From Pedobacter riviphilus (lineage in GTDB: Bacteria; Bacteroidota; Bacteroidia; Sphingobacteriales; Sphingobacteriaceae), in NCBI RefSeq assembly GCF_014692875.1, contig NZ_CP061171.1, positions 434,001-498,000 on the forward strand: a DNA stretch of 64,000 nucleotides, written 5' to 3'. This document shows, in pieces, positions 1-64,000 of the stretch; position 1 is the first letter of the stretch; each line of letters starts with the position of its first letter. Both the position numbers and the translations under genes were made by a program. The notes below the pieces were generated by a model. It did no database searches and was not told where the DNA came from. It saw nothing but the letters and a program-made list of their open reading frames with translations.

Positions 1-1398
1 CACAGCCGATTTTTCTGGAATTTTTTTGAGTGCATCTACATAAATATTTCCGCCCTGCCGTACCAGATCGAACCATCTATGCCCCTCCTGGATAAATTCT
101 TTTCTGCGCTCCAGGAAAACCGAGTCTCTAAATGCATCTGTAGATAAACCAGGTGTTAAATCTGCAATTTTTGCCCTTGTCCTTACTTTGTTAATGGCAT
201 TGTAGGCTTCGGCAGTTGGCCCACTGATATTGTTTACTACTTCGGCATAAAGCAACAATATATCTGCATACCTGATTACCGGATAGTTTATCCCGCTCTG
301 GGCCTGGGTATTTAAGGGTGTCAGCGTATAATCAACAAATTTGTTAAAATAGGGTGTATAGGCATTTTTAAAAACCACATACTTGCCAGTTGCTGCGTTA
401 TAAACCGAATCGTAGAAGGTGGTTTCGCGCCTGGTATCGGCCGCAGAAAAAAGCGCGTAAACACTTTTATTGGCGGGCACATCAATAGGGAAGGTTCCGG
501 TATTAAATGAGGTAAAACTCTGACTAAGGTTTTGTACCACATTTTTCGCCCCAAGATTGCTTTCGAATTGTACAGAAAATATATGTTCGATGCCGTTTTT
601 TGTGGCTTTTTGAAAAACATCCTTATAATTGGCGAATAAGGCATAACCATAACCACCATTAATTACGGTGTTGAGCTGGGCAAGTGCATTTGGCCATAGT
701 TTTTGCGTAACATATACCTTTGCCAGCAGCGAATGCGCTGCGCCTGATGTGGCCCTGCCTAAATCTGCACTGCCATAACTTTTTGGTAAGTTGGTGGCCT
801 CAGTCAGGTCGGCAATAATCTGCTGGTATACTGTTGAGGTAGCAGTTCTCTTAACCAATAAATCTTCAATGTTTACACTTTTAGGCTCGTGCAATATCAA
901 TGGTACATCGCCGTATAACCTCACCAGGTTAAAGTAAAGCAGACCCCTTACAAATTTGGCTTCGCGTACCAGCCTGTTTTTTAAAAGGGTATCGGTTGTA
1001 ACATTAGGAATATTATCAATTGCGATATTCGCCTTATTGATGCCATAATACAGCTGTTGCCAAACTTTTTGTATCCTGCTGTTAGAAGGGATGTAGGTTG
1101 ATACGCCAAGTGCCCTTACATCGGGGTTGGTGTTGCTCGGGCTAAAAATCTGGTTATCGCTTGCATTTTCGACTAATAAATTGAGCTGGCGGCCATACAA
1201 GGGGAAATCGCCGTTCGGATCACTGTTCAAAGAACTATAAACTGCATTAACTGAGGATATGGCATCAGATTGTGTTTTGAAAAATTGCGAACTTACAATA
1301 ACTGAACTTGGGTTTTCTTCGAGTTTTTTGCAGGCCGCTGATGTAATTATTATGACTGCTAATAACCAGATTATGGGTTTAGTGATTATTCTTTTCAT
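1..1398 (-). CDS. SusD/RagB family outer-membrane lipoprotein (3' end outside window)
   Basis: This is the glycan-binding surface lipoprotein partner of the SusC transporter just upstream on the same strand. My translation from the ATG at 1398 gives a basic and hydrophobic N-terminus ending in a lipobox-like SAAC before KKLEENP. It continues with SusD-type helical segments (AVYSSLNSDPNG, RFVRGLLYFNLVRLYGDVP-like) and the C-terminal signature RYADILLLYAEVVN followed by ERRKEFIQEGHRWFDL. The frame is open to base 1, so about 466 residues are visible and only a short C-terminus is missing. It starts 14 bases after the susC stop, so the two are almost certainly co-transcribed. The substrate is unknown because no enzyme gene of this locus lies in the window. 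Confidence 0.9.
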   Translation of the reverse strand, partial: MKRIITKPIIWLLAVIIITSAACKKLEENPSSVIVSSQFFKTQSDAISSVNAVYSSLNSDPNGDFPLYGRQLNLLVENASDNQIFSPSNTNPDVRALGVSTYIPSNSRIQKVWQQLYYGINKANIAIDNIPNVTTDTLLKNRLVREAKFVRGLLYFNLVRLYGDVPLILHEPKSVNIEDLLVKRTATSTVYQQIIADLTEATNLPKSYGSADLGRATSGAAHSLLAKVYVTQKLWPNALAQLNTVINGGYGYALFANYKDVFQKATKNGIEHIFSVQFESNLGAKNVVQNLSQSFTSFNTGTFPIDVPANKSVYALFSAADTRRETTFYDSVYNAATGKYVVFKNAYTPYFNKFVDYTLTPLNTQAQSGINYPVIRYADILLLYAEVVNNISGPTAEAYNAINKVRTRAKIADLTPGLSTDAFRDSVFLERRKEFIQEGHRWFDLVRQGGNIYVDALKKIPEKSAV

Positions 1399-1411
1399 TT
1401 GTACATTATAA

Positions 1412-4400
1412 TTATAGGGTGATGGATAAACCTGCCAAAAAGGTTCTTGTGGCCGGGTAAGTCCCAAAGTCTATTCCCTGTTTCGTATTATCGTTATCGT
1501 AAAAATTCACTTCAGGATCGAGACCGGTATATTTTGTAATGGTGAACAGATTTTGGGCAGATATATAAAACCTTAAATTTTTTAACTTGATCTTATTTGC
1601 CCATTCAGTTTTAAAGGTGTAGCCTAGTGAGACGTTTTTAAGCTTTAGGTACGAAGCATCTTCTATCAGGCGGTCGGTTACCTGTGGTACTGGCGAATTG
1701 GTTACACGGGGAACAACAGCGCCTTGATTTTGGGGTGTCCAACGGTCTAAAAGCGTGGCCGATGCATTTTGGGTAAGCGTTGGCCGCTCTAAGCTCTGCT
1801 GTAATAAATTGAATACTCTGTTGCCGTAAGAACCTTGAAAGAATATCGACAGGTCTAAACCCTTATAATTAAAAGTATTGCTTAAACTGCCGGTAAACTT
1901 TGGCTGCGCACTGCCAAGGTTATGTTTGTCGGTTGTGGTTATAACCCCGTCCTGGTTGGTATCTACATATTTCGTATCGCCAGCCTGTTGCGGTACACCG
2001 CCCAATAACGGGGTGCCATTGCTAAGATCGGCACTGGTTAAAAGCCCGTTGGTATTATAACCCCAAAATGTGCCCACAGGTAAACCCACCTGAACAATTA
2101 CAGGCGATACCTGTCCGGTTGGAGCCACAGGGAAGAAACTTTTTACATTTTCGCCCAGGCTTAACACCTTATTACGATTGGCACTAAAAATTAATGTGCT
2201 CTTCCAGTTAAAACCAGGTGTTTTTATATTCTCGGTATTTATAGAAAACTCAATACCACGGTTAGATACACTTCCGATGTTTTTTAAAGCACTGGCATAA
2301 CCCGTATATAAAGGCAATGGCACATTAAGTAATAAATCGGTGGTTTTTTTGCTGTAAACATCGAAAGTAACAGAAATGCGGTTGTTTAAAAATCCCAAAT
2401 CCAGACCAGCATTATATTGGGTGGTGGTTTCCCATTTTAGGTCGGGGTTCGCAATCTGTATGGGCGATATTCCGGTAACCAATTTGCCGCCCAGATAATA
2501 ATTACTGGGTGATAATGAAGAAAGTGAACTGTAGGGCGGGATTTCCGAATTTCCTGTTTGCCCTGCACTTAAGCGAATTTTAAAGTTGTTCACTACATTT
2601 TGCAATGACTTGAAAAATTCCTCGTCGTTTACATTCCACGAAACGCCGACAGAAGAAAAGAATCCCCATTTGTTTTCTTTACCCAGTTTGGAAGAACCAT
2701 CGGCTCTTTCAGATAGAGTAATATTGTAGCGGTGCAGATATGAATAATTAACACGTGCCAAAACAGAATTCAGGCTCGAGCTATGTGCAGCAGAGCTGGG
2801 CAGGTTGGCAATGCCCGCATATGATAAATTATCAAAGGTGGTTAAATCGTTCGGAAACTGTTGTGCAGATGTGGTAAAAGATTTACCATTTTCGTATTGT
2901 GTACTATAACCGACAAGCGCATTAAGGAAATGTTTATCATCGAAAGTATGGTTATACGTCAGGGTATTTTCATTCAGCCAGCTCAGTGCATTGCCCGAAC
3001 CGAGTGCAGCATAACCTTTGGTAGCGTAGCCGGTTGATGCCCCAGCTGGCGAAGCGGTGAAGGAGGGGGCGTAGTATTGCTGATTCGTATTCAGGATATC
3101 TACTCCGGCAGTCACTTTTAACGTCAGTTCTTTTAAAATTTTATATTCTGCAGCGGCATTACCCAATATGCGGTTTAGGGTATTTTGGTTTGTAGTGGCT
3201 GCTATATCTTGCAGCGGATTGGTTGGCGTAGCATTTAAAGGGTTACTGGTATTATAACTGCCATCGGCATTTTTAATCTGGGCAATAGGAGCAGTAAGAA
3301 TTAAATTCGCATAAGCATTGCTAAAGTTAATGCTGTTGTAGGCGCTTCCTGCTAGCTTGTTTTCTATTGATCTGCTCCCGAAAAAATTAGCGGTAACCTT
3401 AAATTTTTCAGAAATGTCTTTCTCATAATTTATCCTGGCCGAATACCTTTCATAACCCGAATTGATGATTACACCATCCTGCTTAAAATAATTGCCGGAA
3501 ATTAAATATCTCGATTTTTCATCTCCGCCCGAAACGGAAAGTTCTTGATTAAGAATTGATGCGTTACTTAATGCCGAGCCTTGCCAGTCTGAGCCTATGC
3601 CAAACGCAGCGATCTGCGCATCGGTATAGGTTTTTGGAACACCATCACTCGTGTTAATGTCGTTTATTAATGCCGCCCACTGGCTGCCATTTAATAAATT
3701 CAATTTTCTGGCTACCCGCTGCGTGCCATAATAACCGTTATAATTTACATTATTTACACCTTTCTTTCCTTTTTTTGTTGTGATGATAATTATACCATTG
3801 GCTCCTCTCGATCCGTAAATGGCGGTTGCAGAGGCATCTTTTAATACTTCTACTGATTCAATATCGCTTGGATTGATAGTAGATAGGGCATTTGAGCTGG
3901 TGCCAATGGAACCAACGTTAACATTGTCGTTATTGTTGTATACAATAAAACCATCTATAACGTAGAGTGGTGCATTTCCAAAGGAGATGGAATTCCCACC
4001 TCTAATCCTCACCGTAGCTGTGCCGCCTGGTTGCCCGGAGTTTTGTGTTACGCCGATACCGGAAACACCACCCTGAAGCATATTATCAAAACTTGCTGCG
4101 GGCTGTGCCAGTAAATTTTTAGAAACCGAAGCTACCGATCCGGTAACGTCGCTTTTTTTCTGGCTGCCATAGCCCATTACCACAACATCATTCAGGCTGC
4201 TTGCTTTTTCTGCCAATAAAATGGTAATCGGACTTCCATCCACCAAAATCTCTTTGGTTTGGTAACCGATAAAACTTACAATAAGGGTATAAGGGAATTT
4301 TTGCCCCGTACGAAATGAAAAGCTTCCATCAGGTGCGCTGGTTACGGCATGCGTAGTTCCTTTTATGGCTAAAACCACATTGCCTATAGGCTGTTTAGTT

Positions 4401-4546
4401 ATCGAATCTTTTACTGATCCGATTAAGGTGGAGTTAATAATCGGGGTGTTTTCCTGCTGCGCCTTCGCATTTTTAGTAAGCATAGCAATGGCAAGAAATG
4501 TCATCAGCCTGACGGCAATTTTTTTTCTATGGATAGATTTTTCCAT
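1412..4546 (-). CDS. SusC/RagA family TonB-dependent outer-membrane receptor
   Basis: This is a 1044-residue TonB-linked transporter that imports oligosaccharides or similar ligands with the adjacent SusD. A signal peptide ends near AKAQQ (about residue 30). A carboxypeptidase-regulatory-like domain follows (about 38-115). The conserved SusC plug motifs come next: VVVMGYGSQKKSDVTGSV, the TonB-box-proximal region, and PSDIESVEVLKDASATAIYGSRGANGIIIITTKKG. The remainder is a 22-strand-type barrel ending in an aromatic-rich strand. There is no STN domain, so it is not predicted to signal to an anti-sigma factor. The length is normal and the frame is intact, unlike the other two SusC genes here. 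Confidence 0.95.
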   Translation of the reverse strand: MEKSIHRKKIAVRLMTFLAIAMLTKNAKAQQENTPIINSTLIGSVKDSITKQPIGNVVLAIKGTTHAVTSAPDGSFSFRTGQKFPYTLIVSFIGYQTKEILVDGSPITILLAEKASSLNDVVVMGYGSQKKSDVTGSVASVSKNLLAQPAASFDNMLQGGVSGIGVTQNSGQPGGTATVRIRGGNSISFGNAPLYVIDGFIVYNNNDNVNVGSIGTSSNALSTINPSDIESVEVLKDASATAIYGSRGANGIIIITTKKGKKGVNNVNYNGYYGTQRVARKLNLLNGSQWAALINDINTSDGVPKTYTDAQIAAFGIGSDWQGSALSNASILNQELSVSGGDEKSRYLISGNYFKQDGVIINSGYERYSARINYEKDISEKFKVTANFFGSRSIENKLAGSAYNSINFSNAYANLILTAPIAQIKNADGSYNTSNPLNATPTNPLQDIAATTNQNTLNRILGNAAAEYKILKELTLKVTAGVDILNTNQQYYAPSFTASPAGASTGYATKGYAALGSGNALSWLNENTLTYNHTFDDKHFLNALVGYSTQYENGKSFTTSAQQFPNDLTTFDNLSYAGIANLPSSAAHSSSLNSVLARVNYSYLHRYNITLSERADGSSKLGKENKWGFFSSVGVSWNVNDEEFFKSLQNVVNNFKIRLSAGQTGNSEIPPYSSLSSLSPSNYYLGGKLVTGISPIQIANPDLKWETTTQYNAGLDLGFLNNRISVTFDVYSKKTTDLLLNVPLPLYTGYASALKNIGSVSNRGIEFSINTENIKTPGFNWKSTLIFSANRNKVLSLGENVKSFFPVAPTGQVSPVIVQVGLPVGTFWGYNTNGLLTSADLSNGTPLLGGVPQQAGDTKYVDTNQDGVITTTDKHNLGSAQPKFTGSLSNTFNYKGLDLSIFFQGSYGNRVFNLLQQSLERPTLTQNASATLLDRWTPQNQGAVVPRVTNSPVPQVTDRLIEDASYLKLKNVSLGYTFKTEWANKIKLKNLRFYISAQNLFTITKYTGLDPEVNFYDNDNTKQGIDFGTYPATRTFLAGLSITL

Positions 4547-4590
4547 ATATTTATACAGTTTTATTTAATGATTTGAATTGTTAGTAAAAC

Positions 4591-4629
4591 TTGGTAACCA
4601 GAAGTGATTGGCGTTACGCTGGTTATCAA
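4591..4629. promoter_or_regulatory. inverted repeat in the 5' leader of susC
   Basis: Arms of 11 bases, TTGGTAACCAG at 4591-4601 and CTGGTTATCAA at 4619-4629, pair with one mismatch around a 17-base loop. The repeat lies 45-83 bases upstream of the minus-strand susC start. It could be an operator or a leader hairpin. No T-run follows it in either direction, so a simple terminator is less likely. Function is inference. Confidence 0.35.
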
Positions 4630-4998
4630 ATAATATCCGGCAGGGCTTCCCTGTCGGTTTTGTTTTTTATGATAGACGCTATTTCATTTTGTAAGTTGTT
4701 TAAAAAAAGGCTACACTTCTACAGTTAGCCTTAGGCCAGTATTGTTTTATAGAAAAGAGGTAATGAGCGCTGCCGTATTAGCAACAACAGGAAAGATACA
4801 CGCGCATAGAAAAAATAAATAGATCTGGCATCATATTTTTAGTAAGCTTTAATATTACTCAACATGTTTGGACAAATATAAAAACTTTTCTTAAAAAGAC
4901 TATAATAACTATAGGATTTATAGATATTTTTTTCAAAATCCATTTTACGCTCAAATAAAATTTAAGATTTTCTTTGGATTAAGAATGGTAAGGGGTAT

Positions 4999-5148
4999 TT
5001 ATTCTAAGTTTTTAAAACGTGGTGCTGAGGAGGATATTCTCACTTCTTTACGCTCTTTGGGAGAGGAGAACTTATAAAATAGCAGCCAGTAAGTGATGGC
5101 CATAATCAACATACCTAAGAGCGCACTGATTATATCATTCCTTTTCAT
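4999..5148 (-). CDS. possible small single-pass membrane protein
   Basis: A 49-codon frame starts at an ATG at 5148 (MKRNDIISALLGMLIMAITYWLLFYKFSS...). It has one convincing hydrophobic stretch (about residues 7-25) followed by a charged tail, the layout of a small inner-membrane protein. The same frame is open further upstream, but that part has no protein-like character. There is no obvious ribosome site and no neighbour in the same operon, so it may simply be an open frame in AT-rich DNA. No family recognised. Confidence 0.25.
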   Translation of the reverse strand: MKRNDIISALLGMLIMAITYWLLFYKFSSPKERKEVRISSSAPRFKNLE

Positions 5149-5906
5149 ACACACTTTGTAACAAAAAAGATGCCGACTCGGGTACGAAGTTATTAATAGT
5201 TGTAAGCTATTTTGTTTTTTGCCAATTTCTAACTTTCTTGATCGGGGATCGGAAGCCTGAATTTTAGAAAAGTGTACAATGTGAATCACTTTCCAAACAG
5301 AGAAAATAGAAATAATAAAATTTACTGTTGCTAAAAACCAACAGCTTTCAATGCAATATCGGTCACGAGGTCTAGTTCTATTTTAAGAAAAATGACGCTG
5401 CATTATATTTGTATTTCAGATCTAATTTGTCACGCTGCACTCAATCTGTACTGATCTTAGAAATATCAGAATGCTTTTAAGACATTTAAAAGAGGTGCTT
5501 CGACAAGCTCAGGATGACAATATTTACATTTGTTAAAACAACGGACATTTCAAATTTGATATTCAATAAAGCAAATTGTTTTATGAATTGGATAATTTTT
5601 GTTCCAATAAATTATTATGCCATCGTTGCCGGAAGTCAAAAAATTATGAAAACCGTAATTTTTGTTAAAAATTTGTGGGACATGCCAAGATAATATAATT
5701 TTGACTACTAATACTATAGATTATATATGCTTTATGCTTGTTAAAACCTTCATTCCTCTTCTTAACTCCTATCTCAATATCCCAGATACAGTCCTATCTA
5801 AATTGCAGACAAACTCTTATTCAATATTAACATGTAAATAAAATGAGATAAAAATTCTATTAAGAAAGGAGCATACAAAACAGGAGATACTTACTGAATA
5901 CAATAA

Positions 5907-5975
5907 GGGGAAATGCATTTCTGCATCCTCCCCAGATTTCGACCATTTAACCGGAGATCAATTGGCGTTGCATCC
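5907..5975 (+). promoter_or_regulatory. hairpin-rich leader upstream of second susC
   Basis: Two stem-loops sit in tandem. The first pairs GGGGA (5907-5911) with TCCCC (5929-5933), and inside it ATGCA (5913-5917) with TGCAT (5922-5926). The second pairs ACCGGA with TCCGGT across 5952-5975. They lie 110-180 bases before the susC start at 6086. Whether they are transcribed is unknown; a leader control element is only one possibility. Confidence 0.25.
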
Positions 5976-6085
5976 GGTCAATTTATTTAATGATCATGTT
6001 AAATTTATGAATTCTACACGGAATTTTTCATAATAAGTGGAAATAACCCATTGTAATTTCATGATTGACATAAACCAATATAATT

Positions 6086-9000
6086 ATGAAAATAAGCGGA
6101 AAGTCCTGGAAGGATTCTCATATCGCAGCTTTATCGAAAACATTTTTGCTCACAGGCTTAACCGGAATCTTTCTGATTTCCTCCATTTTAGAAGCTTCTG
6201 CAAAAAATAAAGACAAACACCACCACCTCAATCATCATACTCTTTCTGGCGTAGCCATAATGGCGGAACCGAAAATACTTAATGCTGTCCCTACAAGATT
6301 AACCACGGTAAAAGGAAGGGTAACAGATGAAAAAAATCTTCCCCTGCCCGGCGTAAGTGTCAGGCTTAAAGGAACAGCCCAGGTAGTATCTACAAACCCT
6401 GGTGGCGAATTTCAGATCGTTACCGAACAGAGCCAGCCCACTTTAATTTTTACCTATGTGGGATATAAAACACAAGAAATACTTTACAAAGGAGAGGTGC
6501 TTTCTATAAAACTTGATCCAGACCAAAGTAAGCTGGAAGAAGTACTTGTGGTAGGTTACGGAACGCAAAAGAAAAGTGATGTATTGGGTTCTGTGGCTAC
6601 ATTTAATGCCAAGGCTGTTGATGAAAAACCGATTTCGAGGGTTGAACAGGCATTAATTGGACAAATGGCAGGTGTGCAGGTGAGGCAACAAAGTGGTATA
6701 CCCGGAGCAGGATTGAGTATTCAGGTACGAGGAGCAGGATCAATCACTGCTGGCAACGAACCGCTTTATGTTTTAGATGGCTTTCCTTTGGATATTGCCG
6801 GTCAAAATGCTGCAGGAGGCATCTCAAACAGTCCCCTCGATAATCTTAATCCTAACGATATTGAAAGTGTACAGGTATTAAAAGATGCAGCCGCAGGAGC
6901 TATTTATGGTTCGCGCGCTGCTAATGGCGTTGTGATTATTACTACAAAGAAGGGTGTTTCAGGAAGGCCCAAAATTAGTGCAAATGCAAAAGCAGGAATC
7001 AGTTCCGTATCACGAAAGGTTGATATGCTGAGTGCTGATGAATGGGTTGCACAGGCAACAGAACTTGCCAACTCGGCCTGGGTAGCTTCGGGTACGGGCA
7101 GAACCGCTAGCCAGACCAATGCTGAAAGGGCTGCGGTGCTTGGACTTGCTGCCGGAACGATCAATACCTCATATATGACTGATCCAAGATGGGCGCAGGC
7201 CGGACATCCCGGACTTGATTACGTAGACTGGCAGGACGCCGTTTTTACACAAGCACCTTATCAAAATTATGAAGCCTCAGCAAGTGGAGGTACCGAAAAT
7301 GTCACTTATTTTATCTCAGGTAATTACCTGAATCAAAATGGAACACTGCTCAATTCTAATTTTAAAAACTACGGATTGAGGGCAAATGTTGAGGCCAATG
7401 CGGGTAAAAAGTTAAAGTTCGGCATTAATCTCGCTCCATCATATTCAATTAATAATGCACCACCTGCTGAAGGAAAGGATAACCAGCTGATGAATGCACT
7501 ACAGATGGTGCCTGTTGTAGAAAGTTCGGCCGGACTCAATACTGGTGCGTATGGAAACAGTACCTATACCTGGGCAAGTCCAAGACTCATCAGTCCATAC
7601 GCATATCTGGAAACTGCCATAAATAATGTTAAAACTTCGCGGTTGCTGGCTTCAGTGTATGCAGATTACCAGATTATTAAGGGCTCTCATTAAGATCGAG
7701 TGTAAACTATGATAATGTAGATAGAAATACATCACAGTATACATCAGATCAGGTAACCGTGGGGGCTGCATCAGCCTTGTTAACCAATCCCGGACTTTAT
7801 TCAACAGGTGCTTACATTGTAAATAAGAAACAAAATTTTTTAAATGAGAATACTTTGAGTTACTCGACTACAATAGCTGGTGTTCATAAAATTTCGGCTA
7901 TTGCAGGGGTATCTTATAATATTGTACATGCTGAAGGTGTAAGGCTTGCTACAGCCGGCGGTTTTGCCAACGATATTATCAAAACATTAAGTAATGCAAT
8001 TGCCAATTCGGCAGGGGTAACAACTACCGGAACTTCTACCGCAGCTAACAATACACTGTTTTCTTATTATAGCAGGCTCCAGTATGCTTTTAAAGATAGA
8101 TATCTATTGTCTGGTACCATTAGAAGAGATGCCTCTTCTAAATTTGGTGCTGAGAACCGCTGGGGAACCTTTCCTTCGGTATCTGCAGGGTGGAAAATTT
8201 CAGAAGAGTCTTTCTTAAAGGATGTAAAAGCAATTAGTGAGCTAAAACTTAGACTCAGCTGGGGTAAATCTGGTAATAATAACATTGGCGATTACAATGC
8301 AATCAGTACGCTCGTAAATTCGAATTATGTTTTCGGCGGTAATACGCCTACAACCGCCACTGGTCAGGTAGTTTCCGGACTGGCCAATAAAGCACTAAAA
8401 TGGGAAACTTCAAGTACTTATGATCTTGGCTTGGATTTGAGTTTGCTCGCTAACCGGATCAATTTCACTTTTGATGCTTATCATAAAAAAAACAGTGATC
8501 TTTTACTTAATCTGCCCGTGTTATCTGCAAGCGGTTTCAGTACAAGTTTGCAAAACATTGGAGCAGTAGTAAACAAAGGCCTCGAATTTGGCGTGAATAC
8601 CGTAAATCTAAAGACAGCACGTTTTACCTGGGCAATGAGCGCCAATATCGCATTTAACAAAAATACGGTTACAGACCTGGGGCCAACGCATGCAGATATT
8701 GAGATTGCTTCTGCTTACAGTGGCAGCAATGCACCTTATCTGTTGCGGGAAGGGCTTCCTGCATTCAGTTATTATATTACCAAAACGGATGGTATTCTGA
8801 CAGCTGCTGATATTGCCAATCCCAATGTAGCAAAAGTATCTGGGCAAAAAGCCGGCGATGCAAAATATGTTGATAATAATGGAGATGGAAAAATCAGTGC
8901 GGCTGATAGGGTAGTGGGTGGTCAACCTGCTCCTAAGTATACCTGGGGTTGGACCAATACATTTAAATATGACAACTTTGACCTTGCAATACAGCTGTAC

Positions 9001-9444
9001 GGCCAGCATGGAGGTTCTATACTGTCGTATCTCGGTCGGGCAATCGACTTTTCGGGCAGCACCACAGCTAACGTTCTGGGAGTTTGGAGAGATCACTGGT
9101 CAGCTTCCAATCCTGATCCAAATGCACCAAGGGGTAAACTAGGCGCGGGTTATACCTACCCAAATGTAACCTCCGACTGGGTGTATTCTACCGATTTTCT
9201 GCGGGTACAGAACATCACGCTGGGTTATAACCTTAAAAAATTATTTAAAACCCCAGCAATTTCTTCGGCAAGGATATTTGTGTCGCTGGAAAATTATTTT
9301 TCTCATGATAAATATAAAGGAGGAGCAAATCCAGAGGCACAGAACACAAACGTAAGCGGCGATGCCAGTTATGCAATTTCTGGTGACTACGGCTCGATGC
9401 CGCTGAGTAAAACAGCTTCAATAGGTATAAATATTGGCTTTTAG
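6086..9444 (+). pseudogene. SusC/RagA family TonB-dependent receptor, interrupted by one frameshift
   Basis: Two frames (6086-7693 and 7759-9444) together form one normal SusC transporter of about 1119 residues. The first holds the signal peptide, a His-rich linker (KDKHHHLNHHTL), the carboxypeptidase-like domain, the VVGYGTQKKSDVLGSV motif and the plug (NPNDIESVQVLKDAAAGAIYG). The second holds the rest of the barrel to the terminal strand. At 7681-7683 the first frame reads KGSH-stop. Adding one G to the GGG run restores KGLSLRSSVNYDNVDRNTSQY, which runs straight into the second frame. As written the protein would be truncated and non-functional. A sequencing deletion is a real alternative because the rest of both frames is well preserved. 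It is followed by susD and a sulfatase. Confidence 0.88.
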
Positions 9445-9456
9445 TAACAATATAAG

Positions 9457-10947
9457 ATGAAAACGAAAATATACTTAATACTGTTCTCGCTATTGCTGTT
9501 ATTGGGCAGTTGCGAAAAACAGTTAAATCAAACTCCAGTGTCAAGTTTGGCAACTGATAACTTTTTCACCAATAATAACGACTTTCTTCAGGCTGTAAAT
9601 GGGGTCTACTCGCAATTAAACAATTACCCGAGTCAGGCGTTGTTCCTTAGTGAAATGCGCAGTGATAATATAAATGCAACCTCCGATGGTAACCGTGATT
9701 GGGATGGGATCAACAACTTCACTCCAAGTATTACCACCACAGGATTTATTTCTACCGCCTGGAAAGCCAACTTCAATGGAATTTATAATGCCAATACGGT
9801 TTTGGCTGCACTGGAAACCAAAGGAAGTGTATTAACTAGTGCAAATGCGACACGGTACACCGCAGAAGTACGTTTCTTAAGGGCCTTCTATTATTTCTCA
9901 TTAGTAAGAACTTTTGGGCAGGTTCCATTAATCTCGTCGGTGAAGAGTGCCGCTGAAGTAGCAAGCATTCCGCGTAGTCCTGTGGCTGATGTTTATGCAT
10001 TGATCGAGTCCGATCTGCAGTATGCAGCTGCTAATTTACCTGCTACTTTTACTGGACCTGATTTGGGAAGACCTACTTCTTATGCTGCAAAGGGACTTTT
10101 GGGCTTGGTTTATCTAACCAAATCCGGACCAACCTATGGTATTAATGGGCCTGGCATTAATAGTAATGAATATGATAAGGCTGCGGCATTGTTTGAAGCT
10201 ATAATTACCGGAAGCCCATATAGTTTTATATCAGATTATGCATCGATTTTTTCGTATGCAAAAGAAAACAATAGTGAAGTGGTATTTGATATCCAGTTTG
10301 CTTCCAGTTTAAACGGCGCAGGTTTCCCATCGCACCTGGTGCCAGTAGCCTACTGGACCAGTAATGGTATTTCCAATAGCTTTGGAAATGGTTATGGAGC
10401 AAGCACGTTTCCTGTATCGAAAAGCTTAGTGACCTCCTACACTACAAATACGGTAAGTGGAACAGATATCCGCTATCCTTTCAATGTGGCTACCACTTAT
10501 ACCGCTGGCCCTTTCATCAAAAAATATATCGATGTGACCAAAAAGGGTTTGTCAGGGAAAGATTGGCCAATTAATTTCATTGTATTGCGTTATACCGATA
10601 TCTTGTTGATGAAGGCCGAATGTATTCTACATGGTGCACCCGGCACTCAGGCAGATGTTGATGCGATTGTTAATAAGGTGAGGGCCAGGGCCGGGGTTGG
10701 TGCACTATCTAATGTAACCATACCCATACTTATGCAGGAACGGCAGCGAGAATTTTTAGGTGAAGGGCTCCGTTGGAACGATCTGGTAAGGGAAGGTTTG
10801 GCCGTTTCGCAGATGAATGCCTGGAGAACTGCCGATGCAATAACAAAAATTAACGAAATTGTACCAAACTATGTAATTTACCCGGTTCCGGCAGCAGAAA
10901 TTCAGACCGCACCAGGTCTTTATGTTCAAAATCCCGGCTACAATTAG
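9457..10947 (+). CDS. SusD/RagB family outer-membrane lipoprotein
   Basis: This 496-residue surface lipoprotein is the partner of the SusC gene ending 12 bases upstream. The N-terminus is a lipoprotein signal, with LLLLGSC giving the acylated Cys near residue 21. SusD-type motifs follow: NFFTNNNDFLQAVNGVYSQL at the N-terminal helices, RFLRAFYYFSLVRTFGQVPL in the middle, RYTDILLMKAECI, and near the C-terminus ERQREFLGEGLRWNDLVREG. The frame is intact and ends in NPGYN, typical of the family. The neighbouring sulfatase suggests the pair handles a sulfated glycan, which is inference from position. Confidence 0.95.
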   Translation: MKTKIYLILFSLLLLLGSCEKQLNQTPVSSLATDNFFTNNNDFLQAVNGVYSQLNNYPSQALFLSEMRSDNINATSDGNRDWDGINNFTPSITTTGFISTAWKANFNGIYNANTVLAALETKGSVLTSANATRYTAEVRFLRAFYYFSLVRTFGQVPLISSVKSAAEVASIPRSPVADVYALIESDLQYAAANLPATFTGPDLGRPTSYAAKGLLGLVYLTKSGPTYGINGPGINSNEYDKAAALFEAIITGSPYSFISDYASIFSYAKENNSEVVFDIQFASSLNGAGFPSHLVPVAYWTSNGISNSFGNGYGASTFPVSKSLVTSYTTNTVSGTDIRYPFNVATTYTAGPFIKKYIDVTKKGLSGKDWPINFIVLRYTDILLMKAECILHGAPGTQADVDAIVNKVRARAGVGALSNVTIPILMQERQREFLGEGLRWNDLVREGLAVSQMNAWRTADAITKINEIVPNYVIYPVPAAEIQTAPGLYVQNPGYN

Positions 10948-10984
10948 GGGTATTTATTGAGATTAAAAATCAAAAGAATAAGCA

Positions 10985-12366
10985 ATGAGAAGGAAGTTAT
11001 TAATAATTGGTTTTTTGCTAGCCTGTAACGCAGCAATTTTTGCACAACGGGCGCCTGGACAAAAGCCTAATATAGTTTTTATTTTGGCTGATGATTTGGG
11101 TTATGGAGATGTTGGTGTTTATGGACAACAAAAAATCCTAACACCCAACATTGATAAACTTGCAAAGGAAGGGACACAATTTACCGATTTTTATGCAGGG
11201 GCTCCGGTTTGTTCGCCATCCCGGGGCTCGATCCTGACAGGGCTCAATACCGGGCATGCCACCATTAGGGCAATGCCACCGAACAGGGTGGTATTGCTGG
11301 AAAAAAAGGTAAAAATATTGTGTACAGGGCTAACCTGACCAAAGATGATTATACCATTGGAAACTTATTACAGGATGCCGGATATAATACTTCACTGGTA
11401 GGGAAATGGCACGTTGATGGATACGATTCTTTAGCTACGCCTTTACAGCGGGGCTTCGACAAGTTTTCGGGTTGGCTGATTAATATTCCTTCTACTTACA
11501 CAAATACCTACTGGCCCGATCACCGTTATATAAACGGAAAACTCGTAACTGTAGCACCAAATACCAATGAAAAAAGAGGTTACTATGAAACCAATATGTG
11601 TACTGATGAGGCGCTAGCTTATCTTGAAACTCAAAAGGATGGTAAGAAACCTTTTTTCCTGATGCTGAATTTCAATAACCCACATTCTCCACTTGATGTA
11701 CCAGACCAGGCCATTTACAAGCACATGAACTGGCCCGAGGATATGAAAACCTATGCCGCTATGGTTTATTATATGGATCAGGCCGTAGGTAAGGTTAAAG
11801 ATTATTTGATTAAAAGTGGCTTATCAAAAAATACGATTGTTTTTTTCGCCTCTGACAATGGACCCAGGTCTGAACCCACAAGCCAACTCAAGGCTGTTTC
11901 AGAGTTTTTTGATTCAAACGGGAAATTAAAGGGATATAAACGAGATATGTATGAGGGGGGAATCAGGATCCCGTTTATTGCATGGGCTCCATTTCTCAAA
12001 AATGCCCCCAAAATAAGTAATGTACCTGGCTATTTTGCCGATATTATGCCAACTTTTGCGGATATTGCCGGCAAAACCACGGGATTCAAAACTGATGGGC
12101 TGAGTATTTATCCGGCTATTAAAGGTGAAAAACCTAAAAAAAACCGTTTCTTATATTGGGAATTTTTTGAACTGGGTTTTGAACAAGGGATACGTTACGG
12201 GCGATGGAAAGGAGTGAAAAGACACCACAAATTGGAACTCTATGATCTGAAGACCGATATCGGCGAAACAAATGATGTAGCAGCAAGCCATCCTGATATT
12301 GTTAAGCAGATTGAGGATTATCTTTTGACTGCAAGAACGGACTCTCCCTATTGGACTGTGAAGTAG
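10985..12366 (+). pseudogene. S1-family sulfatase (arylsulfatase type), interrupted by one frameshift
   Basis: It hydrolyses sulfate esters, here presumably on the glycan imported by the preceding SusCD pair. The signal peptide ends at about residue 20 (AIFAQ). The metal-binding motif NIVFILADDLGYGDVGVYG follows. The core CSPSR at residues 76-80 is the Cys-type substrate of the formylglycine-generating maturase, so activity needs an anSME-type partner, which is not in this window. The frame breaks at the GGG run at 11268-11270. Adding one G restores TGHATIRGNATEQGGIAGKKGKN, joining the first frame (10985-11338) to the second (11320-12366), which has the LVGKWHVDG and SDNGP motifs. The full product would be about 460 residues. 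Either a true null allele or a missed base. Confidence 0.88.
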
Positions 12367-12380
12367 TTTAATAAGGAGGG

Positions 12381-13616
12381 CTACTGTTTTTCTGAAATTC
12401 CTGTTAATTTAGCTTTTATTTTTTGTGAACCAGGGTTTAATGCAAGTGCCTTTTTGTAGCAAGTAGATGCTTTTAAACGATCGCCCTTTTTTAGGTACGC
12501 ATCGCCTAATTGGCTAAAAGCAGTGGGCGATGCCGGATAGTTTTGAGTATTCATTTCAAGTAAATCTATTGCATTATCAAGTGCTCCGGGCTGGGTTATT
12601 AAATACATTGCAGTGTTGTTAATATTTACTTCTGTTGGTATAACAGCATACCCATACCGTTGAGATAGTTGCCGGTAATGTTGCTTTACAGCAGTGGCGT
12701 TCAATAATTTTGGATCCATCTGTGGCAGATCCCATTGCTTGTAAATAAATCGTAAAGCATCATAATAGGCTTTTATCGGCTCCGTCATATGTATCTCTTC
12801 AGGATAATAAACATATTTATAGTCTAAACCTGTTATCTTCTTTTGGGTTATTATAGAATCGAATTTTAAAAGATCTCTATGAAAGGTTGATTTATCTGAG
12901 CCCCCTTCGTTCGCATCACTATAAAAGACCATTTTATTTATAATCTGATTGTTTTTTAGCTTTTTATCTGCGAGCTTAAGTAAATATTCCTTATCCCACC
13001 AAAATGAAGGGCTTATGGCTACATAAGCACCAAACATATCTGGTTGCGTTAGTAGGCAATTTATTGTGGCGATGCCACCGAATGAGTGTCCTGCAAAAAT
13101 TTTAAAAGCTTCTGTTTTGTAGTGAGCATCAACATAAGGGATCAATTCACTACCAATAAACTGTAAAAAATTATTGCCGCCACCACTTGGCTTAAACCTG
13201 GAATTTGAACTGGTATCAGGCTTTCCATCATAATCAAAAATACTATGAGTTGGCGTAAGATCTCTTGTGCGGTTTGTATTAGGGATGCCGACTATAATCA
13301 TCTCGGGCATTACATTTACGTCCAAACGACTAAGGTAACGGCAATATTCTGCAAGCATGCTAAAATGATTATCCCCATCAAGTACATATAATACAGGGTA
13401 ACGCTTAGCGGGCCGTAAAGTATCCACAGGCGGTACATAAATATAAATTTTCCGGTCTTCACCCAATACTTTAGACGGAAGTTTGATGATATCTGCCGAT
13501 ATGGGTTTAAATACCGGATCGGTTTGAGCAACTAAGCTTTTGGGAATTAACAGTATAAAAAATACATATACGATGTTATTTCTAAAATAATGCCTTAAGT
13601 AGTCGCTGTAAATCAT
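12381..13616 (-). CDS. secreted alpha/beta-hydrolase esterase with C-terminal TPR
   Basis: This is a 411-residue exported hydrolase of the putative-esterase (enterochelin-esterase-like) family. A signal segment ends near SLVAQ (residue 30). The strand KRYPVLYVLDGDNHF leads to the oxyanion region, and the nucleophile elbow GHSFGG is followed by the usual hydrophobic helix. Downstream EIHMTEP contains a plausible catalytic His. The last 60 residues form one TPR (SPTAFSQLGDAYLKKGDRLKASTCYKKALALNP), a fusion seen in Bacteroidota members of the family. It converges tail-to-tail with the sulfatase, 14 bases apart. Natural substrate unknown; the ester could be a siderophore, acyl-sugar or aryl ester. 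Confidence 0.8.
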   Translation of the reverse strand: MIYSDYLRHYFRNNIVYVFFILLIPKSLVAQTDPVFKPISADIIKLPSKVLGEDRKIYIYVPPVDTLRPAKRYPVLYVLDGDNHFSMLAEYCRYLSRLDVNVMPEMIIVGIPNTNRTRDLTPTHSIFDYDGKPDTSSNSRFKPSGGGNNFLQFIGSELIPYVDAHYKTEAFKIFAGHSFGGIATINCLLTQPDMFGAYVAISPSFWWDKEYLLKLADKKLKNNQIINKMVFYSDANEGGSDKSTFHRDLLKFDSIITQKKITGLDYKYVYYPEEIHMTEPIKAYYDALRFIYKQWDLPQMDPKLLNATAVKQHYRQLSQRYGYAVIPTEVNINNTAMYLITQPGALDNAIDLLEMNTQNYPASPTAFSQLGDAYLKKGDRLKASTCYKKALALNPGSQKIKAKLTGISEKQ

Positions 13617-13946
13617 ATCGTTGAGTTTATAGACCTGCGATTGAAATTACTATATTTTTAGGAATAAAGAATTATTAGAATGCAATATTTTACTGTAGAA
13701 AAAAGTAATGAATCTTTTGGAAGGCTTTATAATAAAAAAACTAAATCATTGATTTAAGGGGCTAATGAGCATTTGAACTATATCCATAGCGACAAGATAA
13801 TTAATGATTTAATTTTTCTCTTCTTTAAATAAAAGAATAAGCTTTTAGGCGAAGACGTTGGGAGAAAATCATTTTAATAACTGACGCTACTCATATTTTT
13901 AACATGGGCTTTTTACAAACTTTATACCTATCAAAAAAGACCCATT
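13617..13946. other. 330-base intergenic region with a CRP/FNR-like site
   Basis: This is the divergent promoter region between the esterase and the universal stress gene. It is strongly AT-rich. The only structure I can support is a CTGAC-N4-CTCAT element at 13881-13894. No gene or terminator seen. Confidence 0.5.
13881..13894 (+). promoter_or_regulatory. candidate CRP/FNR-type binding site before usp
   Basis: The sequence CTGACGCTACTCAT matches the TGA-N6-TCA core of CRP/FNR sites, with the centre about 60 bases upstream of the usp start. It is one of several such cores in this window near oxygen-related genes, while a receiver-CRP regulator is encoded at 19636. The flanking half-site bases are weak, so it could be chance. 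Confidence 0.35.
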
Positions 13947-14822
13947 ATGAAAAAGATCCTGGTCCCTGTTGATTTCTCTGCAACGGCAGAGAACGCAGCC
14001 GATTATGCAACTGATCTGGCCCATGGTATTGGTGCCAGGGTAGAATTGTTAAATGTTTTTCAGGTTCCTGAATTTTCTCCTGCTGCCGCATCTTTGGTAT
14101 GGCCGCTTGATGAATATAAGCTTATAGAAGACGATGCTAAAAAAGCCTTGGGCAAACTGGTTGAAAAAGTTGAAGAAAAATATAAAAAAGCCCATCATGA
14201 GCTTGGTTTTAAAGCAGAAGTGTTTGGGCGATTGGTTTGTGGCGAGGTTGAAAAAGAGGTTGGTAAATATTTTACTGAATGTAAAATGAACCTCGTTGTG
14301 GCCGGACTAAACCGTGCAGATAAGTTAACCAAAACGCTTATGGGCAGTGTGGCCAGAAAAATTATCGAGCAGGAAATACCTGTTTTGCTTATACCTGCGG
14401 GATATAGCTTTAAGAAACCTAAAAAAATAGCTTTTGCCACAGATTTTAGCCATAGTGATGTCTCCGTTTTATGTACACTTGCCGAATTTGCAAAACCTTT
14501 TAATGCCGATATACTCATTACACATACCGGTAATTCAAAATCAGAACCAGAAGGCTATAAGCATACAACCGAAGATTTTTTAAACCGGGTTGCCGATCGG
14601 GTTAACTATAGAAATATTTACTATAGACATATAAACAGTGAACGGATTAAGGACGGTTTAGATTGGATCGTAGAAAACGGACAGATCGATATTCTGACCA
14701 TGGTGCATCGAAAACATAGTTTTTTTCATCAGCTGCTTAAAGGCAGTTATACCCTAAACATGTCAGATCATATTCAGATCCCGCTTTTGGTTTTACCGCC
14801 ATCACACAACGTTCCGATGTAG
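13947..14822 (+). CDS. universal stress protein, tandem UspA domains
   Basis: This 291-residue cytoplasmic protein has two Usp folds. The first starts MKKILVPVDFSATAENAADYA and ends with the nucleotide-binding-like GLNRADKLTKTLMGSVARKIIEQEIPVLLIP. The second starts KKIAFATDFSHSDVS and ends GSYTLNMSDHIQIPLLVLPP, with a weaker phosphate-binding loop. Tandem Usp proteins are common in Bacteroidota, often induced by low oxygen or growth arrest. Here it heads a run of plus-strand genes (alcohol dehydrogenase, flavoprotein, FixL-like sensor) that looks like a microaerobic stress cluster. No signal peptide. Confidence 0.92.
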   Translation: MKKILVPVDFSATAENAADYATDLAHGIGARVELLNVFQVPEFSPAAASLVWPLDEYKLIEDDAKKALGKLVEKVEEKYKKAHHELGFKAEVFGRLVCGEVEKEVGKYFTECKMNLVVAGLNRADKLTKTLMGSVARKIIEQEIPVLLIPAGYSFKKPKKIAFATDFSHSDVSVLCTLAEFAKPFNADILITHTGNSKSEPEGYKHTTEDFLNRVADRVNYRNIYYRHINSERIKDGLDWIVENGQIDILTMVHRKHSFFHQLLKGSYTLNMSDHIQIPLLVLPPSHNVPM

Positions 14823-14876
14823 TAGCGCATCACTAGATAAAATTCAATTATTATAATCTATTGTAAAACAAAATAT

Positions 14877-15911
14877 ATGTATCCTAAAACAATGAAAGCT
14901 GCGGTTATCCACGAATATGGAGGACCTCTGGCCATAGAAGAACTTCCGGTTAGACCGCTCCATCAATATGAGATTTTAGTTAAGGTAATTTCATGTGGGG
15001 TATGCCACACCGATTTGCATGCCTGTAATGGAGATTGGCCTGTAAAATCAAAAATGCCGTTGGTGCCAGGCCACGAAGCCATTGGGTTGGTAGCTGCAAT
15101 GGGACATGATGTTAAAAGTGTTAAAGAAGGAGATGTGGTTGGCGTACCATGGTTATATAGCGCCTGTGGCTGTTGCGAATTTTGCTTAACAGGTTGGGAA
15201 ACGTTATGCTATGAGCAGCAGAATGGAGGCTATAGTGTTGATGGAGGTTTTGCAGAGTATGTAATTGCCGATTCGAGATACGTTGCCCATTTCCCTTCGC
15301 ATGTAAATTTTACAGAAATGGCACCCATTATCTGTGCCGGGGTTACCGTATACAAAGGTTTAAAAGAAACTGATGCAAAAGCAGGTGAGTGGGTAGCCAT
15401 ATCAGGCATTGGCGGGCTCGGCCATCTTGGGGTTCAGTATGCAAAGGCCATGGGCTTTCAGGTTGCCGCGATTGATATTTCAAACGATAAACTGGAAATG
15501 GCCAGAAAACTGGGGGCAGACATTGTTGTTAATGCGCTAGAACGTGACCCGGGTGAATTTCTTAAAAAACAAACCGGTGGCATGCACGGTGTATTGGTTA
15601 CGGCAGTAACACCTGTTGCTTTTAGTCAAGGGCTTTCGGCATTACGTAGAAAAGGTACTTTATCTCTAAACGGACTACCTCCGGGCAGTTTTGATCTGCC
15701 CATATTTGATACAGTACTTAACAGGATAACCATTAGAGGCTCTATTGTAGGCACAAGAAAGGATATGCAGGAAGCCATCGAATTTGCGGTAGATGGAAAG
15801 GTAAGGGCACAGGTTAAAAAAGCAAAACTGGAAGACATCAATAATGTGTTCGATCAAATGAAAAAGGGTGAGATTGAGGGGCGGATTGTTTTGGATATTT
15901 CAGGTACTTAA
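14877..15911 (+). CDS. adhP: zinc-dependent alcohol dehydrogenase (AdhP type)
   Basis: This 344-residue medium-chain dehydrogenase interconverts alcohols and aldehydes with NAD(H). Catalytic zinc ligands are visible at Cys43 (CGVCHTDLHA), His66 (PGHEAIG) and a Cys near residue 154 (PIICAGVTVY). Structural zinc ligands are Cys97, Cys100, Cys103 and Cys111 (ACGCCEFCLTGWETLC). The Rossmann glycine motif is GIGGLGHLGVQYAKAMG, and an acidic residue after it (AAID) favours NAD. A second in-frame ATG gives MKAAV, five codons in. In this setting it may regenerate NAD+ under low oxygen, which is inference from neighbours. The symbol is by family resemblance only. Confidence 0.9.
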   Translation: MYPKTMKAAVIHEYGGPLAIEELPVRPLHQYEILVKVISCGVCHTDLHACNGDWPVKSKMPLVPGHEAIGLVAAMGHDVKSVKEGDVVGVPWLYSACGCCEFCLTGWETLCYEQQNGGYSVDGGFAEYVIADSRYVAHFPSHVNFTEMAPIICAGVTVYKGLKETDAKAGEWVAISGIGGLGHLGVQYAKAMGFQVAAIDISNDKLEMARKLGADIVVNALERDPGEFLKKQTGGMHGVLVTAVTPVAFSQGLSALRRKGTLSLNGLPPGSFDLPIFDTVLNRITIRGSIVGTRKDMQEAIEFAVDGKVRAQVKKAKLEDINNVFDQMKKGEIEGRIVLDISGT

Positions 15912-15945
15912 TTAATTATAAATATTCAACATTAATTCTTGTAAG

Positions 15946-16401
15946 ATGTTAGGAAAACTAGAAGATGAGGAGATAGAAAAGCTCCTTAAAGAACAATACA
16001 TTGGTCGTTTGGCCTGCCATGCCCATGGGGTAAGTTACATTGTGCCTATCAATTATGTATACAATAACAGCACGGTTTATGCTCATTCTGCTCCGGGGCA
16101 AAAAATCAGGATGATGAAAAGCAACCCTCAGGTATGCTTTCAAACCGATCAGATCCGCGATACCTTTAACTGGAAGAGTGTGGTGTGTTGGGGCAAATTT
16201 GAAGAAATAACCGATGCTACAGAAAAACAAAGAGCGCTTCAGGGGATTATCCACCGGATGATGCCTTTAACCAATACCCCTTCGGAGCAACCATCGCATG
16301 GAACAGGCAAAACAGATGTTTATGATGAAGACGTTATTGTGTTCAAAATTATCTTTCACCTTAAAACAGGTAGATTCGAGATAAACGATCGTGCTGAATA
16401 A
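15946..16401 (+). CDS. pyridoxamine-5'-phosphate-oxidase-like flavin-binding protein
   Basis: A 151-residue protein of the split-barrel FMN-binding fold (Pyridox_ox_2 type). The start MLGKLEDEEIEKLLKEQYIGRLACHAHGVSYIVPINYVYNNSTVYAHSAPGQKIRMMKSNPQVCFQTDQI shows the usual order: N-terminal helix, GRLAC strand, PINYVY, the phosphate-contact HSAPGQK segment and the VCFQ strand. NWKSVVCWGKFEEI follows. The family includes small flavoproteins and nitroimidazole-reductase relatives, but the physiological reaction is not established. It sits 34 bases after the alcohol dehydrogenase and is probably in the same transcript. Confidence 0.85.
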   Translation: MLGKLEDEEIEKLLKEQYIGRLACHAHGVSYIVPINYVYNNSTVYAHSAPGQKIRMMKSNPQVCFQTDQIRDTFNWKSVVCWGKFEEITDATEKQRALQGIIHRMMPLTNTPSEQPSHGTGKTDVYDEDVIVFKIIFHLKTGRFEINDRAE

Positions 16402-16462
16402 GTGGTTTTAGCAATATAAATAAATCATACTTTCCAAGTTTGGTATTATAAATTGTTGGAAA

Positions 16463-16476
16463 GTGATCTCCCTCAC
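16463..16476 (+). promoter_or_regulatory. candidate CRP/FNR-type site 1 before the 593-residue gene
   Basis: GTGATCTCCCTCAC is a GTGA-N6-TCAC palindrome, close to the CRP consensus half-sites. It lies about 110 bases before the start at 16583 and 8 bases before a second site of the same class. Two hits within 36 bases are unlikely by chance in so short a region, but binding is untested. Confidence 0.45.
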
Positions 16477-16484
16477 TTTTCGTT

Positions 16485-16498
16485 TTGACTGGCATCAT
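16485..16498 (+). promoter_or_regulatory. candidate CRP/FNR-type site 2 before the 593-residue gene
   Basis: TTGACTGGCATCAT fits the FNR/FixK layout TTGAY-N4-RTCAA with a single mismatch at the last base. It is centred about 91 bases upstream of the start at 16583. A TGGCTTTT/AAAAGCCA hairpin follows at 16543-16562, immediately before the gene. Confidence 0.5.
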
Positions 16499-16582
16499 GG
16501 TCTGACTGGCTCAACTGCAATAGTTTTGCTGTCGAAACCATTTGGCTTTTGTATAAAAGCCAGATTTACATAACGAAATACA

Positions 16583-18364
16583 ATGCCACATTCATTCCAT
16601 ATCCCCGTGTTGGGCCTCGGCTATTCCATTGATACGCCACTAAAAGTTGCCAGGTACGGTATTTCATCCGTGTTATCCGTTGTTGATGACGAACTCATCG
16701 AACGCATGCGTGCCTATCACTCGCAGAAACGCTCCATTTCCTTTCATGCCATACCTAAAGGGGAGGCCGATAGCCGCAGTAAACGCATCACAGCTGACCT
16801 GGATTTTTTGCAGGAAACCATAACCTCAGATTTTAAAACCCTGAAACAACAGGATTTTGCCATTGGTAATGATATTTGCCGTTATTTTGAACTATTGCCC
16901 GATACTGCTAAATTAAAGCATGGTTATGACCTGATGTTGCAATATCCTGAAGGTGAAACCAAGCAGGCTTTCCAGGCGCTTTTAAAAAATGCGATGCAGA
17001 TGGGCGCTATTGATGTGAATATCATGGCCAAGGTAGATAAAATGAATTATGTTGATGGCGAATATTCGGGTGATACCAATACCGATGCATTAGCCGCACT
17101 CCGTGGTTTTGCCGAAAGTAAACTAAATGCCTCTGTTGTACTCTCTGCTGGTATGAACCCGAAATTGTACAGCTATATGGAAAATTTTGAAGACTTTTTT
17201 CCTGATGAAAATGGCAAGCTGAAAAAGAAAATCATCCTAAAAGTAAGCGATTTCAGGTCGGCACTGATCCAGGCTAAATTTTTGGCGAAAAAGGGTTTAT
17301 GGGTTTCAGAATTCAGGATTGAGTCGGGCTTAAACTGTGGTGGCCATGCATTTGCAACAGAAGGATATTTACTGGGGCCGATTTTGGAAGAATTTAAGCT
17401 CAAAAAAAACGATATGCTTGCTGAGCTTTTTAAAATGTACCAATCTGCAGTAGAGCAAAAGGGAATCCAAATAGAAAAACGGCCCAAACAGAGAATCAGT
17501 GTTCAGGGTGGGATTGGTACCGCCGCGGAACACAATTTCCTCCTTAAACATTATAATCTCGATGCCACAGGCTGGGGAAGCCCATTTCTATTGGTACCAG
17601 AAGTAACTAATGTTGATGCCGAAACATTGGCGCAATTGGCCAGCTCAACAGAAAGCGATTTTTATCTAAGCGGGGCTTCTCCGCTGGGTATTCAGTTTAA
17701 TAATTTTAAAAACAGCAGTATAGAAAAGCAACGAGTTGAAAGAATTGAAAAGGGCAGGCCAGGAAGCCCGTGTACCAAAAAATACCTTTGCAACAATACC
17801 GAATTTACTGAGCAAGCCATTTGTACGGCATCCCGCGAATATCAGCACTTAAAAATCAAAAGCCTTAAAACTGCTGGCCTATCAGCAGATGAATACCAAA
17901 AACAGTTTAATCTGGTTACTGAAAAAGTTTGCCTTTGTGAGGGCTTGTGCGCCGCTACCTATCTGAAATATGACATGGCTAAACCAAAAGAAAGTACCGC
18001 AGTAGCCATTTGCCCAGGGCCAAACCTGGCCTATTTTTCTGATGTATATTCTTTCGATGAAATGGTTGGCCATATTTATGGAAAAATTAACCTGCTGGCG
18101 CAAGTGGAAAGGCCACATGTTTTTATCAAAGAACTTAACCTCTATATCGATTATCTGCAGAATGATATTAAACAGCAGCTGCAAAATTTCAGCGATAAAA
18201 AAATAAAACAGTTAAACGGATTCAAACTACAGTTGGCCGAAGGGATTAACTACTACAAAAAACTATTCAGTGAAGTTGCCGATCAGGCATCGGGCGAGTT
18301 AAAGGGATTATACGAACAGTTGGCAAAGTCGAAAGACAAACTGGACGGATTGATTGTTGAATAA
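16583..18364 (+). CDS. conserved-looking protein of unknown function with Cys motifs
   Basis: I do not recognise this 593-residue soluble protein as a named family. Residues 240-370 contain LNCGGHAFATEGYLLGPI, then VQGGIGTAAEHNFLLKHY and GWGSPFLLVPEVTNV. These resemble the glycine-rich phosphate loops of flavin TIM-barrel enzymes such as glutamate-synthase or nitronate-monooxygenase relatives; this is inference from pattern only. Further on come clustered cysteines: PCTKKYLC, CLCEGLC and AICPGPN, which could hold a metal or Fe-S cluster. The last 80 residues look like a coiled coil. There is no signal peptide or membrane segment. It is preceded by two CRP/FNR-like sites and followed 47 bases later by an oxygen-sensor-type kinase, so a low-oxygen redox role is plausible but unproven. 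Confidence 0.75.
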   Translation: MPHSFHIPVLGLGYSIDTPLKVARYGISSVLSVVDDELIERMRAYHSQKRSISFHAIPKGEADSRSKRITADLDFLQETITSDFKTLKQQDFAIGNDICRYFELLPDTAKLKHGYDLMLQYPEGETKQAFQALLKNAMQMGAIDVNIMAKVDKMNYVDGEYSGDTNTDALAALRGFAESKLNASVVLSAGMNPKLYSYMENFEDFFPDENGKLKKKIILKVSDFRSALIQAKFLAKKGLWVSEFRIESGLNCGGHAFATEGYLLGPILEEFKLKKNDMLAELFKMYQSAVEQKGIQIEKRPKQRISVQGGIGTAAEHNFLLKHYNLDATGWGSPFLLVPEVTNVDAETLAQLASSTESDFYLSGASPLGIQFNNFKNSSIEKQRVERIEKGRPGSPCTKKYLCNNTEFTEQAICTASREYQHLKIKSLKTAGLSADEYQKQFNLVTEKVCLCEGLCAATYLKYDMAKPKESTAVAICPGPNLAYFSDVYSFDEMVGHIYGKINLLAQVERPHVFIKELNLYIDYLQNDIKQQLQNFSDKKIKQLNGFKLQLAEGINYYKKLFSEVADQASGELKGLYEQLAKSKDKLDGLIVE

Positions 18365-18411
18365 GAGAAAAAGATCGGGAATAACTTTTCTATATTTACA
18401 AGGATATACTG

Positions 18412-19611
18412 ATGTGTTACATGGATAGGTCGAAATTTTTAGATGCAATTATTGAAAATGCCATTGATGGGATTATTACCATTGATGATAAGGGACTCAT
18501 AGAACATTTAAACCCCGCTGCACTTGAGCTTTTTGGTTATGGAAGGGATGAACTGGTAGGCAAAAATGTATCGGTTTTGATGCCAGAGCCTGATCATTCA
18601 CGTCATGATGGCTACTTATCCAGATATGAACATACCGGGCAGAAACACATTATCGGAACCGGGAGAGAAGTTTCCGGTAAACGTAAGGATGGCTCGGTTT
18701 TTCCCTTTAGGCTTGGGGTAAGCGAAATAAAATTTAGCGACCGTAAAATTTATACTGGTTTTATCCACGATCTGAGTAAAGAAAAGGCCAATGAAGAGCA
18801 GATCAAAAGCTACACCGAAAAATTAGAGGTAAAGATTAAGGAACGTACACACGATCTGGTAAAGCTGGTGTCTGAGCTCGAAATGGCCAAAGAAAATATG
18901 CAGGCGCTTTTTCAGAAAGAGAAGGAACTCAATCAGCTCAAAACAAGGTTTGTGTCTATGGCCTCGCATGAGTTTAGAACACCACTCAGTTCGATACAAT
19001 TATCGGCTTCTTTGATCGATAAATATACCTCCAAACATGATGTGGCCAGCGTAGAAAAACATACACTGAAAATCAAAAATTCGATTAATAACCTTACCAC
19101 AATATTAAACGATTTCCTCTCGCTCGAAAAACTCGAGGCCGGAAAAGTAGAAGCGTCCGCTCAGTCTTTCAATATCATCAGCTTTGCTGAAGAAATAGCT
19201 GAAGAAATGCAGATGATGACCAAACAGAACCAGCATATTATTTACGAACATACAGGTACAACCGCCGAAGTTTACCTCGATCCGAACCTGTTGAAAAACT
19301 GTGTGATCAATCTGATTTCCAATTCGATAAAATACTCCGGTGCAGATACTTTGATCCAGTTCAATTCCATTTTAAAAAATGATGAGCTTATTTTAGAGGT
19401 GAAAGATAATGGTATTGGCATTCCAAAAGTCGACCAGCACAATCTGTTCGAACCATTTTTCAGGGCGCATAATACGGGCGATATCCCTGGCACAGGTTTA
19501 GGTCTGAACATTGTAAAAAGATATGTGGGTCTGATGAATGGTACAGTAGCCTGTCAGAGCGAACAAAATTCAGGTACAGTTTTTACGCTCAGCTTTGCAC
19601 TTGGTAAATAA
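18412..19611 (+). CDS. FixL-like PAS sensor histidine kinase, probable heme oxygen sensor
   Basis: A 399-residue soluble kinase. The PAS domain (about 8-120) carries a segment very like FixL: NVSVLMPEPDHSRHDGYLSRY, then HIIGTGREVSGKRKDGSVFPF. In FixL the His of RHDSY is the proximal heme ligand and the Arg of GIGR contacts bound O2; the equivalents here are His65 and Arg85, and the second conserved His of HIIG is His79. A coiled linker (125-175) leads to the phosphoacceptor MASHEFRTPLSSI (His186). The ATPase domain has NLISNSIKYSG, VKDNGIGIP and GTGLGLNIVKRY. There are no membrane segments. It is followed 24 bases later by the receiver-CRP gene, presumably its partner. Heme binding is inferred. 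MDRSKF (18421) is an alternative start. Confidence 0.88.
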   Translation: MCYMDRSKFLDAIIENAIDGIITIDDKGLIEHLNPAALELFGYGRDELVGKNVSVLMPEPDHSRHDGYLSRYEHTGQKHIIGTGREVSGKRKDGSVFPFRLGVSEIKFSDRKIYTGFIHDLSKEKANEEQIKSYTEKLEVKIKERTHDLVKLVSELEMAKENMQALFQKEKELNQLKTRFVSMASHEFRTPLSSIQLSASLIDKYTSKHDVASVEKHTLKIKNSINNLTTILNDFLSLEKLEAGKVEASAQSFNIISFAEEIAEEMQMMTKQNQHIIYEHTGTTAEVYLDPNLLKNCVINLISNSIKYSGADTLIQFNSILKNDELILEVKDNGIGIPKVDQHNLFEPFFRAHNTGDIPGTGLGLNIVKRYVGLMNGTVACQSEQNSGTVFTLSFALGK

Positions 19612-19635
19612 TTTACAATTAAACACGCAATCTCC

Positions 19636-20667
19636 ATGAACAAGAAAGTTTTGATTATTGAAGATAATGACGACATCAGGGAAAGTACAGCTGAGGTGCT
19701 GGATCTGGCCGGTTATGAAACTTTTACCGCGAAACATGGTAAGTTAGGGGTAGAAATGGCTTTGAACCATTTGCCTGATGTAATCCTCTGTGATATCATG
19801 ATGCCAGAACTGGATGGTTACGGGGTTTTGTACCTACTGAACAAAAACCAGAAAACGGCAAATATTCCTTTTATTTTCATTACCGCAAAAACCGAGCGGG
19901 CAGACATGCGAAAAGGTATGGAAATGGGTGCCGATGATTACCTCACCAAACCGTTTGATGATATAGAACTCTTTAAGGCCATAGAAAGCAGGTTTAAAAA
20001 GAAGCAACAATCAGCTGGCTTTAATGCCCCATCGGGCAATAGCGAAACGGTAATGGACGAGCTCCGTAAAAAGGGCAAATTAAGGCCAATTGCCAACAAG
20101 CAGATTATTTATGTGGAAGGGGATGAACCTACCCATCTTTATTATGTAGTTAAGGGGCAGGTAAAAACGTACAAACGTTTTAAGGATGGTAGGGAGCTTT
20201 CGTCGAGCTTGTATCATGACGGCGATTTTTTTGGATATGAGAGTTTGTGTAATGGCGAAGTATACACAGACAATGCAGCAACCTTAACCGAATCAGACAT
20301 TATACAGATCCCCAAAGCCGATTTTATGGAGTACCTGCTCAACCACCAGGCCGTATCCAAAACATTTATCACTTTGCTATCAGGAAATGTACGCGATAAA
20401 GGAAAGCAAATGCTTCAATTGGCCTATTCATCGGTACGAAAACGTGTAGCAGAAGCATTGCTACAAGTAGCTGTTAAATTTGGTGATGGTGTTGAAGATA
20501 GCTGTACCATCCGGATTTCCCGCGATGATCTTGCTGCATTGGTAGGTACAGCCAGCGAAACCGTAAGCCGAATGCTTGCTGATTTTAAAGATGAAAAACT
20601 GATTGATAAAACAGGCAATGCCATAAATATCCGCTCAATCGAAAAACTCAAAAACATTAAACAGTAA
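19636..20667 (+). CDS. receiver-CRP/FNR fusion transcription regulator
   Basis: This 343-residue regulator combines a response-regulator receiver (1-120) with a CRP-type effector half. The receiver has the acidic pocket IIEDNDD, phosphoacceptor Asp53 (ILCDIMMPELDG), the switch Thr in FITAKT and Lys in LTKPF. A cyclic-nucleotide-binding-like barrel (about 140-250: GDEPTHLYYVVKGQVKTYK, GDFFGYESLCNG) and a winged helix (SRDDLAALVGTASETVSRMLADFKDE) follow. It lacks the N-terminal Cys cluster of FNR, so oxygen control should come from phosphorylation by the adjacent FixL-like kinase. In rhizobia FixJ and FixK are separate proteins; here the roles appear fused. A strong terminator follows. Confidence 0.9.
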   Translation: MNKKVLIIEDNDDIRESTAEVLDLAGYETFTAKHGKLGVEMALNHLPDVILCDIMMPELDGYGVLYLLNKNQKTANIPFIFITAKTERADMRKGMEMGADDYLTKPFDDIELFKAIESRFKKKQQSAGFNAPSGNSETVMDELRKKGKLRPIANKQIIYVEGDEPTHLYYVVKGQVKTYKRFKDGRELSSSLYHDGDFFGYESLCNGEVYTDNAATLTESDIIQIPKADFMEYLLNHQAVSKTFITLLSGNVRDKGKQMLQLAYSSVRKRVAEALLQVAVKFGDGVEDSCTIRISRDDLAALVGTASETVSRMLADFKDEKLIDKTGNAINIRSIEKLKNIKQ

Positions 20668-20776
20668 GGCAATCATTAGTTCACTTGGCCATTGCGGGGC
20701 TGGGCTTGAAGGAGTTGCAGCAAGTTATCTCGATCAGCAATGTGCTTAATCGATTCCGCACTGCCAACTTCAAACT

Positions 20777-20824
20777 AAACTTATCCCGGGTAATACTTTA
20801 TATTTCCCGGGATAAGTTTTTTTT
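20777..20824. terminator. rho-independent terminator between convergent genes
   Basis: Perfect 14-bp arms, AAACTTATCCCGGG (20777-20790) and its complement (20806-20819), flank a 15-base AT-rich loop, with an unbroken run of T to about 20825. It closes the receiver-CRP transcript. On the other strand the A-rich flank is poorer, but it may also serve the DUF3472 gene. Confidence 0.9.
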
Positions 20825-22128
20825 TATGGTAAAGTGCTTAAATTAACGCTTGGGGCTATGCCAGTAGCGCTTCTGTTCAAAGCTGTTCCGTAAGCCGTAT
20901 AAGTGGCAAAAAAACCGCCATTTTTCAGATAAAAGCTATTACCTGTAACACCACCCTGGTAATCCATACGTTGCTCAGCTGATGCGGTGGCATCGTAGCT
21001 AAAACTGGCATTGGTAACCTCTGTCCAATTGCCACTACTGGTTTTATACCATTGATTACCGTAGTTACAACTTCTTTGCAGGTAGCCCTGGTCTGGGTTA
21101 AAGTTCTCAATAAACGAATACATTCCTGTTAAATATGCCGTTGTATTTGGACGTTTCCATTGTGCTATGATCTTCCATGTACCATTCTCGGGTGCGTAAA
21201 ACCAGGCCGTATAATCCGATCCGCCCGCACCATCGGGTTTGCCCCGCAATAAGAATTTATAGGTAGTACCCGCTACCCAGTTAAATAAGAGATAAGATTG
21301 TCCGCCCGTGCCTTCCCCACCGAATCCATTAGAGGTGATATCACTTCCCTTCCTTACCAAAGTAGTGCTGCCGGTTGATGGATCCCATACCGAGAATAAA
21401 ACCCTTCTTTCTGTAGCTGAGTTAACTTGCATGCCAAAGTAACCCCCGCTAAAACCATCGGCCATGAAATAAGAACCGATTTTGTCTTCTCCGCTGGGCA
21501 CATTCAGCTCACTGTAAAACCATTCTGTGCCCGATGGTACGGTGTAATTTAAATGGCACGATGGGCCTCTTCTCGACCAATAATAATCGGCTACGGTATT
21601 GGCATATTGCACATTGGAAGCCACAGCAGGCCCGCTAATCACCAGGTCGGAAATGTCGCCATAGTAACTGCCTGTTTTACTCACGCCCTGTATATCTACC
21701 CGTACATAGCCAGCAGCTGTAATATTTACGGTACCAATGGTAGTTGTGGTGGCAGTGGTACCGGTAATGGTTTTATTAAATACGGTACCATTAATAGTTA
21801 CCTTGATGTTACTGCTTCCTGAAGGTACGGTGCCTTTTACTGCTACCGTTAAACTTCCTGTAAGTCCTAAACGGAACCATACACTGGTAATCGTGCTGGC
21901 TGATGTCCAATTATGTAAACCAGTATCATTAATTAAACCACCCGTGCCAGCGGTATAGGCATTGCCACCTAAACCGACGTTTAGGGACGAACCGCCCAAA
22001 CTTTCGGTAACTGCGATGGCGTTTTTAATTTTTGATGTCTCTGTTTCCGTGAGGTTTTCTGTTTTTTTACACGAATACAAGCTGAGCAATAATAGCAGGC
22101 CTGTGGCAAGCGAACTTGTTTTTTTCAT
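20824..22128 (-). CDS. secreted DUF3472/DUF5077-type lipoprotein
   Basis: A 434-residue exported protein with a lipoprotein signal (LLLLLSLYSC, acylated Cys about residue 20). Residues about 45-170 form a beta-rich domain like DUF5077 (GLINDTGLHNWTSASTITSVWFRL, SGSSNIKVTINGTVF), a carbohydrate-binding-type sandwich. Residues about 180-420 match the DUF3472 pattern (YYWSRRGPSCHLNYTVPSG, FNPDQGYLQRSCNYGNQWY). Such proteins occur near polysaccharide loci, and the enzymatic function is not established. It is transcribed alone, convergent with the regulator gene, and two LacI-operator-like palindromes lie upstream. Stop at 20824, just inside the T-run of the shared terminator. Confidence 0.85.
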   Translation of the reverse strand: MKKTSSLATGLLLLLSLYSCKKTENLTETETSKIKNAIAVTESLGGSSLNVGLGGNAYTAGTGGLINDTGLHNWTSASTITSVWFRLGLTGSLTVAVKGTVPSGSSNIKVTINGTVFNKTITGTTATTTTIGTVNITAAGYVRVDIQGVSKTGSYYGDISDLVISGPAVASNVQYANTVADYYWSRRGPSCHLNYTVPSGTEWFYSELNVPSGEDKIGSYFMADGFSGGYFGMQVNSATERRVLFSVWDPSTGSTTLVRKGSDITSNGFGGEGTGGQSYLLFNWVAGTTYKFLLRGKPDGAGGSDYTAWFYAPENGTWKIIAQWKRPNTTAYLTGMYSFIENFNPDQGYLQRSCNYGNQWYKTSSGNWTEVTNASFSYDATASAEQRMDYQGGVTGNSFYLKNGGFFATYTAYGTALNRSATGIAPSVNLSTLP

Positions 22129-22360
22129 TTTGGTTAGTATATGGTTGTTTATAATTAAGTTTCACCCCATTTTACCAATCTGTAATGCAGATGTTTTTTT
22201 GCTTAACCCAGCCTCATTTTCAACTGTCGGTTTTATAATTATCACAAATGGTTGCCAATCGAACCCAAACACATTAATGCAATAAAAAACAAGGAATATT
22301 TTGCACTAACTAGAATTGAAGTTAACGACTAACAATTGATAAAAAATTAAGATTCTCAGC

Positions 22361-22372
22361 GCAAACGTTTGC
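22361..22372. promoter_or_regulatory. LacI-family-type operator palindrome
   Basis: GCAAACGTTTGC is a perfect 12-bp palindrome with the central CG typical of LacI/CcpA/PurR family operators. It lies 233 bases upstream of the DUF3472 lipoprotein start. A LacI-family regulator is encoded at 52471 in this window, but whether it binds here is unknown. Confidence 0.5.
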
Positions 22373-22554
22373 TTAATACAGCTATATTTCCAAGGGAAAA
22401 GGGCATCATTTTATTGGGTAATACAGCTTTTATAAAGTTTGTAGTTGTAAGCAGTCTTAATATGGGTTTAATAAAATATTTTTGTTGAATACTGTTTTAA
22501 ACTATTTGATTTTAGTGTTTTACAGCTTTGTTTTTGAGCCTTTTTTGAATAAAC

Positions 22555-22566
22555 GCAAACGGTTGT
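22555..22566. promoter_or_regulatory. second LacI-family-type operator, imperfect
   Basis: GCAAACGGTTGT is a degenerate copy of the palindrome at 22361, with ten of twelve positions the same. Paired sites about 194 bases apart would fit looping or two-site repression, which is inference. Confidence 0.35.
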
Positions 22567-22844
22567 GTGAAGAAATGTAATTAATTTATTGATCATTGGC
22601 TCCCTGGTAATTAGCCAATGGTTCATCGTCATATTCTTCATTGCGGGCTTGGAAGCGTGCGCTAGCCTGTGGCGATTTATCGGTAAAGCAATCTCATTAG
22701 GCGATTTACTTGTTCGTTGTTTAAATCGCTTAATTGCCGCTAAACGCCAAATTAATAAATGTAATAAAAATCATTTTTTTCTCTAAGCATCCTCACCTGT
22801 AGCACCTGCCCAGGACCATAGTTTTGTATATATAAATTCTGTAT

Positions 22845-23273
22845 ATGAAAGCTATAGCTTACAACATCAAACCCGATGAAAAGGAATGGTTGGTACTGGC
22901 CAATTATAAAAAACACGACATTACCATAATTGCCAATAGTTTAACTATTGATACGCTTTCATTCGCAACCGGAAAGGAAGCGTTGCTGGTTTTTAACAAC
23001 GATGAACTAAACGAGGCGATGATTCTGGGGCTAAAAGCCCTGGGTATAAAATACATCGCAACCTCATCATTCCAAACAGATCATCTTGATTTAAAAGCTG
23101 CAGGTTCTGCAGGGATCAAAGTGGCAAACGTTCCTTTGGCATCCGGCGGTGCCGACGCTAAACAGCGGATGGAACAGGTGATCAAAAACCTTGATCAATG
23201 GGCTGCGGGTAAATGTGTAGGTAGCGCGTGCTGCTGTCAAAATGAGTGTTCTAAAGTAAAAGTGATGAAATAA
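22845..23273 (+). CDS. D-lactate-dehydrogenase-like N-terminal domain with Cys-rich tail
   Basis: The first about 105 of 142 residues resemble the N-terminal catalytic half of D-2-hydroxyacid dehydrogenases of the LdhA type (MKAIAYNIKPDEKEWL, HDITIIANSLTIDTLSFATGKEALLVF, LGIKYIATSSFQTDHLDLKAAGSAGIKVANVP). The NAD-binding Rossmann half is absent. In its place is a short tail ending CVGSACCCQNECSKVK, five cysteines that could bind a metal or act as a redox site. It therefore cannot be a normal dehydrogenase. The stop overlaps the hemN start by one base, implying translational coupling and a role tied to heme or cbb3 assembly; function otherwise unknown. Confidence 0.8.
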   Translation: MKAIAYNIKPDEKEWLVLANYKKHDITIIANSLTIDTLSFATGKEALLVFNNDELNEAMILGLKALGIKYIATSSFQTDHLDLKAAGSAGIKVANVPLASGGADAKQRMEQVIKNLDQWAAGKCVGSACCCQNECSKVKVMK

Positions 23274-24619
23274 TGGAGGCATCTGCACTACTTAAAAAGT
23301 ACAATGTCCCCACACCCAGATATACCAGCTATCCGACTGTGCCTTACTGGGACATCGAAAAATTCAATGCAAATGGCTGGTTGGCCAATGTTGCGAATAT
23401 CTACGAAAGCCGTAAGGATGAGGGGATCAGTCTTTATATCCACCTTCCATTTTGCGAGAGCCTGTGTACTTACTGTGCCTGCAATACCCGTATTACCAAA
23501 AACCATGGTGTAGAGATACCATATATCAAGGCCGTACTTGCTGAATGGAAAATGTATGTGGAAGTTCTCAGGGAGAAACCCAAACTAAAAGAACTGCACC
23601 TTGGTGGCGGAACACCAACTTTTTTCAGCGCAGAGAACCTGGGCTTACTGATCAATGGCATTCTGCAAAATTCAAGTTTGGCTCCTGATGCAGAATTTTC
23701 TTTTGAGGCACATCCAGCCAATACCACCAGTGCACACTTAACCACTCTGTACAGCCTTGGTTTCAAAAGATTAAGCCTGGGAATCCAGGATTTCGATCCT
23801 AAAGTGCAGTTCCTGATCAATCGTTTTCAAACGCCTCAACAGGTAGCTGAGATTACCACAAAAGCAAGAGAAATCGGTTATACCTCTGTTAATTTTGATT
23901 TGATCTACGGCCTTCCGGGACAAACAATTCCGGGCTTAGCTGATACCATAAGAGCGGTAATCGATATGAAGCCAAACCGCATTGCTTTTTACAGTTATGC
24001 CCATGTGCCCTGGTTAAAACCAGGCCAAAGACATTATACAGAAAAAGATCTTCCCCTGGGCGACGAAAAATTTGCGCTTTACCAATTGGGTAGACAATTG
24101 CTTGATGCCGCAGGATATAAAGATGTGGGAATGGACCATTTTGCACTGAACAGCGATTCTTTGTTCTAGGCAATGACTGAACAGAAGCTGCACCGCAATT
24201 TTATGGGCTACACCAATAAACATACCCATTTACTTATCGGCCTTGGCGTATCTTCTATCAGCGATAGCTGGACAGCTTTTGCACAAAATCCGAAAACGGT
24301 AGAAGATTATCTCGATAAAATCGAACGTGGTTTACTACCTGTGGAAAAAGGCCATTTCCTTACAGGTGAAGACATCGGGGTAAGGAAACATATTCTTAAC
24401 CTCATGTGCAGAGAAAATACAATGTACAACGAAGGTATTCCAGAACAAGTATATGGTAGGCTGTTACCCTTATTACGCGATAAGCTGATCTGGGTAACCG
24501 AAAAAGAAATTAGGATTACCACGAAAGGGAAATCTTTTTTGAGAAACGTGTGCATGGCTTTCGATGAGAAACTATGGCTTAAGCAGCCCAAAACCCAAAT
24601 GTTCAGTTCATCAATTTAA
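23273..24619 (+). pseudogene. hemN: oxygen-independent coproporphyrinogen III oxidase, in-frame TAG at codon 299
   Basis: This radical-SAM enzyme makes protoporphyrinogen IX without oxygen, for heme synthesis under low O2. The cluster motif is CESLCTYCAC (Cys61, Cys65, Cys68), followed by HLGGGTPTFF, RLSLGIQDFD and FDLIYGLPGQT. The frame is continuous from 23273 to 24619 (448 codons) except for one TAG at 24167-24169. It lies between DHFALNSDSLF and AMTEQKLHRNFMGYTNKHTHLLIGLG, where HemN proteins normally read on, probably with Gln (CAG). Both halves are well conserved in pattern, so this is a recent nonsense change or a C-to-T miscall. A truncated product would lack the C-terminal HemN domain. 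Confidence 0.88.
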
Positions 24620-24632
24620 GTACAGGTTAAAA

Positions 24633-27017
24633 ATGGAAGATCAAAATAAAACCACAACACAGGCCCTTTGCTATCATTGTGGAGAAGATCTGCCCGCGAT
24701 AAAATACCAGGCAGGAGATAAAGATTTTTGCTGCGCAGGCTGCATGGCTGTTTTCAAGATCCTCTCAGAGAATAACCTTTGCAATTACTATGTGTACAAC
24801 AATAATCCGGGCCAACAGTTTAAAAATGAGCTTCATTTAGAATATCTGGACGAGCCTAAAATTATTGATCAATTGCTCGATTACAAACATGAAAGTTCGA
24901 GCATCATTACATTTTACATTCCGGCCATTCACTGCAGTTCATGTATCTGGTTGCTAGAACACCTCTATAAAATCAACCCCGCTATATTCAGCTCACGGAT
25001 TGATTTCCTTAAAAAACAGGTTACCATAAGTTTCAATCACGACGAAATTTCGTTAAGGCAGTTGGTGGAAACTTTAGGCCAGATCGGTTATGAACCTTTG
25101 ATCAGCCTGCAGGATGTAGTACAGGAACACAGCAGTTCGGTAGATAAAGCTTTGGTGTTAAAAATAGCCGTTGCCGGATTTTTAATGGGCAATGTTATGC
25201 TCTTTAGCTTTCCGGAATATTTTGGTTTATCGGGTTTCGAGAAACAATTTCAATCGCTTTTTGGCTGGCTAAACCTTACGTTCGCTATTCCTGCAGCTTT
25301 TTATTGTGGCCGCGACTATTTTACCTCAGCAATAACAAGCCTTAAACATAGGCACATTAACCTCGATACCCCTTTAGCATTAATTATTGCGGTACTTTTC
25401 TTGCGCACTGCTTTCGAAATCCTTTTCAGTACAGGCCCGGGTTTTGCCGATACCTTAACAGGATTGGTGTTTTTGCTTTTAATGGGCAAATGGCTTAAAC
25501 AGCGCACCTACCATCACATTTCTTTTGATCGCGATTATCGGTCCTATTTCCCGATTGCGGTAACTACCCTGCAAAACGGTAAAGAAAAGCCTGTATCCAT
25601 AAACGAAATCAAGATCGGCGACCGGCTGTGGATCAGGAACGGTGAGCTGGTTCCTGCAGATGCAATTTTAATGAAAGGTGAGGCCTGGATGGATATGAGT
25701 TTTGTTACCGGCGAATCAGACCCTGTACATAAAGTTCTGGGCGAAATTATTTATGCAGGTGGCAGGCAAACCAGCGAAGCGATAGAACTTGAAGTGATCA
25801 AACCTGTTTCACAAAGTTATTTAACCGGTTTATGGAACAACGATAATTATAAGAACAATACCGAAAAACAGAACTTTAATGATACTGTAGCCAAATACTT
25901 TAGTCTGGGTGTTTTCCTGATTGCATTTGCCGCTACTGGGTATTGGTTGCTTCAGAACGATAGCCACAAAGCATGGGCGGCATTTACCGCCGTAATTATT
26001 GTGGCCTGTCCCTGCGTACTGGCCCTAAGTACCCCATTTACACTATCTGCAATTTTATCGGTTTTTGATAAGAAAGGATTTTATGTAAAAAATACAGATG
26101 CCGTTGAAGAACTTAGCAAATGCGATACCTTGATTTTCGATAAAACAGGCACCCTAACCAGCAATGAACATGCAGAGATCGGTTTTAGTGGAACGATATC
26201 AGGCGAGGAAAAGATTATTGTTGGTTCCCTCTTGCGAAATTCTATCCATCCTTTGAGCAGGCATATCTTAAAAACTTTAAATGTTGATCGGTTTTATTCA
26301 ATCAGCGATTATAAAGAGGTGGTAGGAAAAGGTTTGACCGCTAAAATAAATAACCACAGTATTTATGCCGGACATCTTTCTATGCTGCCTATGGCAGTAA
26401 AGTCTGCTAGCGAAAGCGGCGTGCATATTGTGATTGACCATGTTTATAAAGGATGTTTTGATATCAAACAGCAGTGGCGCTCAGGATTAGCGCAGTTGAT
26501 CTTAAAACTTTCGAAATTCAAGCTGCTGGTTTTATCAGGCGATACCGATAAAGACCGTTGGATGTTGGATACAATATTCACCGAAAAAACAACCATCAGG
26601 TTTCGCCAAAGCCCTCACCAAAAGCTCGATGCAGTTTTAAAGCTTCAGCAGGGTGGGAATAAAGTAATGATGCTGGGCGATGGGTTAAACGATGCCGGAG
26701 CCCTAAAACAAAGTAATTTTGGAATCGCATTAACGGATAACATCAATAATTTTACGCCCGGTTGTGATGCCATTCTCAAAGGCAGCGCCTTAAATTATCT
26801 GCCAGATTTTATCCAGTTAAGTAAGGATGGGCTGAAGATCATTAAAACAAGTTTCGCTATAGCCATCGCGTATAACTGTATTGGTATTTATTTTGCCGTT
26901 CAGGGTACACTTTATCCTTTGGTGGCCGCAGTACTGATGCCGATTAGTACGGTTACCATTATCTCCTTTACCACCATGGCAACCAGATGGTTTGCCCGTA
27001 AAAATAAACTGATATGA
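24633..27017 (+). CDS. ccoI: copper-exporting-type P1B ATPase for cbb3 assembly (CcoI/FixI)
   Basis: This is a 794-residue membrane pump that supplies copper for the cbb3 oxidase. The N-terminus has a Cys-rich metal-binding domain (Cys13, Cys16, Cys33, Cys34, Cys37: CYHCGEDLP, FCCAGCMAVF), then a heavy-metal-associated domain with Cys101 and Cys104 (HCSSCIWLLEHL). The core shows SFVTGESDPV, the transport motif ACPCVLALS, the phosphorylation motif DKTGTLT and hinge GDGLNDAGALKQ. I place the start at MEDQNK (24633): the frame is open 23 codons further, but that part overlaps the hemN 3' end and is not protein-like. The stop overlaps the ccoS start by 4 bases (ATGA). Confidence 0.93.
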   Translation: MEDQNKTTTQALCYHCGEDLPAIKYQAGDKDFCCAGCMAVFKILSENNLCNYYVYNNNPGQQFKNELHLEYLDEPKIIDQLLDYKHESSSIITFYIPAIHCSSCIWLLEHLYKINPAIFSSRIDFLKKQVTISFNHDEISLRQLVETLGQIGYEPLISLQDVVQEHSSSVDKALVLKIAVAGFLMGNVMLFSFPEYFGLSGFEKQFQSLFGWLNLTFAIPAAFYCGRDYFTSAITSLKHRHINLDTPLALIIAVLFLRTAFEILFSTGPGFADTLTGLVFLLLMGKWLKQRTYHHISFDRDYRSYFPIAVTTLQNGKEKPVSINEIKIGDRLWIRNGELVPADAILMKGEAWMDMSFVTGESDPVHKVLGEIIYAGGRQTSEAIELEVIKPVSQSYLTGLWNNDNYKNNTEKQNFNDTVAKYFSLGVFLIAFAATGYWLLQNDSHKAWAAFTAVIIVACPCVLALSTPFTLSAILSVFDKKGFYVKNTDAVEELSKCDTLIFDKTGTLTSNEHAEIGFSGTISGEEKIIVGSLLRNSIHPLSRHILKTLNVDRFYSISDYKEVVGKGLTAKINNHSIYAGHLSMLPMAVKSASESGVHIVIDHVYKGCFDIKQQWRSGLAQLILKLSKFKLLVLSGDTDKDRWMLDTIFTEKTTIRFRQSPHQKLDAVLKLQQGGNKVMMLGDGLNDAGALKQSNFGIALTDNINNFTPGCDAILKGSALNYLPDFIQLSKDGLKIIKTSFAIAIAYNCIGIYFAVQGTLYPLVAAVLMPISTVTIISFTTMATRWFARKNKLI

Positions 27018-27193
27018 ACATTCTTTACTTTTTGGTTGGCTGCAGCGTTTTAATGGCACTCATTTTTTTGGCAGCGTTTTTCTGGGCCTATAAAACCGGT
27101 CAGAATGATGATGTACATACTCCAGGTATCCGTATGCTCTTCGATGATGAAGCTGCTGCCGAAAAAAGTGAAGAAGATCACTTTTCTAGTTAA
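27014..27193 (+). CDS. ccoS: cbb3-type oxidase assembly protein CcoS
   Basis: A 59-residue protein starting MNILYFLVGCSVLMALIFL with one membrane helix (about residues 4-25) and an acidic cytoplasmic tail (GIRMLFDDEAAAEKSEED). The position after the copper ATPase, the overlap with its stop codon, the size and the FFWAYKTGQNDD motif after the helix all fit CcoS, which is needed for copper/heme insertion into cbb3 oxidase. A CRP-like palindrome lies within its last codons, upstream of ccoNO. Confidence 0.85.
   Translation: MNILYFLVGCSVLMALIFLAAFFWAYKTGQNDDVHTPGIRMLFDDEAAAEKSEEDHFSS
27168..27181 (+). promoter_or_regulatory. candidate CRP/FNR-type site upstream of ccoNO
   Basis: GTGAAGAAGATCAC is a GTGA-N6-TCAC palindrome, and the arms extend to AAAGTGA/TCACTTT (27165-27184). 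It overlaps the 3' end of ccoS, 85-98 bases before the ccoNO start. Its match to the sites at 16463 and 57843 suggests one regulator, but an origin in codon usage cannot be excluded. Confidence 0.42.
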
Positions 27194-27265
27194 CCGTTAT
27201 CACCCTTTATCCGCCTACTGCCAGATACCTTTGGCATATAAAACATACAAAATTCTGTTTCTATT

Positions 27266-29407
27266 ATGCAGTTAGAAAAATTTACTTACGATAACAAGAT
27301 TGTCAGGAACTTTGGTATTGCCACCCTGGTTTGGGGAATAATCGGGATGACTGTTGGTTTGCTTGTAGCTATGCAGCTCTTCAAACCCGCATTGAACATG
27401 GGCAGTCAGTACACTACATTTGGCCGCATCAGGCCGCTGCACACCAATGCCGTAATTTTCGCCTTTGTGGGCAATGCCATTTTTATGGGTGTTTATTATT
27501 CCCTTCAGCGCTTGTTAAAAGCACGGATGTTTAGTGATGTGCTGAGCAAAATCCATTTTTGGGGCTGGCAGCTGATCATTTTATCGGCAGTGATCACGCT
27601 ACCGCTTGGCTTTACCACTTCGCACGAATATGCCGAACTCGAATGGCCAATAGATATCGCCATCACCATCATATGGGTGGTTTTTGGCGTAAACATGTTC
27701 GGTACCATTTTCAAAAGAAGAGAACGTCATTTATATGTGGCCATCTGGTTTTACATTGCCACATTTGTTACCATAGCAGTATTGCACATTGTAAACTCTT
27801 TCGAACTGCCCATTTCTTTTATGAAAAGCTATTACGTATATGCCGGTGTACAGGATGCATTGGTACAATGGTGGTACGGGCATAACGCGGTGGCATTTTT
27901 TCTAACCACACCTTATCTGGGCATGATGTATTATTTCTTGCCAAAGATGGCCGGAAGACCCGTTTACTCTTATAAATTAAGTATCCTGCATTTTTGGTCG
28001 CTCATTTTTATTTACATCTGGGCAGGACCTCACCATTTACTTTATACTTCACTACCGGGTTGGGCACAATCATTAGGTGTTGCATTTTCGATTATGCTGA
28101 TTGCACCAAGCTGGGGCGGTATGATTAATGGCTTATTAACTTTGCGCGGCGCCTGGGATAAAGTAAGGGAAGATGTGACGCTTAAATTTATGGTGGTTGC
28201 CCTTACAGCTTATGGTATGGCCACCTTCGAAGGTCCGTTATTATCATTAAAACAGATTAACGGTGTTGCCCATTTTACCGATTGGATTGTGGCTCACGTG
28301 CATGTTGGCGCTTTAGGTTGGAATGGATTTTTAACCTTCGGTGTGTTGTACTGGCTAATCCCCCGTATTTACAAAACAGAATTATATTCTAAAAAGCTAG
28401 CCGGTTTCCATTTTTGGATAGGTACGTTAGGCATCCTTTTTTATGCCGTGCCGATGTATTGGGCAGGTTTTACGCAGGGGCTGATGTGGAAAGAATTTAC
28501 CCCCGAAGGTTTACTGAAATACCCTAATTTTTTAGCGACAACGCTACAGATAATCCCGATGCATATTTTACGTTCGATCGGAGGCACATTGTATTTAACA
28601 GGGGTAATTGTAATGACGTATAACCTGGCTAAAACCATGTTAGGGGCTAAATTGCTTGCCAATGAACCTGCAGAGGCCATGCCATTAAGCAAAGTTGTTA
28701 TCGAAACTTCTTCGGCGGATAAAGCCTGGCATAGGGTTCTGGAACGTAAGCCAATGAAATTCATGGTGCTATCGCTCATCATCATCCTAATTGGGGGCAT
28801 GGTAGAAATGATGCCCACTTTTACCATTCAATCTAACGTGCCAACCATTGCCAGTGTAAAACCATACTCGGCACTCGAACTTCAGGGCAGGGATTTATAC
28901 ATCAGAGAAGGCTGCGTAAACTGCCATTCGCAAACGGTGCGACCTTTCCGCTCAGAAACTGAACGATATGGAGAGTATAGTAAAGCCGGAGAGTTTGTTT
29001 ACGATCACCCGTTTTTATGGGGGAGTAAACGAACAGGGCCCGATCTTCATCGCGTAGGAGGGAAATATTCTGATGCCTGGCATTACAATCACCTGGTCGA
29101 TCCGACTTCAATGTCGCCGGGAAGCATTATGCCGCCATATCCGTGGCTGATTGAGCAGAAACTGGATATTACCACCACAGCCAGTAAGATCAAAGCCATG
29201 CAGATACTGGGGGTACCTTATCCCGAAGGTTATGATAAACGCGCTAACGATGATTTAAAAGTTCAGGCCGAAAAGATTGCACTCGACCTAAAACAGAATA
29301 ACATCAAGGTTAAAAGCGACAGGGAAATAGTAGCCATTATTGCTTACCTGCAACGTTTGGGTACCGATATCAAAGCAAATAAAGAAACCATTCCTTCAAA
29401 TCAATAA
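27266..29407 (+). CDS. ccoNO: cytochrome cbb3 oxidase, fused catalytic subunit I and cytochrome c subunit II (CcoNO)
   Basis: A 713-residue fusion. Residues 1 to about 480 are subunit CcoN: twelve-helix heme-copper oxidase with the heme and CuB histidines seen in RPLHTNAVIF, WWYGHNAVAFF, AGPHHLLYTSLPGW and WIVAHVHVGALGWNG. After a linker (about 480-510) comes CcoO: a membrane anchor (MVLSLIIILIGGMVEMMPTF) and a periplasmic cytochrome with heme motif CVNCH at 550-554 and a downstream Met ligand region (MSPGSIMPPYPW). It reduces O2 to water with high affinity and pumps protons. Fusion of CcoN and CcoO is the usual Bacteroidota arrangement. The 72-base gap after ccoS could hold its own promoter. 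Confidence 0.96.
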   Translation: MQLEKFTYDNKIVRNFGIATLVWGIIGMTVGLLVAMQLFKPALNMGSQYTTFGRIRPLHTNAVIFAFVGNAIFMGVYYSLQRLLKARMFSDVLSKIHFWGWQLIILSAVITLPLGFTTSHEYAELEWPIDIAITIIWVVFGVNMFGTIFKRRERHLYVAIWFYIATFVTIAVLHIVNSFELPISFMKSYYVYAGVQDALVQWWYGHNAVAFFLTTPYLGMMYYFLPKMAGRPVYSYKLSILHFWSLIFIYIWAGPHHLLYTSLPGWAQSLGVAFSIMLIAPSWGGMINGLLTLRGAWDKVREDVTLKFMVVALTAYGMATFEGPLLSLKQINGVAHFTDWIVAHVHVGALGWNGFLTFGVLYWLIPRIYKTELYSKKLAGFHFWIGTLGILFYAVPMYWAGFTQGLMWKEFTPEGLLKYPNFLATTLQIIPMHILRSIGGTLYLTGVIVMTYNLAKTMLGAKLLANEPAEAMPLSKVVIETSSADKAWHRVLERKPMKFMVLSLIIILIGGMVEMMPTFTIQSNVPTIASVKPYSALELQGRDLYIREGCVNCHSQTVRPFRSETERYGEYSKAGEFVYDHPFLWGSKRTGPDLHRVGGKYSDAWHYNHLVDPTSMSPGSIMPPYPWLIEQKLDITTTASKIKAMQILGVPYPEGYDKRANDDLKVQAEKIALDLKQNNIKVKSDREIVAIIAYLQRLGTDIKANKETIPSNQ

Positions 29408-29410
29408 AAT

Positions 29411-29593
29411 ATGTTTAACCAGATAAAAGATTTAGCCGGTGGTGAATTATACCTCATCACCTCACTGCTCATGTTCATGGTGTTTTTTGTAATCGTGGGT
29501 ATTTACCTGCTCAAACTAAATAAAAAACATATCGAAGTAATGAGCCAGCTTCCTATTCAAGACAATCAACCTATTGCATATGAAGAAGATTAA
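29411..29593 (+). CDS. ccoQ: cbb3 oxidase small subunit CcoQ-like
   Basis: A 60-residue protein with one membrane helix (YLITSLLMFMVFFVIVGIYLLKLNKK) and a short polar tail. It starts three bases after ccoNO and overlaps the following ccoP by 14 bases, which identifies it by position and form. CcoQ stabilises the CcoP association in other bacteria. Sequence conservation in this family is low, so the name rests on context. Confidence 0.85.
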   Translation: MFNQIKDLAGGELYLITSLLMFMVFFVIVGIYLLKLNKKHIEVMSQLPIQDNQPIAYEED

Positions 29594-30548
29594 ACTATTG
29601 TTATTATGCCTGTTCATCTCAATTACAGCCTTTGCTGCGAATGAGAAAGCCGCAGAAACCTTAACACCTGCTCAGGCAGGCTTGGGGCTAAACCAGTCTG
29701 AAATACTGATTATAATCCTCCTGGTTTTTGCAGTTGTGCTTCTTTTTGTTTCAGTAACCCTGTTAAATGCATTCAAGGTAATGTATCAGGAACAGTTAAA
29801 CCCTAAGCCGTACACCAAACCGGTAAAAGAACTGGTTTTGGATTACGATACCTGGTTAAAACAAAAACCGGTTAAACCCTCAATCTGGACAAAACTTTTA
29901 AGCTTAAGGCCCATTGAAGAAGAAAAAGACCTGGTCATCGATCATGCTTACGATGGCATTAAAGAACTGAACAACCCTGTGCCAGCCTGGTTTAACTTCC
30001 TCTTTTTCGGAACCATGATTTTCGCGGCAGCCTATCTTTTTTATTACCACATTGGTGGTTATGGAGATCTGCAGGATACAGAATATGAAAAAGAAATGGC
30101 CAAAGCGAAGATAGAAAAAGCAGCCTACCTCGAAAAATCGGCCAATACCATTGATGAGAATTCGGTTAAGGTTGATAATACGCCAATGGTACTGGCTGAG
30201 GGCAAAACTGTTTTTACAACTAACTGTGTGGTTTGCCATGGCGATAAAGGCCAGGGCATAATAGGGCCAAATTTAACCGATGATTATTGGTTGCATGGTG
30301 GAGGCATAAACAATGTTTTCAAAACCATAAAATATGGGGTACCCGAAAAAGGTATGATCAGTTGGGAGAAAAATTTAAATCCAAAACAGATCAGTGCTGT
30401 TGCCAATTTTATCTTATCGCTAAAAGGAAGTAATCCTGCAGGAGCCAAAGCACCACAGGGTGAGAAATATGAAGCGAAAGATTTAAAAGGCAATGAGATG
30501 AAAACACCAACCGACAGTGTGAACCAAACCGATGTTACCAAAAAATAA
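29580..30548 (+). CDS. ccoP: cytochrome cbb3 oxidase diheme-type subunit, mono-heme form (CcoP)
   Basis: This 322-residue membrane-anchored cytochrome c passes electrons to the oxidase. A signal-like N-terminus (MKKIKLLLLCLFISITAFA) is followed by a membrane helix (about 42-62), then a short cytoplasmic stretch, then the CcoP fold signature ELNNPVPAWFNFLFFGTMIFAAAYLFYYH. Only one heme-c site is present (CVVCH, 216-220, with GPNLTDDYWLHGG and a distal Met in EKGMISW), whereas proteobacterial CcoP has two. I start at ATG 29580 rather than the upstream TTG. It overlaps ccoQ by 14 bases and ccoG by 17 bases, a tightly coupled operon. Confidence 0.93.
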   Translation: MKKIKLLLLCLFISITAFAANEKAAETLTPAQAGLGLNQSEILIIILLVFAVVLLFVSVTLLNAFKVMYQEQLNPKPYTKPVKELVLDYDTWLKQKPVKPSIWTKLLSLRPIEEEKDLVIDHAYDGIKELNNPVPAWFNFLFFGTMIFAAAYLFYYHIGGYGDLQDTEYEKEMAKAKIEKAAYLEKSANTIDENSVKVDNTPMVLAEGKTVFTTNCVVCHGDKGQGIIGPNLTDDYWLHGGGINNVFKTIKYGVPEKGMISWEKNLNPKQISAVANFILSLKGSNPAGAKAPQGEKYEAKDLKGNEMKTPTDSVNQTDVTKK

Positions 30549-31923
30549 AAAAGAAAATAAAGGCAGGGGCAGAAATTTTATCTATCCTAAAAAGCCATCT
30601 GGTAGGCTGTATACCTACCGGAAATGGGTAAGTTATGTGCTGCTGTTATTTTTGTTTTCCTGTCCGTTTTTAAAATTTAAGGGAGAACAACTGGTACTCC
30701 TCAATTTTATAGAAAGAAAATTTGTATTCTTCGGATTGATTTTTACCCCGCAGGATTTTTACCTTTTCGCGCTCGCGATGCTTATTTTTATCATGTTCAT
30801 TGTATGTTTTACAGTAATTTTGGGTAGGCTATGGTGCGGATGGGCTTGCCCGCAAACAATCTTTATGGAAATGGTTTTCCGTAGAATCGAATACTGGATT
30901 GAAGGCGATGCCAATAAACAAAAGAAACTAGACGAAGCAGGCTGGACCGCCGGGAAAATATTCAAAAAAATAAGCAAACATTTTATTTTTCTGGTGATTT
31001 CTTTTGCCATTGCAAATACCTTTTTGGCTTATATGATTGGGTCGGCAGTACTGTATAAAATTATTACTGAACCAATTGCTGGTCATGTATCGGGCTTTGT
31101 ATCCATTTGGCTATTTACATTTATATTCTATGGGGTATTTACCTATGTACGCGAAGTGGTGTGTACGGTAATCTGTCCGTATGGCAGGCTGCAAGGGGTG
31201 CTGTTGGATAATCAAAGTCTGGTGGTCGCCTACGATTTTAACAGGGGCGAGCCGCGGGGCCATCTTCAAAAACAGGATGCAGCTTTAAAAACGGGAGATT
31301 GTATTGATTGTGGGCTTTGCGTACAGGTTTGCCCAACAGGAATTGATATCCGCGAAGGTACGCAGCTCGAGTGTGTAAACTGTACCGCCTGTATCGATTC
31401 ATGCAACGAGGTAATGCTTAAAATAAACAAGCCCAAAAACCTGATCGGTTTCTTCAATCAGGATTTTATTAACGAACGTAAACCCTATAAAATTGGCTTA
31501 AAATCTTACGGTTACGCAGCGGTACTGTTTGTGGTAATGGTAGTTTTTTCTTCACTGATTTATAAAAGAGAAGATATCCAGACCACCGTACTAAGAGCAA
31601 GCGGTACTTTATACCAGAGTAGGGGGGCAGATAAAACGAGCAATCTTTATAATGCAGAGCTGATCAACAAAACCAATAAAGCAGTAAAGTTCAGGTTTAG
31701 GTCGCAAAATGACAGTGATGAAATTGATTTTATCCAAAAAGCTGATGTTTTGCCAAAAGAAGGTTCGGTGCACCTTACTTTCTTTCTGATCAGGAAAAAT
31801 AATGCCATTAAAAAATATAAAACCGATGCCGTTTTCGAAATTATTGCCAACGGCAAAGTTTTAAGCACAGCAACTACAAGTTTTTTCGCGCAGCCGGAAG
31901 GAATTGAATTAGAGAATGATTGA
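30532..31923 (+). CDS. ccoG: cytochrome c oxidase accessory protein CcoG (FixG/RdxA)
   Basis: A 463-residue membrane iron-sulfur protein, linked in other bacteria to copper reduction for cbb3 assembly. It has membrane helices around residues 35-52, 65-90, 145-170 and 330-345. The motif LWCGWACPQTIFMEMVFRRIEYWIEG is characteristic, as are VCTVICPYGRLQG and a 2[4Fe-4S] ferredoxin segment (CIDCGLCVQVCPTG, then CVNCTACIDSC). The C-terminal periplasmic domain (about 350-460) is Ig-like. It starts inside the end of ccoP. The last codons run into a 24-base imperfect direct repeat (31903-31947). Confidence 0.95.
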   Translation: MLPKNKKENKGRGRNFIYPKKPSGRLYTYRKWVSYVLLLFLFSCPFLKFKGEQLVLLNFIERKFVFFGLIFTPQDFYLFALAMLIFIMFIVCFTVILGRLWCGWACPQTIFMEMVFRRIEYWIEGDANKQKKLDEAGWTAGKIFKKISKHFIFLVISFAIANTFLAYMIGSAVLYKIITEPIAGHVSGFVSIWLFTFIFYGVFTYVREVVCTVICPYGRLQGVLLDNQSLVVAYDFNRGEPRGHLQKQDAALKTGDCIDCGLCVQVCPTGIDIREGTQLECVNCTACIDSCNEVMLKINKPKNLIGFFNQDFINERKPYKIGLKSYGYAAVLFVVMVVFSSLIYKREDIQTTVLRASGTLYQSRGADKTSNLYNAELINKTNKAVKFRFRSQNDSDEIDFIQKADVLPKEGSVHLTFFLIRKNNAIKKYKTDAVFEIIANGKVLSTATTSFFAQPEGIELEND

Positions 31924-31947
31924 GTGATTGAATTAGGGAATGGTTGA
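31903..31947. repeat. short tandem direct repeat at the ccoG 3' end
   Basis: Two imperfect copies, attgaattagagaatgattga at 31903-31923 and attgaattagggaatggttga at 31927-31947, repeat with a 24-base period. The first copy encodes the last residues of CcoG and its stop, and the second is untranslated. Probably a small slippage duplication. Confidence 0.7.
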
Positions 31948-31982
31948 AGGGTCGACTCATTCAAAACTAAAAAATAAGAGAT

Positions 31983-32411
31983 ATGAACTGGGGCACAAAA
32001 ATAGTATTGGGAATGATTGCATTCATGATGTTTATTGTGGGGATGGTCGTTTATATGTTCCATTTACATGGGCGGGATGCGTTGATCGAAGAAAATTATT
32101 ACGAAAAGGGAATCAATTACAATGCGGAATACAATGCCAAACAGAATGTACTCAATGATCACGCTAAACCAAAAATTACCATTACAAAAACTCAGATTAT
32201 CATTCAGGTAAAAGATAGTGCGAAATACAATCTTGTTTTAATGCGGCCTGCCAATAGCGATGACGATATTAAGCTAAAAGGAAATACCTCAGGAATAGCG
32301 AATCTTATTCTGGTTGATAAAACTAAAATGCCCAGGGGAATGTGGTTTTTAAACCTCCAGTGGCACTCCTCAGGAAAAGATTATCTGTTTAAAAATAACA
32401 TCACCCTATGA
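31983..32411 (+). CDS. ccoH: FixH/CcoH family cbb3 assembly protein
   Basis: A 142-residue protein with one N-terminal membrane helix (WGTKIVLGMIAFMMFIVGMVVYMFHL) and a periplasmic domain (DALIEENYYEKGINYNAEYNAKQN, then a beta-rich part ending NLQWHSSGKDYLFKNNITL). The YYEKGxxY motif and the C-terminal WxLxLQW-like pattern are typical of FixH. It acts with CcoG, CcoI and CcoS in oxidase assembly. It overlaps the next gene by 4 bases. Confidence 0.9.
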   Translation: MNWGTKIVLGMIAFMMFIVGMVVYMFHLHGRDALIEENYYEKGINYNAEYNAKQNVLNDHAKPKITITKTQIIIQVKDSAKYNLVLMRPANSDDDIKLKGNTSGIANLILVDKTKMPRGMWFLNLQWHSSGKDYLFKNNITL

Positions 32412-33108
32412 TGGATTTTTTACCACTGGCATTTTTGATGGGGCTTTTCGGAAGCCTTCATTGCGCCATAATGTGCGGACCGATCATGCTGGGTATGCCA
32501 TTCAGAAAGCAGGATTTCTTTCAAAGCGGATTACAGCTTTTGTTGTACCAATTTGGCAGAATTGCCGTGTATACTGTATTAGGCTTGTTGGTGGGTGCCT
32601 TAGGGAGTAGTATCCGCATTTTTAGCGATCAGAAAATGCTGAGCATCTTAATCGGTTCTATACTGATTTTATTTACAGCACTGCAGTTTAATACTGCCTA
32701 TAGAAATAGGTTTTCTAAGTTCCAGTCATGGGTGCTTAATCCGCTAAGCAGATTAATGGGAAAAGTATTTAATTTGCCATTGTGGGGATTGTTTGCCGGA
32801 ATGCTGAATGGCATCATCCCCTGCGGGATGGTTTATCTGGCACTCGCAACTGCTTTAAATACGGGTAGTATTAAATCTGGTGCTACTTTTATGCTTCTTT
32901 TTGGATTGGGTACCACCCCACTGATGCTCATGATTTCGTTAGGGGGATCTTCCTCAAGAAATACATCCGTTTTAATACCAATAGGCTTATTCCCTGGTTT
33001 ATGTTTTTTATGGGTACCTTACTTATCTTGCGATCGGCCGATTTGGGCATTCCCTTTATATCCCCAAAAACTACCAGTACCTATGGCCATGCAATAGACT
33101 GCCGATAA
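32408..33108 (+). CDS. SafE/TauE-type membrane protein of the cbb3 cluster, C-terminal frameshift
   Basis: A polytopic membrane protein of the sulfite-exporter TauE/SafE type that commonly ends cbb3 clusters (sometimes called CcoI2/CcoH-linked). The family start MGLFGSLHCAIMCGPI and the repeat NGIIPCGMVYLALATAL are clear. As written it stops at 33097 after a nonsense-like tail. Adding one G to the run at 32942-32946 restores GGIFLKKYIRFNTNRLIPWF, a sixth-helix region (FMFFMGTLLILRSADLGIPF) and a stop at 33106-33108. So the last about 55 residues are frameshifted. Its ligand is not established; copper or heme-related transport is often suggested. Confidence 0.85.
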
Positions 33109-33341
33109 AAATAGCGCTAATAAAACCTGAAAGGCAGCCTGCTACTGCTAACTAACTAAACTATTGTAATTAAGCAGCAGGATAAACGGAATTTATGCAT
33201 CATACCTGTATTTTTTTTAATACCAGTTTTTTCCACTTCAACATAGTATTATAAGTTCTTTTCTCTTCGAGTTGGGGCAATAGATGCTGTTGGGCAACCT
33301 ATTAAATCAGACCGAATTTCTGATAGATGTCATTAGCCAAG

Positions 33342-33355
33342 GTGATTACAATCAT
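33342..33355 (+). promoter_or_regulatory. candidate FNR/CRP-type site before the L,D-transpeptidase
   Basis: GTGATTACAATCAT fits the FNR-type layout TTGAT-N4-ATCAA with changes only at the outer bases, about 30 bases before the start at 33385. So close to the start it would more likely repress than activate. Same TGA-N6-TCA core as the other sites. Confidence 0.4.
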
Positions 33356-33384
33356 CACGGTTCTAGTTTTTATAGTCCAATTTT

Positions 33385-34860
33385 ATGATGTTTAATATTC
33401 CGGTCATGAAAACAAATCAGAAATCTTTTTTACAAAAAAATCTATTTATTTCCTGGGTATGTATGGTCCTTGCGTTTCTGCTGTCAGCCTCCATTAAGGG
33501 ATATCCATTGGTACATGAGCGCGCGGCTCAAAGGATAGATTCCATGCTGATCAAAAAGCAACTTTTAGCGCTCGGGTCCCGTTTGAACTATCCCGAAACC
33601 GTAGCCAGGTTTTATAAGAGAATGAATTTTCAACGGGCGTGGGTTTATCCCGATACAGTCCGTACCCCGGTATACCACGCCATGCTCCTTTTAGACTGTG
33701 TGCTGCAGTTCGGACTTAATCGCCAGGATTTTCACCCCAATGAACTGACCTATAACAGACTTAAACCACTGGTGTCCAGCCCCGGGATGAGCTACAGCAT
33801 GGACAGGGAGGATTTCGATATCTATATGACCGATGCGATGCTCACCCTGATCAACCACCTCCATTATGGGAAGTTCAACCCGGTAAGGACAAAGTACGCC
33901 CTAAACAGCCCAACAGAAGATTATGCCCAGAATTTGTTGTTCGCTTCCCTTAGCGCACGCGATTTTATGGTCAGTATAGGTACGGCACAGCCTGAGCTAA
34001 AAAGTTACAAGGATCTGCAAAGTTATCTCCACCTTGTAAAGGGGCAGTATATCGACGATTGTTACGAGTTCCCAGAGGGAGAAGCCAGGAAAATGGCAGT
34101 TAATATGGAAAGGATGAGATGGGTAGACACCGGTAGCATTTATTATCTGCAGATCAATATTCCTTCCTTTCTGTTAACACTGCACAATGGCGATTCTGTT
34201 ACAATTTTTAAGGTAGTTGTAGGGAAACCCACCAGTCCTTCCCCTCAACTGGAAAGTAAGGTGCAATACCTTACTACGGCCCCTGAATGGAAAGTGCCGG
34301 TAAAGATCTTTACGAGGGAGCTTTTGCCCAAAGCATTAAAGAATCCCACTTTTTTGGAGGATAACCATTATGCCATCTATGATCAAAAAGGAAATTATGT
34401 TATTGGTAGTCCAGCGAATTTAAAATTGATTAAAGCAAACCCAGCCGGCTACTCCATGAGGCAGTCTCCCGGGTGCGATAACGCGATGGGGAAAGTTGTC
34501 TTTCGTTTTCCTAACCGTTTCGATATCTATCTGCACGATACCCCTGAGCAAAAACTCTTCAAAAAGGAGGAACGGGCTTTCAGCCATGGATGCATCAGGG
34601 TAGAGGGAGCGGAAAAACTTGCGTCGATGCTATTGGTCCATGATGGTCGTTCCAGCAGATCTGCTGAGATGAAAAAATCAGCACGAAAATTGGAAAAAAA
34701 AGATTTTTTCCTACGGAATCCCATTCCCATCAAGATAACCTATTTTACTGCAGAAATTATTGACGGCATGTTGAAGGTATATCCTGATATCTATAACCTT
34801 GATCCCGGGCTAGAAAGGCAGATGTTTCCACAAGAGTCTGTGTTGGTAAAAGACCGCTGA
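33385..34860 (+). CDS. L,D-transpeptidase (YcbB/LdtD-like, YkuD domain)
   Basis: A 491-residue exported enzyme that forms 3-3 peptidoglycan cross-links or attaches proteins to the wall. The signal segment is near residues 20-38 (ISWVCMVLAFLLSASIKG). A scaffold domain follows (RLNYPETVARFYKRMNFQRAWV, then HYGKFNP), like the N-terminal part of E. coli YcbB. The YkuD catalytic domain contains ERMRWV, the region NPAGYSMRQSPGCDNAMGKVVF, and the active-site motif HDTPEQKLFKKEERAFSHGCIRVEG with the nucleophilic Cys. An internal ATG (MKTNQKS, 33406) is an equally good start. It stands alone. Confidence 0.9.
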   Translation: MMFNIPVMKTNQKSFLQKNLFISWVCMVLAFLLSASIKGYPLVHERAAQRIDSMLIKKQLLALGSRLNYPETVARFYKRMNFQRAWVYPDTVRTPVYHAMLLLDCVLQFGLNRQDFHPNELTYNRLKPLVSSPGMSYSMDREDFDIYMTDAMLTLINHLHYGKFNPVRTKYALNSPTEDYAQNLLFASLSARDFMVSIGTAQPELKSYKDLQSYLHLVKGQYIDDCYEFPEGEARKMAVNMERMRWVDTGSIYYLQINIPSFLLTLHNGDSVTIFKVVVGKPTSPSPQLESKVQYLTTAPEWKVPVKIFTRELLPKALKNPTFLEDNHYAIYDQKGNYVIGSPANLKLIKANPAGYSMRQSPGCDNAMGKVVFRFPNRFDIYLHDTPEQKLFKKEERAFSHGCIRVEGAEKLASMLLVHDGRSSRSAEMKKSARKLEKKDFFLRNPIPIKITYFTAEIIDGMLKVYPDIYNLDPGLERQMFPQESVLVKDR

Positions 34861-35090
34861 TCAGTGTTACGTCTAAATTCTGCTGAGGCAGATAGGTAAA
34901 ATATTATGGTCTCAAAGAAATATTAAAGTTAACCGCGATTTTCATAGCGGACTTTTTACACCTGCTTTTTTCTGTTTCTTTAGTTCGATATTTCTTGTAA
35001 AAGCCATGTATAGGTTTTTCGTCATTGTGTTGGCACTAAGAATGAACGGAGATTTTTCTTAAATTTTAAATTTAAGAATATGAACTATGA

Positions 35091-35479
35091 AATACATTAT
35101 TAGAGAAGTTAGTAGAAAAATATAAAGGCAAGGCCGTATATGAGGATTTTTGGGCGCCCTGGTGTGGGCCATGCATGAGCCAAATGCCATCCAGCTATGA
35201 ACTAAAGAAGGAACTTGATGGAATGGATGTGGTATTCCTTTACCTCGGAGTAAACTGTACAGAAGAATCATGGAGCAAAACAATTAAACAACAGGACTTC
35301 AAAGGTGAGCATTACCTGTTGAGTAAAGATGAATTTGCACTACTTAACGATAGGTTTCAAATTGGGGATATTCCCCATTATATGTTGATCAATAAGCAAG
35401 GGGAAATTGTGGGTAAAATGCTAAGTTACCTAGCCAAAAAATGGAGCTTTTGAAGGAAATTAAGGCATTGAAAAAATAG
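35091..35479 (+). pseudogene. decayed TlpA/thioredoxin-like gene fragment
   Basis: In one frame the sequence reads NTLLEKLVEKYKGKAVYEDFWAPWCGPCMSQ, a clear thioredoxin-fold active site (WCGPC), then VVFLYLGVNCTEESW and IGDIPHYMLINKQGEIVGK. There is no start codon upstream: a TGA lies at 35088-35090, and the N-terminal domain normal for TlpA-type proteins is missing. Near the end, adding one A to the AAAA run at 35415-35418 restores GKNAKLPSQKMELLKEIKALKK with a stop at 35477-35479, instead of KWSF at 35453. So it is both 5' truncated and frameshifted, a gene remnant of a thiol-disulfide reductase. Confidence 0.78.
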
Positions 35480-35847
35480 TGTGGCCTCTAAGTGCACTAT
35501 TAGTGAAATATACGCTCAGGGCATCAGAAAGATGTTTACAACGCAACATTTGACGAATTTTTAATCCGAGACGGTCGTTTGCCAAATGCATACGCTGAAA
35601 ATAAAAAATAATTTTTTATTAAACTTTGTTTAGTATTTGTATATTTGATATAACCAAATATTTGCTGATAATAGCAGGGTTTTAACTTGCTATATCATGA
35701 AATTAAGCCTGACCCAAGATTTAATTTAACAAAGAAATAAAAATTTAGTAATACTAAACAAATGTTTAATGTTGTTATATTTGATCTATGAGATGCTTGT
35801 TATAGTCAGGCATACAAAATGCAATTGTTTTATATTAGATTTTTCTC
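35480..35847. other. AT-rich promoter region before the sigma/FecR/Sus locus
   Basis: These 368 bases hold no gene. They contain a small palindrome TTTAGT-AAT-ACTAAA (35744-35758) and a TATATTTG (35776-35783) matching the Bacteroidota -7 form TAnnTTTG about 65 bases before the sigma gene, though I find no well-spaced -33 element. A related GTATATTTGAT occurs upstream, around 35640-35650. Confidence 0.4.
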
Positions 35848-36414
35848 ATGAACTCAAATCATCCAAGCAGCTATAGCGATCCAGAACTTCTGGATATGGT
35901 ACGGAATGGGGATAGTCTTGCATTCAAGGAACTATATAACAGGTATTGGGATATGCTATTAGATATGGCGTATAAAAGACTTGGTTATATCGAAATTGCT
36001 GAAGAGGTGATTCAGGATATTTTTGTAAATCTTTTTCTGAGAAAAGAGAAACTTGAGGTCCGGTCTTCCCTCGAAGGTTATCTCAAGAATGCACTCAAGT
36101 ATAAGATTTTTGACGTCTTCCGTTCCATGGCAGTTCATGACAGGTATGTAGCAACCATGCTGCATCAGCCAGCTCCACATTGCCAAACTCCTGAGACTAA
36201 TCTGGAAGCCAAGGAACTGTCCGAGAAAATCAACATGATTACCGAAAAACTCCCTCAGAAATGCCGTGAGGTTTTTTTGCTTAGCAGAATAGAGCAGTTA
36301 TCGAATAAATCTATTGCCGAAAAATTGGATATTTCTGTCAGCACCGTTGAAAAGCATATTGGAAAGGCCATGGATATTATGAAAACAGGCTTCCGTAACT
36401 ATAATGCAGGCTAA
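35848..36414 (+). CDS. ECF-type RNA polymerase sigma factor
   Basis: A 188-residue sigma-70 family protein. Region 2 includes LAFKELYNRYWDMLLDMAYKR and IAEEVIQDIFVNLFLRK. Region 4 is the helix-turn-helix LPQKCREVFLLSRIEQLSNKSIAEKLDISVSTVEKHIGKAM. There is no region 1 or 3, as usual for ECF factors. It is followed 90 bases later by a FecR anti-sigma gene and then a SusC with an STN domain. The three form the standard Bacteroidota outer-membrane-to-cytoplasm signalling cassette, with ligand import at SusC releasing the sigma factor to transcribe the locus. Confidence 0.95.
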   Translation: MNSNHPSSYSDPELLDMVRNGDSLAFKELYNRYWDMLLDMAYKRLGYIEIAEEVIQDIFVNLFLRKEKLEVRSSLEGYLKNALKYKIFDVFRSMAVHDRYVATMLHQPAPHCQTPETNLEAKELSEKINMITEKLPQKCREVFLLSRIEQLSNKSIAEKLDISVSTVEKHIGKAMDIMKTGFRNYNAG

Positions 36415-36504
36415 TACACCTTTCTTAAAAGAATAGTAAAAAATAAATTATTTCCAATAGCGGTTTTTCCAATGGAGTGCGACTTATAGATAACTACAGT
36501 CGCT

Positions 36505-37674
36505 ATGGATCAACAGAGAATAACAGAATTAATTGAAAAAGTTTACCAGAATAAAGCCTCAGCCCAGGAAATTGAGGAATTAGATCTGCTATATGCGCAA
36601 TATGACAGCAAAATAGGTTATACCGAAAGCTTAGGTAAAAGCGAGAAAAAAGAATTAAGGGAATCAATTTACGCCCAAATTGAGGAAAGGCTCCCAAAGG
36701 AAACGAAAAATCCCAATAAGCCAGTCTTTAAAACCAAGTTTATTTTACGGGTCTGCATGGCTATTGCAGCCTCTATTTTCCTGATAGGCCTCCCAATTGT
36801 ATATCTGACTCATTTAAATCCAGAAAAGAAAGCGCACCGTCAGCTGATGGCTGATATCACACCTGGAGGTAACAAGGCTTTTTTAATTTTAGCTGATGGC
36901 CGCAAAATCGATCTTGATGCTGCAGGCAATGGAAAAGTTGCCCAACAGGCAGGAATCAGCATTTCTAAAACTGCCAGCGGGCAATTGAGTTACACGTTTA
37001 GTGGACCAATAAATCAAAGTTCAGATCCTAGCAATGATTACAATACTATTGAGACACCTAAAGGTGGGCAATACCTTGTAAAATTACCAGATGGTACACA
37101 GGTTTGGCTAAATGCAGCTTCATCTTTAAGGTTTCCGCTTGCCTTTTCGGGTAAGGAAAGAAAAGTGGTGTTAACGGGTGAAGGTTATTTTGAAGTTGCA
37201 AAAGATAAGTCTAAACCATTCAGGGTAATGAGTGGAAATCAGATGGTAGAGGTATTGGGTACACATTTTAATATTAACAGTTACGCCAATGAAGGTAACA
37301 TTAAAACAACTCTGGTTGAAGGCAGTGTAAAAGTTCATTCAGGTGCAAAAACCAATACAGATCTGATGCTGATTCCCGGTCAGCAGGCCATAAATAACGG
37401 CCATCTTATGAGTTTAAATACACATCCGGATATAGAAGAAATAATATCATGGAAAGAAGGTTCTTTTCAATTTAACGATACCAGTTTATCGTCCATTATG
37501 CGCCAGCTTTCGAGGTGGTATGATGTAGATGTTGAATTTGTAGGGCAGGTTCCCGATTATCACTTCCACGGACGGATTTCACGGGATACGCCCATCGCTC
37601 AAATTTTTGAAATACTAAAAACCGGAGGCTTAAACTTTACGATTGAAGGAAGGAGGATTATAGTAAGAGATTGA
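36505..37674 (+). CDS. FecR-family anti-sigma factor
   Basis: A 389-residue inner-membrane protein. The cytoplasmic N-terminus (about 1-80) binds the sigma factor. A single membrane helix (VCMAIAASIFLIGLPIVYLT) is at about residues 81-100. The periplasmic FecR domain follows (NTIETPKGGQYLVKLPDGTQVWLNAASSLRFP, LTGEGYFEVAKDKSKPFRV, VLGTHFNINSY). The C-terminal DUF4974-type domain (SFQFNDTSLSSIMRQLSRWYDVDVEFVG) contacts the STN domain of the transducing SusC. The partners are the upstream ECF sigma and the downstream receptor. Confidence 0.95.
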   Translation: MDQQRITELIEKVYQNKASAQEIEELDLLYAQYDSKIGYTESLGKSEKKELRESIYAQIEERLPKETKNPNKPVFKTKFILRVCMAIAASIFLIGLPIVYLTHLNPEKKAHRQLMADITPGGNKAFLILADGRKIDLDAAGNGKVAQQAGISISKTASGQLSYTFSGPINQSSDPSNDYNTIETPKGGQYLVKLPDGTQVWLNAASSLRFPLAFSGKERKVVLTGEGYFEVAKDKSKPFRVMSGNQMVEVLGTHFNINSYANEGNIKTTLVEGSVKVHSGAKTNTDLMLIPGQQAINNGHLMSLNTHPDIEEIISWKEGSFQFNDTSLSSIMRQLSRWYDVDVEFVGQVPDYHFHGRISRDTPIAQIFEILKTGGLNFTIEGRRIIVRD

Positions 37675-37723
37675 CTTTAACTTAAAACTGCCAGGCAGCT
37701 TTAACCGGATTAAGCCAAAAAAA

Positions 37724-37749
37724 CCGGACTGTGTTTCGACCACATCCGG
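37724..37749 (+). promoter_or_regulatory. stem-loop between fecR and susC
   Basis: CCGGACTGTG (37724-37733) pairs with CACATCCGG (37741-37749) with one bulge around a 7-base loop. No T-run follows, so it may modulate rather than end transcription between the anti-sigma gene and the highly expressed susC. Function inferred from position. Confidence 0.35.
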
Positions 37750-37823
37750 CAATAGTTTAGGCTGAAATCTTAAAGAAAAAATATGGATTAACTTTTTACG
37801 AAACAACCAAACCAAACAAAAAT

Positions 37824-40800
37824 ATGGATTTTTTTACTCCGTACCTACCTATTTATAAAAATAGGCAGGCAAACAGAATTGCCCAGGCTTTTTTTGCCTG
37901 GTATGTGGGGATAGACCTAGATAAAAAAAGAAGATTTATCATGCGAATCAAACTTACAGCCCTGATCTGTTTTATAACCTGCCTTCATATCTATGCAGCA
38001 GGTTTTGGGCAAAGCATTACTTTAAATGTAAAGAATGCGTCGCTGCAACTTGTGTTGGATAAAATTGAAAAGCAGAGTGGTTACAATTTATGGGTGCAGA
38101 CCGAATTGCTTAAAAAAGGCAATAAAGTGTCGTTAGATGTCAAAAACAAACCGCTCGAGGCGGTGTTGAAGGATGTTTTTAAAGACCAGTCGCTTAGCTA
38201 TGCCATTGTAGGCAAGACTATTGTGATAAAGAACAGGGTTGATGAGCAAAGCAGTATCCTGGGTTATCCATTGATGGTTTTTATTAATATTGAGGGTAAA
38301 ATAGTAGATAGCAAGGGGGCTCCGCTTCCTGGAGCATCGGTAAGAGTGAAGGGAACCACAAAGGCTACTACCACCAATACGGAAGGAAAATTTTCGATTG
38401 TTGCAGATAAGACCGATATCCTGGTGATTTCTTTTGTGGGGTACAAAACCAAAGAAGTTTCATTAAACGGGCAGAGCACGCTAACCATACAGCTTGAAGA
38501 CAGTGCAGCAGAATTGACTGAATTCGTAGTTGTAGGGTATGGCTCTACCAAAAAAGTAAATTTAACTGGTGCCATATCAACAGTAAGTGGCGCTGTGCTG
38601 GAAGACAGACCTATTCCCAATATTGGCCAGGGCTTACAAGGGGTTATCCCAAACTTAAATATTACCAATTCGAGCGGTAAACTTGGGCAATCGCCTGATT
38701 TTAATATAAGAGGTTTTGAATCTATTAATGGTGGCGAACCTTTATTCGTGGTTGATGGGATGCCTTTAAACAGCCCTGCGGAAGCCATTCGCCTCAATCC
38801 ACAGGATGTGGAAAGCATTACGGTACTGAAAGACGCCGCTTCTTCCGCAATTTATGGCGGGCGTGCCGCTTTTGGTGTAGTGTTGATTACAACCAAATCA
38901 GGGAAATATAATACAGGAGTTTCGGTTCAGTTTTCTTCCAACTATTCAGTAAAGAAGATCAGCCAGTTACCTGAGGTAGTAACCGACCCCGCAACTGTTA
39001 TGAAATATAGAAATTTAGGCTATAGTTCCTATTACGGTACCAATATGCCTGGTTACACACAGCAGATGATAGATTATGCCAATGCGCGTTCAAAAGATCC
39101 AAGCCTGCCTCCTTACTATGTTAATCCATCTGATCCAAGCCAGTATGTTTATGTTGGCAATACGAATTGGTTTGATGAATTCTATAGAAAAACAAGTCCA
39201 ACTACTGATAATAATTTATCGGTAAGTGGTGGGTCCGATAAAGTAAAATATAATTTTTCTACAGGTTATATTGATCAGCAAGGGATACTGCAGGGAAAAA
39301 ATGATGAATGGATGAGGTATTCAATGCGGGGAAAGATAGAATTCAAAGCTACAGAATGGTTGAAATTTGGTAATACCACACAAATTGGCAAGGTTATAAA
39401 TAATTATCCCACTTTTTGGAATGGTACAACAGAACGGGGGATGTTTATCATGACATCGGAAGAAACCCATCACTTAATATTCCAAAAAACCCAAACGGAA
39501 CATGGACTCCAAATGCATATAGTGTGGCTTATCTTTATGACGGTGGGCGTGGTAAAAATACCACTAATGATAATTTAACCACTTTTGATGCTCAGTTAAG
39601 TTTCTTCAAAAATAAGCTTCGTGGCTTTGCAAGTTATACTTTCAGAAACGTCAATGTCAATGCTCAAGACAATTATGTCCCTATCTTTTATCAAACCGCA
39701 GATCAAACCCGGAATATACAGGATGGTGTTAGTGGCATCAGGTCACGCGCTGATCAGAATACTCAGAAGGTTTTTAATGCTTATGTAGAATATGAGCAAA
39801 CATTTGCGAAGAAACATTATTTTAAAATAATGACAGGTATTGGAAGCGAACGGTACCGTTTTGAATGGAATAGTGTTATGAGAAATAACCTGATCAGCAC
39901 CGCTACACCTGTATTGTCTTTGGCGACTGACCCTAACCCAACATACGGAGCCGATGGAGGTGAATATGCTTTAAATAGTGCGTTTACAAGGATAAATTAT
40001 TCTTATGACAACAAATATCTGTTAGAATTAAACGGACGTATGGATGCTACTTCAAGATTCCCGGTTAACGATCGGGTGGGGTATTTTCCTTCGCTATCAG
40101 CTGGATGGAGAATCTCTGAGGAAGGATTCTTCTCCGGGTTGAAAAATGTAATTGATGATGCGAAATTCCGTGTTTCCTATGGCTCACTCGGTAACCAGGA
40201 TGTTGGCTATTATGCATACATTGCCTCATTGCGTTCCAGCGGGAAGATTAGTAATATATTAGGAGGAACCCAGCCACCAGCTGTTTACGCCCCAGGTTTA
40301 GTTTCTCCAAGTTTAACCTGGGAAAAACAAAATACCAAAAACTTGGGACTTGATTTAAGTATGTTAAAGAGCAGGCTAGGACTCACCTTAGAGTATTACA
40401 TAAGGGATGTAAAAGATATGCTTACAGTACCTCAGCAACTACCTGCTGTATTGGGTACTACACCTCCACTTACCAATGCCGCCGACTTGAGAACTAAAGG
40501 ATGGGAAGCCACTATATCATGGAATGATAAATTCACGCTCGCCAGTTCACCCTTCTCCTATAATTTCAGACTTGTCCTATCAGATAACCAAACCACCATT
40601 ACTAAATTTAGTAACCCTAATGGCCTTATAAACGATTATTATGTGGGTAAAAAAGTAGGTGAAATATGGGGTTTTGTTGGCGATGGTTTTTTTACAAGCG
40701 ATGCTGATGTAGCGAGTCACGCCAATCAGTCGGCAGTCGATGGATATTATGGTTTTCATGCCGGCGACCCTAAGTATGTGGATTTAAATGGGGATGGTAA

Positions 40801-41391
40801 AATTGATATTGGTAAACAAACCCTTGCTGATCATGGAGATCTAAAAGTGATTGGCAATAATACACCTCGATATACTTTTGGTTTTAACGCTTCTTTTGCC
40901 TGGAAAGGTTTTGATTTCAGTACTTTTTTACAAGGAGTAGGGAAAAGAGATTACTGGCCGGGGGACAGAACAGGCTATTTCTGGGCCAATATTTTGCACC
41001 CTGGGAGCAGGTTTATCAGCACGTAATAGATAATATGTGGAGCCCTGAAAACCCCGATGCTTATTTTCCACGTTTTGCCGGATGGAGAGTTGGTGACTTT
41101 GGGCTTAACGCATGGAGAGATATGGGCGTGGTTCAAACCCGTTATATGCTTAATGGTGCCTATATGCGTATAAAAAATATGACAATAGGCTACACCTTAC
41201 CCACTAGTTTGATTAGCAAATTGGGTGTAAAGAAAGTAAGGTTTTATCTCAGTGGAGAAAATATAGCTGAGATCAATAAAATTAAATTTAAGGTATTGGA
41301 TCCTGAAGCCTTAACCAGTTCCGCCTGGGGAACCGGAAAAGCTTACCCTTTTCAAAGAATGTATTCGGTCGGGCTAAATGTAACTTTCTAA
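37824..41391 (+). pseudogene. STN-containing SusC/RagA TonB-dependent transducer, two frameshifts
   Basis: Three frames (37824-39578, 39416-41026, 41035-41391) make one receptor of about 1190 residues. The N-terminus has a signal segment (MRIKLTALICFITCLHIYAAG, possible start 37941), an STN secretin/TonB N-terminal domain (ITLNVKNASLQLVLDKIEKQSG) that signals to FecR, a carboxypeptidase-like domain, then the plug (VVVGYGSTKKVNLTGAIS, NPQDVESITVLKDAASSAIYG) and barrel. One extra G in the run at 39436-39440 restores TERGDVYHDIGRNPSL. One extra base in the CCCT at 40999-41002 restores LHPWEQVYQHVIDNMW. All three pieces keep strong family patterns, so either the gene died recently or two bases were missed. 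Confidence 0.88.
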
Positions 41392-41416
41392 ACCAAACCT
41401 GTTAAACTTAAAAATT

Positions 41417-43189
41417 ATGTACAAAAATAAATTTTTATTAATAATAGGAATAATAACTATTGTTAGTATTTGGAGTTGTAAAAAAGAATTAGACCGGTTT
41501 CCAATTGCGTCTATCGCGCCACAAACATTTTTTAAAACTGAGAAAGATCTGGAACTGTTTTCGAATGGGTTTTATGCTTATCTTCCAAGTGCCGAAACCG
41601 TAGCCGAAGGAGACGGCCAAAGTGATAATCAGGAAACCGTACCCGGTAATAAGATAGTAGCGGGTGCTTATCTCTTGCCATCTACGGATTCCAAGTGGTC
41701 AACCAATTCAACCACTTCATGGGGGCACCTACGTAACCTCAATTATTTTCTGGAGAATTACAGCAAGGCAGATGCCCCTGTTGCTTCGAAAAATCATTAC
41801 GCGGGTGTAGCCCGTTTTTTCAGGGCATGGTTTTACTATGATATGGTGGCAAGGTATGGCGATGTGCCCTGGTATTCTAAAACGCTGGGCAGTGAAGATA
41901 CAGAAGCAATTAATAAACCACGAGACCCTAGGGCATTGGTGATGGATTCTGTGTTGGCTGATCTTAATTTTGCAATTGCAAACATTCGCAAATCTACACC
42001 AACATGGACCGTTAATGCCTATGTGGCAATGGCGTTCAAAGCCCGTATTTGTCTTTTTGAAGGGACATGGAGAAAATACCGGGGACTTGCAGATGCTAAT
42101 AAATTTCTTACTGAAGCCAAAAATGCTTCTAAGGCACTTATGGATGAAAACAAATATTCCTTGTATTCAACCGGAAATCCGGATGTAGATTACTATAACC
42201 TTTTCCAAATGGATGCTGCACCCGTTTCCGAAGTTATTCTTGCAAGAGAATACAGGACAGATCTGAATATCAGACATTCTGTAACGGCCGATATCAATGG
42301 AGGATATGGATGGGGGTATTCTAAGTCATTAATCAATTCTTATTTGATGAAAGATGGCACACGTTTTACCGATCAACCCGGCTATGCCACAATGACTTAC
42401 ATGGAGGAATTTGCCAATCGCGATCCCAGGTTATTGCAAACGAGTGTAAATCCATTTTATAAACGGTTTAATGCATCAAACATAAACGGCCCAAAAGTGA
42501 GCCCTAATCCAAAAATTGGTGGTGCTAACCCGACCGGTTATGCACAAATCAAATTTTATCAGGATGATCCTGTTAAAGTTATATATGGACAATCAGATAA
42601 TGATGCGCCAATTATCAGGTATGCGGAAGTGCTTCTGATTTATGCCGAAGCCAGGGCAGAACTGGGGGAACTCACACAGGCAGATCTTGATTTAACCATA
42701 ACTAAGATTAGAGCAAGGGCTGGAATGCCACCTCTGAGTATGGGTGTAAGTCTTGATCCTATTTTGGCTGCTCAATATCCTAATGTTTTAGGGGCACAGA
42801 GAAATGTACTGCTCGAGATTAGAAGAGAACGCCGTATAGAGATGGCTTCAGAGAATCTACGTTATCTTGATCTCATGCGTTGGAAAGTTGGTAATTTAAT
42901 GGCAGAAGTTTTTAAAGGAGTTTATTTCCCAGGGTTAGGGGTGTATGATTTAAACTTAGATGGAGCGCCAGACTATGCTATTGTTACCGCTAAGCCGGCT
43001 AACCCAACGCCTGGTGTCACATACGCCATAATTAATACCGATGTGTTTTTGTCTAATGGAAATTCAGGCAATATCATACCATCGCCCAGCGTAGTTAAAA
43101 CATTTAATGAAAATAAAAATTATTTGTTTCCACTTCCGACAACGGAGTTATTGTTGAACAAAAAACTTGTTCAAAACCCTGGGTGGTAA
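41417..43189 (+). CDS. SusD/RagB family outer-membrane lipoprotein
   Basis: A 590-residue surface glycan-binding lipoprotein, partner of the SusC ending 25 bases upstream. The lipoprotein signal is MYKNKFLLIIGIITIVSIWSC (acylated Cys21). Family motifs: AVARFFRAWFYYDMVARYGDVPWY-like in the middle, IRYAEVLLIYAEARAELG, and ERRIEMASENLRYLDLMRWK near the C-terminus, ending NPGW. It is longer than the SusD at 9457, with extra loops between about residues 330 and 400. A hairpin at 43235-43258 follows and may attenuate read-through into the enzyme genes. Confidence 0.95.
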   Translation: MYKNKFLLIIGIITIVSIWSCKKELDRFPIASIAPQTFFKTEKDLELFSNGFYAYLPSAETVAEGDGQSDNQETVPGNKIVAGAYLLPSTDSKWSTNSTTSWGHLRNLNYFLENYSKADAPVASKNHYAGVARFFRAWFYYDMVARYGDVPWYSKTLGSEDTEAINKPRDPRALVMDSVLADLNFAIANIRKSTPTWTVNAYVAMAFKARICLFEGTWRKYRGLADANKFLTEAKNASKALMDENKYSLYSTGNPDVDYYNLFQMDAAPVSEVILAREYRTDLNIRHSVTADINGGYGWGYSKSLINSYLMKDGTRFTDQPGYATMTYMEEFANRDPRLLQTSVNPFYKRFNASNINGPKVSPNPKIGGANPTGYAQIKFYQDDPVKVIYGQSDNDAPIIRYAEVLLIYAEARAELGELTQADLDLTITKIRARAGMPPLSMGVSLDPILAAQYPNVLGAQRNVLLEIRRERRIEMASENLRYLDLMRWKVGNLMAEVFKGVYFPGLGVYDLNLDGAPDYAIVTAKPANPTPGVTYAIINTDVFLSNGNSGNIIPSPSVVKTFNENKNYLFPLPTTELLLNKKLVQNPGW

Positions 43190-43234
43190 TGTCGTCTTTA
43201 ACGTAGTAAATTTTTAGTTAGTTTAGTAGGAATA

Positions 43235-43258
43235 AGCTCCCTCGGAATGGAGGGGGCT
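43235..43258 (+). terminator. stem-loop after susD
   Basis: AGCTCCCTC (43235-43243) and GAGGGGGCT (43250-43258) form a 9-bp stem with one G-T pair and a 6-base loop. There is no clear T-run, so it may reduce rather than end read-through. A similar GC-rich hairpin occurs after the fucosidase at 45311. Confidence 0.4.
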
Positions 43259-43480
43259 ACCTTTCCTGCCACAATGGAACGTTCATTCATTATGGTGTTT
43301 ACACTCAACTTTGACGATCCCGATGAAGCTTGGACAATGACTAAATATACAATTCCGGCCGATGGGGAGATTGCAGAAGGATTCAATCCGGAGCACATTG
43401 ATGCCAAAGAACTGGGGGTAGATAGATCACCATCACAACTAAACGTCACGATGGTTTGCCTGTTCCAAATATTAGATATC

Positions 43481-45289
43481 ATGAATGCAAAATATAATAA
43501 TAAAAAAAACAGTCTGCTGCTAACAGCTATCATGTTGCTCTGCCACTGTGCTTACTCGCAAACCATGCCATCTATGTGGGACAGTCGTTCCAATGGAAAG
43601 GAACATCCTAACCTCAAATGGTTTAAGGATGCGAAGTTTGGTATTTTTATCCATTGGGGGCTTTATTCGAAACTGGCTGGTGAATGGCAGAGTAAGCGGT
43701 ATTATGGCAGCGGCGAATGGCTAATGTATCAGGCAAAAATAAGCGCTAAAGATTACGGATTGGTGGCTGGGGAATTCAATCCTTTAAAATTTAATGCCAC
43801 CGAATGGGTGGATTTAATTAAGTCTTCGGGTGCACGTTACATGGTCGTAACCGCTAAGCACCACGAAGGCTTCGCCATGTTTGATTCAAAAGTCAGTGAT
43901 TTCAGCATAACAAAAGCGAGTCCCTATGGAAAAGACGTGATGAAAGAACTTTCGGGAGCAGCGGCCAATGCCAAACTACCTTTCGGCTTCTATTATTCCC
44001 AGTTTTTGGATTGGCATGAGCCAAATGGCGGAGGAAACGACTGGGATTTTAAGCAATCTAAAGATTACCATAAATATTATGAGGAAAAATCTATTCCGCA
44101 GCTTAAAGAATTGCTAACCAATTATGGTAAGTTAGGGATGGTTTGGTTCGACATGCCTGGAGGGTTAAATAAGCAGGAAACTCAATTCCTGGTTGACGAC
44201 TTGCATAAGTTGCAACCACAAACGTTGTTTAGCAGTCGTGTGGGGCAGGGATTGGGAGATTATATGGACTTTGGAGACTCGGAAATGCCGGCAGAACCTA
44301 TTGCAAAACCCTGGGAAGCCATTTACACCTTTAATGACTCGTGGGGCTACATTGCACACGATCAAAACTTTAAAACATCGTCAGATATTATCAGGTTGAT
44401 TGCTACGGCTTCTTCAAAAGGAGGAAACCTGATGCTCAATATTGGACCCGATGGAGATGGTTCAATCCCCCAGGCCAATATCGACTGCCTAAAAAGTGTC
44501 GGCCGGTGGCTGAAAGTCAATGGCGAGAGCATTTATGCCAGTATAGCCGGCTTCATCCCTGCGCAACCCTGGGGAGTTACAACCTCTAAACCCGGTAAAT
44601 TGTATCTACATATTTTTCAACGGCCTAATAACGGTAAATTACTGGTGCCGGGCTTTTCTCCAAAAGCAATCAGTGTAAGCACTCTTGCTGGTAGCGTTGC
44701 ACTAAAATGGCGGCAAACAGGAGAAGATCTGGAGGTTACGCTACCTAATGTGCCGGTAACAGGCCTTGCTGATGAGGTGCTGACGGTTAGTTATGCAGGT
44801 AAAACGCCAGATTATCAAAACAGTATGCCCATTACGGTTTCTGCTGCTTACGAATCGAATGAACTGCCTGTAATTTCAGCGCAACATAAAGGCGCAACCA
44901 GGATAGAGACACTTACTTACAACCATTATTTTGGAGACTGGAAGCATGTTACAGTATTAGGGGCAATGAAATCGCCAGCCGACAGCACAATTTTTACTAT
45001 CCGCGCTTTAGAACCGGGCTACTATAAAATTTATCTGGATTATGTCTGCCCTTCAGCCTCCGCTGGTCAGGAAGGAAAAGTTACAATGAATGGTCGGGAG
45101 TTTAATTTCAAAACGCTCTCTACTTGCAATGAGATAAATTCCGACAAGCCTGTTTCTTTTATCAAACATGCTGTAGGTGTGATTAACCTACCACAGAAGG
45201 CTATTTATAAGTTGGCGGTTACGCCACTAACAGATGGAAAGGAGCTTTTTAAAATCAAAAATGTTTTATTGGAAGCAGATAAACCTTAA
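43481..45289 (+). CDS. alpha-L-fucosidase, GH29 family (first copy)
   Basis: A 602-residue exported glycosidase removing alpha-L-fucose from glycans. I start at ATG 43481 because it gives a proper signal peptide (KNSLLLTAIMLLCHCAYSQ). The open frame reaches back to 43202, but that part crosses a hairpin and precedes the signal. GH29 motifs: LKWFKDAKFGIFIHWGLYSKLAGEW, ARYMVVTAKHHEGFAMFDS, and GMVWFDMPGG with the probable nucleophilic Asp. RLIATASSKGGNLMLNIGPDGDGSIP closes the barrel, then a C-terminal beta domain and an extra about 120-residue module. A second GH29 lies at 49989. Confidence 0.93.
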   Translation: MNAKYNNKKNSLLLTAIMLLCHCAYSQTMPSMWDSRSNGKEHPNLKWFKDAKFGIFIHWGLYSKLAGEWQSKRYYGSGEWLMYQAKISAKDYGLVAGEFNPLKFNATEWVDLIKSSGARYMVVTAKHHEGFAMFDSKVSDFSITKASPYGKDVMKELSGAAANAKLPFGFYYSQFLDWHEPNGGGNDWDFKQSKDYHKYYEEKSIPQLKELLTNYGKLGMVWFDMPGGLNKQETQFLVDDLHKLQPQTLFSSRVGQGLGDYMDFGDSEMPAEPIAKPWEAIYTFNDSWGYIAHDQNFKTSSDIIRLIATASSKGGNLMLNIGPDGDGSIPQANIDCLKSVGRWLKVNGESIYASIAGFIPAQPWGVTTSKPGKLYLHIFQRPNNGKLLVPGFSPKAISVSTLAGSVALKWRQTGEDLEVTLPNVPVTGLADEVLTVSYAGKTPDYQNSMPITVSAAYESNELPVISAQHKGATRIETLTYNHYFGDWKHVTVLGAMKSPADSTIFTIRALEPGYYKIYLDYVCPSASAGQEGKVTMNGREFNFKTLSTCNEINSDKPVSFIKHAVGVINLPQKAIYKLAVTPLTDGKELFKIKNVLLEADKP

Positions 45290-45310
45290 AAAAAATTGCT
45301 GGTTAGTTTG

Positions 45311-45338
45311 AGAGCATCCTCCTTAGGGAGGGGCTCTT
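45311..45338 (+). terminator. GC-rich hairpin after first fucosidase
   Basis: AGAGCATCCTCC (45311-45322) pairs with GGGAGGGGCTCT (45326-45337) with two mismatches around TTA, followed by TTTA. Moderate terminator or mRNA-stabilising hairpin; related in style to 43235-43258. Confidence 0.45.
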
Positions 45339-45384
45339 TACAATTGTGTAAAAATGATCGTATCCGATCGATAAAGAAATTAAC

Positions 45385-46476
45385 ATGAAAAAAAAAGGTA
45401 TTGCACTCTTATTAATTAGTTTGGTTAGTCATTTTGCTATTGCGCAGAACACTAATAAAGCCGAAAACATCATCATCATTTCAATAGATGGATTGCGCTG
45501 GCATGAGGTATTTCAAGGGGCCGAACAGCAGCTTATTGCAAGCAAGAAATACAACTCACAAGATTCTACCGAGCGGATCAAGAAATATTGGGCCGATAAT
45601 GAGCAGGATCGGAGGACTAAACTCATGCCATTTGTATGGGGTACAATAGCAAAACAGGGGCAGCTTTATGGTAACCGCAACGAAGGAAGTTTGGTTAACG
45701 TTAAAAACACTTTTTGGTTTTCCTATCCGGGCAGAAACGAAAATTTAACAGGTTATCCCGATCCTAAGGTTAACTCCAACGACTATCCCGATAACCCGAA
45801 TAAAAATATACTCGAGTTCATCGATCAGCAAAAAGGGTATAAAGGCAAGGTTGTGGCTTTTGCATCCTGGGATGCCGTAGCCAGAATTATTAACCGCAAC
45901 AGAAACGGATTAATGGTAAATAACCCATTCGAGGATGTTAAAGGAAATAACCTTACTGAAGCGCAAAAACTGGCTAACGAAGCACAGCATTACGAACCAC
46001 AGTTATGGGGCAGCGGTGAGCGTTGGGATGCCAGTACTTTTGCTGTAGCAAAATCATATATTATGGCCAAGCACCCTAAAGTGGTATATCTTGATCTGGC
46101 CGATACTGATGATCATGCCCACGAAGGTAAGTATGATTTTTACCTGGATGCTACCCATAACATTGATGCCATGATCGGCAGTTTATGGAGTTATATACAG
46201 AAAGATCCATTTTATAAAGGTAACACCACAATAATTGTAATGCCAGATCATGGCCGCGGTGAAGGAAAACAGTGGACAAGTCATGGTTCCGGTACTCCGC
46301 ATTCTAACGATACCTGGTTTATGGCTTTAGGACCAAAAATAAAACCACTTGGCGAAGTGAAGAATAACGGACAGATTTACCAGGATCAGTATGCTAAAAC
46401 AATCGTCAGCTTATTGGGCTTTAACTTCACTTCAGTAAACCCTATCGGTGAGGTTATTGAATCTGTTGTGAAATAA
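45385..46476 (+). CDS. secreted alkaline-phosphatase-superfamily hydrolase
   Basis: A 363-residue exported enzyme of the sulfatase/alkaline phosphatase/phosphodiesterase superfamily. The signal is LLLISLVSHFAIAQN. The first metal site is in NIIIISIDGLRWHEVFQGAE, where the Asp and following residues match the family. The second half has YLDLADTDDHAHEGKYDFY and VMPDHGRGEGKQWTSHG, which supply the other Asp and His metal ligands. There is no CxPSR sulfatase motif, so phosphate ester or phosphodiester hydrolysis is more likely. The stop is one base before the next start, so it heads a run of phosphoesterase genes within the fucosidase locus. Confidence 0.85.
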   Translation: MKKKGIALLLISLVSHFAIAQNTNKAENIIIISIDGLRWHEVFQGAEQQLIASKKYNSQDSTERIKKYWADNEQDRRTKLMPFVWGTIAKQGQLYGNRNEGSLVNVKNTFWFSYPGRNENLTGYPDPKVNSNDYPDNPNKNILEFIDQQKGYKGKVVAFASWDAVARIINRNRNGLMVNNPFEDVKGNNLTEAQKLANEAQHYEPQLWGSGERWDASTFAVAKSYIMAKHPKVVYLDLADTDDHAHEGKYDFYLDATHNIDAMIGSLWSYIQKDPFYKGNTTIIVMPDHGRGEGKQWTSHGSGTPHSNDTWFMALGPKIKPLGEVKNNGQIYQDQYAKTIVSLLGFNFTSVNPIGEVIESVVK

Positions 46477-46477
46477 C

Positions 46478-48082
46478 ATGGGCATGAAATTAAAGGCAAT
46501 TTTATTCGCAATCGTTATACTCGCTTGTCAAAATCGGGCAAGTGCCCAGAAGCCGGTATTTGATCTGAATTTTGATGACGATAACGTAGAAGAGGTTATT
46601 ACACCTAAAGATAGTGCTTACTACGTTGTTGATCTGCAACAATCGCAATATGTAAAGGGCTTAAGCGGGAACGCGCTTGATCTTTCTGCAAACGCTGTTT
46701 TAAGAAGGCCTGTTAAATTGAGTAAAGGCACATTGCCCGAATTTAATGAGCGTACCTCATTTTCTGTACAAGTATGGATTAAAACATTACCCAATGCAAA
46801 AATGGGTACACCTGTAATGGGAAACAAAAATGCAGACGAACTGGCGAGTGCCGGATGGCAGATCTACACACAGGAAAATGGTGCCTGGGCGCTAATTTTA
46901 AATGATGGCAAAAAAAGATATGATTACAAGCCTACTGCAGAAAGACAAAAGATAAACGATGGCAAATGGCATCAGATCGTTTTTACCGTCGACCGTAAAA
47001 AACAAGAAGTATGGATGTTTTTGGATGGAAAAAATGTTGCCGTTTACAATACACCAGGCATTAAAAGCTTTGAAACCAAGCTTGCAACAGTTGTTGGCGG
47101 TACTGACGAAAAGTGGGAGTACGGATCTAACGGACAATGGTATGCCTTTAATGGATACATAGATGAGGTAAAAGTTTGGAATGTGCCCTTAAATACAAAG
47201 GAAGTGAGCGCTTTGTATGAACAGTTTTTCCCCAATACAACAAGAGAGGAAACTTATGATCCTTTACATTTAAAAGTACTGTCGTGGAATATTTGGCATG
47301 GCGGACATCGTTATGGCCAGGCCGTTGGCCTGCAGCGTTTGATTGAAACCATGAAATCAACAAATGCCGATGTTATCGGACTCATAGAAACCTATGGTTC
47401 GGGCGAGGTCATTGCCGATTCTTTAGGCTATTATTTTTATTTGATCAGTTCCAACCTGTCCATCATGAGCCGTTACCCCATAACAGAGACGATCAAGGTA
47501 TTTCACCCTTCTAATTTTGGTGGTGTAAAATTAAAGTTGAGTCAGGATAAAAACCTTGTCTATTTTAATACCTGGTTAAATTATTTGCCCGATGTTGATG
47601 CAAGCATAAGAGAAAAGAAAGAAACTCCACAGCAGCTAGTACAGGATGAGGCACTTACCAGACATGCAGAAATAAAGGAAATCCTAAAAGGCATCGATCC
47701 TTATCTTAAAAATACAGACAACCTGCCTGTTATTATGGGCGGCGATTTTAATATGGGCTCGCATTTAGACTGGATTGCCGAAACCAAGGCCATTCATTTT
47801 AACCTAGAAGTAGAATGGCCCGAAAGTAAAGAAATGATCAAAGCCGGATTGAGGGACAGTTATAGAGAATTGCATAAAAACCCTTTACTCGATCCGGGTT
47901 TAACCTGGGGGGTAAGAGCAGCAACCACCACCAGCAAGTATGGCGTTAGAGATCGTATCGACTTTATTTACTATAAAGGAAAAGGCCTCAATCCAATCGA
48001 ATCGAGGGTGATCGACTATCACCCTGTGATGTTTCCCTCAGACCATGCAGCTGTAATAACCAGTTTTCAATTAAAGAAATAA
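46478..48082 (+). CDS. LamG-like domain fused to endonuclease/exonuclease/phosphatase-family hydrolase
   Basis: A 534-residue exported two-domain protein. After a signal (ILACQNRASAQ), residues about 25-240 form a LamG/concanavalin-type beta sandwich (FDLNFDDDNVEEV, WHQIVFTVDRKKQEVWMFLDGKNV, GYIDEVKVWNVPLNTKEVSALYEQF), a glycan or lipid-binding fold. Residues about 255-534 are an EEP metal-dependent phosphoesterase: LKVLSWNIWHGG, DVIGLIETYGSGE, IMGGDFNMGSHLDW and SDHAAVITSFQL. EEP enzymes cleave phosphodiesters such as nucleic acids, sphingomyelin-type lipids or inositol phosphates. An extracellular lectin-like fusion suggests a surface polymer or lipid substrate; this is inference. Confidence 0.88.
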   Translation: MGMKLKAILFAIVILACQNRASAQKPVFDLNFDDDNVEEVITPKDSAYYVVDLQQSQYVKGLSGNALDLSANAVLRRPVKLSKGTLPEFNERTSFSVQVWIKTLPNAKMGTPVMGNKNADELASAGWQIYTQENGAWALILNDGKKRYDYKPTAERQKINDGKWHQIVFTVDRKKQEVWMFLDGKNVAVYNTPGIKSFETKLATVVGGTDEKWEYGSNGQWYAFNGYIDEVKVWNVPLNTKEVSALYEQFFPNTTREETYDPLHLKVLSWNIWHGGHRYGQAVGLQRLIETMKSTNADVIGLIETYGSGEVIADSLGYYFYLISSNLSIMSRYPITETIKVFHPSNFGGVKLKLSQDKNLVYFNTWLNYLPDVDASIREKKETPQQLVQDEALTRHAEIKEILKGIDPYLKNTDNLPVIMGGDFNMGSHLDWIAETKAIHFNLEVEWPESKEMIKAGLRDSYRELHKNPLLDPGLTWGVRAATTTSKYGVRDRIDFIYYKGKGLNPIESRVIDYHPVMFPSDHAAVITSFQLKK

Positions 48083-48085
48083 GAA

Positions 48086-49054
48086 ATGGACAGAAAAGAA
48101 TTTTTAAAAACAACAGGACTGGCAGGCGGTACCATGCTTTTTGCCCGGTTTCCTGAATTAAGCCCCGCGAAAAAGAAAATCAGGATTGGTATGATCACCG
48201 ATCTCCACCACGATATTATGCACGATGGGATATCACGTTTATCCGCTTTTATTGATGAAATGAACAGGGAGCAGCCCGATTTTATTATACAGGGCGGCGA
48301 TTTCTGTTTTCCGAAAAAGGCAAATATTCCGCTTATGGATGTTTGGAATCAGTTTAAAGGCCCTAAATACCATGTAATCGGTAATCATGATACGGATGGT
48401 GGATATACGCGCGATCAGGTAGTTGCGTTCTGGAATGCCAAAGCTAAATACTACTCTTTTGATGTGAATGGTTTCCATTTTATCATTCTGGATGGAAATG
48501 AGCACAATGAAAGTGCCGACCGCCCCAAAGGTTATGCCCGCTTTATTTCGCCCGTACAGCTCAATTGGCTTAGAAAAGATCTAGAATCAACAGATTTAGA
48601 AACAGTGGTTTTTTGTCATCAGGGCTTAGATAATGATGCGGGTGGACTGGAAAACGGTACAATGTTGCGATATACACTTGAACAGGCCAACAAGAAAGCG
48701 GGTAAGCAAAAAGTAATGATGGTGATCAGTGGTCATCATCACCAGGATTACTACAATTACATCAATAACATTCATTATGTACAGATCAACAGTGCGTCGT
48801 ACCAATGGCTGGGCGATAAGTATAAAGAAAGCCGTTACTCTGAAGAGGTAGATAAAACACATCCAAACATTAAATATACCGTGCCCTATAAAGATCCGAT
48901 TTGGGCGATGATTGAGATTGACCATAAAAACAGAATTACAATTAAAGGCAAAAAAACTGTTTTCGTGGGTTCATCGCCCGAGAAATTAGGCGTAAATATA
49001 GACGATTATATTTATCCGATTGTGCCCTATATATCAGATAGAAACTTAGGGTAA
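48086..49054 (+). CDS. exported metallophosphoesterase (first)
   Basis: A 322-residue calcineurin-like phosphoesterase. The N-terminus MDRKEFLKTTGLAGGTMLF resembles a Tat-type leader with RK instead of RR. Metal motifs in order: RIGMITDLHHD, IIQGGDFCF, HVIGNHDTDGG, VFCHQGLDNDAGG and MVISGHHHQDYYN. These are the D-x-H, GD, GNHD, H and GHxH residues of the family. It starts 4 bases after the LamG-EEP gene and 19 bases before the next phosphoesterase. The pair differ in sequence and probably in substrate. Confidence 0.9.
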   Translation: MDRKEFLKTTGLAGGTMLFARFPELSPAKKKIRIGMITDLHHDIMHDGISRLSAFIDEMNREQPDFIIQGGDFCFPKKANIPLMDVWNQFKGPKYHVIGNHDTDGGYTRDQVVAFWNAKAKYYSFDVNGFHFIILDGNEHNESADRPKGYARFISPVQLNWLRKDLESTDLETVVFCHQGLDNDAGGLENGTMLRYTLEQANKKAGKQKVMMVISGHHHQDYYNYINNIHYVQINSASYQWLGDKYKESRYSEEVDKTHPNIKYTVPYKDPIWAMIEIDHKNRITIKGKKTVFVGSSPEKLGVNIDDYIYPIVPYISDRNLG

Positions 49055-49072
49055 GCAAATTTAAACACACAA

Positions 49073-50011
49073 ATGAAAAGAAGAGATTTAATTAAAACAC
49101 TTGGAGCCACAGTAGGAACAATCGCTTTGAGCAGTGTGGCAGATACATCAATTGCTGCTCCGGTTAAAAAAAAGAAGCTTTTAAAAATTGCGCACATCAC
49201 TGATGTACATATCAGACCAGAACATAATGCTGTTGCCCGTTTTAAGAAATGCCTCGAAATGATTAAAAAGGATAAAGTAGACCTTATTCTTAATGGTGGC
49301 GATTCTATTTATGCTGCAGATTATAATAACATTACCAAAGATCGCGTAGAGCAGCAATGGGCCTGCTGGAATGAAAGTGTGCAAGTGGTTAAAGGTATTC
49401 CTATGTATCACGTGTTAGGAAATCATGACATGTGGTGGCAGGGCAAAGATGATGAGCTGGGCGGTAAAGCCGGAGTATTAAAGATGCTGGGATTGAAGCA
49501 TAACTACTACAGTTTTGATCAAAATGGCTGGCATTTTATCATGTTGGATAGTAACCACCCAACAAATCCGGGCATGCTGGATGAAGAACAATGGAACTGG
49601 TTTGTAGAAGATGTAAAAAAGAACAGTCAGGATAAACCTACGCTCATTATGTCACACTATCCCTTATTGAGCTGTACGGGCATTGTAGATAACAAAGCAG
49701 ATTTTAGAGGGCCATTTAAGGTTAGCGGGAGTTACAACCACCTCGATATTATGAAGTTTATTGAAGTGTTTAATCAGAATAAGAACATTAAACTCTGCTT
49801 AAGCGGTCATATTCATTTGCTTGATAAGGTCTGGTACAATGATGTAGCTTATTTGTGTAATGGTGCAACCAGTGGTTTTTGGTGGGAGCCAGGAGATGAT
49901 GGTAAAAGTGCTTATAAACAAACAGCTCCGGGTTATTCTCTTCTTAACCTGTATGATAATGGAAGTTTTGATCATGAATATATTAAGTATGAAAGCGATA
50001 AAATTGGTTAA
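49073..50011 (+). CDS. exported metallophosphoesterase (second, Tat leader)
   Basis: A 312-residue calcineurin-like phosphoesterase with a convincing twin-arginine leader (MKRRDLIKTLGATVGTIALSSVA), suggesting export folded with its metals. The catalytic motifs are LKIAHITDVHIRPE, LILNGGDSIY, HVLGNHDMWW, LIMSHYPLLS and LCLSGHIHLLD. It ends inside the start of the second fucosidase (23-base overlap), so the two are translationally linked. Similar enzymes in this fold act on phosphodiesters or phosphomonoesters; no specific substrate can be read from the sequence. Confidence 0.9.
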   Translation: MKRRDLIKTLGATVGTIALSSVADTSIAAPVKKKKLLKIAHITDVHIRPEHNAVARFKKCLEMIKKDKVDLILNGGDSIYAADYNNITKDRVEQQWACWNESVQVVKGIPMYHVLGNHDMWWQGKDDELGGKAGVLKMLGLKHNYYSFDQNGWHFIMLDSNHPTNPGMLDEEQWNWFVEDVKKNSQDKPTLIMSHYPLLSCTGIVDNKADFRGPFKVSGSYNHLDIMKFIEVFNQNKNIKLCLSGHIHLLDKVWYNDVAYLCNGATSGFWWEPGDDGKSAYKQTAPGYSLLNLYDNGSFDHEYIKYESDKIG

Positions 50012-51476
50012 AGGTATAGGGATCTCCATTCTTATCACATGGTTTTTATCCGCTTCTGTATATGCACAATATGAGGCAAATTGGGCCAGCCTTGATAAAA
50101 GGCCTGTACCCGAATGGTTTAAGGATGCTAAATTCGGGATCTTTATTACCTGGGGTGTTTATTCGGTACCAGCGTACGCCCCAAAAGGGCAATATGCAGA
50201 ATGGTACCAGAATTGGCTGGAAAACAAAGCTTTTAAAGGAGATGTAGCGCGTTATCATAAGAATGTTTTTGGCGATAAAACCTATTACGATCTGGCAAAA
50301 GATTTTAAAGCCGAGCTTTTTAATCCAGATGAATGGGCTACGCTTATTGAAAAATCAGGAGCTAAATATGCAGTACCCGTTGCTAAACACCATGATGGCT
50401 TTAGCTGGTGGCCAAACAAATACAGCAGCCAGGTATGGGGTTTTCCCTGGAGTGCAACAGAGGTAGGGCCTAAAAGAGATCTTTTGGGCGATTTGTTTAA
50501 AGCCCTTCATAAAACATCGGTAAAAGCTGGCGTTTATTTTTCGTGGTACGAGTGGTTTAATCCCTTGTATAAATCAAATCCGGAGAAATTTGCGGTAGAG
50601 TATGCCATTCCACAGGCAAAAGAAATGATCGAAAGATATAAACCTGCAGTATTTTGGACAGATGGAGATTGGAACGATAGCGATACCACCTGGCATTCAA
50701 CCGAATTTTTGAGTTGGTTGTACAATGAAAGCGCGGTAAAAAAAGAGATTGTAACCTACGATCGTTATGGAAAAGGGATAAGGTTTAACCATGGTAGCGT
50801 ATATACGCCAGAATACCAGCCTGATATGGAGTTCGGTGATCATTACTTTGAAGAAAGCAGGGGGATAGGGTTTTCTTATAGTTACAACAAAATGGAGGAT
50901 GCCTGGGATTATAATTCCCCTCAGATTTTAGTATTGTTATTAAGCGACTTGGTGAGTAGGGGCGGAAATTTGTTGCTTAATATCGGTCCGGATGCATCAG
51001 GTAAAATTCCACCTATTATGCAAGAGCGTTTACTGCAAATAGGCGATTGGCTTAAAATAAATGGTCGCGCAATTTACAGTACACGCAAATGGACCAGAAC
51101 CTGCCAATGGAGTGAGGGAAAAAGAGATTATAAGCCAAAAAGAATCGAAGGCGATTTTAAAGAAAATGGCGATTTTATGTTGAAAATAACAGTGGATCCT
51201 GATCCTGGTTATGCGGTAAAAGAATGTTTCTTCACCACTAATCCAAACACCAAAGAGGTATTTGCTATTTTACCCAAGTGGCCATCTGATAATCGTTTTG
51301 TTATAAAAGATCTGCAGTTAAAACCCGGAGCTACGATTAAACTGCTGGAAACCGGAGATGTTATAAAATGGAAAAACCAGGGCAATAATGTTGAGTTAAT
51401 TTTCCCATCATTTAATCCGGCAAAACACAAAAGTCAATATGCCTACGCTTTAAGTATTTTAGAAAAGCCTTTATAA
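49989..51476 (+). CDS. alpha-L-fucosidase, GH29 family (second copy)
   Basis: A 495-residue exported glycosidase. The start at ATG 49989 gives a good signal peptide (GIGISILITWFLSASVYAQ). The frame is open further back but only as a shadow of the phosphoesterase gene. GH29 motifs: PEWFKDAKFGIFITWGVYSVPAY, AKYAVPVAKHHDGFSWW, and PAVFWTDGDWND with the likely nucleophilic Asp. LLLSDLVSRGGNLLLNIGPDASGKIP follows. It differs clearly from the first copy (no large C-terminal module), so the two probably act on different fucose linkages. Confidence 0.92.
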   Translation: MKAIKLVKGIGISILITWFLSASVYAQYEANWASLDKRPVPEWFKDAKFGIFITWGVYSVPAYAPKGQYAEWYQNWLENKAFKGDVARYHKNVFGDKTYYDLAKDFKAELFNPDEWATLIEKSGAKYAVPVAKHHDGFSWWPNKYSSQVWGFPWSATEVGPKRDLLGDLFKALHKTSVKAGVYFSWYEWFNPLYKSNPEKFAVEYAIPQAKEMIERYKPAVFWTDGDWNDSDTTWHSTEFLSWLYNESAVKKEIVTYDRYGKGIRFNHGSVYTPEYQPDMEFGDHYFEESRGIGFSYSYNKMEDAWDYNSPQILVLLLSDLVSRGGNLLLNIGPDASGKIPPIMQERLLQIGDWLKINGRAIYSTRKWTRTCQWSEGKRDYKPKRIEGDFKENGDFMLKITVDPDPGYAVKECFFTTNPNTKEVFAILPKWPSDNRFVIKDLQLKPGATIKLLETGDVIKWKNQGNNVELIFPSFNPAKHKSQYAYALSILEKPL

Positions 51477-51638
51477 GTTGAAAGAGAGATAGAGGCAGTC
51501 TCCATGGATGATCGACTGATTAAATACGGTTATTCAAAAAAATAAAGGGGGTGTTCTGCATTAATAAAATAAAAAAACACCGATTAATACGATGAAGGAA
51601 ATTTTGAGCATGAATGCATTAATCATAAATCGAGGTAA

Positions 51639-52391
51639 ATGAAACGGATATTCACATTTGTTTTATTGTTAAAGCTGATTTTAATTTCTGCTGATCTTTG
51701 TGCACAGCATACTGCCTATAATCAGTTTTGGAACGATTTTCAGTTCGTAACGCCGATAAAAGGCAAATGGAGCAATGAAATAAATATTGGGCAGGTGTGG
51801 ACGAGCGTACCCGGAAATAACAATCCTTTTTATGCCAATGCACAGCTTTATGTCAGGGTTTGGATTCATTATTCACTCCCAAAAGCTAAATTTTCAGTAT
51901 TTACGGGCTATAACCATAATCCAGAAATTAAACTTGCAGCACAGGAAGGGCTTCCAGAAATCAGATCTGCAATCCAAGGTGTTTATTACTTCAGAAAAAC
52001 CCCTTTTACCTTGTCGGCCCGATTGAGGTTAGAGGACCATCGAGACAAACGAAGTTTAGGCGGCTTTGATGAAAGTTACCGGGTAAGAAGTCAGGTGAAA
52101 ATGGTAAAGCCACTAAATACCACAGAAATTGTTAAGGGAGCAGTTTACATGGTGGCTTCAGAAGAAGTATTTACCCAAACGGCTCCCAATGTGTTTAGAC
52201 AGCCGAAGCTTGGAAGCAACAGGATAACCATTGGTTGTGGCTATGCGCTCACGAATGATTTTTTAATCGAAGTGGATTATTCTAATGACTATTATCCCGA
52301 TAAAATGCAGCAGCTTTCTTACCATAGTATGCAGCTGAATTTAAGCTGTTACAATTGGGTAAAAAACCTAAAGGATGCTTTGCTGAAATGA
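51639..52391 (+). CDS. DUF2490-type outer-membrane beta-barrel protein
   Basis: A 250-residue exported protein with a signal (FVLLLKLILISADLCAQ) and alternating amphipathic strands (YNQFWNDFQFVTPIKGKWSNEINIGQVWTSVPGNN, VRVWIHYSLPKAKFSVFTGYNHNP, TLSARLRLEDHRDKRS, NRITIGCGYALTNDFLIEVDYSNDYYP), fitting the DUF2490 family. The function of this family is not established; a porin-like barrel is inferred. It follows the second fucosidase by 162 bases, with no terminator seen. Confidence 0.8.
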   Translation: MKRIFTFVLLLKLILISADLCAQHTAYNQFWNDFQFVTPIKGKWSNEINIGQVWTSVPGNNNPFYANAQLYVRVWIHYSLPKAKFSVFTGYNHNPEIKLAAQEGLPEIRSAIQGVYYFRKTPFTLSARLRLEDHRDKRSLGGFDESYRVRSQVKMVKPLNTTEIVKGAVYMVASEEVFTQTAPNVFRQPKLGSNRITIGCGYALTNDFLIEVDYSNDYYPDKMQQLSYHSMQLNLSCYNWVKNLKDALLK

Positions 52392-52470
52392 AACGAAATA
52401 TTAATAAATAAAAATATTCAATCAGGCATGCTGGAATTTACAATCAGTTTTACCATTCAAATAAAATAAT

Positions 52471-53493
52471 ATGAAGTCAAAACCTGCAACATTAAAGGAA
52501 ATTGCTGATTTACTTGGTGTTTCTATCAGCACTGTTTCACGGTCCTTGATCGATCATCCAACCATTTCTCTGGTGACCAGGGAAAGAGTGAAAAAATTAG
52601 CCAAGAAGGTAAATTACAGGCCAAACCACTCGGCTCTTTCTTTTCGTTCTGGACGTACATTTACCATCGGACTTATTCTTCCCGACCTTTCTGAAACCTT
52701 TTTTTCTACCGCGATGACCGCCATAGAGGAAATGGCAATGGCCAATAATTATGCAGTTTTTGTAGCACAATCAATGAATGTTGAAGCGCGTGAGATTGCT
52801 TTGGTAGAAAAAATGATTGATCTTCGGGTAGATGGGCTATTGGTAGCCCTTTCAAAAGAAACGCAGACTTTTGGTCACTTTTCCAAGCTTAAGGATAATG
52901 GCATTCCGGTTGTGTTTTTCGACCGTGTTCCACCTTATTTTAGCATTCATTCAGTATGTTGCAATATCGAGCTGGCCACTCAACAAGCCGTTGATTTTTT
53001 ATTGAAAAAGGGGCATCGGCGGATAGGCATAATCAATGGGCCAGAAAGCCTGCTTTCGAGCACGGAACGTAAAAACGGTTATATCAAGGCACTGGAAGGT
53101 GAAAAAATCTCTTTAGATCCTTCTTTGTATACAGAATGCGACCTAACAGAAAGCAGTGCAGAAAAAGCGATGGATAAACTTTTGGCATTGACCGAAAGGC
53201 CTAGTGCAGTACTTGCATTTAACGACTATGTTGCCATCTATGCCATCCGGAAACTTAGGGCGCAGAATATCGCCGCTGCAGAATCAATAGATTTTGTAAG
53301 TTTTTCAAACCTTTCTGTGCTCCGCTTTATGGACCACAGGCCTGTGGTCACCATCGAACAATCGCCGGCCTTACAAGGTCAAACCGCAATGCAGATATTA
53401 ATAGAGCTTATCAATTCGGGGTACAGCCGATCAGGATCAGAGCAGCGGTTCAGAAATGTAGTGCTTGAAGGAAAACTGGTGCTGGATAAATAA
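52471..53493 (+). CDS. LacI/GalR family transcription regulator
   Basis: A 340-residue repressor-type regulator. The N-terminal helix-turn-helix and hinge read ATLKEIADLLGVSISTVSRSLIDHPTISLVTRERVKKLAKKVNYRPNHSA. The sugar-binding core follows (TIGLILPDLSETFFSTAMTAIEE, GIPVVFFDRVPPY, HRRIGIINGPESLLSSTERKNGYIKAL, AVLAFNDYVAIYAI), ending with the usual TIEQSPALQGQTAMQILIELI. At the end of the fucosidase/phosphatase locus it is the natural candidate for sugar-responsive control of that locus. Sites of LacI type are visible only at 22361 and 22555. Confidence 0.95.
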   Translation: MKSKPATLKEIADLLGVSISTVSRSLIDHPTISLVTRERVKKLAKKVNYRPNHSALSFRSGRTFTIGLILPDLSETFFSTAMTAIEEMAMANNYAVFVAQSMNVEAREIALVEKMIDLRVDGLLVALSKETQTFGHFSKLKDNGIPVVFFDRVPPYFSIHSVCCNIELATQQAVDFLLKKGHRRIGIINGPESLLSSTERKNGYIKALEGEKISLDPSLYTECDLTESSAEKAMDKLLALTERPSAVLAFNDYVAIYAIRKLRAQNIAAAESIDFVSFSNLSVLRFMDHRPVVTIEQSPALQGQTAMQILIELINSGYSRSGSEQRFRNVVLEGKLVLDK

Positions 53494-53499
53494 TTTAAC

Positions 53500-53780
53500 A
53501 TCTATTGGAGACTATAAAGCTATTGCAAATACAATTCAGAACTATACGAAATCATATATATATTGGGTTACCTCCCATAGAGATGCTACGCTAGAGCCTC
53601 TTATTTTACGCCAATTTGAAAAGTTATTGAGGAAGAATATATTGAAAAACTTTGATCAGAAGATCAAAACGGCCAGCTTGCCCTGAAATGGGGTGATCAG
53701 CTTAAAATGAAACAGGGTGTCAGCATAAATCCGAAACGCGCGGCCATTTTTTCTGAAATACCCAGTAAAGGTGCCTAAAC
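53500..53780 (+). pseudogene. unrecognised degenerate coding remnant
   Basis: Protein-like text appears in shifting frames: DYKAIANTIQNYTKSYIYW, then RDATLEPLILRQFEK, then VIEEEYIEKL, then after a TGA QNGQLALKWGDQLKMKQG and SINPKRAAIFSEIPSKGA to a stop at about 53780. No single frame is open throughout and no start is convincing. I do not recognise the family. The remainder up to the protease gene (53781-53962) shows nothing. Confidence 0.45.
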
Positions 53781-53962
53781 GAAAAATGAATGGTTCGGAT
53801 AAGGAGACAACACACTCTGCACACAAAAGTGGCAGTTCGTATGAATTTGAGATTTCACTGAAAGTGGTTCTTTCCCTATTGGGTGGATTTTCATGAATAA
53901 ATCTGGCTGTGATTCGTTAAGAAATAATGGCCATAAGGAGGCTTTCCCCGACTGCCTGATCC

Positions 53963-55417
53963 CTACTGCCGGATGTTTGTTTTTAAATCCTGTTTGACAT
54001 AATTCAGCCATTCCGCTGCCGGCAGACTGATCTTTACGTCCGGGCTAAACCCTTTCTGATCAATAGGATGAGTATCCGCCCAGCTCATTTTTGATACAGG
54101 AATCATCAAAACCAGCTGTTCGCAGGGAAGCATCGTCCGGCTTGTCGGTCCTTCGTAATCCATCATTCCCACCGTGTTGCCGCCATATCTTTTCGTTTTT
54201 CCACTCTGCTTCATCAAATTAAAGAAGAATTCGGTTGAGCTTCCGCAGAGTCCATCAGTGATCAATGCAACCCTTTCCGGCTTACGCAACACCGAATCCA
54301 ATGGGATGCGAACGCCTGGGATCTCAATGAAAGTGGCCTTGGTATGAGCCAATTCCTCATAAATACTTTTTAGTTTACTCACATAACTGTCAGGGAAGTA
54401 CTTCTGCATCTCTTTCGGCATGGGATTTTTAACAAGAGGTTCGAGTTCCGCGCGTTTTAGTTTAATGTTGTCTGCAGAGATCCTCAATTTCGGGCTGTCC
54501 TGGTCGATTGGACCCGTCATTACATAAGGCAATAAGAAGCTCCAGCCAGAATTGCCTCCCCCGTTGCCACGCAGGTCGATGATCAGGTACCTGCTGGCCC
54601 TGATGGTTTTGTCATTGGCGGCCACCAGCTTTTCAATCCGGCTGTCATTATTAAAAAAAGTGGGGATTTTGATATAGCTTGTTTCCTGGTCCAGCTGCCG
54701 GAAATCCAGCCCGTTGTTGTTGTTTTTCCAGGTATCCAGTTCTTTTCGCTCATCCGGAGTCATGCCTGTACCTGAAATTTTTCCGAAGAGTGCAAAACCC
54801 CACAATTGCAGCAAGCCGCCCCTTCGTTGTGCATACATATCTGTGCTGCCAAATACATTATATTGCTCGAGCAGAAAACCTTTGTGATGCGGCTTTAAAG
54901 AAAAATATACCTGACCTTTGACGTTTCCGGAATCTTTCGACTGGATCACAATGGCCTTATACTGAAGGTTTGGAAACTTTTTAATGACAAGTCGAAGCGA
55001 GCTGTCGGAATTGATCCAGATGCCCTCAAGAGGATCTCCATTTCCGGCTTGAACCGTGTTCAGGATCCTGTCTACGTCCATGAGTTCCCGTTTAGTTTCC
55101 TCTTTCGGATAGTAACTCAGGGAAAAGTGTTTGTCTTTGAAAAACCTGACGTATTGTTTAATCAGGTAGAAACAATCCTCCGTATTTTGTTGCTGGCTGG
55201 ATTTGATCTTGAGTGCGTGTACCAAAAGGGAATAGGCCTTTTTGGTTTTTGAATTTACTTTAGCAGGAAAGCCTGCATAATTAAGCTCCGTTTTCCGGAT
55301 GGTTTCGTTGAGGTTAGCAGAACAGTCACAGGATGTACGCTGAGCGGAAACTGGACGAGTTAAGCAGATAAGAAGCAATAGCGTTAATATTCTACGAGTC
55401 ATAAATAAATATAGCAC
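53963..55417 (-). CDS. S41-family (tail-specific protease type) peptidase
   Basis: A 484-residue exported peptidase. The signal is ILTLLLLICLTRPVSAQ. After an about 250-residue N-terminal part the S41 core begins: SRYLIIDLRGNGGGNSGWSFLLPYVM, then VALITDGLCGSSTEFFFNLMKQSG with the catalytic Ser region, and TVGMMDYEGPTSRTMLPC. No PDZ domain is obvious, which fits the Bacteroidota S41 branch rather than classical CtpA. It is transcribed alone on the minus strand among degraded sequence. Physiological substrate unknown. Confidence 0.85.
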   Translation of the reverse strand: MLYLFMTRRILTLLLLICLTRPVSAQRTSCDCSANLNETIRKTELNYAGFPAKVNSKTKKAYSLLVHALKIKSSQQQNTEDCFYLIKQYVRFFKDKHFSLSYYPKEETKRELMDVDRILNTVQAGNGDPLEGIWINSDSSLRLVIKKFPNLQYKAIVIQSKDSGNVKGQVYFSLKPHHKGFLLEQYNVFGSTDMYAQRRGGLLQLWGFALFGKISGTGMTPDERKELDTWKNNNNGLDFRQLDQETSYIKIPTFFNNDSRIEKLVAANDKTIRASRYLIIDLRGNGGGNSGWSFLLPYVMTGPIDQDSPKLRISADNIKLKRAELEPLVKNPMPKEMQKYFPDSYVSKLKSIYEELAHTKATFIEIPGVRIPLDSVLRKPERVALITDGLCGSSTEFFFNLMKQSGKTKRYGGNTVGMMDYEGPTSRTMLPCEQLVLMIPVSKMSWADTHPIDQKGFSPDVKISLPAAEWLNYVKQDLKTNIRQ

Positions 55418-55583
55418 TTTTCAATAACTGTACCTTAATAAGTTTCGATTCCGTGTAGTAATCGAGCAGGCTTGAAGCTGTTTTGGGTATGGCCCTTTAT
55501 ATATCTTCTTAAAACATGTTTTTTTAAGAATGATTACCATAAACTCAATCCATTATTCAAATCGGAATTTTAGTTTTTGGTAA

Positions 55584-56493
55584 TTTGGCCATGATCGTTT
55601 TAGCCGGAACTTACCCGAGGCTCTCCAAAAGATCGAATCACTTGAGAAGCGGTACGGATTAAAGGTTATAGCTACAAGTGAACCATTGGATATCGATACG
55701 CAGGATCCTTCAGTTTTCTTATTGAGGGCCTTTAAATACTTAATTGCTAACCAGGAATTGCTGACTATCCGAAAACGGGCAAAAGTAAGTTCCCGTCATG
55801 CACAGGAATCCGGACGATACATTAATCTAGCTCCTTACAGCTATATCAATCATAAGGAGCAGGGAGGCAAAATGATCATAAAGATTGATCCAGTCAAACA
55901 ACCTATTATAGAAAAAATCTACAGAGATTTTCTCTCGGGAGTTCCAAAATTTCTGATCTCCAAAGAAGTTAGAGAACTAGGATTTCCGCATAGTGGAAAT
56001 TCGGCCGTTCGCCGCATTCTAATCGATCCATTGTACGCGGGATTAGTTCGCGTCAGTCCCTGGTGTGAATATGCCGGAGAAACTGGTAAAAGGCATTCAC
56101 GAAGGCATCGTCAGTGAAGCACAATATTACGGGGTGCAGGAAATGCTTGGACTGAGCAAACGCCGAATGCACACTAAGCCGAAGGAAGAGTTTCTGCTTA
56201 ATATGCCTAAAATTTTTCAAGATTCCAGTTTGGGACAGAAACACGCTATTTTTAGTCAGGTGTTCAAACAAGGATTCACCTTTAAGGAAGGTAGTTTTAG
56301 AGCACCTTCGATCAACTTAGAGTTTGCTCGTAAGTTGCTGATAATCAAAGAAAAATGGCTGCTCTTTTTGGAGCAACCCTCTGGTGTTTTTGAAGGAGTC
56401 CCTTCATGCGGGGAAGGAGGGAGTCCATTTGAACACTTGCGGGAACTTTTACGGATAATAAGAGATATCTATGGAAATAAGGGTCGGTTATAA
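55584..56493 (+). pseudogene. serine site-specific recombinase remnant
   Basis: An open frame with no start begins GHDRFSRNLPEALQKIESLEKRYGLKVIATSEP, the end of the resolvase catalytic domain, and runs through RAKVSSRHAQESGRYINLAPYSY into the recombinase domain (KQPIIEKIYRDFLSGVPKFLISKEVRELGF). Near 56060 the frame shifts: the next frame continues MPEKLVKGIHEGIVSEAQYYGVQEML to 56493. The N-terminal catalytic Ser region is missing. It is a broken large serine recombinase, a trace of a former mobile element; no element ends are recognisable nearby. Confidence 0.8.
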
Positions 56494-56501
56494 ATTGACG
56501 G

Positions 56502-57818
56502 CTAATTAAGTGTAAGTAATTTCTCTGTGTAGTCGACCAAAAACAAGGGGATATTAACTAACCCATCATCTTTCTTCAGATTCTTTAGCGAATATCTTAT
56601 TCGCACTGGCGGTTCATAAAGGCCATTATATATCGAAAGACTTTTACTACGTACATTCTCATCAGATTTCACCTCAACGGGGATAATTTCATTTTTCATC
56701 TGAATAATAAAGTCAACTTCAGCCTGGTTTCCAGAAGTCCAGTATCGAGGTTGCACTTCAAAATTTTTGATTAAGTGCTGTAAGATATAGTTTTCGGTCA
56801 GTGCGCCCTTAAATTCTGTAAATAAACGATTCCCTTCTCTAACAGCTATAGGGTCTAGTAGTGAAAGTCTACGTAACAAACCGACATCAATCAAGTAAAG
56901 TTTAAATGCCGAAAGATCATCATAGGCAGAAATAGGTAATCCTGGCTTGCTTATTTTAAAAACCCTATGCACCAGACCGGCATGCGAAAGCCAAAGTAAG
57001 GCATCTTCATATTCTCTTGAACGTGCACCTGTTCTTACACTCTGGTAAAGAAATTTTTTATTATCCCTTGCCAGTTGTGAAGGTATTGAAGCCCAAAGAT
57101 GATTAATTTTAGGTACATCCTTACTTTCTGCATATTTCGAAAAATCAAGTGCGTATGCATTTACAATATTTTGCAGTACCTGCTGTGTTTTTTCTACATC
57201 ATGTTGTTCCAATAGTGTAACTACCGCTTCGGGCATTCCCCCACAAATAAAAAATTTCTTTAATTTATCCACCAATGGGTTAAAAAAAATGTCAGGTATA
57301 GGCTCCAGTCTATCTATACTCTCTATATAAGCAAAAAGCTGAGGATCATCAGCAGACAGAAATTCAGAAAAACTGATCGGGTTGACCTGTAAAAAATCAA
57401 CTTTCCCGACCGGAAATGAATTGCCTTTTGACATCGCAACCCCAAGTAGTGAACCTGCACTAGCCACCACATATTCAGGCGCGTTCTCATAGAAATACTT
57501 TAAAGTATTCAGTGCTTCATTGCATTCTTGTATCTCGTCAAATATAATTAGTGTTTTCTGCGGTAGTATTGGCAAACCATGGACTAGGGATAGATTTTGT
57601 ACAATGCGCTGTATGTCCTTGGTGTTTTCAAAAAATTGCTTTAGATCAGGCTGTTCCTCAAAATTAAAATACGCAACATTCTCAAATTCGGCGGCACCAA
57701 AATGTTTCAATAGCCATGTTTTACCAACTTGCCTTGCCCCTTGAAGTACCAGTGGTTTACGGTTTGGATCTGTTTTCCAGGATGATAATTTTTTCTGTAC
57801 ACTTCTTTTGATTTGCAT
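56502..57818 (-). CDS. AAA ATPase with DUF4143 domain
   Basis: A 438-residue cytoplasmic protein of the widespread AAA_14/DUF4143 family. Walker A is GARQVGKT (27-34), Walker B LIIFDEIQEC (Asp94, Glu95), and a sensor-like Ser in YVVASAGSLLG follows. The C-terminal DUF4143 half ends with YWTSGNQAEVDFIIQMKNEIIPVEVKSD, a PD-(D/E)xK-like arrangement (E-V-D-F..., E-V-K). The family occurs in variable genome regions and its role is not settled. A perfect 34-bp palindrome lies just before its start, a probable operator. Confidence 0.88.
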   Translation of the reverse strand: MQIKRSVQKKLSSWKTDPNRKPLVLQGARQVGKTWLLKHFGAAEFENVAYFNFEEQPDLKQFFENTKDIQRIVQNLSLVHGLPILPQKTLIIFDEIQECNEALNTLKYFYENAPEYVVASAGSLLGVAMSKGNSFPVGKVDFLQVNPISFSEFLSADDPQLFAYIESIDRLEPIPDIFFNPLVDKLKKFFICGGMPEAVVTLLEQHDVEKTQQVLQNIVNAYALDFSKYAESKDVPKINHLWASIPSQLARDNKKFLYQSVRTGARSREYEDALLWLSHAGLVHRVFKISKPGLPISAYDDLSAFKLYLIDVGLLRRLSLLDPIAVREGNRLFTEFKGALTENYILQHLIKNFEVQPRYWTSGNQAEVDFIIQMKNEIIPVEVKSDENVRSKSLSIYNGLYEPPVRIRYSLKNLKKDDGLVNIPLFLVDYTEKLLTLN

Positions 57819-57833
57819 AATTCACAACTTAAG

Positions 57834-57867
57834 TGCCAATTATGTGATTTTAATCACATAATTGGCA
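57834..57867. promoter_or_regulatory. 34-bp perfect palindrome with a CRP-type core
   Basis: Two perfect 16-base arms (57834-57849 and 57852-57867) flank TT. The centre TGTGATTTTAATCACA (57843-57858) is a perfect TGTGA-N6-TCACA CRP consensus. It lies 16 bases upstream of the ATPase start, so it overlaps the promoter or 5' leader. It could be an operator for a CRP-family or self-encoded regulator, or a strong leader hairpin. Confidence 0.6.
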
Positions 57868-58075
57868 TTAAACTATGTAAATCTATGCAAACTTTCTTGA
57901 CCCGGCAACAATTTTAATATCTTTTTTGGTTATACTATAATTATTTCAATTGTACGATGAGTATGACGGGTGTACGCATTGTTAATCATTGGTGCCATTT
58001 CTTTTTAGGAAAACGTTTATAGCATGAGGGGAGATTTAGAATACCTAAAGTTCATGCAAAATCTTTATAAATAGT

Positions 58076-58098
58076 AAAGCCCAACAATGTTGGGCTTT
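58076..58098 (-). terminator. terminator after tRNA-Ser
   Basis: AAAGCCCAAC (58076-58085) and GTTGGGCTTT (58089-58098) form a perfect 10-bp stem around AAT, 12 bases beyond the tRNA 3' end on the minus strand, with T-rich sequence on the transcript side (TTTACTATTTAT). Confidence 0.8.
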
Positions 58099-58109
58099 AA
58101 ATTGCTCTG

Positions 58110-58193
58110 CGGAGAGCGAGGGATTCGAACCCCGGACCTGTTACAGTCAACAGTTTTCAAGACTGCCGCATTCGACCACTCTGCCAGCTCTCC
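58110..58193 (-). tRNA. tRNA-Ser (anticodon UGA)
   Basis: On the minus strand the sequence begins GGAGAGC and ends GCTCTCC plus discriminator G, a perfect 7-bp acceptor. The D-arm (TGGCAGAGTGGTCGAATGC), an anticodon loop with CTTGAAA (UGA), a long class II variable arm (TGACTGTAACAGGTC), and the T-arm CGGGGTTCGAATCCCTC are present. CCA is not encoded. The long variable arm confirms serine identity. Confidence 0.95.
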
Positions 58194-58314
58194 GCTGCAA
58201 AAGTACGAACTTGGCGCAAATCTGCAAATGATTTCCATTCAAATATTTGCATAAATATTTTAAGCGTTGCTAATCATTTAGTTAGCACGCGTAAAAACTT
58301 TCAAAAAAATAAAT

Positions 58315-58336
58315 AAATGGCCAGAAACAGCCATTT
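58315..58336 (-). terminator. terminator after doxX-type gene
   Basis: On the minus strand, AAATGGC pairs with GCCATTT (58315-58321 with 58330-58336) around an 8-base loop, followed by TATTTATTTTTTTG. It lies about 30 bases beyond the stop of the DoxX-family gene. Confidence 0.65.
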
Positions 58337-58365
58337 TGGCTACGATCTTGGCTTTCAGGTTTACA

Positions 58366-58812
58366 CTAAAGGGCCTCTCCAGGGTAAATTTTTTCGCGAT
58401 CTACCGATAAAATTCCATTTCCTTCGATTGCGAAACAAACGAGCCCGATGAGTACAGAGACCGAAAACCAAAATTCTGAATAGGGTTTAAAAATACCACC
58501 AGAAATATTTACAAAGAATACCGCCCCAATCAGTATCGGTAAATTAATAAGGCAGAACAAGCGGGTATATGTGCCCAAAGCAATGGCCATACCGCCGATA
58601 ATGTGCATTAAGATAATTAAATGTGCCAGTAAACTGATGCTGATGGCAGTACCTAAAAAGGCACCCCGCATGAGGTTGCTAAATGCCTGCATGTTGATAT
58701 AAAAATCAATGCCCTTCCAAATTAAAATGAGGCCTAATAAGATTCTAAAATAGTCTAACCATTTTGGGTGATGGTGATCGCCCCAGTTTTGGATTTTCTT
58801 AAGCATGTTCAT
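58366..58812 (-). CDS. DoxX-family membrane protein
   Basis: A 148-residue protein with four membrane helices (LDYFRILLGLILIWKGIDFYI, LLAHLIILMHIIGGMAIALGTYTRLFCLINLPILIGAVFFVNI, FWFSVSVLIGLVCFAIEG). The arrangement and GxxxRxxxLxNLPI pattern match the DoxX family, whose members are linked to redox and thiol stress; the exact activity is unproven. A His-rich N-terminus (WGDHHHPKW) is notable. It lies downstream of the regulator pair, 69 bases after it on the same strand. Confidence 0.85.
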   Translation of the reverse strand: MNMLKKIQNWGDHHHPKWLDYFRILLGLILIWKGIDFYINMQAFSNLMRGAFLGTAISISLLAHLIILMHIIGGMAIALGTYTRLFCLINLPILIGAVFFVNISGGIFKPYSEFWFSVSVLIGLVCFAIEGNGILSVDREKIYPGEAL

Positions 58813-58881
58813 AACTTCTATATTTTTGGTTAGAACAATTTACAAAATAAATAAGAGAATAACAAAGTTAACTGTTTGATT

Positions 58882-59706
58882 TTAAGGCTTTTTTTTATCC
58901 GTATTTTTACTATTTACATAGTCGGTTGGCGACATGCCGAACTGCTTGGCAAAGTTTCTTCCAAAGTGCGATTGAGAGCTATAACCAACCATTTCTGAGA
59001 TTTCATAGATCTTTAATGCCCCTTCATTTAAAAGTTCAGCAGCTTTTTTTAGTCTCGTTAAATTAATCAGTTCATTCGGACTCAGGTTCGAAATAGATTT
59101 GATTTTCCGGTATAAGGTTGGCCGGCTCATATTCATCTTTTCTGCCAGGTGTTCTACATCCAGGGCTTGATCGCTGATATTTTTATTAATGGTATCCTGC
59201 AATTTTTCTAAAAACAGTTCGTCTGCCTTTGAATAAGCAATACTTTTAAGGTGAAGGAGGGGCGAACTGGAGAAATATTCCTTAATCTTGTTCCTGTTTT
59301 TAATCAGACTGGAAATCTGTACCTGGAGAAATTCTGGCGAAAAGGGTTTTTCTACATAGGCATCGGCACCCAGCTCTAAACCCTCAATTTTAGATTGCAA
59401 CGAATTTTTTGCAGTAAGCAGGATAACGGGGATGTGGCTAAACTCCAGGGTCGATTTAACTTTCGCACAAAATTCGAAACCGTCCATTTCGGGCATCATT
59501 ACATCGCTAATAATGAGCTGAACAATTTCACGCTGTAATATTTCTAAGGCTTCTATGCCGTTCCGGGCCTGTAGAACATGGTATTTTTCTTCCAGATCAT
59601 CTGAAATGAAATCAAGGATATCTTCATTATCATCAACCAATAACACCACAGATCTTTCCATATCCTCAGTATCTTTTATGGTAAACGTGCCTACAATTTC
59701 TTCCAT
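58882..59706 (-). CDS. response regulator with AraC-type DNA-binding domain (C-terminal part of an HTCS)
   Basis: A 274-residue regulator. The receiver (about 16-135) has VVLLVDDNEDIL, phosphoacceptor IISDVMMPEMDGF, the switch Thr in LLTAKN and Lys in YVEKPF. The AraC domain (about 165-268) shows LAEKMNMSRPTLYRKIKSISNLSPNELINLTRLKKAAELL and MVGYSSQSHFGRNFAKQFGMSPTDY. It overlaps the end of the sensor gene by 16 bases. The order sensor-receiver-AraC is exactly that of a one-piece hybrid two-component system. Adding one A at the AAAA of the minus strand (59706-59709) would fuse the two into a protein of about 1330 residues. Confidence 0.9.
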   Translation of the reverse strand: MEEIVGTFTIKDTEDMERSVVLLVDDNEDILDFISDDLEEKYHVLQARNGIEALEILQREIVQLIISDVMMPEMDGFEFCAKVKSTLEFSHIPVILLTAKNSLQSKIEGLELGADAYVEKPFSPEFLQVQISSLIKNRNKIKEYFSSSPLLHLKSIAYSKADELFLEKLQDTINKNISDQALDVEHLAEKMNMSRPTLYRKIKSISNLSPNELINLTRLKKAAELLNEGALKIYEISEMVGYSSQSHFGRNFAKQFGMSPTDYVNSKNTDKKKP

Positions 59707-62700
59707 TTTCCGTTCAGGTTAAATTCTATAAGTTGATGGATAGGCAGTTCTAATACAAATATATTAAAATCACCATCATTAAAATCTAAATAAAGCTCCC
59801 CGCTATGCAGTTGCGCAAGCGATTTTGAAATCGATAAACCTATTCCGGTTCCTGCCTTTATTTCTGTTTCTTTGCCCCTAAAAAAAGGTTCAAATATCTT
59901 GTCCTTAATTTCTACAGGGATTCTGTTCCCATCATTTTTTACCATCACGGCAAACTTATCGCCCTGCTGTAGTAATAAGCTGATTTGTACGGTGCTTTTT
60001 CCGTATTTAATGGCATTGTCTACCAAATTGCTGATCATTTTGTAAAAAGCCTCTACGTCAATATAAGCATGGAGTTTTTTTTCAGGTAAATGGAGGTTAT
60101 AGGTAATGTCTTGCTGTTCTGCAGCAGGTTGGAACTGAAGAAATACATCTTTTAATATTTCAGAAATATCGGCCTTTACAAAGTTTAACGAAAATTCGCT
60201 GGTTTCGGTTTTTCTGAAATCCAATAATTGGTTGGTTAATTTGAGCAATCTATCGGTGTTTCGGCCCATAATCCGTAAATTCTTTTCTATTGCCGGTACC
60301 GCATCGGCCTGTTTAATCAGTTTCTCCATCGGTCCGATAATCAAGGTGAGCGGTGTTCTGATTTCGTGGGCAACATTGGTGAAAAACTCGATTTTTGCCT
60401 GATAAATTTCTTTTTGTTTTTCATGCTCAAAAACTTCCATCCTCCTGCTGTTTTTTAGCGCAATTTTTCGGTGGTACCTCCGTACCAGAAAGAAAACAAT
60501 TCCGCCTGCAGCAATTAAATAAAGCAGATAAGCCAACGGACTGAGGTAAAAAGGGGGATGTATTTTGATCAGCAGTTTAACGTTTTTGGTGCTCCAGGTA
60601 CTACTTCCTTCAACCAAAGCTTTTACCTCAAAAGTATAACTGCCCGGAGCAAGTTTGGTAAAATAAACCTTCCTGTTGGTTTTTAAATATTCCCAGTTTT
60701 TATAAAGCCCGGTCATTTTATAAGCATACTCCGTCATTTCGGGCGATAGATAACTTAAGGCAGCAAAATCGATACTAAAAGAAGATTGATTGTAGTTCAG
60801 TTCGATGGTATCGGCATAAACGATAGATTTGTCAGAAATAGAATCTGCCCCATTTGCACCGATTTCTGAGCTATTGACCTGAAACCCGGTTAAAAATACA
60901 GGGGTTTGGTAAGATGTTGCTTTTAAATTAGCCGGATTGAAGCTGACCAGCCCTTTTACGCTCCCAAAATACGTTCGGCCATTCTCATCCTGGTAGGCAG
61001 AACTGTAATTAAACTGATCGGTAAGTAATCCGTTGGCTTTAGAATAGGTTTTGCTTAAACCTGTAGTGGGATCGAAATGGATAAGGCCCCTGGTGCTGCT
61101 AATCCAGAATTTATTGGCCGCATCTTCTTCTATGCGGAACAGGTAATTGCTGGGGAAACCATTTTTTATACCGTAACGCTTAAACTGATGTGTTTTCTGA
61201 TTAAAGCTGCAAAGCCCACCACCATCTGTGGTTACCCAAATGTGCTGTTTACTATCTTCAAAAACACTATTTACCGTGTTATGGCTTAAACTTTTCGCAT
61301 CTGTCGGAATATTTCGGTAGTTCACATAACCTGGTTTGGATAAGTTAAACTGAAATAAACCATCGTTAAAGCTCCCTGCCCAGATATTGCCCTTACTATC
61401 TTCCATAACCGAATCGTAAAAAATAAAAGGCAGACCCGCAACCGGGTCGAAATCATCTTTTTTGCGGTTATAACGGTAAATCCCATTAATCGTGCCTACT
61501 AAAATTTCACCCGATCTTGTTTTACAAAAAGTAACAATAAAGTTGGTGCGTAAAGCATTTCCAACACCTGCCTGGTAATGTTTAATTACCTTTTCTGTTT
61601 TCAGGTCTAAAACGTCCAATCCATGTTCGAAAGTGCCAATCCAGAGTTTGTTGCCATCAACCAATAAACCGTGGATATTGGAATAGGCAATGCTTCCGGG
61701 CTTCCCGTCGGGTAAAAAATGTTTAAACACACCTGTTTTTACGTCGAGTTTGTTCAGCCCCGCATCTTCCGTACCGATCCATAAATTTCCCTTACCATCT
61801 CTGGTAATTTCCCTTACATCGCTTCCACTAATCGAATTAGTGCCTTTTTGCGGAAAGTATTTGGTAAACAGCGAAGTATGGCTGGAATAGTAATTTACAC
61901 CTCCGAAATAGGTGCCTGTCCAAACCCCGCCTTCACGGTCAAGGCAGATGGTATAAACGGCATTGTCGCTCAAAGAATAATCATTGTTATATTGTTTTTT
62001 GAGGTGGATAATTACCTCATTTTCATCATTATAGATGTAAATGCCCGATTCGGTGGCAATCCAAAATTCATGAGGTCCTGTTTTTTTGATATCCCGAACA
62101 AAAATTGGCGTTTGGTCGTCGTTTAACCGGAGTATATTTTTTGATGTTAAAGTAACCAGATTAAAGAGTTTAACGCCCTGATTGGTAGTGCCGACCAGTA
62201 AATTCCCGTTTTCGGTTTCTGCAATTCTCGATACCCAGCCATATTCGGTTTTGGCATTTTTGCCGTTAATATTAAATTGCTCAAAATTATTTGCTTTGGG
62301 ATTGTATTTTTCCAGTGTTCCCTTTCCGGTACTGATCCATACACTACCATCTTTTAAAACCGTTACCAACGAGGCATCGAAAGGTGCATTATGGGTAAAG
62401 GCCTGCATTTTCTTGGTTCGCTTTTGATATAAATATATTTTGAATGAAGATAAGATCCATAAATTTCCGCGCTGATCGCTGGCCAGGTCGATAATCCGCA
62501 TCCCTTTGGTTTCTTTAATAATGGCAAAGCTTTCTTTTGCAGGGTTATATTGGTATACACCGCTGTTGGTACCTACCCAAAGTGTTTGTTCCTGATCGTG
62601 GTGGAGCGCATAAATTAAATCGTTGCCTAAACTGCCCGCCTGGTCTGGGTCGTGGCGATAGGTTTTAAAAGCATAACCATCAAAGCGGTTTAAGCCATCT

Positions 62701-62861
62701 TTTGTGCCAAACCACATAAAGCCGTTTCCATCCTGCACACTACAAAATGCTGTATTGTTGGAAAGTCCGTTTTCTACCTGATAATGCCTGAAATAATAAG
62801 GCTGCGCCCAAAGCTGGCGGACCGAAAACAACAGGCATAAAAGGATGAAGAGTTTTTTCAA
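59691..62861 (-). CDS. periplasmic beta-propeller sensor histidine kinase (HTCS N-terminal part)
   Basis: A 1056-residue membrane sensor. After a signal (LFILLCLLFSVRQLWAQ), residues about 20-680 are two-component-regulator propeller repeats (GLSNNTAFCSVQDGNGFMWFGTKDGLNRFDGYAF and many similar), typical of carbohydrate-sensing HTCS. A Y_Y_Y domain follows (about 700-765), then a membrane helix (YLLYLIAAGGIVFFLVRRY). The phosphoacceptor is FFTNVAHEIRTPLTLI (His832), and the ATPase domain has SNLVDNAIKYG and GTGIGLSISKSL. It stops 16 bases inside the regulator gene in a different frame. No Sus genes lie next to it in this window; its target locus may be beyond the right edge. Confidence 0.93.
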   Translation of the reverse strand: MKKLFILLCLLFSVRQLWAQPYYFRHYQVENGLSNNTAFCSVQDGNGFMWFGTKDGLNRFDGYAFKTYRHDPDQAGSLGNDLIYALHHDQEQTLWVGTNSGVYQYNPAKESFAIIKETKGMRIIDLASDQRGNLWILSSFKIYLYQKRTKKMQAFTHNAPFDASLVTVLKDGSVWISTGKGTLEKYNPKANNFEQFNINGKNAKTEYGWVSRIAETENGNLLVGTTNQGVKLFNLVTLTSKNILRLNDDQTPIFVRDIKKTGPHEFWIATESGIYIYNDENEVIIHLKKQYNNDYSLSDNAVYTICLDREGGVWTGTYFGGVNYYSSHTSLFTKYFPQKGTNSISGSDVREITRDGKGNLWIGTEDAGLNKLDVKTGVFKHFLPDGKPGSIAYSNIHGLLVDGNKLWIGTFEHGLDVLDLKTEKVIKHYQAGVGNALRTNFIVTFCKTRSGEILVGTINGIYRYNRKKDDFDPVAGLPFIFYDSVMEDSKGNIWAGSFNDGLFQFNLSKPGYVNYRNIPTDAKSLSHNTVNSVFEDSKQHIWVTTDGGGLCSFNQKTHQFKRYGIKNGFPSNYLFRIEEDAANKFWISSTRGLIHFDPTTGLSKTYSKANGLLTDQFNYSSAYQDENGRTYFGSVKGLVSFNPANLKATSYQTPVFLTGFQVNSSEIGANGADSISDKSIVYADTIELNYNQSSFSIDFAALSYLSPEMTEYAYKMTGLYKNWEYLKTNRKVYFTKLAPGSYTFEVKALVEGSSTWSTKNVKLLIKIHPPFYLSPLAYLLYLIAAGGIVFFLVRRYHRKIALKNSRRMEVFEHEKQKEIYQAKIEFFTNVAHEIRTPLTLIIGPMEKLIKQADAVPAIEKNLRIMGRNTDRLLKLTNQLLDFRKTETSEFSLNFVKADISEILKDVFLQFQPAAEQQDITYNLHLPEKKLHAYIDVEAFYKMISNLVDNAIKYGKSTVQISLLLQQGDKFAVMVKNDGNRIPVEIKDKIFEPFFRGKETEIKAGTGIGLSISKSLAQLHSGELYLDFNDGDFNIFVLELPIHQLIEFNLNGKWKKL

Positions 62862-63007
62862 GATATTTTGGTCAGTTACATCAAATATATTAAAGAAATG
62901 CTTTGCTTTCGGGTTAATTTAAATTTGAGAGGATAAGTAGAAAGATTGAGACAGATTTCAGTTTTATTTGAGAAAGCCCTAAAGATTTAAGAAACCCAGT
63001 TTTTATA

Positions 63008-63275
63008 GGCCTGAAAACTGTCAATTGCCAATTGCAAGCTAATCTAAGTGTTACTCTTTTTTATAGAACTGGAAACTGCCAACTGCCAATTGCAAGCTAA
63101 TCTAAGTGTTACTCTTTTTTATAGAACTGGAAACTGCCAACTGCCAATTGCAGACTAATCTAAGTGTTACTCTTTTTTATAGAACTGGAAACTGCCAACT
63201 GTCAATTGCAGACTAATCTAAGTGTTACTCTTTTTTATAGAACTGGAAACTGCCAACTGCCAATTGCAGACTAAT
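63008..63275. repeat. five tandem 58-bp repeats
   Basis: Units begin at 63008, 63066, 63124, 63182 and 63240, each a strict 58 bases apart. The common core runs from gaactggaaactgccaac, then caattgcaagctaatc, to taagtgttactctttttt. The first unit has a divergent start (ggcctgaaaactgtc) and the last diverges at 63276. There are no unique spacers, so this is a minisatellite, not CRISPR. Confidence 0.9.
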
Positions 63276-63489
63276 CTGGGCGTTCCCTAAGCTGCGCAAA
63301 GGTCGGGCTTTGCAGGGCTGCGCTTCGCTCCGGTACCGATGAAGGATCGGTACTGAACCCTTACAATCCCTAACGCGAAGCTACTGCATTAAGACTTTGC
63401 GCGTAATTGCTTGCGCTCGTTTCCTAACGAGTGCTTAAATAGATAAACGATTTTATCGTTTGCGTTTGTAAACGACAAACTATTCAACG
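63276..63489. repeat. hairpin-rich duplicated block, copy A
   Basis: A 214-base non-coding block running from ctgggcgttccctaagctgc to tattcaacg. It contains hairpins GTACCGAT/ATCGGTAC and CTCGTT/AACGAG. A nearly identical copy lies at 63625. It is followed by a perfect 10-bp palindrome AACGCTCGTT/AACGAGCGTT at 63486-63508. Confidence 0.9.
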
Positions 63490-63530
63490 CTCGTTAGAAA
63501 CGAGCGTTAGCCAGAAACTCAGTTTTTATA

Positions 63531-63624
63531 GGCCTGAAAACTGTCAATTGCCAATTGCAAGCTAATCTAAGTGTTACTCTTTTTTATAGAACTGGAAACT
63601 GCCAACTGCCAATTGCAGACTAAT
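63531..63624. repeat. two tandem 58-bp units, second array
   Basis: Units start at 63531 (with the same divergent ggcctg start as the first array) and 63589, then run into block A'. The same array as at 63008 but with two rather than five units, implying copy-number change by slippage or unequal exchange. Confidence 0.88.
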
Positions 63625-63832
63625 CTGGGCGTTACCTAAGCTGCGCAAAGGTCGGGCTTTGCAGGGCTGCGCTTCGCTCCGGTACCGATGAAGGATCGGT
63701 ACTGAACCCTTACAATCCCTAACGCAAAGCTACTGCATTAAGACTTTGCGCGTAATTGCTTGGGCTCGTTTCCTAACGAGTGCTTAAATAGATAAACGAT
63801 TTTATCGTTTGTAAACGACAAACTATTCAACG
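63625..63832. repeat. hairpin-rich duplicated block, copy A'
   Basis: The 208-base partner of the block at 63276. It differs by a 6-base indel (loss of one gcgttt) and a few substitutions. From 63833 to 64000 the sequence is unique, AT-rich and without a recognisable gene. Confidence 0.9.
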
Positions 63833-64000
63833 TTTCTGAGCCGCTGTGGTTAAACAGACTCCTCCAATACAAATCGAGACAAAATGAAGAAAGATTGATA
63901 CAAATGCGTATCCCTCTGAAAAGCTAAAAACCGAATCTTTGGATAAGAATTAAATAGAACTAAATCCATTTACCTCTTTAACTAACCAAATCCCTAACCT

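Follow-up and report, generated by a model that had tools for sequence, protein, structure and literature searches.

A FixL-like kinase and a receiver-CRP fusion as a candidate two-protein low-oxygen switch for the cbb3 oxidase genes of Pedobacter riviphilus

The DNA analyzed here (the window) is a stretch of 64,000 nucleotides from Pedobacter riviphilus (NZ_CP061171.1, positions 434,001 to 498,000; G000:C1:434001-498000), whose genome of 5.83 Mb is a single contig. G numbers denote the genomes compared, with G000 for the genome of the window itself, and L numbers denote loci. The genes of the locus, and the sensor domain of the kinase, are as follows.

16583..18364, plus strand: P593, an orphan protein with a PfaD/FabX/FabK-like predicted fold; its stop lies 47 nt before the kinase
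18412..19611, plus strand: FixL-like soluble PAS-HisKA-HATPase histidine kinase (Pfam, PDB match, relatives); start possibly 18421
18436..18777, plus strand: FixL-type PAS domain, His65 in the proximal and Arg85 in the distal place (Pfam PAS/PAS_9, PDB FixL match, conservation)
19636..20667, plus strand: REC-CRP response regulator; receiver 5-117, cNMP fold 152-236, HTH 269-340, recognition helix SETVSR
22845..23273, plus strand: short D-2-hydroxyacid dehydrogenase-like protein (2HADH), no NAD domain, Cys tail
23273..24619, plus strand: hemN, O2-independent coproporphyrinogen III oxidase, with an in-frame TAG in this genome
24564..27017, plus strand: ccoI-like heavy-metal P-type ATPase (P-type ATPase models, conserved place)
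27266..29407, plus strand: ccoNO, fused cbb3 oxidase subunits I/II (NF011053, 1314.7 against a cut-off of 1080)
29574..31923, plus strand: ccoP and ccoG (conserved order in relatives; ccoP start uncertain)

The gene at 24564..27017 is named ccoI for its place, and those at 29574..31923 are named ccoP and ccoG for their position.

The kinase has 399 residues with Pfam domains PAS (9-120), HisKA (177-244), and HATPase_c (290-397), and His186 occupies the phospho-acceptor place. The alternative start at 18421 reflects alignments of most relatives, which begin near residue 4. The protein appears soluble: its highest 19-residue Kyte-Doolittle mean, 0.85, gives no sign of a membrane-spanning segment. 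The best PDB match of the PAS domain is B. japonicum FixL (8js5, E 8.4e-32; 1dp6, E 1.7e-31), with a gapless alignment over ∼125 residues; DosP-type heme PAS domains lie far behind (∼1e-14). Scored against the NCBIfam FixL equivalog, a model of 485 positions named for rhizobial FixL, the kinase missed the cut-off (168.7 versus 850 bits).

The initial annotation had read FixL heme-contact residues in His65, His79, and Arg85, which we take to correspond to His200, His214, and Arg220 in BjFixL numbering. All three are exact, and the kinase thus has its proximal His and distal Arg in FixL register; among relatives, only His65 and Arg85 proved to be constrained. Among database-record kinases with ≥50% identity, the proximal His and the distal Arg are each present in 58/58, and the propionate contacts vary (BjFixL His214 in 27/58 and Arg206 in 33/58), so that the argument from His79 is weak; loci in these counts overlap in organism, as they do in the 2HADH and PAS/helix counts below, and the counts therefore contain repeats. 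A separate set agrees, with His and Arg in 36/36 kinases (≥54% identity, counting that of the window). Positions 215, 216, 236, and 238 (BjFixL numbering) are nearly invariant among relatives. His at the ligand place is also found in a second, xMG-type kinase subfamily, and for that reason His alone is no proof of heme. Judged from these sequence features, heme binding by the kinase PAS domain is likely.

The regulator (343 residues) joins Pfam Response_reg (5-117) to cNMP_binding (152-236) and HTH_Crp_2 (269-340). Pfam and alignment bore out the proposal of a receiver with all phosphorylation residues (E9, D10, D53, T83, K105) joined to a CRP-type half without FNR cysteines. D53 and K105 occur in 41/41 aligned REC-CRP proteins (window included), and T83 is Ser in two. 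The three cysteines of the regulator (52, 205, and 290) form no FNR Cys cluster, so that it lacks the N-terminal cluster plus distal Cys of an FNR. In an alignment to PDB chain 3h3u, presumably an M. tuberculosis CRP-family protein, the Glu, Arg, and Ser that we take to be the cAMP phosphate contacts of CRP are replaced by Tyr, Tyr, and Asp. A cAMP-gated or Fe-S-gated CRP half was ruled out, the required residues being absent. The FixK2 structure 4i2o matches the regulator at E 1.8e-11, and, as in FixK, a CRP/FNR fold and HTH occur without Fe-S cysteines; the protein is not, as FixK is, a stand-alone factor under transcriptional control via FixJ, since a receiver is fused in front. Nor does it pair REC with a LuxR/NarL-type HTH as FixJ does, and what adjoins the kinase is therefore not the cognate FixJ of a FixL but REC plus a CRP half. 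Among the database records compared, the closest REC-CRP is that of Pedobacter sp. ISL-64 (97% identity). A second REC-CRP of the same genome (L002, G000:C1:407114-408163), 33% identical, has Glu at the phospho-acceptor place and is possibly a constitutive or decoy form.

P593 has no Pfam or NCBIfam match, and a PDB sequence search returned nothing below E 0.1; its predicted PfaD/FabX/FabK-like fold suggests a flavoprotein-like protein, and six Cys are invariant across 14 aligned sequences. The short 2HADH has a D-lactate-dehydrogenase-like N-terminal half but lacks the NAD-binding middle; a single helix and a Cys tail follow. Its cysteines C124, C129, C131, and C135 are invariant in 12 aligned sequences, and the tail is absent in at least L058, L059, L074, L075, L157, and L182. 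Sixty of 84 complete loci have a short 2HADH (118 to 162 amino acids) and 24 have an enzyme of 325 to 349 amino acids, mostly in the same place. An AlphaFold model predicts a compact domain (pTM 0.81), in which the first ∼100 residues match D-LDH substrate domains and the C-terminal part superposes poorly. The TAG in hemN is codon 299; listed relatives, the contig-cut L124 aside, read through to ∼440 to 454 codons, and the stop is either a strain mutation or an assembly error. The pair had initially been placed between an anaerobic-type metabolism block and the cbb3 operon. The downstream side of that placement stands, with cbb3-related genes ∼4 to 11 kb from the pair (ccoI from 24564, ccoNO from 27266, ccoG to 31923); the upstream block holds Usp, Zn-ADH, and PNPOx and is suggestive at most.

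Gaps are short, at 47 nt between P593 and the kinase and 24 nt between the kinase and the regulator, and the three genes may therefore form one transcript; a TAnnTTT-like string precedes the kinase gene, so a second transcription start there is possible. A kinase match lies directly upstream of the REC-CRP gene in 75/80 database-record loci. These loci show agreeing gene order, and the records come from Pedobacter, Sphingobacterium, Mucilaginibacter, Parapedobacter, Daejeonella, Arcticibacter, Chitinophaga, Flavobacterium, Larkinella, Adhaeribacter, and others. FixL-type PAS domains (IIG..R) go with an ET(V/I)SR helix in 92 pairs and xMG-type PAS domains with helices ending in IR in 19, with no crossover among the 111 typed pairs, a typing that left out five untypable pairs and five regulators without an upstream kinase match. 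REC-CRP fusions of all subfamilies are found in 68/101 family genomes and 17/25 genera (E ≤1e-40) and in 43/296 sampled genomes of the phylum (E ≤1e-60). Across 40 places, the recurring order is kinase, regulator, 2HADH, and hemN, with ccoI, ccoNO, ccoP, and ccoG in line, inverted, or elsewhere; hemN or cco genes lie within ∼10 kb of the fusion in 28 of the 40, and the 12 places with no such gene nearby include some paralogues. The kinase and REC-CRP pair is no one-off but is recurrent across the family and the phylum.

In relatives, the promoter pattern before ccoNO is AGTGA-N6-TCACT, a half-site 22 bp on, and then TAnnTTT, which we take to be the Bacteroidota -7 box. The window has the following elements.

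16462..16477, plus strand: site 1 AGTGATCTCCCTCACT, P593 promoter, 0 mismatches to the full pattern
16486..16497, plus strand: second site TGA-N6-TCA, P593 promoter, offset 22 bp
16521..16528, plus strand: -7 box TAGTTTTG, P593 promoter
22760..22775, plus strand: site 1 TGTAATAAAAATCATT, 2HADH-hemN promoter, weaker, 1 mismatch
22784..22795, plus strand: second site (right half TCA), 2HADH-hemN promoter
22819..22826, plus strand: -7 box TAGTTTTG, 2HADH-hemN promoter
27167..27182, plus strand: site 1 AGTGAAGAAGATCACT, ccoNO promoter, 0 mismatches
27191..27202, plus strand: second site (right half TCA), ccoNO promoter
27226..27233, plus strand: -7 box TACCTTTG, ccoNO promoter

Assuming a transcription start ∼12 nt downstream of where the box begins, the sites would center near -63.5 and -41.5. 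With at most one mismatch, the full pattern occurs at three places in the genome (P593, 2HADH-hemN, and ccoNO), which lie together within 10.8 kb around the pair; the pattern was drawn from ccoNO promoters including that of the window, and the P593 and 2HADH promoters were known before the genome was scanned. Exactly two mismatches were found at 0 places and three mismatches at ten, and a reversed control pattern matched six times in total when up to three mismatches were allowed. Single palindromes, a looser criterion, are much more frequent (174 places at up to one mismatch versus 102 for the control), so single-site targets elsewhere are possible. As P593 heads the kinase and regulator run, positive autoregulation is probable. 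A perfect GTGATTTTAATCAC palindrome at 57844-57857 was left out of the counts, as no -7 box lies in register with it; the ORFs on its two sides end at 57818 and 58882.

A palindrome count with no preset sequence gave GTGAT-N4-ATCAC before ccoNO in 14/20 loci (shuffle, 0) and before 2HADH in 14/32 loci (shuffle, 1), with no comparable conserved motif before ccoI or hemN itself. Regions upstream of the kinase gene have a good site match in some genomes only (e.g., L058, L059, L065, and L077). The FixK/FNR anaerobox TTGAT-N4-ATCAA was not supported as the site: the de novo motif differs from it, and the outer base is G in 48/55 and T in 0/55 ccoNO sites of this regulator type. A GGTAT motif before REC-CRP (19/41) was set aside, as it falls within the coding end of the kinase gene.

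The sample of ccoNO upstream regions comprised 68 distinct sequences, window included, after exclusion of regions that offered less than 300 nt upstream or whose ccoNO identity was below 70%. The best match to GTGATNNNNATCAC reached 9 to 10 of 10 positions in 39/68 ccoNO regions, compared with 0/11 FNR regions (4/11 reach 8) and 18/1360 shuffles that preserved base content only. In 56 of the 68 regions, aligned on the site alone, an unselected TCA appeared 22 bp on (0.86 per base) and an unselected TA..TTT at positions 60-66 (fixed letters, 0.84 to 1.00). A scan for TGA-N6-TCA plus the box found 58/68 regions versus 3/3400 shuffles, likewise matched in base content only. With five regions of the sister fusion type (L170, L172, L186, L190, and L193) removed, 55 of the remaining 63, all of ET(V/I)SR type, have TGA-N6-TCA and TAnnTTT at fixed spacing, and the strict pattern is absent from 8; the outer base of the 55 sites is G in 48, C in 4, and A in 3, and 47 have a second TCA at +22. 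Twenty-four further genomes with an ET(V/I)SR-type fusion gave 84 full-pattern matches (up to two mismatches) versus 7 for the control, and 11 genomes without one gave 15 versus 2. Other genera often have more than three targets, among them a secreted protein that we take to be YceI-like and a relocated short 2HADH.

Promoters of this geometry are not confined to genomes with the fusion. G023 (genus g23), which has no fusion, contains three perfect copies, and there is one copy with one mismatch in each of the FNR genomes G010 and G033. In two genomes described as FNR-bearing, tandem geometry was also seen at L263 (G033) and L265 (G023), before a presumed cytochrome-c-like gene and a presumed ferredoxin-like redox subunit gene.

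Within the family, 73/101 genomes have ccoNO. In 61 of these 73, a fusion with an ET(V/I)SR helix was read directly (37 ETVSR and 24 ETISR); of the other 12, two (G029 and G058) have an ESLIR fusion only, and in the remaining ten no fusion was found at E ≤1e-40. A search with the G004 protein at E ≤1e-50 found a stand-alone regulator in 12/12 genomes without an ET(V/I)SR fusion and in 0/61 ET(V/I)SR genomes, a split behind which few independent events lie, since the 12 FNR genomes come from four genera; G014 has a weaker match (1e-43). G004-type proteins have an N-terminal Cys set (CX2CX8C in most) and later cysteines, with a TATETAIR helix in most. Their gene lies ∼3 kb from ccoN in six genomes (G004, G046, G058, G010, G033, and G060), 160 kb away in G029, and on a different contig in the other five. 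The ccoN promoters of 11 of the 12 genomes were compared (G008 left out): six have an ATGA-N6-TCAT that is in register with the box (one copy at 29 nt in four promoters, a tandem in two), and no in-register site was found in the five g11 promoters.

Chitinophaga-type loci, with an ESLIR or ETVIR neighbor fusion, have TGA-N6-TCA 51 nt from TAnnTTT before ccoNO in 9/9 cases (the start of L195 was cut); the outer base is C seven times (CTGA) and T twice (TTGA), versus G in GTGA. That these regions are site-free was ruled out once 500 nt upstream was scanned, the sites lying farther upstream. Sister-fusion loci L166, L170, L172, L175, L184, L185, L186, L190, and L193 have CTGA-N6-TCAG-like tandem sites before a short upstream ORF. 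Sorted by helix, the outer base is G in 48/55 sites (ET(V/I)SR), C in 7/9 (..IR fusions), and A in 6/6 found (FNR); it thus follows regulator type across three classes, of which the CTGA class rests on nine loci. Because the geometry is shared with non-fusion genomes, it is the outer base that speaks for specificity, and 7/55 own-type sites are not G.

The probable explanation of these observations is a local low-oxygen switch in which a FixL-like kinase would act through REC-CRP on the cbb3 promoters as a two-protein relay; as part of the same explanation, the pair quite probably stands in for the Fe-S FNR in genomes of the Sphingobacteriaceae family. It is unlikely, yet worth more weight than the other alternatives, that the pair acts at these promoters with a PAS domain that is heme-free or that senses redox, flavin, or another ligand rather than O2. 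The variable propionate contacts, the His at the ligand place of the xMG subfamily, and the flavoprotein-like P593 among the targets would all fit a different signal. Against it, FixL is by far the closest solved relative of the PAS domain; the His, the Arg, and positions 215, 216, 236, and 238 are nearly invariant; the genes targeted encode a low-O2 oxidase and a heme enzyme independent of O2; and an Fe-S-type FNR takes the place of the pair in other genomes.

We consider it improbable that another CRP/FNR regulator occupies the sites and the adjacent pair senses something else. Candidates do exist, as the genome encodes two stand-alone CRP-like proteins besides the second REC-CRP with Glu for the acceptor Asp, and G023 has the promoter geometry without a fusion; however, the outer base shifts with helix type across three regulator classes, no G004-type FNR was found in this genome at E ≤1e-40, and all three of its sites adjoin the pair. 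That the kinase and REC-CRP are mere neighbors is very improbable: the genome has many kinases and receivers from which other partners could come, but the 24-nt gap, the kinase match directly upstream in 75/80 loci, and the joint switch of PAS and helix type in 111/111 typed pairs all speak for partnership.

In the preferred two-protein relay, the kinase would carry heme b on His65, and O2 bound near Arg85 would inhibit it. At low O2 the kinase would autophosphorylate on His186 and pass the phosphoryl group to Asp53 of REC-CRP; phosphorylation would favor dimerization of the CRP half, with neither cAMP nor an Fe-S cluster required. REC-CRP would then use AGTGA-N6-TCACT near -63.5, as the promoter sequences support, together with the weaker second site near -41.5, and activate three transcription units: ccoNO and its followers, the 2HADH-hemN operon, and the P593 run. 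HemN would supply oxidase heme without O2, and the kinase and regulator genes behind P593 would probably sustain their own expression. The initial reading of a condensed FixL-FixJ-FixK pathway is thereby supported at the sequence level: a FixL-like kinase, a receiver with a CRP half, and a regulator-tracking site before ccoNO and 2HADH-hemN. As that site stands directly before these genes, no intervening FixJ or FixK step would be needed, and since the one relay protein has both a receiver and a CRP half, it would do the work of FixJ and FixK. The system would thus work like FixL-FixJ-FixK with a regulator that fits the definition of neither FixJ nor FixK, and the condensation of FixJ and FixK into one protein is meant in a functional sense.

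A further reading is more tentative, and we hold it to be possible rather than probable. Bacteroidota may have evolved a one-step FixL-to-REC-CRP pathway independently of rhizobia, in which receiver phosphorylation would join two CRP dimers on sites exactly 22 bp (two helical turns) apart, so that the fusion would add a phosphorylation-gated cooperativity absent from FixK and FNR. The Chitinophaga-type sister fusions, whose PAS differs and whose site is CTGA, would act alike.

Comparison with CRP (cAMP receptor protein) shows a shared fold and TGA-N6-TCA core; the regulator differs in its replaced cAMP phosphate-contact residues and in the receiver in front. Fe-S FNR/FnrN proteins share the promoter geometry, the site lying 29 nt ahead of the -7 box, and in six sister-genus genomes a stand-alone FNR-type protein is encoded ∼3 kb from ccoN; they differ in sensing O2 directly by cysteines in one protein and in pairing an ATGA half-site with TATETAIR, versus GTGA with SETVSR. 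Published accounts of FixL-FixJ-FixK in rhizobia and Caulobacter describe a heme-PAS-type kinase and cbb3 and hemN targets (PMC7888657, PMC4999443, PMC5234846). The likeness covers such a kinase, a receiver, a CRP/FNR-type half without Fe-S, and cbb3 and hemN targets; the Pedobacter locus differs in having no FixJ (REC plus LuxR-type HTH) and no separate fixK, with receiver and CRP half in one protein, another DNA site, and a Bacteroidota promoter type. In hFixL-FxkR-FixK of Rhizobium leguminosarum, three proteins and two transcription steps are used (PMC7888657); a FixL sensor at the head, a CRP-type protein at the end, and control of fixNOQP are alike, whereas the Pedobacter pathway would have two proteins and one step. 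An exchange of FixLJ-FixK for FnrN has been proposed in Caulobacterales, similar to the FNR/fusion swap here (PMC4999443). The open-access literature searched, judged from listings, held no description of the kinase/REC-CRP pair, and no low-oxygen regulator of cbb3 in Bacteroidota was found described in it; the part of PMC8510549 seen held nothing relevant.

These results suggest, for Bacteroidota, a concrete low-oxygen pathway for cbb3 oxidase with genes, sites, and a minimal predicted regulon. The family would offer a natural experiment, in which the same oxidase and promoter geometry are under the charge of either an Fe-S sensor or a heme-type kinase. If the proposed pathway is true, the split between FixJ and FixK is unnecessary for FixL control of cbb3.
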